This document shows positions 1 to 5,131 of a DNA stretch of 5,131 nucleotides, one piece after another; within the stretch, counting starts at the first letter, position 1; every line of letters starts with the position of its first letter. Both the position numbers and the translations under genes were made by a program. Under the pieces are notes generated by a model. It saw nothing but the letters and a program-made list of their open reading frames with translations, was not told the origin of the DNA and did no database searches. Origin of the DNA: Sedimentisphaerales bacterium (GTDB lineage: Bacteria; Planctomycetota; Phycisphaerae; Sedimentisphaerales; SG8-4); contig JAFGCA010000639.1 of the NCBI GenBank assembly GCA_016932895.1, forward strand, positions 1 through 5,131, in the 5' to 3' direction.

Positions 1-1613
1 GGCCGGCAGAGACGGCCCAGCCGCCTACAGGGCGAACCGACACCGGCAGGGCCGACTACTTCGGCCAGACCCCGACCGGCCAGACGCAGGTCGTCACCGC
101 TTCGGCCGGTGACCTCCAGCCGATCGTCACCGAACCCGGCGTCATGACAAGCTCTCGCGGGCGACCGGTCGTGACCGGCACCGGGCTTGTTTCCGTGGCG
201 GACACCGGCGGAAGCGCCTTCTCGATGATCTATCCTCGGCCGGACTACGGTGTCATCCAGGTGGACAAGGCCATGCCCAGCGAGGTGCGCCTCAACCAGC
301 CGTTCACCTACGGCATCAAGGTGACCAACCTCACCGACATGATGCTGACCGACATCGTCCTGACCGAGACTCTGTCCAAGGAATTCACCTTCAAAGACGC
401 CGAACCCACTGCGGCGGTGGACAACAACAAACTCGTCTGGCAGATCGACTCGCTCGGTCCCAAGGCGAGCAAGAGCTTCAAGGTCTCCGGCATCGCCGTC
501 AACGCCAAGCAATTGGAGCACTGCACGGCTATCACGCACACCGTGCGCGATTGTGCGATCGTCCAGGTGGTCGAGCCGACGCTGCGTCTGGTCAAAACCG
601 TGCCTTCCGAGGCGCTGCTGTGTGAAGCGATCCCGGTCGAGTACACGATCACCAACACGGGGACGGGCATGGCCCGCGAGGTGCAGATCGTGGACACGCT
701 GCCCGCCGGCATGCAGACCGCCGACGGCAAGGACAAGGTCACGCTGGACGTGGGCAGCCTTCTGGCCGGGGAATCCCGCCAGTTTGCCGTCAAGCTCCGC
801 GCCATCAAAGTCGGCACGTTCACCAACAAGGCCATCGCCAGCTCCACCACGGGCTTGAAGGCTGAATCCGATGTAACGGTCCTGAACGTGCGACAGCCCG
901 TTCTGACAATCACGAAATCGGGACCGCAGCGGCAGTATCTGGGCCGGTCGGTCGCGTATGAAATCACCGTGTTCAACAAGGGCAGCGGCCCCGCCCGCGA
1001 GACGGTCGTCGAAGACATCATCCCGCCCGGCGTGACTTCCATCGAGGCCACGGCCGGTGCGCAGTTCTCCGCGTCCAAGCTGGTCTGGGAGCTCGGGACC
1101 CTCGAGCCCAACGGCTCCAAGAAGGTCCGCGTCTCCTACGTCCCGACGAAAGAGGGCGAGGTCGTGGCGACCGCGACCGCCTCGGCGTATTGTGCCGAAA
1201 TGGTGACCGACTCGGCCAAGACGATCGTCACCGGCATTGCGGCCCCGCGGCTCGACGTGGTCGATCTCGAAGACCCGGTCGAGGTAGGCGGCACAACGAC
1301 CTACGTGATCACCGTAACCAACCCCGGCTCGGCGGCGGACCGCAACATCCGCGTCACCTGCCTGCTCGACGAGAGGCTCCAGTACGTCTCGGCGGCCGGT
1401 GCGACGGCCGGATCCGTCATGGGCCGGACCGTCAACTTCGCCCCGCTGGCCTCGCTCGACATCAAGGACAAGGCCACGTGGCGGGTAGTCGTCAGAGGCG
1501 CGCGTCCCGGCGATGCGCTGTTCAAGGCCACCATGTACACGGACAGCCTGGCGCTGCCCGTCGAGGAGACGGAGGCGACCCACATTTACCAGCAGTTCCC
1601 GGGCGTCAAGTAA
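1..1613 (+). CDS. Tandem DUF11-domain surface/exported protein, 3' part (5' truncated by window)
   Basis: The frame is open from base 3 to the TAA at 1611-1613 (536 visible codons). The ATG at 144 is only an internal Met, because the same frame continues upstream without a stop, so the true start lies outside the window. After a low-complexity Thr/Gly/Pro-rich stretch come four repeated modules of about 105-120 residues, at roughly 252-578, 579-893, 894-1247 and 1248-1589. Each has the DUF11 / Ig-like pattern: a Thr-Tyr or Tyr-x-Ile strand, 'VTN' or 'ITNTG' (e.g. 'YTITNTGTG', 'YVITVTNPGS'), then 'DTLPAG' or 'DIIPPG', then 'LGTLEPNGS'-like turns. DUF11 modules are known from bacterial cell-surface and exported proteins, usually structural or adhesive rather than enzymatic. 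The first module ends with two Cys ten residues apart ('EHC...RDC'), possibly a disulfide. The C-terminus 'VEETEATHIYQQ' is soluble, with no sorting motif seen. Export is inferred, since the N-terminus is missing. Confidence 0.9.
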   Translation, partial: PAETAQPPTGRTDTGRADYFGQTPTGQTQVVTASAGDLQPIVTEPGVMTSSRGRPVVTGTGLVSVADTGGSAFSMIYPRPDYGVIQVDKAMPSEVRLNQPFTYGIKVTNLTDMMLTDIVLTETLSKEFTFKDAEPTAAVDNNKLVWQIDSLGPKASKSFKVSGIAVNAKQLEHCTAITHTVRDCAIVQVVEPTLRLVKTVPSEALLCEAIPVEYTITNTGTGMAREVQIVDTLPAGMQTADGKDKVTLDVGSLLAGESRQFAVKLRAIKVGTFTNKAIASSTTGLKAESDVTVLNVRQPVLTITKSGPQRQYLGRSVAYEITVFNKGSGPARETVVEDIIPPGVTSIEATAGAQFSASKLVWELGTLEPNGSKKVRVSYVPTKEGEVVATATASAYCAEMVTDSAKTIVTGIAAPRLDVVDLEDPVEVGGTTTYVITVTNPGSAADRNIRVTCLLDERLQYVSAAGATAGSVMGRTVNFAPLASLDIKDKATWRVVVRGARPGDALFKATMYTDSLALPVEETEATHIYQQFPGVK

Positions 1614-1625
1614 CCGAGTGCTTCA

Positions 1626-1662
1626 CGCCGCGGCGCCCTCACCGGCGCTGCGGCGTTTTTTT
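1626..1662 (+). terminator. Rho-independent terminator of the DUF11 gene
   Basis: A 12-bp GC-rich stem (1626-1637 pairing with 1644-1655, one G-U wobble) with a 6-nt loop is followed directly by seven T residues (1656-1662). It starts 12 nt after the TAA. On the minus strand the hairpin is not followed by a T-run, so it should act mainly on plus-strand transcripts, although it lies just past the end of the convergent minus-strand gene. Confidence 0.93.
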
Positions 1663-1668
1663 ATGCGC

Positions 1669-2997
1669 TCAGCCTCCTTTGAATGACGTGCTGGTCGGAT
1701 ATCCTTCCGGCACGACGAAGAATTTGTAGCCACCGACATCGCTGAAGTAGAGCCCGTCCCTGTTGCCGTCGAACCACTGCCGCCATTGCTGTGACGTTGA
1801 GAATGACACGTCGGTATAGCGTTTCAACAGTCGCCGGGCCGTCGCGGCGTGAGATTCGTCGTCGAGCATCGCGATCAGCCGATCGAGGGTCTCCGACGTA
1901 CGATTCGTTTCCAGGCCGAGAGACTTCAACTCCTCATCGATCCGGAACACGCCGTCGCGATACACCCATTCGAGATTTTCCCGATAAAGCCGAGTCAGGC
2001 CATCAGGGTCGGAATTGTATTGGGCATACAGAGCTTCCGGGAACTGCCCGAGGAAGAACTCCTTTTGATCGCCGCTGATTCGGTTGATGAGCGGGGCCAG
2101 CCGAACGGCGTCCATGCGAGGACTGCTCTTCCTGTAGACGAGCGGCCTTATGCCGTCAAACTTGTGAATGTAATAGACACAGTTGAGGAAAAGTCTTCGG
2201 CCGGGCTCGGTCATCTGCGACGGGGGCGACGCGTAGCCCCATTGCAGAAAACTGCCCTGGCGGCCAACTCCAATCGCCCCATACTCCTTGCCCTCGTTGA
2301 AACCGATGACCAGCGCCTCGGCATCAGGCGAATCCATGAAGCCGTAAGAACGGGCGACAACGCCGCCATAGGTCTTGCCGCTGTTCTGAACGCGCCAGAC
2401 TTTCATCTTGTCCGGGAGCTTGTCGCCGTCGGGGTATCGGCGATAGTTGTCCGGCGTGTTCCACGTCTCGAATTCCGGCCGCACCTCGAACGGCGTGTGA
2501 TACACCTCGTGGTCAAGCGACCCAACATGGGCCGCGTCTCCCATGCAGTTTCACAAGTAGCCTGTCTTCAGTCCCCACTGGGAGCACATCAGGCCGCCGG
2601 CAACACCGACGGTCACGAGCGGACGAGAGAATTGACGCGAGATATTTATGTGAGGGGCTTTGAAGCCGTCGCCGTCATAATCGAGGATGGTCACATCGAA
2701 ACCGTCGCTCTGCGACTCGACGAACGTCGCCAGGTCGGCCGTCTCGACCGTGCCGAAATGCTGCCGCAGAAATCGAACGAAATCGCCTTCCCGCTCGGAG
2801 CCGGGGTGGCCGGCGTAGAGAATGCGGAGATCGCTCCCCGCATCCGCCTGAGCGTTCGGCTCCGTCATCTCGGTCGGCGCCGGGGGCGGCGACTCCGGCT
2901 CGTTCTGCTTTCTGCAACCCGACACCGCTGTCAGCCCCAGCAACGCCGTGAGTACTGCCAGGACACCGATTCTTCGCATCGCAATTCGAGCGATCAT
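1669..2997 (-). CDS. Candidate selenoprotein: ThuA/GATase1-like lipoprotein with in-frame TGA (Sec149)
   Basis: One minus-strand frame runs from ATG 2997 to TGA 1671-1669 (442 residues), broken only by TGA at 2553-2551. The ATG at 2997 is chosen because GGTGGAG (3012-3006) lies 8 nt upstream and a signal peptide follows at once. A further in-frame ATG at 3084 would add 29 residues ahead of the signal peptide. Seen: basic start, hydrophobic core and lipobox V-S-G-C28; a Pro/Glu-rich linker (about 31-55); an alpha/beta domain with a first strand 'LRILYAGHPG' (about 57-66), 'DVTILDYDGD' (about 101-110) and an elbow-like 'VTVGVAGGLMC' (128-138); then U149-N150-C151, 'DHEVY' (about 162-166) and 'GRRLFLNCVYYIHKFDG' (about 266-282). 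The alternation and last helix resemble ThuA-like/GATase1-like domains. A helical C-terminal region ends in 'YFSDVGGYKFF'. The fold assignment is by motif resemblance and the biochemical function is unknown. It is probably lipid-anchored and exposed to the periplasm. It is divergent from the 7-TM gene at 3147. Alternatives: a pseudogene by nonsense mutation, or a base-call error. Confidence 0.75.
2517..2535 (-). promoter_or_regulatory. Candidate bacterial SECIS hairpin downstream of the TGA
   Basis: In the minus-strand mRNA, GCGGCCCA (2535-2528) pairs with UGGGUCGC (2524-2517): eight consecutive pairs including one G-U, closing a UGU loop (2527-2525), or AUGUU if the last A-U pair is open. 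The apical loop begins 24 nt after the TGA and has G as its second base. Known bacterial SECIS elements lie inside the coding region just after the UGA and carry a G early in a small apical loop, so position and shape fit. The wobble pair becomes an A-C mismatch in plus-strand RNA, so the fold suits the coding transcript. No clear bulged U as in E. coli fdhF is visible. A competing 6-bp hairpin exists at 2526-2545. Confidence 0.55.
2526..2545 (-). repeat. Inverted repeat CATGGG-N8-CCCATG, alternative hairpin after the TGA
   Basis: Perfect 6-bp arms (2545-2540 and 2531-2526 in mRNA sense) enclose an 8-nt loop starting AG. The loop opens 12 nt after the TGA, rather close for a typical SECIS. 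The 3' arm shares bases with the 2517-2535 hairpin, so the two folds exclude each other. The internal ATG at 2544-2542 is buried in this stem, which further argues against reinitiation there. Confidence 0.4.
2551..2553 (-). other. In-frame TGA read as selenocysteine (candidate recoding site)
   Basis: The codon series here is TAC TTG TGA AAC TGC ATG, giving Y-L-(U)-N-C-M. The frame upstream (2997 to 2554) and downstream (2550 to 1672) is the same frame and both parts look protein-coding. The next ATG (2544-2542) has no Shine-Dalgarno sequence within 5-12 nt, so independent translation of the second half is unlikely. Insertion would give Sec149 one residue before Cys151. TGA differs from the Cys codons TGC/TGT only at the third base, as in Sec/Cys homologue pairs. 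Sec is inferred; homologues were not checked. Confidence 0.7.
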
Positions 2998-3005
2998 AGC
3001 GTTGA

Positions 3006-3012
3006 CTCCACC
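3006..3012 (-). promoter_or_regulatory. Ribosome binding site of the selenoprotein candidate
   Basis: GGTGGAG in mRNA sense, 8 nt before the ATG at 2997. It decides the start in favour of 2997 over the in-frame ATG at 3084, which would put 29 extra residues in front of the signal peptide. Confidence 0.75.
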
Positions 3013-3024
3013 AAAAGTGTTTTC

Positions 3025-3053
3025 AGTGTACCGGCCCGTCCCGGCTCGATCAA
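3025..3053 (-). promoter_or_regulatory. Probable sigma70-type promoter of the selenoprotein candidate
   Basis: On the minus strand, TTGATC (3053-3048) and TACACT (3030-3025) are separated by exactly 17 nt. Each box matches the consensus at 4 of 6 positions. Transcription would start near 3018, giving a leader of about 20 nt that carries the GGTGGAG site. This leader excludes the ATG at 3084 from the transcript. Confidence 0.55.
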
Positions 3054-3095
3054 GGACAATCGCCCATCGGGTATTGCAGGGCATCTCTCTATAGC

Positions 3096-3118
3096 ATAGA
3101 CTCTGTTACGCTGTCTAT
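3096..3118. repeat. Inverted repeat ATAGAC-N11-GTCTAT, possible operator
   Basis: Perfect 6-bp arms (3096-3101 and 3113-3118) sit in the divergent intergenic region, 28 nt before the ATG of the 7-TM gene. The left arm overlaps a weak promoter candidate for that gene: TTGCAG (3074-3079), 17 nt, TAGACT (3097-3102). It could be a dimeric regulator site or simply chance; both the promoter and the operator role are tentative. Confidence 0.3.
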
Positions 3119-3134
3119 TCTTTGTGAAAAGCGC

Positions 3135-3139
3135 AGGAG
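3135..3139 (+). promoter_or_regulatory. Ribosome binding site deciding the start of the 7-TM gene
   Basis: AGGAG lies 1 nt before the ATG at 3141 but 7 nt before the ATG at 3147. Normal spacing favours 3147, shortening the protein by two residues. Confidence 0.7.
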
Positions 3140-3146
3140 TATGACA

Positions 3147-4541
3147 ATGTGGAGGAAATCGTTGCGGACGTTGAGAGGAATCGCGGGTCGCGGGCGGGCG
3201 GGCAGTCTGATCGTCCTTGTCGCGGTGGTTTCGGCCGGCCTGGGGCAGGATCAACCGCAACAGATGCTGGGTGAATTGAGAATCGAGGGAACACACGTCG
3301 CCCGGCTCGTTCTGCGCGGGGCCAACAACCACACCGAAGACTACACCGACCCCAACGGCAGCATCAAGCTGCCGGTCGGCATATATCGCGTGGAGCTACT
3401 GGAGCTGCGCGGCAATTGCATCTGCCGGCACTTGTCGGGGCTTAGCCAGGTCACGGTAACCAGTGACGAGCCGGCCGTGCTCAAGGTGGGCGGACCTCTG
3501 CAGCAGACAATCCAGGTCAGCCGGCAGGGTCGCACGTTGATTCTACACTACCGCCTGCTCGGGATCGGCGGCGAGGAATACACGATATCAAGGTTGTCGG
3601 AAAGGCGGCCGAGATTCACCGTGTACAAAGGTGAGAAGGCCGTAGCCACCGGCAACTTCGAATACGGTTTAGCCGGCACCTGCTCGTACTCGTGGCAGGT
3701 ACCTCCAACGACATTCGGACAGCTCCGCATCGTCCCCTCGGCCGAAATCGGCGACATGGGCGCCCACGAAGGGCAGGCGTCTTTATACGAGTGGCGGTGG
3801 TCTTACTCGGCGCCGGCGATGCTCGTGTGGCTGGTCCTGATCGCGGCGATGGTGGGAGTCAAGACCAATCGCGACCACCGGGTGCTGTGGATTCTCATCC
3901 CGTTGGCGGCCTTGAACGTACTCCATCTGCTGTTCAAGAAGGTCACGAGCATGCCTTCATCGTCCGCCATGCAATTCGACCTGCTGTTTCAATCGCTGGC
4001 CATCGGCGTGACGCTCCTGTGGCTGGTCGCCCCCGTGCTCGGGCACTATCCGACCCCTACTCGCGTCGCGCTGGCATTTCTCGCGCTCCTGGCCGTCGCC
4101 GGTATGGGTATATTCTCTTATGGCGACCCGGACTGGCAAGCGGTAATGATCCTCCTGATCGTGCTCAGCTTTCTGGCTCTGGTGTTGATTACCGCCTTGC
4201 TCGCCGCCGCCTGCTCATGTCGAAGTGTCTATCGTCCGGTCTGCCTCATGGCGTGGCTGGCGGTATGGACAAGCATCAGTGGCATCACGGGCACCCTGGG
4301 CATGCTTCTCGTCATCATGGCCGTCCTGCGTCCAAGCGCATCACAGCCTGCCGAGGCAATCCTGACGGGCGGGTTGACTGGCTTGGTTTTGGGACTGTGT
4401 CTGTACGTCCTGTCCGTACCCTACATGCTCCTGGGATTTGCCAGCCCCTTTTTCCGCATCCGCCTCCAGACGTGCCTGGACCTGGGTGCCCCCGAGGACA
4501 CGACGCCCAACCCGGCACCACAGCCGGAAACCGGCGGCTGA
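3147..4541 (+). CDS. Unknown exported multi-pass membrane protein (periplasmic domain plus ~7 TM)
   Basis: I do not recognise the family. The start at 3147 is preferred: AGGAG (3135-3139) is 7 nt upstream of this ATG but only 1 nt from the in-frame ATG at 3141. The product is 464 residues. Visible parts: a basic N-terminus and hydrophobic stretch (about 19-33) ending near 'SAGLG', a probable signal peptide or anchor; a beta-rich region (about 40-215) with 'GELRIEG', 'LPVGIYRVELLEL' and a C-I-C pair at about 91-93, reminiscent of carboxypeptidase-regulatory-like or PEGA-type beta folds, only by look; then hydrophobic segments at about 223-240, 246-263, 280-299, 306-325, 332-356, 365-394 and 404-432; and a short Pro/Thr-rich tail. 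This implies a periplasmic domain fused to a 7-helix membrane bundle, an arrangement also seen in 7TM sensor proteins, though no output domain follows. It is divergent from the selenoprotein candidate, and co-function is only a guess. It ends in TGA, used here as a normal stop. Confidence 0.85.
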   Translation: MWRKSLRTLRGIAGRGRAGSLIVLVAVVSAGLGQDQPQQMLGELRIEGTHVARLVLRGANNHTEDYTDPNGSIKLPVGIYRVELLELRGNCICRHLSGLSQVTVTSDEPAVLKVGGPLQQTIQVSRQGRTLILHYRLLGIGGEEYTISRLSERRPRFTVYKGEKAVATGNFEYGLAGTCSYSWQVPPTTFGQLRIVPSAEIGDMGAHEGQASLYEWRWSYSAPAMLVWLVLIAAMVGVKTNRDHRVLWILIPLAALNVLHLLFKKVTSMPSSSAMQFDLLFQSLAIGVTLLWLVAPVLGHYPTPTRVALAFLALLAVAGMGIFSYGDPDWQAVMILLIVLSFLALVLITALLAAACSCRSVYRPVCLMAWLAVWTSISGITGTLGMLLVIMAVLRPSASQPAEAILTGGLTGLVLGLCLYVLSVPYMLLGFASPFFRIRLQTCLDLGAPEDTTPNPAPQPETGG

Positions 4542-4622
4542 ACCGGCCTTCTCAGCACCCAAAACCCGCACGAACGTGCCCGGCCGGGGCCTTCCGAGCC
4601 GCCGAAGGGGGTCGAAATTCTA

Positions 4623-4650
4623 TTGCAAAGGCCCCCGAAGAGGGTATACT
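4623..4650 (+). promoter_or_regulatory. Sigma70-type promoter of accB
   Basis: TTGCAA (4623-4628) and TATACT (4645-4650) are spaced by 16 nt. They match the consensus at 4 of 6 and 5 of 6 positions. Predicted transcription start is near 4657, leaving a leader of about 83 nt before the accB ATG. Its presence suggests accB begins its own transcription unit. Confidence 0.65.
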
Positions 4651-4725
4651 GGCGGTCGTTTGAATAGTCGCCTTACCCGAGGGGGATGCTCTGCGGAAAC
4701 GTGACGTATGGCCCCGGGGGATTCC

Positions 4726-4732
4726 GAAAGGA
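4726..4732 (+). promoter_or_regulatory. Ribosome binding site of accB
   Basis: GAAAGGA, 7 nt before the ATG at 4740. It selects this start over the in-frame ATG at 4686, whose G-run abuts the codon with no spacing. Confidence 0.7.
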
Positions 4733-4739
4733 TGCGGCA

Positions 4740-5131
4740 ATGCCTGAGAAAGACGCCGACGTGCAGAAGATCAAAGAGCTCATCAAGATCATGAAAGAGA
4801 ATGATCTTGTGAAGATCGATATTCAGCACGGCGATGATCGCGTTTCGCTCCAGCGGGCCGAGCCGCAACCACCGGCAACGGGGCATTTCATCACGGCGAT
4901 GCCCGGTCCCATAGTGTCCGGGGTCGCGCCCGAGGGCCAGGCGGTTTCGGCCGGGGCAAAACCCGGGCCGTCGCCCGCCGAGGGGACAGTCGAGATCAAA
5001 TCCCCCATCGTCGGCACGTTCTACGAGGCCCCGAGCCCCGATTCCGACCCGTACGTCGAGGTCGGCGGCCACGTGGACCCGCAGACGGTCGTGTGCATCA
5101 TCGAGGCGATGAAGGTCATGAACGAGATCAA
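4740..5131 (+). CDS. accB: Biotin carboxyl carrier protein of acetyl-CoA carboxylase (3' truncated by window)
   Basis: The first 130 codons are visible with no stop before the window edge. AccB carries biotin between the biotin carboxylase (AccC) and carboxyltransferase subunits, in the cytoplasm, to make malonyl-CoA for fatty-acid synthesis. The N-terminal helix region '[21 protein letters not shown]' type sequence (8-28) is typical of BCCP, followed by a Pro/Ala/Gly-rich linker (about 41-82) and the biotinyl domain from about 84. The biotinyl domain includes '[18 protein letters not shown]' (88-105), the 'thumb' segment characteristic of acetyl-CoA carboxylase BCCPs, and 'EAMKVMNEI' (122-130) with the biotin-accepting Lys125. 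Typical AccB proteins are about 150-165 residues, so only some 25-35 are missing. In many bacteria accC follows directly; that cannot be seen here. It is preceded by its own promoter and ribosome binding site. Confidence 0.97.

What the first reader, a model, noticed from the sequence alone, without database searches (positions are those of the whole stretch)
2551..2553. In-frame TGA likely encodes selenocysteine in an undescribed lipoprotein
Two apparently separate minus-strand ORFs (ending at 2551 and starting at 2544) are in the same frame with only TGA-AAC-TGC between them. Joined, they form one 442-residue protein with a signal peptide/lipobox and a continuous ThuA-like domain spanning the junction. 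The second ORF lacks a ribosome binding site and a domain start. The TGA lies two codons from a Cys codon, producing a U-x-C motif, typical of redox-active Sec/Cys pairs. TGA also ends two genes here, so only context-dependent recoding would explain it. Automatic annotation would call a truncated lipoprotein plus a fragment, or a pseudogene.
Basis: partly seen in the sequence, partly recalled or inferred. Interest (0 to 1): 0.88.

Follow-up and report, generated by a model that had tools for sequence, protein, structure and literature searches.

The report
New selenocysteine lipoprotein family in planctomycetes
A gene that looks cut in two by a stop codon is very probably one protein that uses the rare amino acid selenocysteine; its family is spread through planctomycete bacteria, matches no catalogued family that was searched, and in some genomes sits beside the genes that insert selenocysteine.

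Summary
The observation and main interpretation hold. Minus-strand 2997-1669 is one 442-residue frame interrupted by TGA at 2553-2551, with Cys two codons later (U-x-C). TGA stands at the same codon in about 40 genomes; three full-length relatives and one database protein have Cys there, one remote relative has neither. Of 120 listed database homologues (475 found), 117 begin exactly at residue 152, as gene callers that stop at TGA would leave them. A hairpin begins 15 nt after the TGA (8 bp, 3-nt loop): over 30 sites 97.5% of cells pair, 17 cells changed on both sides, 0 of 500 shuffles equal (two weaker measures reach 48 and 84 of 500). In 161 genomes of one order, 26 of 29 with the family have tRNA-Sec or SelB, against 24 of 132 others; selB lies 0.6-2.0 kb away in 8 of 29. 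The window's own genome is not held, so its Sec genes are untested. Residues 55-282 have a GATase1/ThuA-like fold. No Pfam or NCBIfam model matches. Function is inferred: an envelope-anchored thiol/selenol redox protein. The + strand neighbour belongs to a second unannotated, multi-copy Sec family; its copy here has Leu instead.

The parts
1669..2997 (-). joined selenoprotein gene, 442 codons plus terminal TGA; lipoprotein with GATase1/ThuA-like domain and C-terminal helical domain
   Evidence: translation; L001-L007 align from residue 1-49 to 433-436 at 54-62% identity
2551..2553 (-). in-frame TGA read as selenocysteine (residue 149)
   Evidence: TGA at the same codon in relatives; Cys in L008, L023, L074, P0091
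2545..2547 (-). TGC codon of Cys151, the partner in U-x-C
   Evidence: TGC in 28 and TGT in 1 of 29 sites (my site filter required this Cys); Cys in 10 of 10 rows of A1
2517..2535 (-). SECIS-like hairpin: 8 bp, loop UGU, loop begins 23 nt after the TGA
3006..3012 (-). ribosome-binding-like GGTGGAG before the ATG at 2997
   Evidence: sequence, read by eye
2914..2997 (-). signal peptide and lipobox ending in Cys28
   Evidence: read by eye; Cys28 aligned in L001, L002, L003, P0091 of the 10 rows of A1, several of which were cut short
2152..2835 (-). GATase1/ThuA-like fold, residues 55-282
   Evidence: AlphaFold2 model, mean pLDDT 81.9; Foldseek and VIA-align
1672..2148 (-). C-terminal helical domain, residues 284-442, no relative found
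3141..4541 (+). divergent neighbour: membrane protein of a second unannotated Sec family (F-x-Y-G-U-G-G-x-C and close variants), here with Leu in place of Sec
3669..3671 (+). TTA (Leu) where relatives of the neighbour have TGA
   Evidence: 12 of 12 other sites have TGA; 25 of 25 distinct sites, some the same as
3686..3702 (+). remnant of the neighbour's SECIS-like hairpin, one of seven pairs broken

Best explanation
The gene encodes one exported lipoprotein in which UGA149 is decoded as selenocysteine: SelB with Sec-tRNA binds the hairpin just downstream and inserts Sec instead of termination (supported by comparison, not by experiment; the SelB step is established knowledge of bacterial Sec insertion). 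The protein is then exported and lipid-anchored at Cys28 (inferred from the lipobox). Sec149 and Cys151 form a U-x-C pair on a GATase1/ThuA-like domain whose usual catalytic-Cys position appears to be Ala133 (inferred from the motif), so it is unlikely to be a glutaminase; the pair most likely cycles between selenol/thiol and selenenylsulfide as a thiol oxidoreductase in the cell envelope (inferred, about 0.5). The confidence below is for Sec insertion at this codon in this family; the function is much less certain.
For: TGA at the same codon: L001-L007; 29 of 161 genomes have the family, and of 36 match rows 28 cover the codon and all 28 hold a TGA (24 with no other stop), while 8 start past it (contexts); over a phylum sample 16 of 392 genomes match and 17 of 19 rows hold one TGA, the other two being a Cys form (L074) and a row past the codon. 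Database proteins: of 120 listed, the window's own piece included, 117 start at residue 152, one at 151, one at 171, and one is a full-length Cys form. dN 0.24-0.33 with dS above 1.1 on both sides of the codon in 5 pairs. Hairpin over 30 sites: 97.5% of 240 cells paired, 17 cells changed on both sides, covariation 0.346, each 0/500 shuffles; slid versions pair at most 51%; RNAalifold picks the same 8 pairs. A silent third position of an Ala codon (GCC/GCT) goes with Gly/Glu exchange (GGG/GAG) in 29 of 29 sites with Ala, and the 30th also pairs. Remote members: uninterrupted helix of 6 or more bp in 10 of 13, loop 23-24 nt after TGA, mean 6.9 bp against 4.6 in shuffles. Machinery: 26 of 29 family genomes have tRNA-Sec or SelB over cut-off against 24 of 132 others, Fisher p 3.6e-13; 14 of 14 Sec-form genomes among the 18 have tRNA-Sec; selB 0.6-2.0 kb away in 8 of 29.
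Against: No genome is held for the window, so its own sel genes are untested. G001, which holds the best-scoring fetched relative (L001), shows no selA, selD or tRNA-Sec over cut-off and no SelB over cut-off; it is a MAG in more than 400 contigs. G322 shows none either, but its gene is interrupted by N. A Cys form (L074) lies in a genome that has tRNA-Sec. One remote member (L089) has neither Sec nor Cys there. The Fisher p ignores kinship of the genomes. The hairpin sites were picked for having TGA, so their TGA is not itself a count; two of the five hairpin measures are weak against shuffles (pairs changed on both sides 48/500, further pair types 84/500). The window's hairpin alone is moderate (z -1.68, 11 of 200 shuffles as good). 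Under synonymous-codon shuffling 20 of 42 sites reach 0.05, and L075, L076, L080, L081 score above their means. In 3 of 13 remote members no such uninterrupted helix was found. No Rfam SECIS model matched.
Confidence: 0.94

Rival explanations
1. Two separate genes: an N-terminal lipoprotein ending at 2551 and a second protein starting at 2544, perhaps translationally coupled.
For: Automatic annotation sees it so: 119 of 120 listed homologues are C-terminal pieces. A start codon does follow the TGA in the window.
Against: The start position is TTA or CTC in 5 of 29 sites; no ribosome-binding site seen; the modelled fold spans the junction; full-length Cys forms exist.
Confidence: 0.02
2. Pseudogene or sequencing error: the TGA is a nonsense mutation or miscall.
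For: Single contig, no reads available here.
Against: The same TGA in about 40 genomes (my count) with purifying selection downstream.
Confidence: 0.01
3. TGA is read as another amino acid, by genome-wide reassignment or plain readthrough.
For: None found beyond the open frame.
Against: TGA ends this gene and its neighbour; the selB matches over cut-off and the selA matches listed carry no in-frame stops, and of the selD matches only one second copy (G243) has a single TGA; tie to tRNA-Sec and hairpin; aligned residue is Cys in four members without TGA.
Confidence: 0.02
4. Same Sec insertion, other role: the U-x-C pair binds a metal or metalloid, or serves as a redox sensor, rather than being a catalytic thiol oxidoreductase.
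For: C-x-C type pairs bind metals in other proteins (recalled). The redox role is not shown by any search.
Against: The 2026 review holds it likely that most uncharacterised selenoproteins serve redox functions (PMC13188914, passages). Among Cys and His positions of A1 only U149, C151 and H163 are the same in 10 of 10 rows; H80 is in 9, H157 and C273 in 8, which neither proves nor excludes a metal site.
Confidence: 0.35

Closest known systems
ThuA-like / class I GATase-fold proteins (4jqs Bacteroides ThuA-like, 3rht planctomycete GATase1-like, GMP synthase GATase domains)
   Different: 8-16% identity in the listed rows; no Pfam hit; Ala where GATases have the catalytic Cys (placed by motif, inferred); Sec/Cys pair elsewhere; extra C-terminal domain; lipoprotein
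CTP synthase C-terminal region-related selenoprotein (NF004836, GxUxG)
   Same: a predicted bacterial selenoprotein listed as a glutamine amidotransferase in the 2026 review
   Different: motif GxUxG rather than U-x-C; its NCBIfam model was not among the hits of any of 10 members
Selenoproteins with UxC motifs (thioredoxin-like Sec.2, SO_0444 family transporter)
   Same: U-x-C pair
   Different: named thioredoxin-like and transporter families; no Pfam or NCBIfam hit links them to this family
Bacterial SECIS element
   Same: stem-loop immediately 3' of the UGA, as described in PMC9312934 (passages)
   Different: no difference in kind seen; apical loop 3 nt, mostly UGN, in close relatives, CGGGN in 7 of the 10 remote helices

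Membership tests
bacterial selenoprotein genes | in-frame TGA with conserved coding sequence on both sides | tested here: met
bacterial selenoprotein genes | Cys at the same position in some homologues | tested here: met
   L008, L023, L074, P0091; one remote member has neither
bacterial selenoprotein genes | SECIS stem-loop immediately downstream of the UGA | tested here: met
   per-sequence signal mixed; no Rfam match
bacterial selenoprotein genes | selA, selB, selC, selD in the same genome | tested here: inconclusive
   window's genome not held; at least one found in 30 of 34 relatives' genomes tabulated (selB not searched in five of the 34); none in G001, G322 and the two Cys-form genomes G008, G153
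bacterial selenoprotein genes | selenium incorporated into the protein | not testable with these tools
   needs expression and mass spectrometry
ThuA family / class I GATase | GATase1-like fold | tested here: met
ThuA family / class I GATase | match to the family's Pfam profile | tested here: not met
   only a chance hit to another family at E 0.23; 10 members scanned, no ThuA or GATase family among the hits
ThuA family / class I GATase | catalytic Cys at the nucleophile elbow (GATase) | tested here: inconclusive
   elbow placed by eye at G131-V-A-G-G from the sequence; Ala there, no structural superposition done
the 119 listed prokaryotic selenoprotein families (PMC13188914 Table 1) | match to their NCBIfam models or name | tested here: not met
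   no NCBIfam hit better than E 0.05 for 10 members; no fitting name in the rows seen (a short gap in the table was not seen); families listed with Pfam ids tested, those with CDD, PANTHER or no ids by name only

The most novel reading that the evidence does not exclude
Many planctomycetes of this order carry a selenoprotein island around selA-selB: this U-x-C lipoprotein family plus a second, unrelated family (F-x-Y-G-U-G-G-x-C, membrane and other forms) with up to eight matches per genome, neither found in the family libraries searched. Together they would form an undescribed envelope selenium-dependent redox system, and this system, not the classical Sec enzymes, may be what keeps the Sec trait in these lineages.
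Probability: 0.5. Interest if true: 0.82.

Novelty: new member of a known kind. Interest (0 to 1): 0.68.

Why it matters
It adds a selenoprotein family spread over a phylum, on a GATase1/ThuA-like fold, that the protein database searched holds almost only as truncated pieces (119 of the 120 listed of 475 matches). Sec is the usual state here and Cys the exception, which makes it a good case for asking what Sec does that Cys cannot. Its place beside selB and selA in some genomes, and the second multi-copy Sec family next door, suggest that planctomycete selenium use is larger than catalogued and point to a testable envelope system.

Tried and rejected
Two genes, pseudogene and code reassignment were considered and rejected (see rivals). 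Pfam, NCBIfam and PDB sequence searches gave nothing usable for the family. Rfam found no SECIS in the window; its three hits lie below their gathering scores and are taken as chance. Pfam hits of ten neighbouring frames gave no functional lead. Paper searches listed no paper that I recognised as describing this family, in a library of open-licence papers only. Seen were passages of PMC13188914 with section 7 part 1, passages of PMC12013277, PMC4807772 and PMC9312934; all other papers as search listings only.

Dropped or missing: one chance match (L007 near 985) was left out before the hairpin count. L006 was missed by my motif filter and so is absent and from the codon census; it was added, which lowered cells paired from 98.3 to 97.5%. 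SelB was searched only in the 161 genomes, so not in G005, G007, G008, G063, G153, G740, G838. TGA place was not read for rows without a locus (G006:C254, G334:C50, G362:C212, and second rows of G595, G504, G549). One search aligned wrong coordinates and was not used. The third protein search, the last genome search and one structure search were not used.

Full report
Observation. On the minus strand two ORFs, 3084-2551 and 2544-1669, share one frame and are separated by TGA-AAC-TGC. From the ATG at 2997, which follows a GGTGGAG, the joined frame has 442 codons with TGA at codon 149. No ribosome-binding site is seen before the second ORF. TGA also ends this gene and the neighbour at 3141-4541.

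Conservation of the codon. A scan of genome contigs gave eight relatives: L001-L007 have TGA at the same codon at 54-62% identity, L008 (Porticoccus) has Cys at 28%. In the order of G003, 29 of 161 genomes have the family. Of 36 match rows, 28 cover the codon (model position 120 of 402) and all 28 hold a TGA, 24 of them with no other stop; the other 8 rows start past it, one of them with a TGA and a TAA of its own. Contexts are; three of the 28 rows had no locus and were not read. In a class sample 8 of 298 genomes match. In a phylum sample 16 of 392 match, with 17 of 19 rows holding one TGA, one a Cys form (L074) and one past the codon. In the phylum of G005, 2 of 240 match: L088 with TGA, L089 with neither Sec nor Cys. 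Cys forms are L008, L023, L074 and the database protein P0091, all C-x-C. Of the 120 listed of 475 database matches, the window's own piece included, 117 begin exactly at residue 152, one at 151, one at 171, and one is full length with Cys.

One gene, not two. The presumed second start is ATG in 17, CTG in 5, TTG in 2, TTA in 3 and CTC in 2 of 29 sites. Non-synonymous change is low on both sides of the codon (dN 0.26-0.33 upstream, 0.24-0.32 downstream, dS above 1.1 or saturated; 5 pairs).

The hairpin. Columns 19-26 pair with 30-37 counted from the TGA (window 2535-2517), with a 3-nt loop. The 30 sites were picked for their TGA. Over them 97.5% of 240 cells pair, 17 cells are changed on both sides and the covariation score is 0.346, each reached by 0 of 500 shuffles; the number of pairs changed on both sides (3) is reached by 48 and the further pair types (9) by 84 of 500; slid versions pair 31-51%. 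RNAalifold predicts the same eight pairs. Telling is the pair 24-32: a silent difference in an Ala codon (GCC/GCT) goes with Gly/Glu exchange (GGG/GAG) in 29 of 29 sites with Ala; the 30th (L024, Val) pairs too. Remote members keep an uninterrupted helix of 6 or more bp in 10 of 13, loop 23-24 nt from the TGA, with stems of different sequence; mean 6.9 bp against 4.6 in shuffles, of which 8% reach 7. Against: the window hairpin alone is modest (z -1.68). Under synonymous-codon shuffling the mean z of 42 Sec sites is -1.48 against -0.31 to +0.15 at seven control offsets, but only 20 of 42 reach 0.05 and four score above their mean; three Cys forms score 0.10 to 0.94.

Machinery. In the 161 genomes, 41 have tRNA-Sec over cut-off and 44 SelB. 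Family genomes have either in 26 of 29, others in 24 of 132 (Fisher p 3.6e-13, not corrected for kinship). Of 34 genomes tested, 25 have SelA and 23 SelD over cut-off. In one search, 16 of 18 genomes have tRNA-Sec: all 14 Sec-form genomes, one where the codon was not covered (G410), and G740 (Cys form); G153 (Cys form) and G838 (neither) lack it. In the table four of 34 genomes show no Sec gene: the Cys-form genomes G008 and G153, and against my reading G001 (a MAG in over 400 contigs) and G322 (gene interrupted by N). In 8 of 29 genomes selB lies 0.6-2.0 kb from the gene, convergent with it; in one of these, G355, the selB match is cut by a contig end and below cut-off. selA is on the same contig in 6 of the 8. 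The window's own genome is not held.

Novelty. No Pfam or NCBIfam model fits 10 members. The rows seen of the 2026 list of 119 prokaryotic selenoprotein families hold no matching entry. Paper searches found no description, in an open-licence library only; Sec use in planctomycetes as such is known (PMC4807772, passages). I call it a new family of a known kind.

The neighbour. The divergent + strand gene 3141-4541 has relatives near this gene in L054, L056, L063 and L065, and related frames lie in L068 and L069, with an in-frame TGA in F-x-Y-G-U-G-G-x-C or a close variant: 12 of 12 sites besides the window, 25 of 25 distinct sites (partly the same sites). Their own hairpin pairs in 98.9% of 91 cells with three double changes, 0 of 500 shuffles on all five measures. 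The window's copy has TTA (Leu) there and one broken pair: Sec seems lost in this copy. In the order, 54 of 161 genomes have matches to this family, up to 8 each, most listed rows with one TGA; 47 of the 54 are among the 50 genomes with tRNA-Sec or SelB (Fisher p 2.5e-29, not corrected for kinship). No Pfam or NCBIfam match.

Noticed in passing
window 3141-4541 (+); L054, L056, L063, L065, L068, L069, L090-L109: A second unannotated Sec family (F-x-Y-G-U-G-G-x-C) with a covarying hairpin, several matches per genome, in 47 of 50 genomes of the order that have tRNA-Sec or SelB; the window's copy has Leu (TTA) in place of Sec.
   Followed up: partly
L063 4320-7226 and 13310-15460; L065 4857-6296; L054 6065-7894: Subfamilies of the second family: neighbouring copies near selA in L063, and a form with motif YG-U-GGTCSLSWREP whose hairpin differs by compensatory changes (GCTCTCG/CGAGAGC against GTACTCG/CGAGTAC).
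   Followed up: partly
L022, L039, L041, L042, L044: A shorter paralogue that matches only the N-terminal domain (model positions about 12-255 of 402) and also carries the TGA.
   Followed up: no
L054 (G002), L063, L065, L068, L069: selB, and in most of these selA, lie directly beyond the gene, convergent with it.
   Followed up: yes
window 1614-1668: G+C-rich inverted repeat between the convergent genes, read by eye as a likely bidirectional terminator.
   Followed up: no
window 3-1613 (+) and 4686-5129 (+): Repeated DUF11 domains (E 1.9e-42), and the start of a biotin/lipoyl-domain protein (E 5.3e-10).
   Followed up: no
G005 (L005): A genome of about 14 Mb labelled Lentisphaerae holds a Sec-form member 54% identical to the window's; the bin may be mixed.
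   Followed up: no
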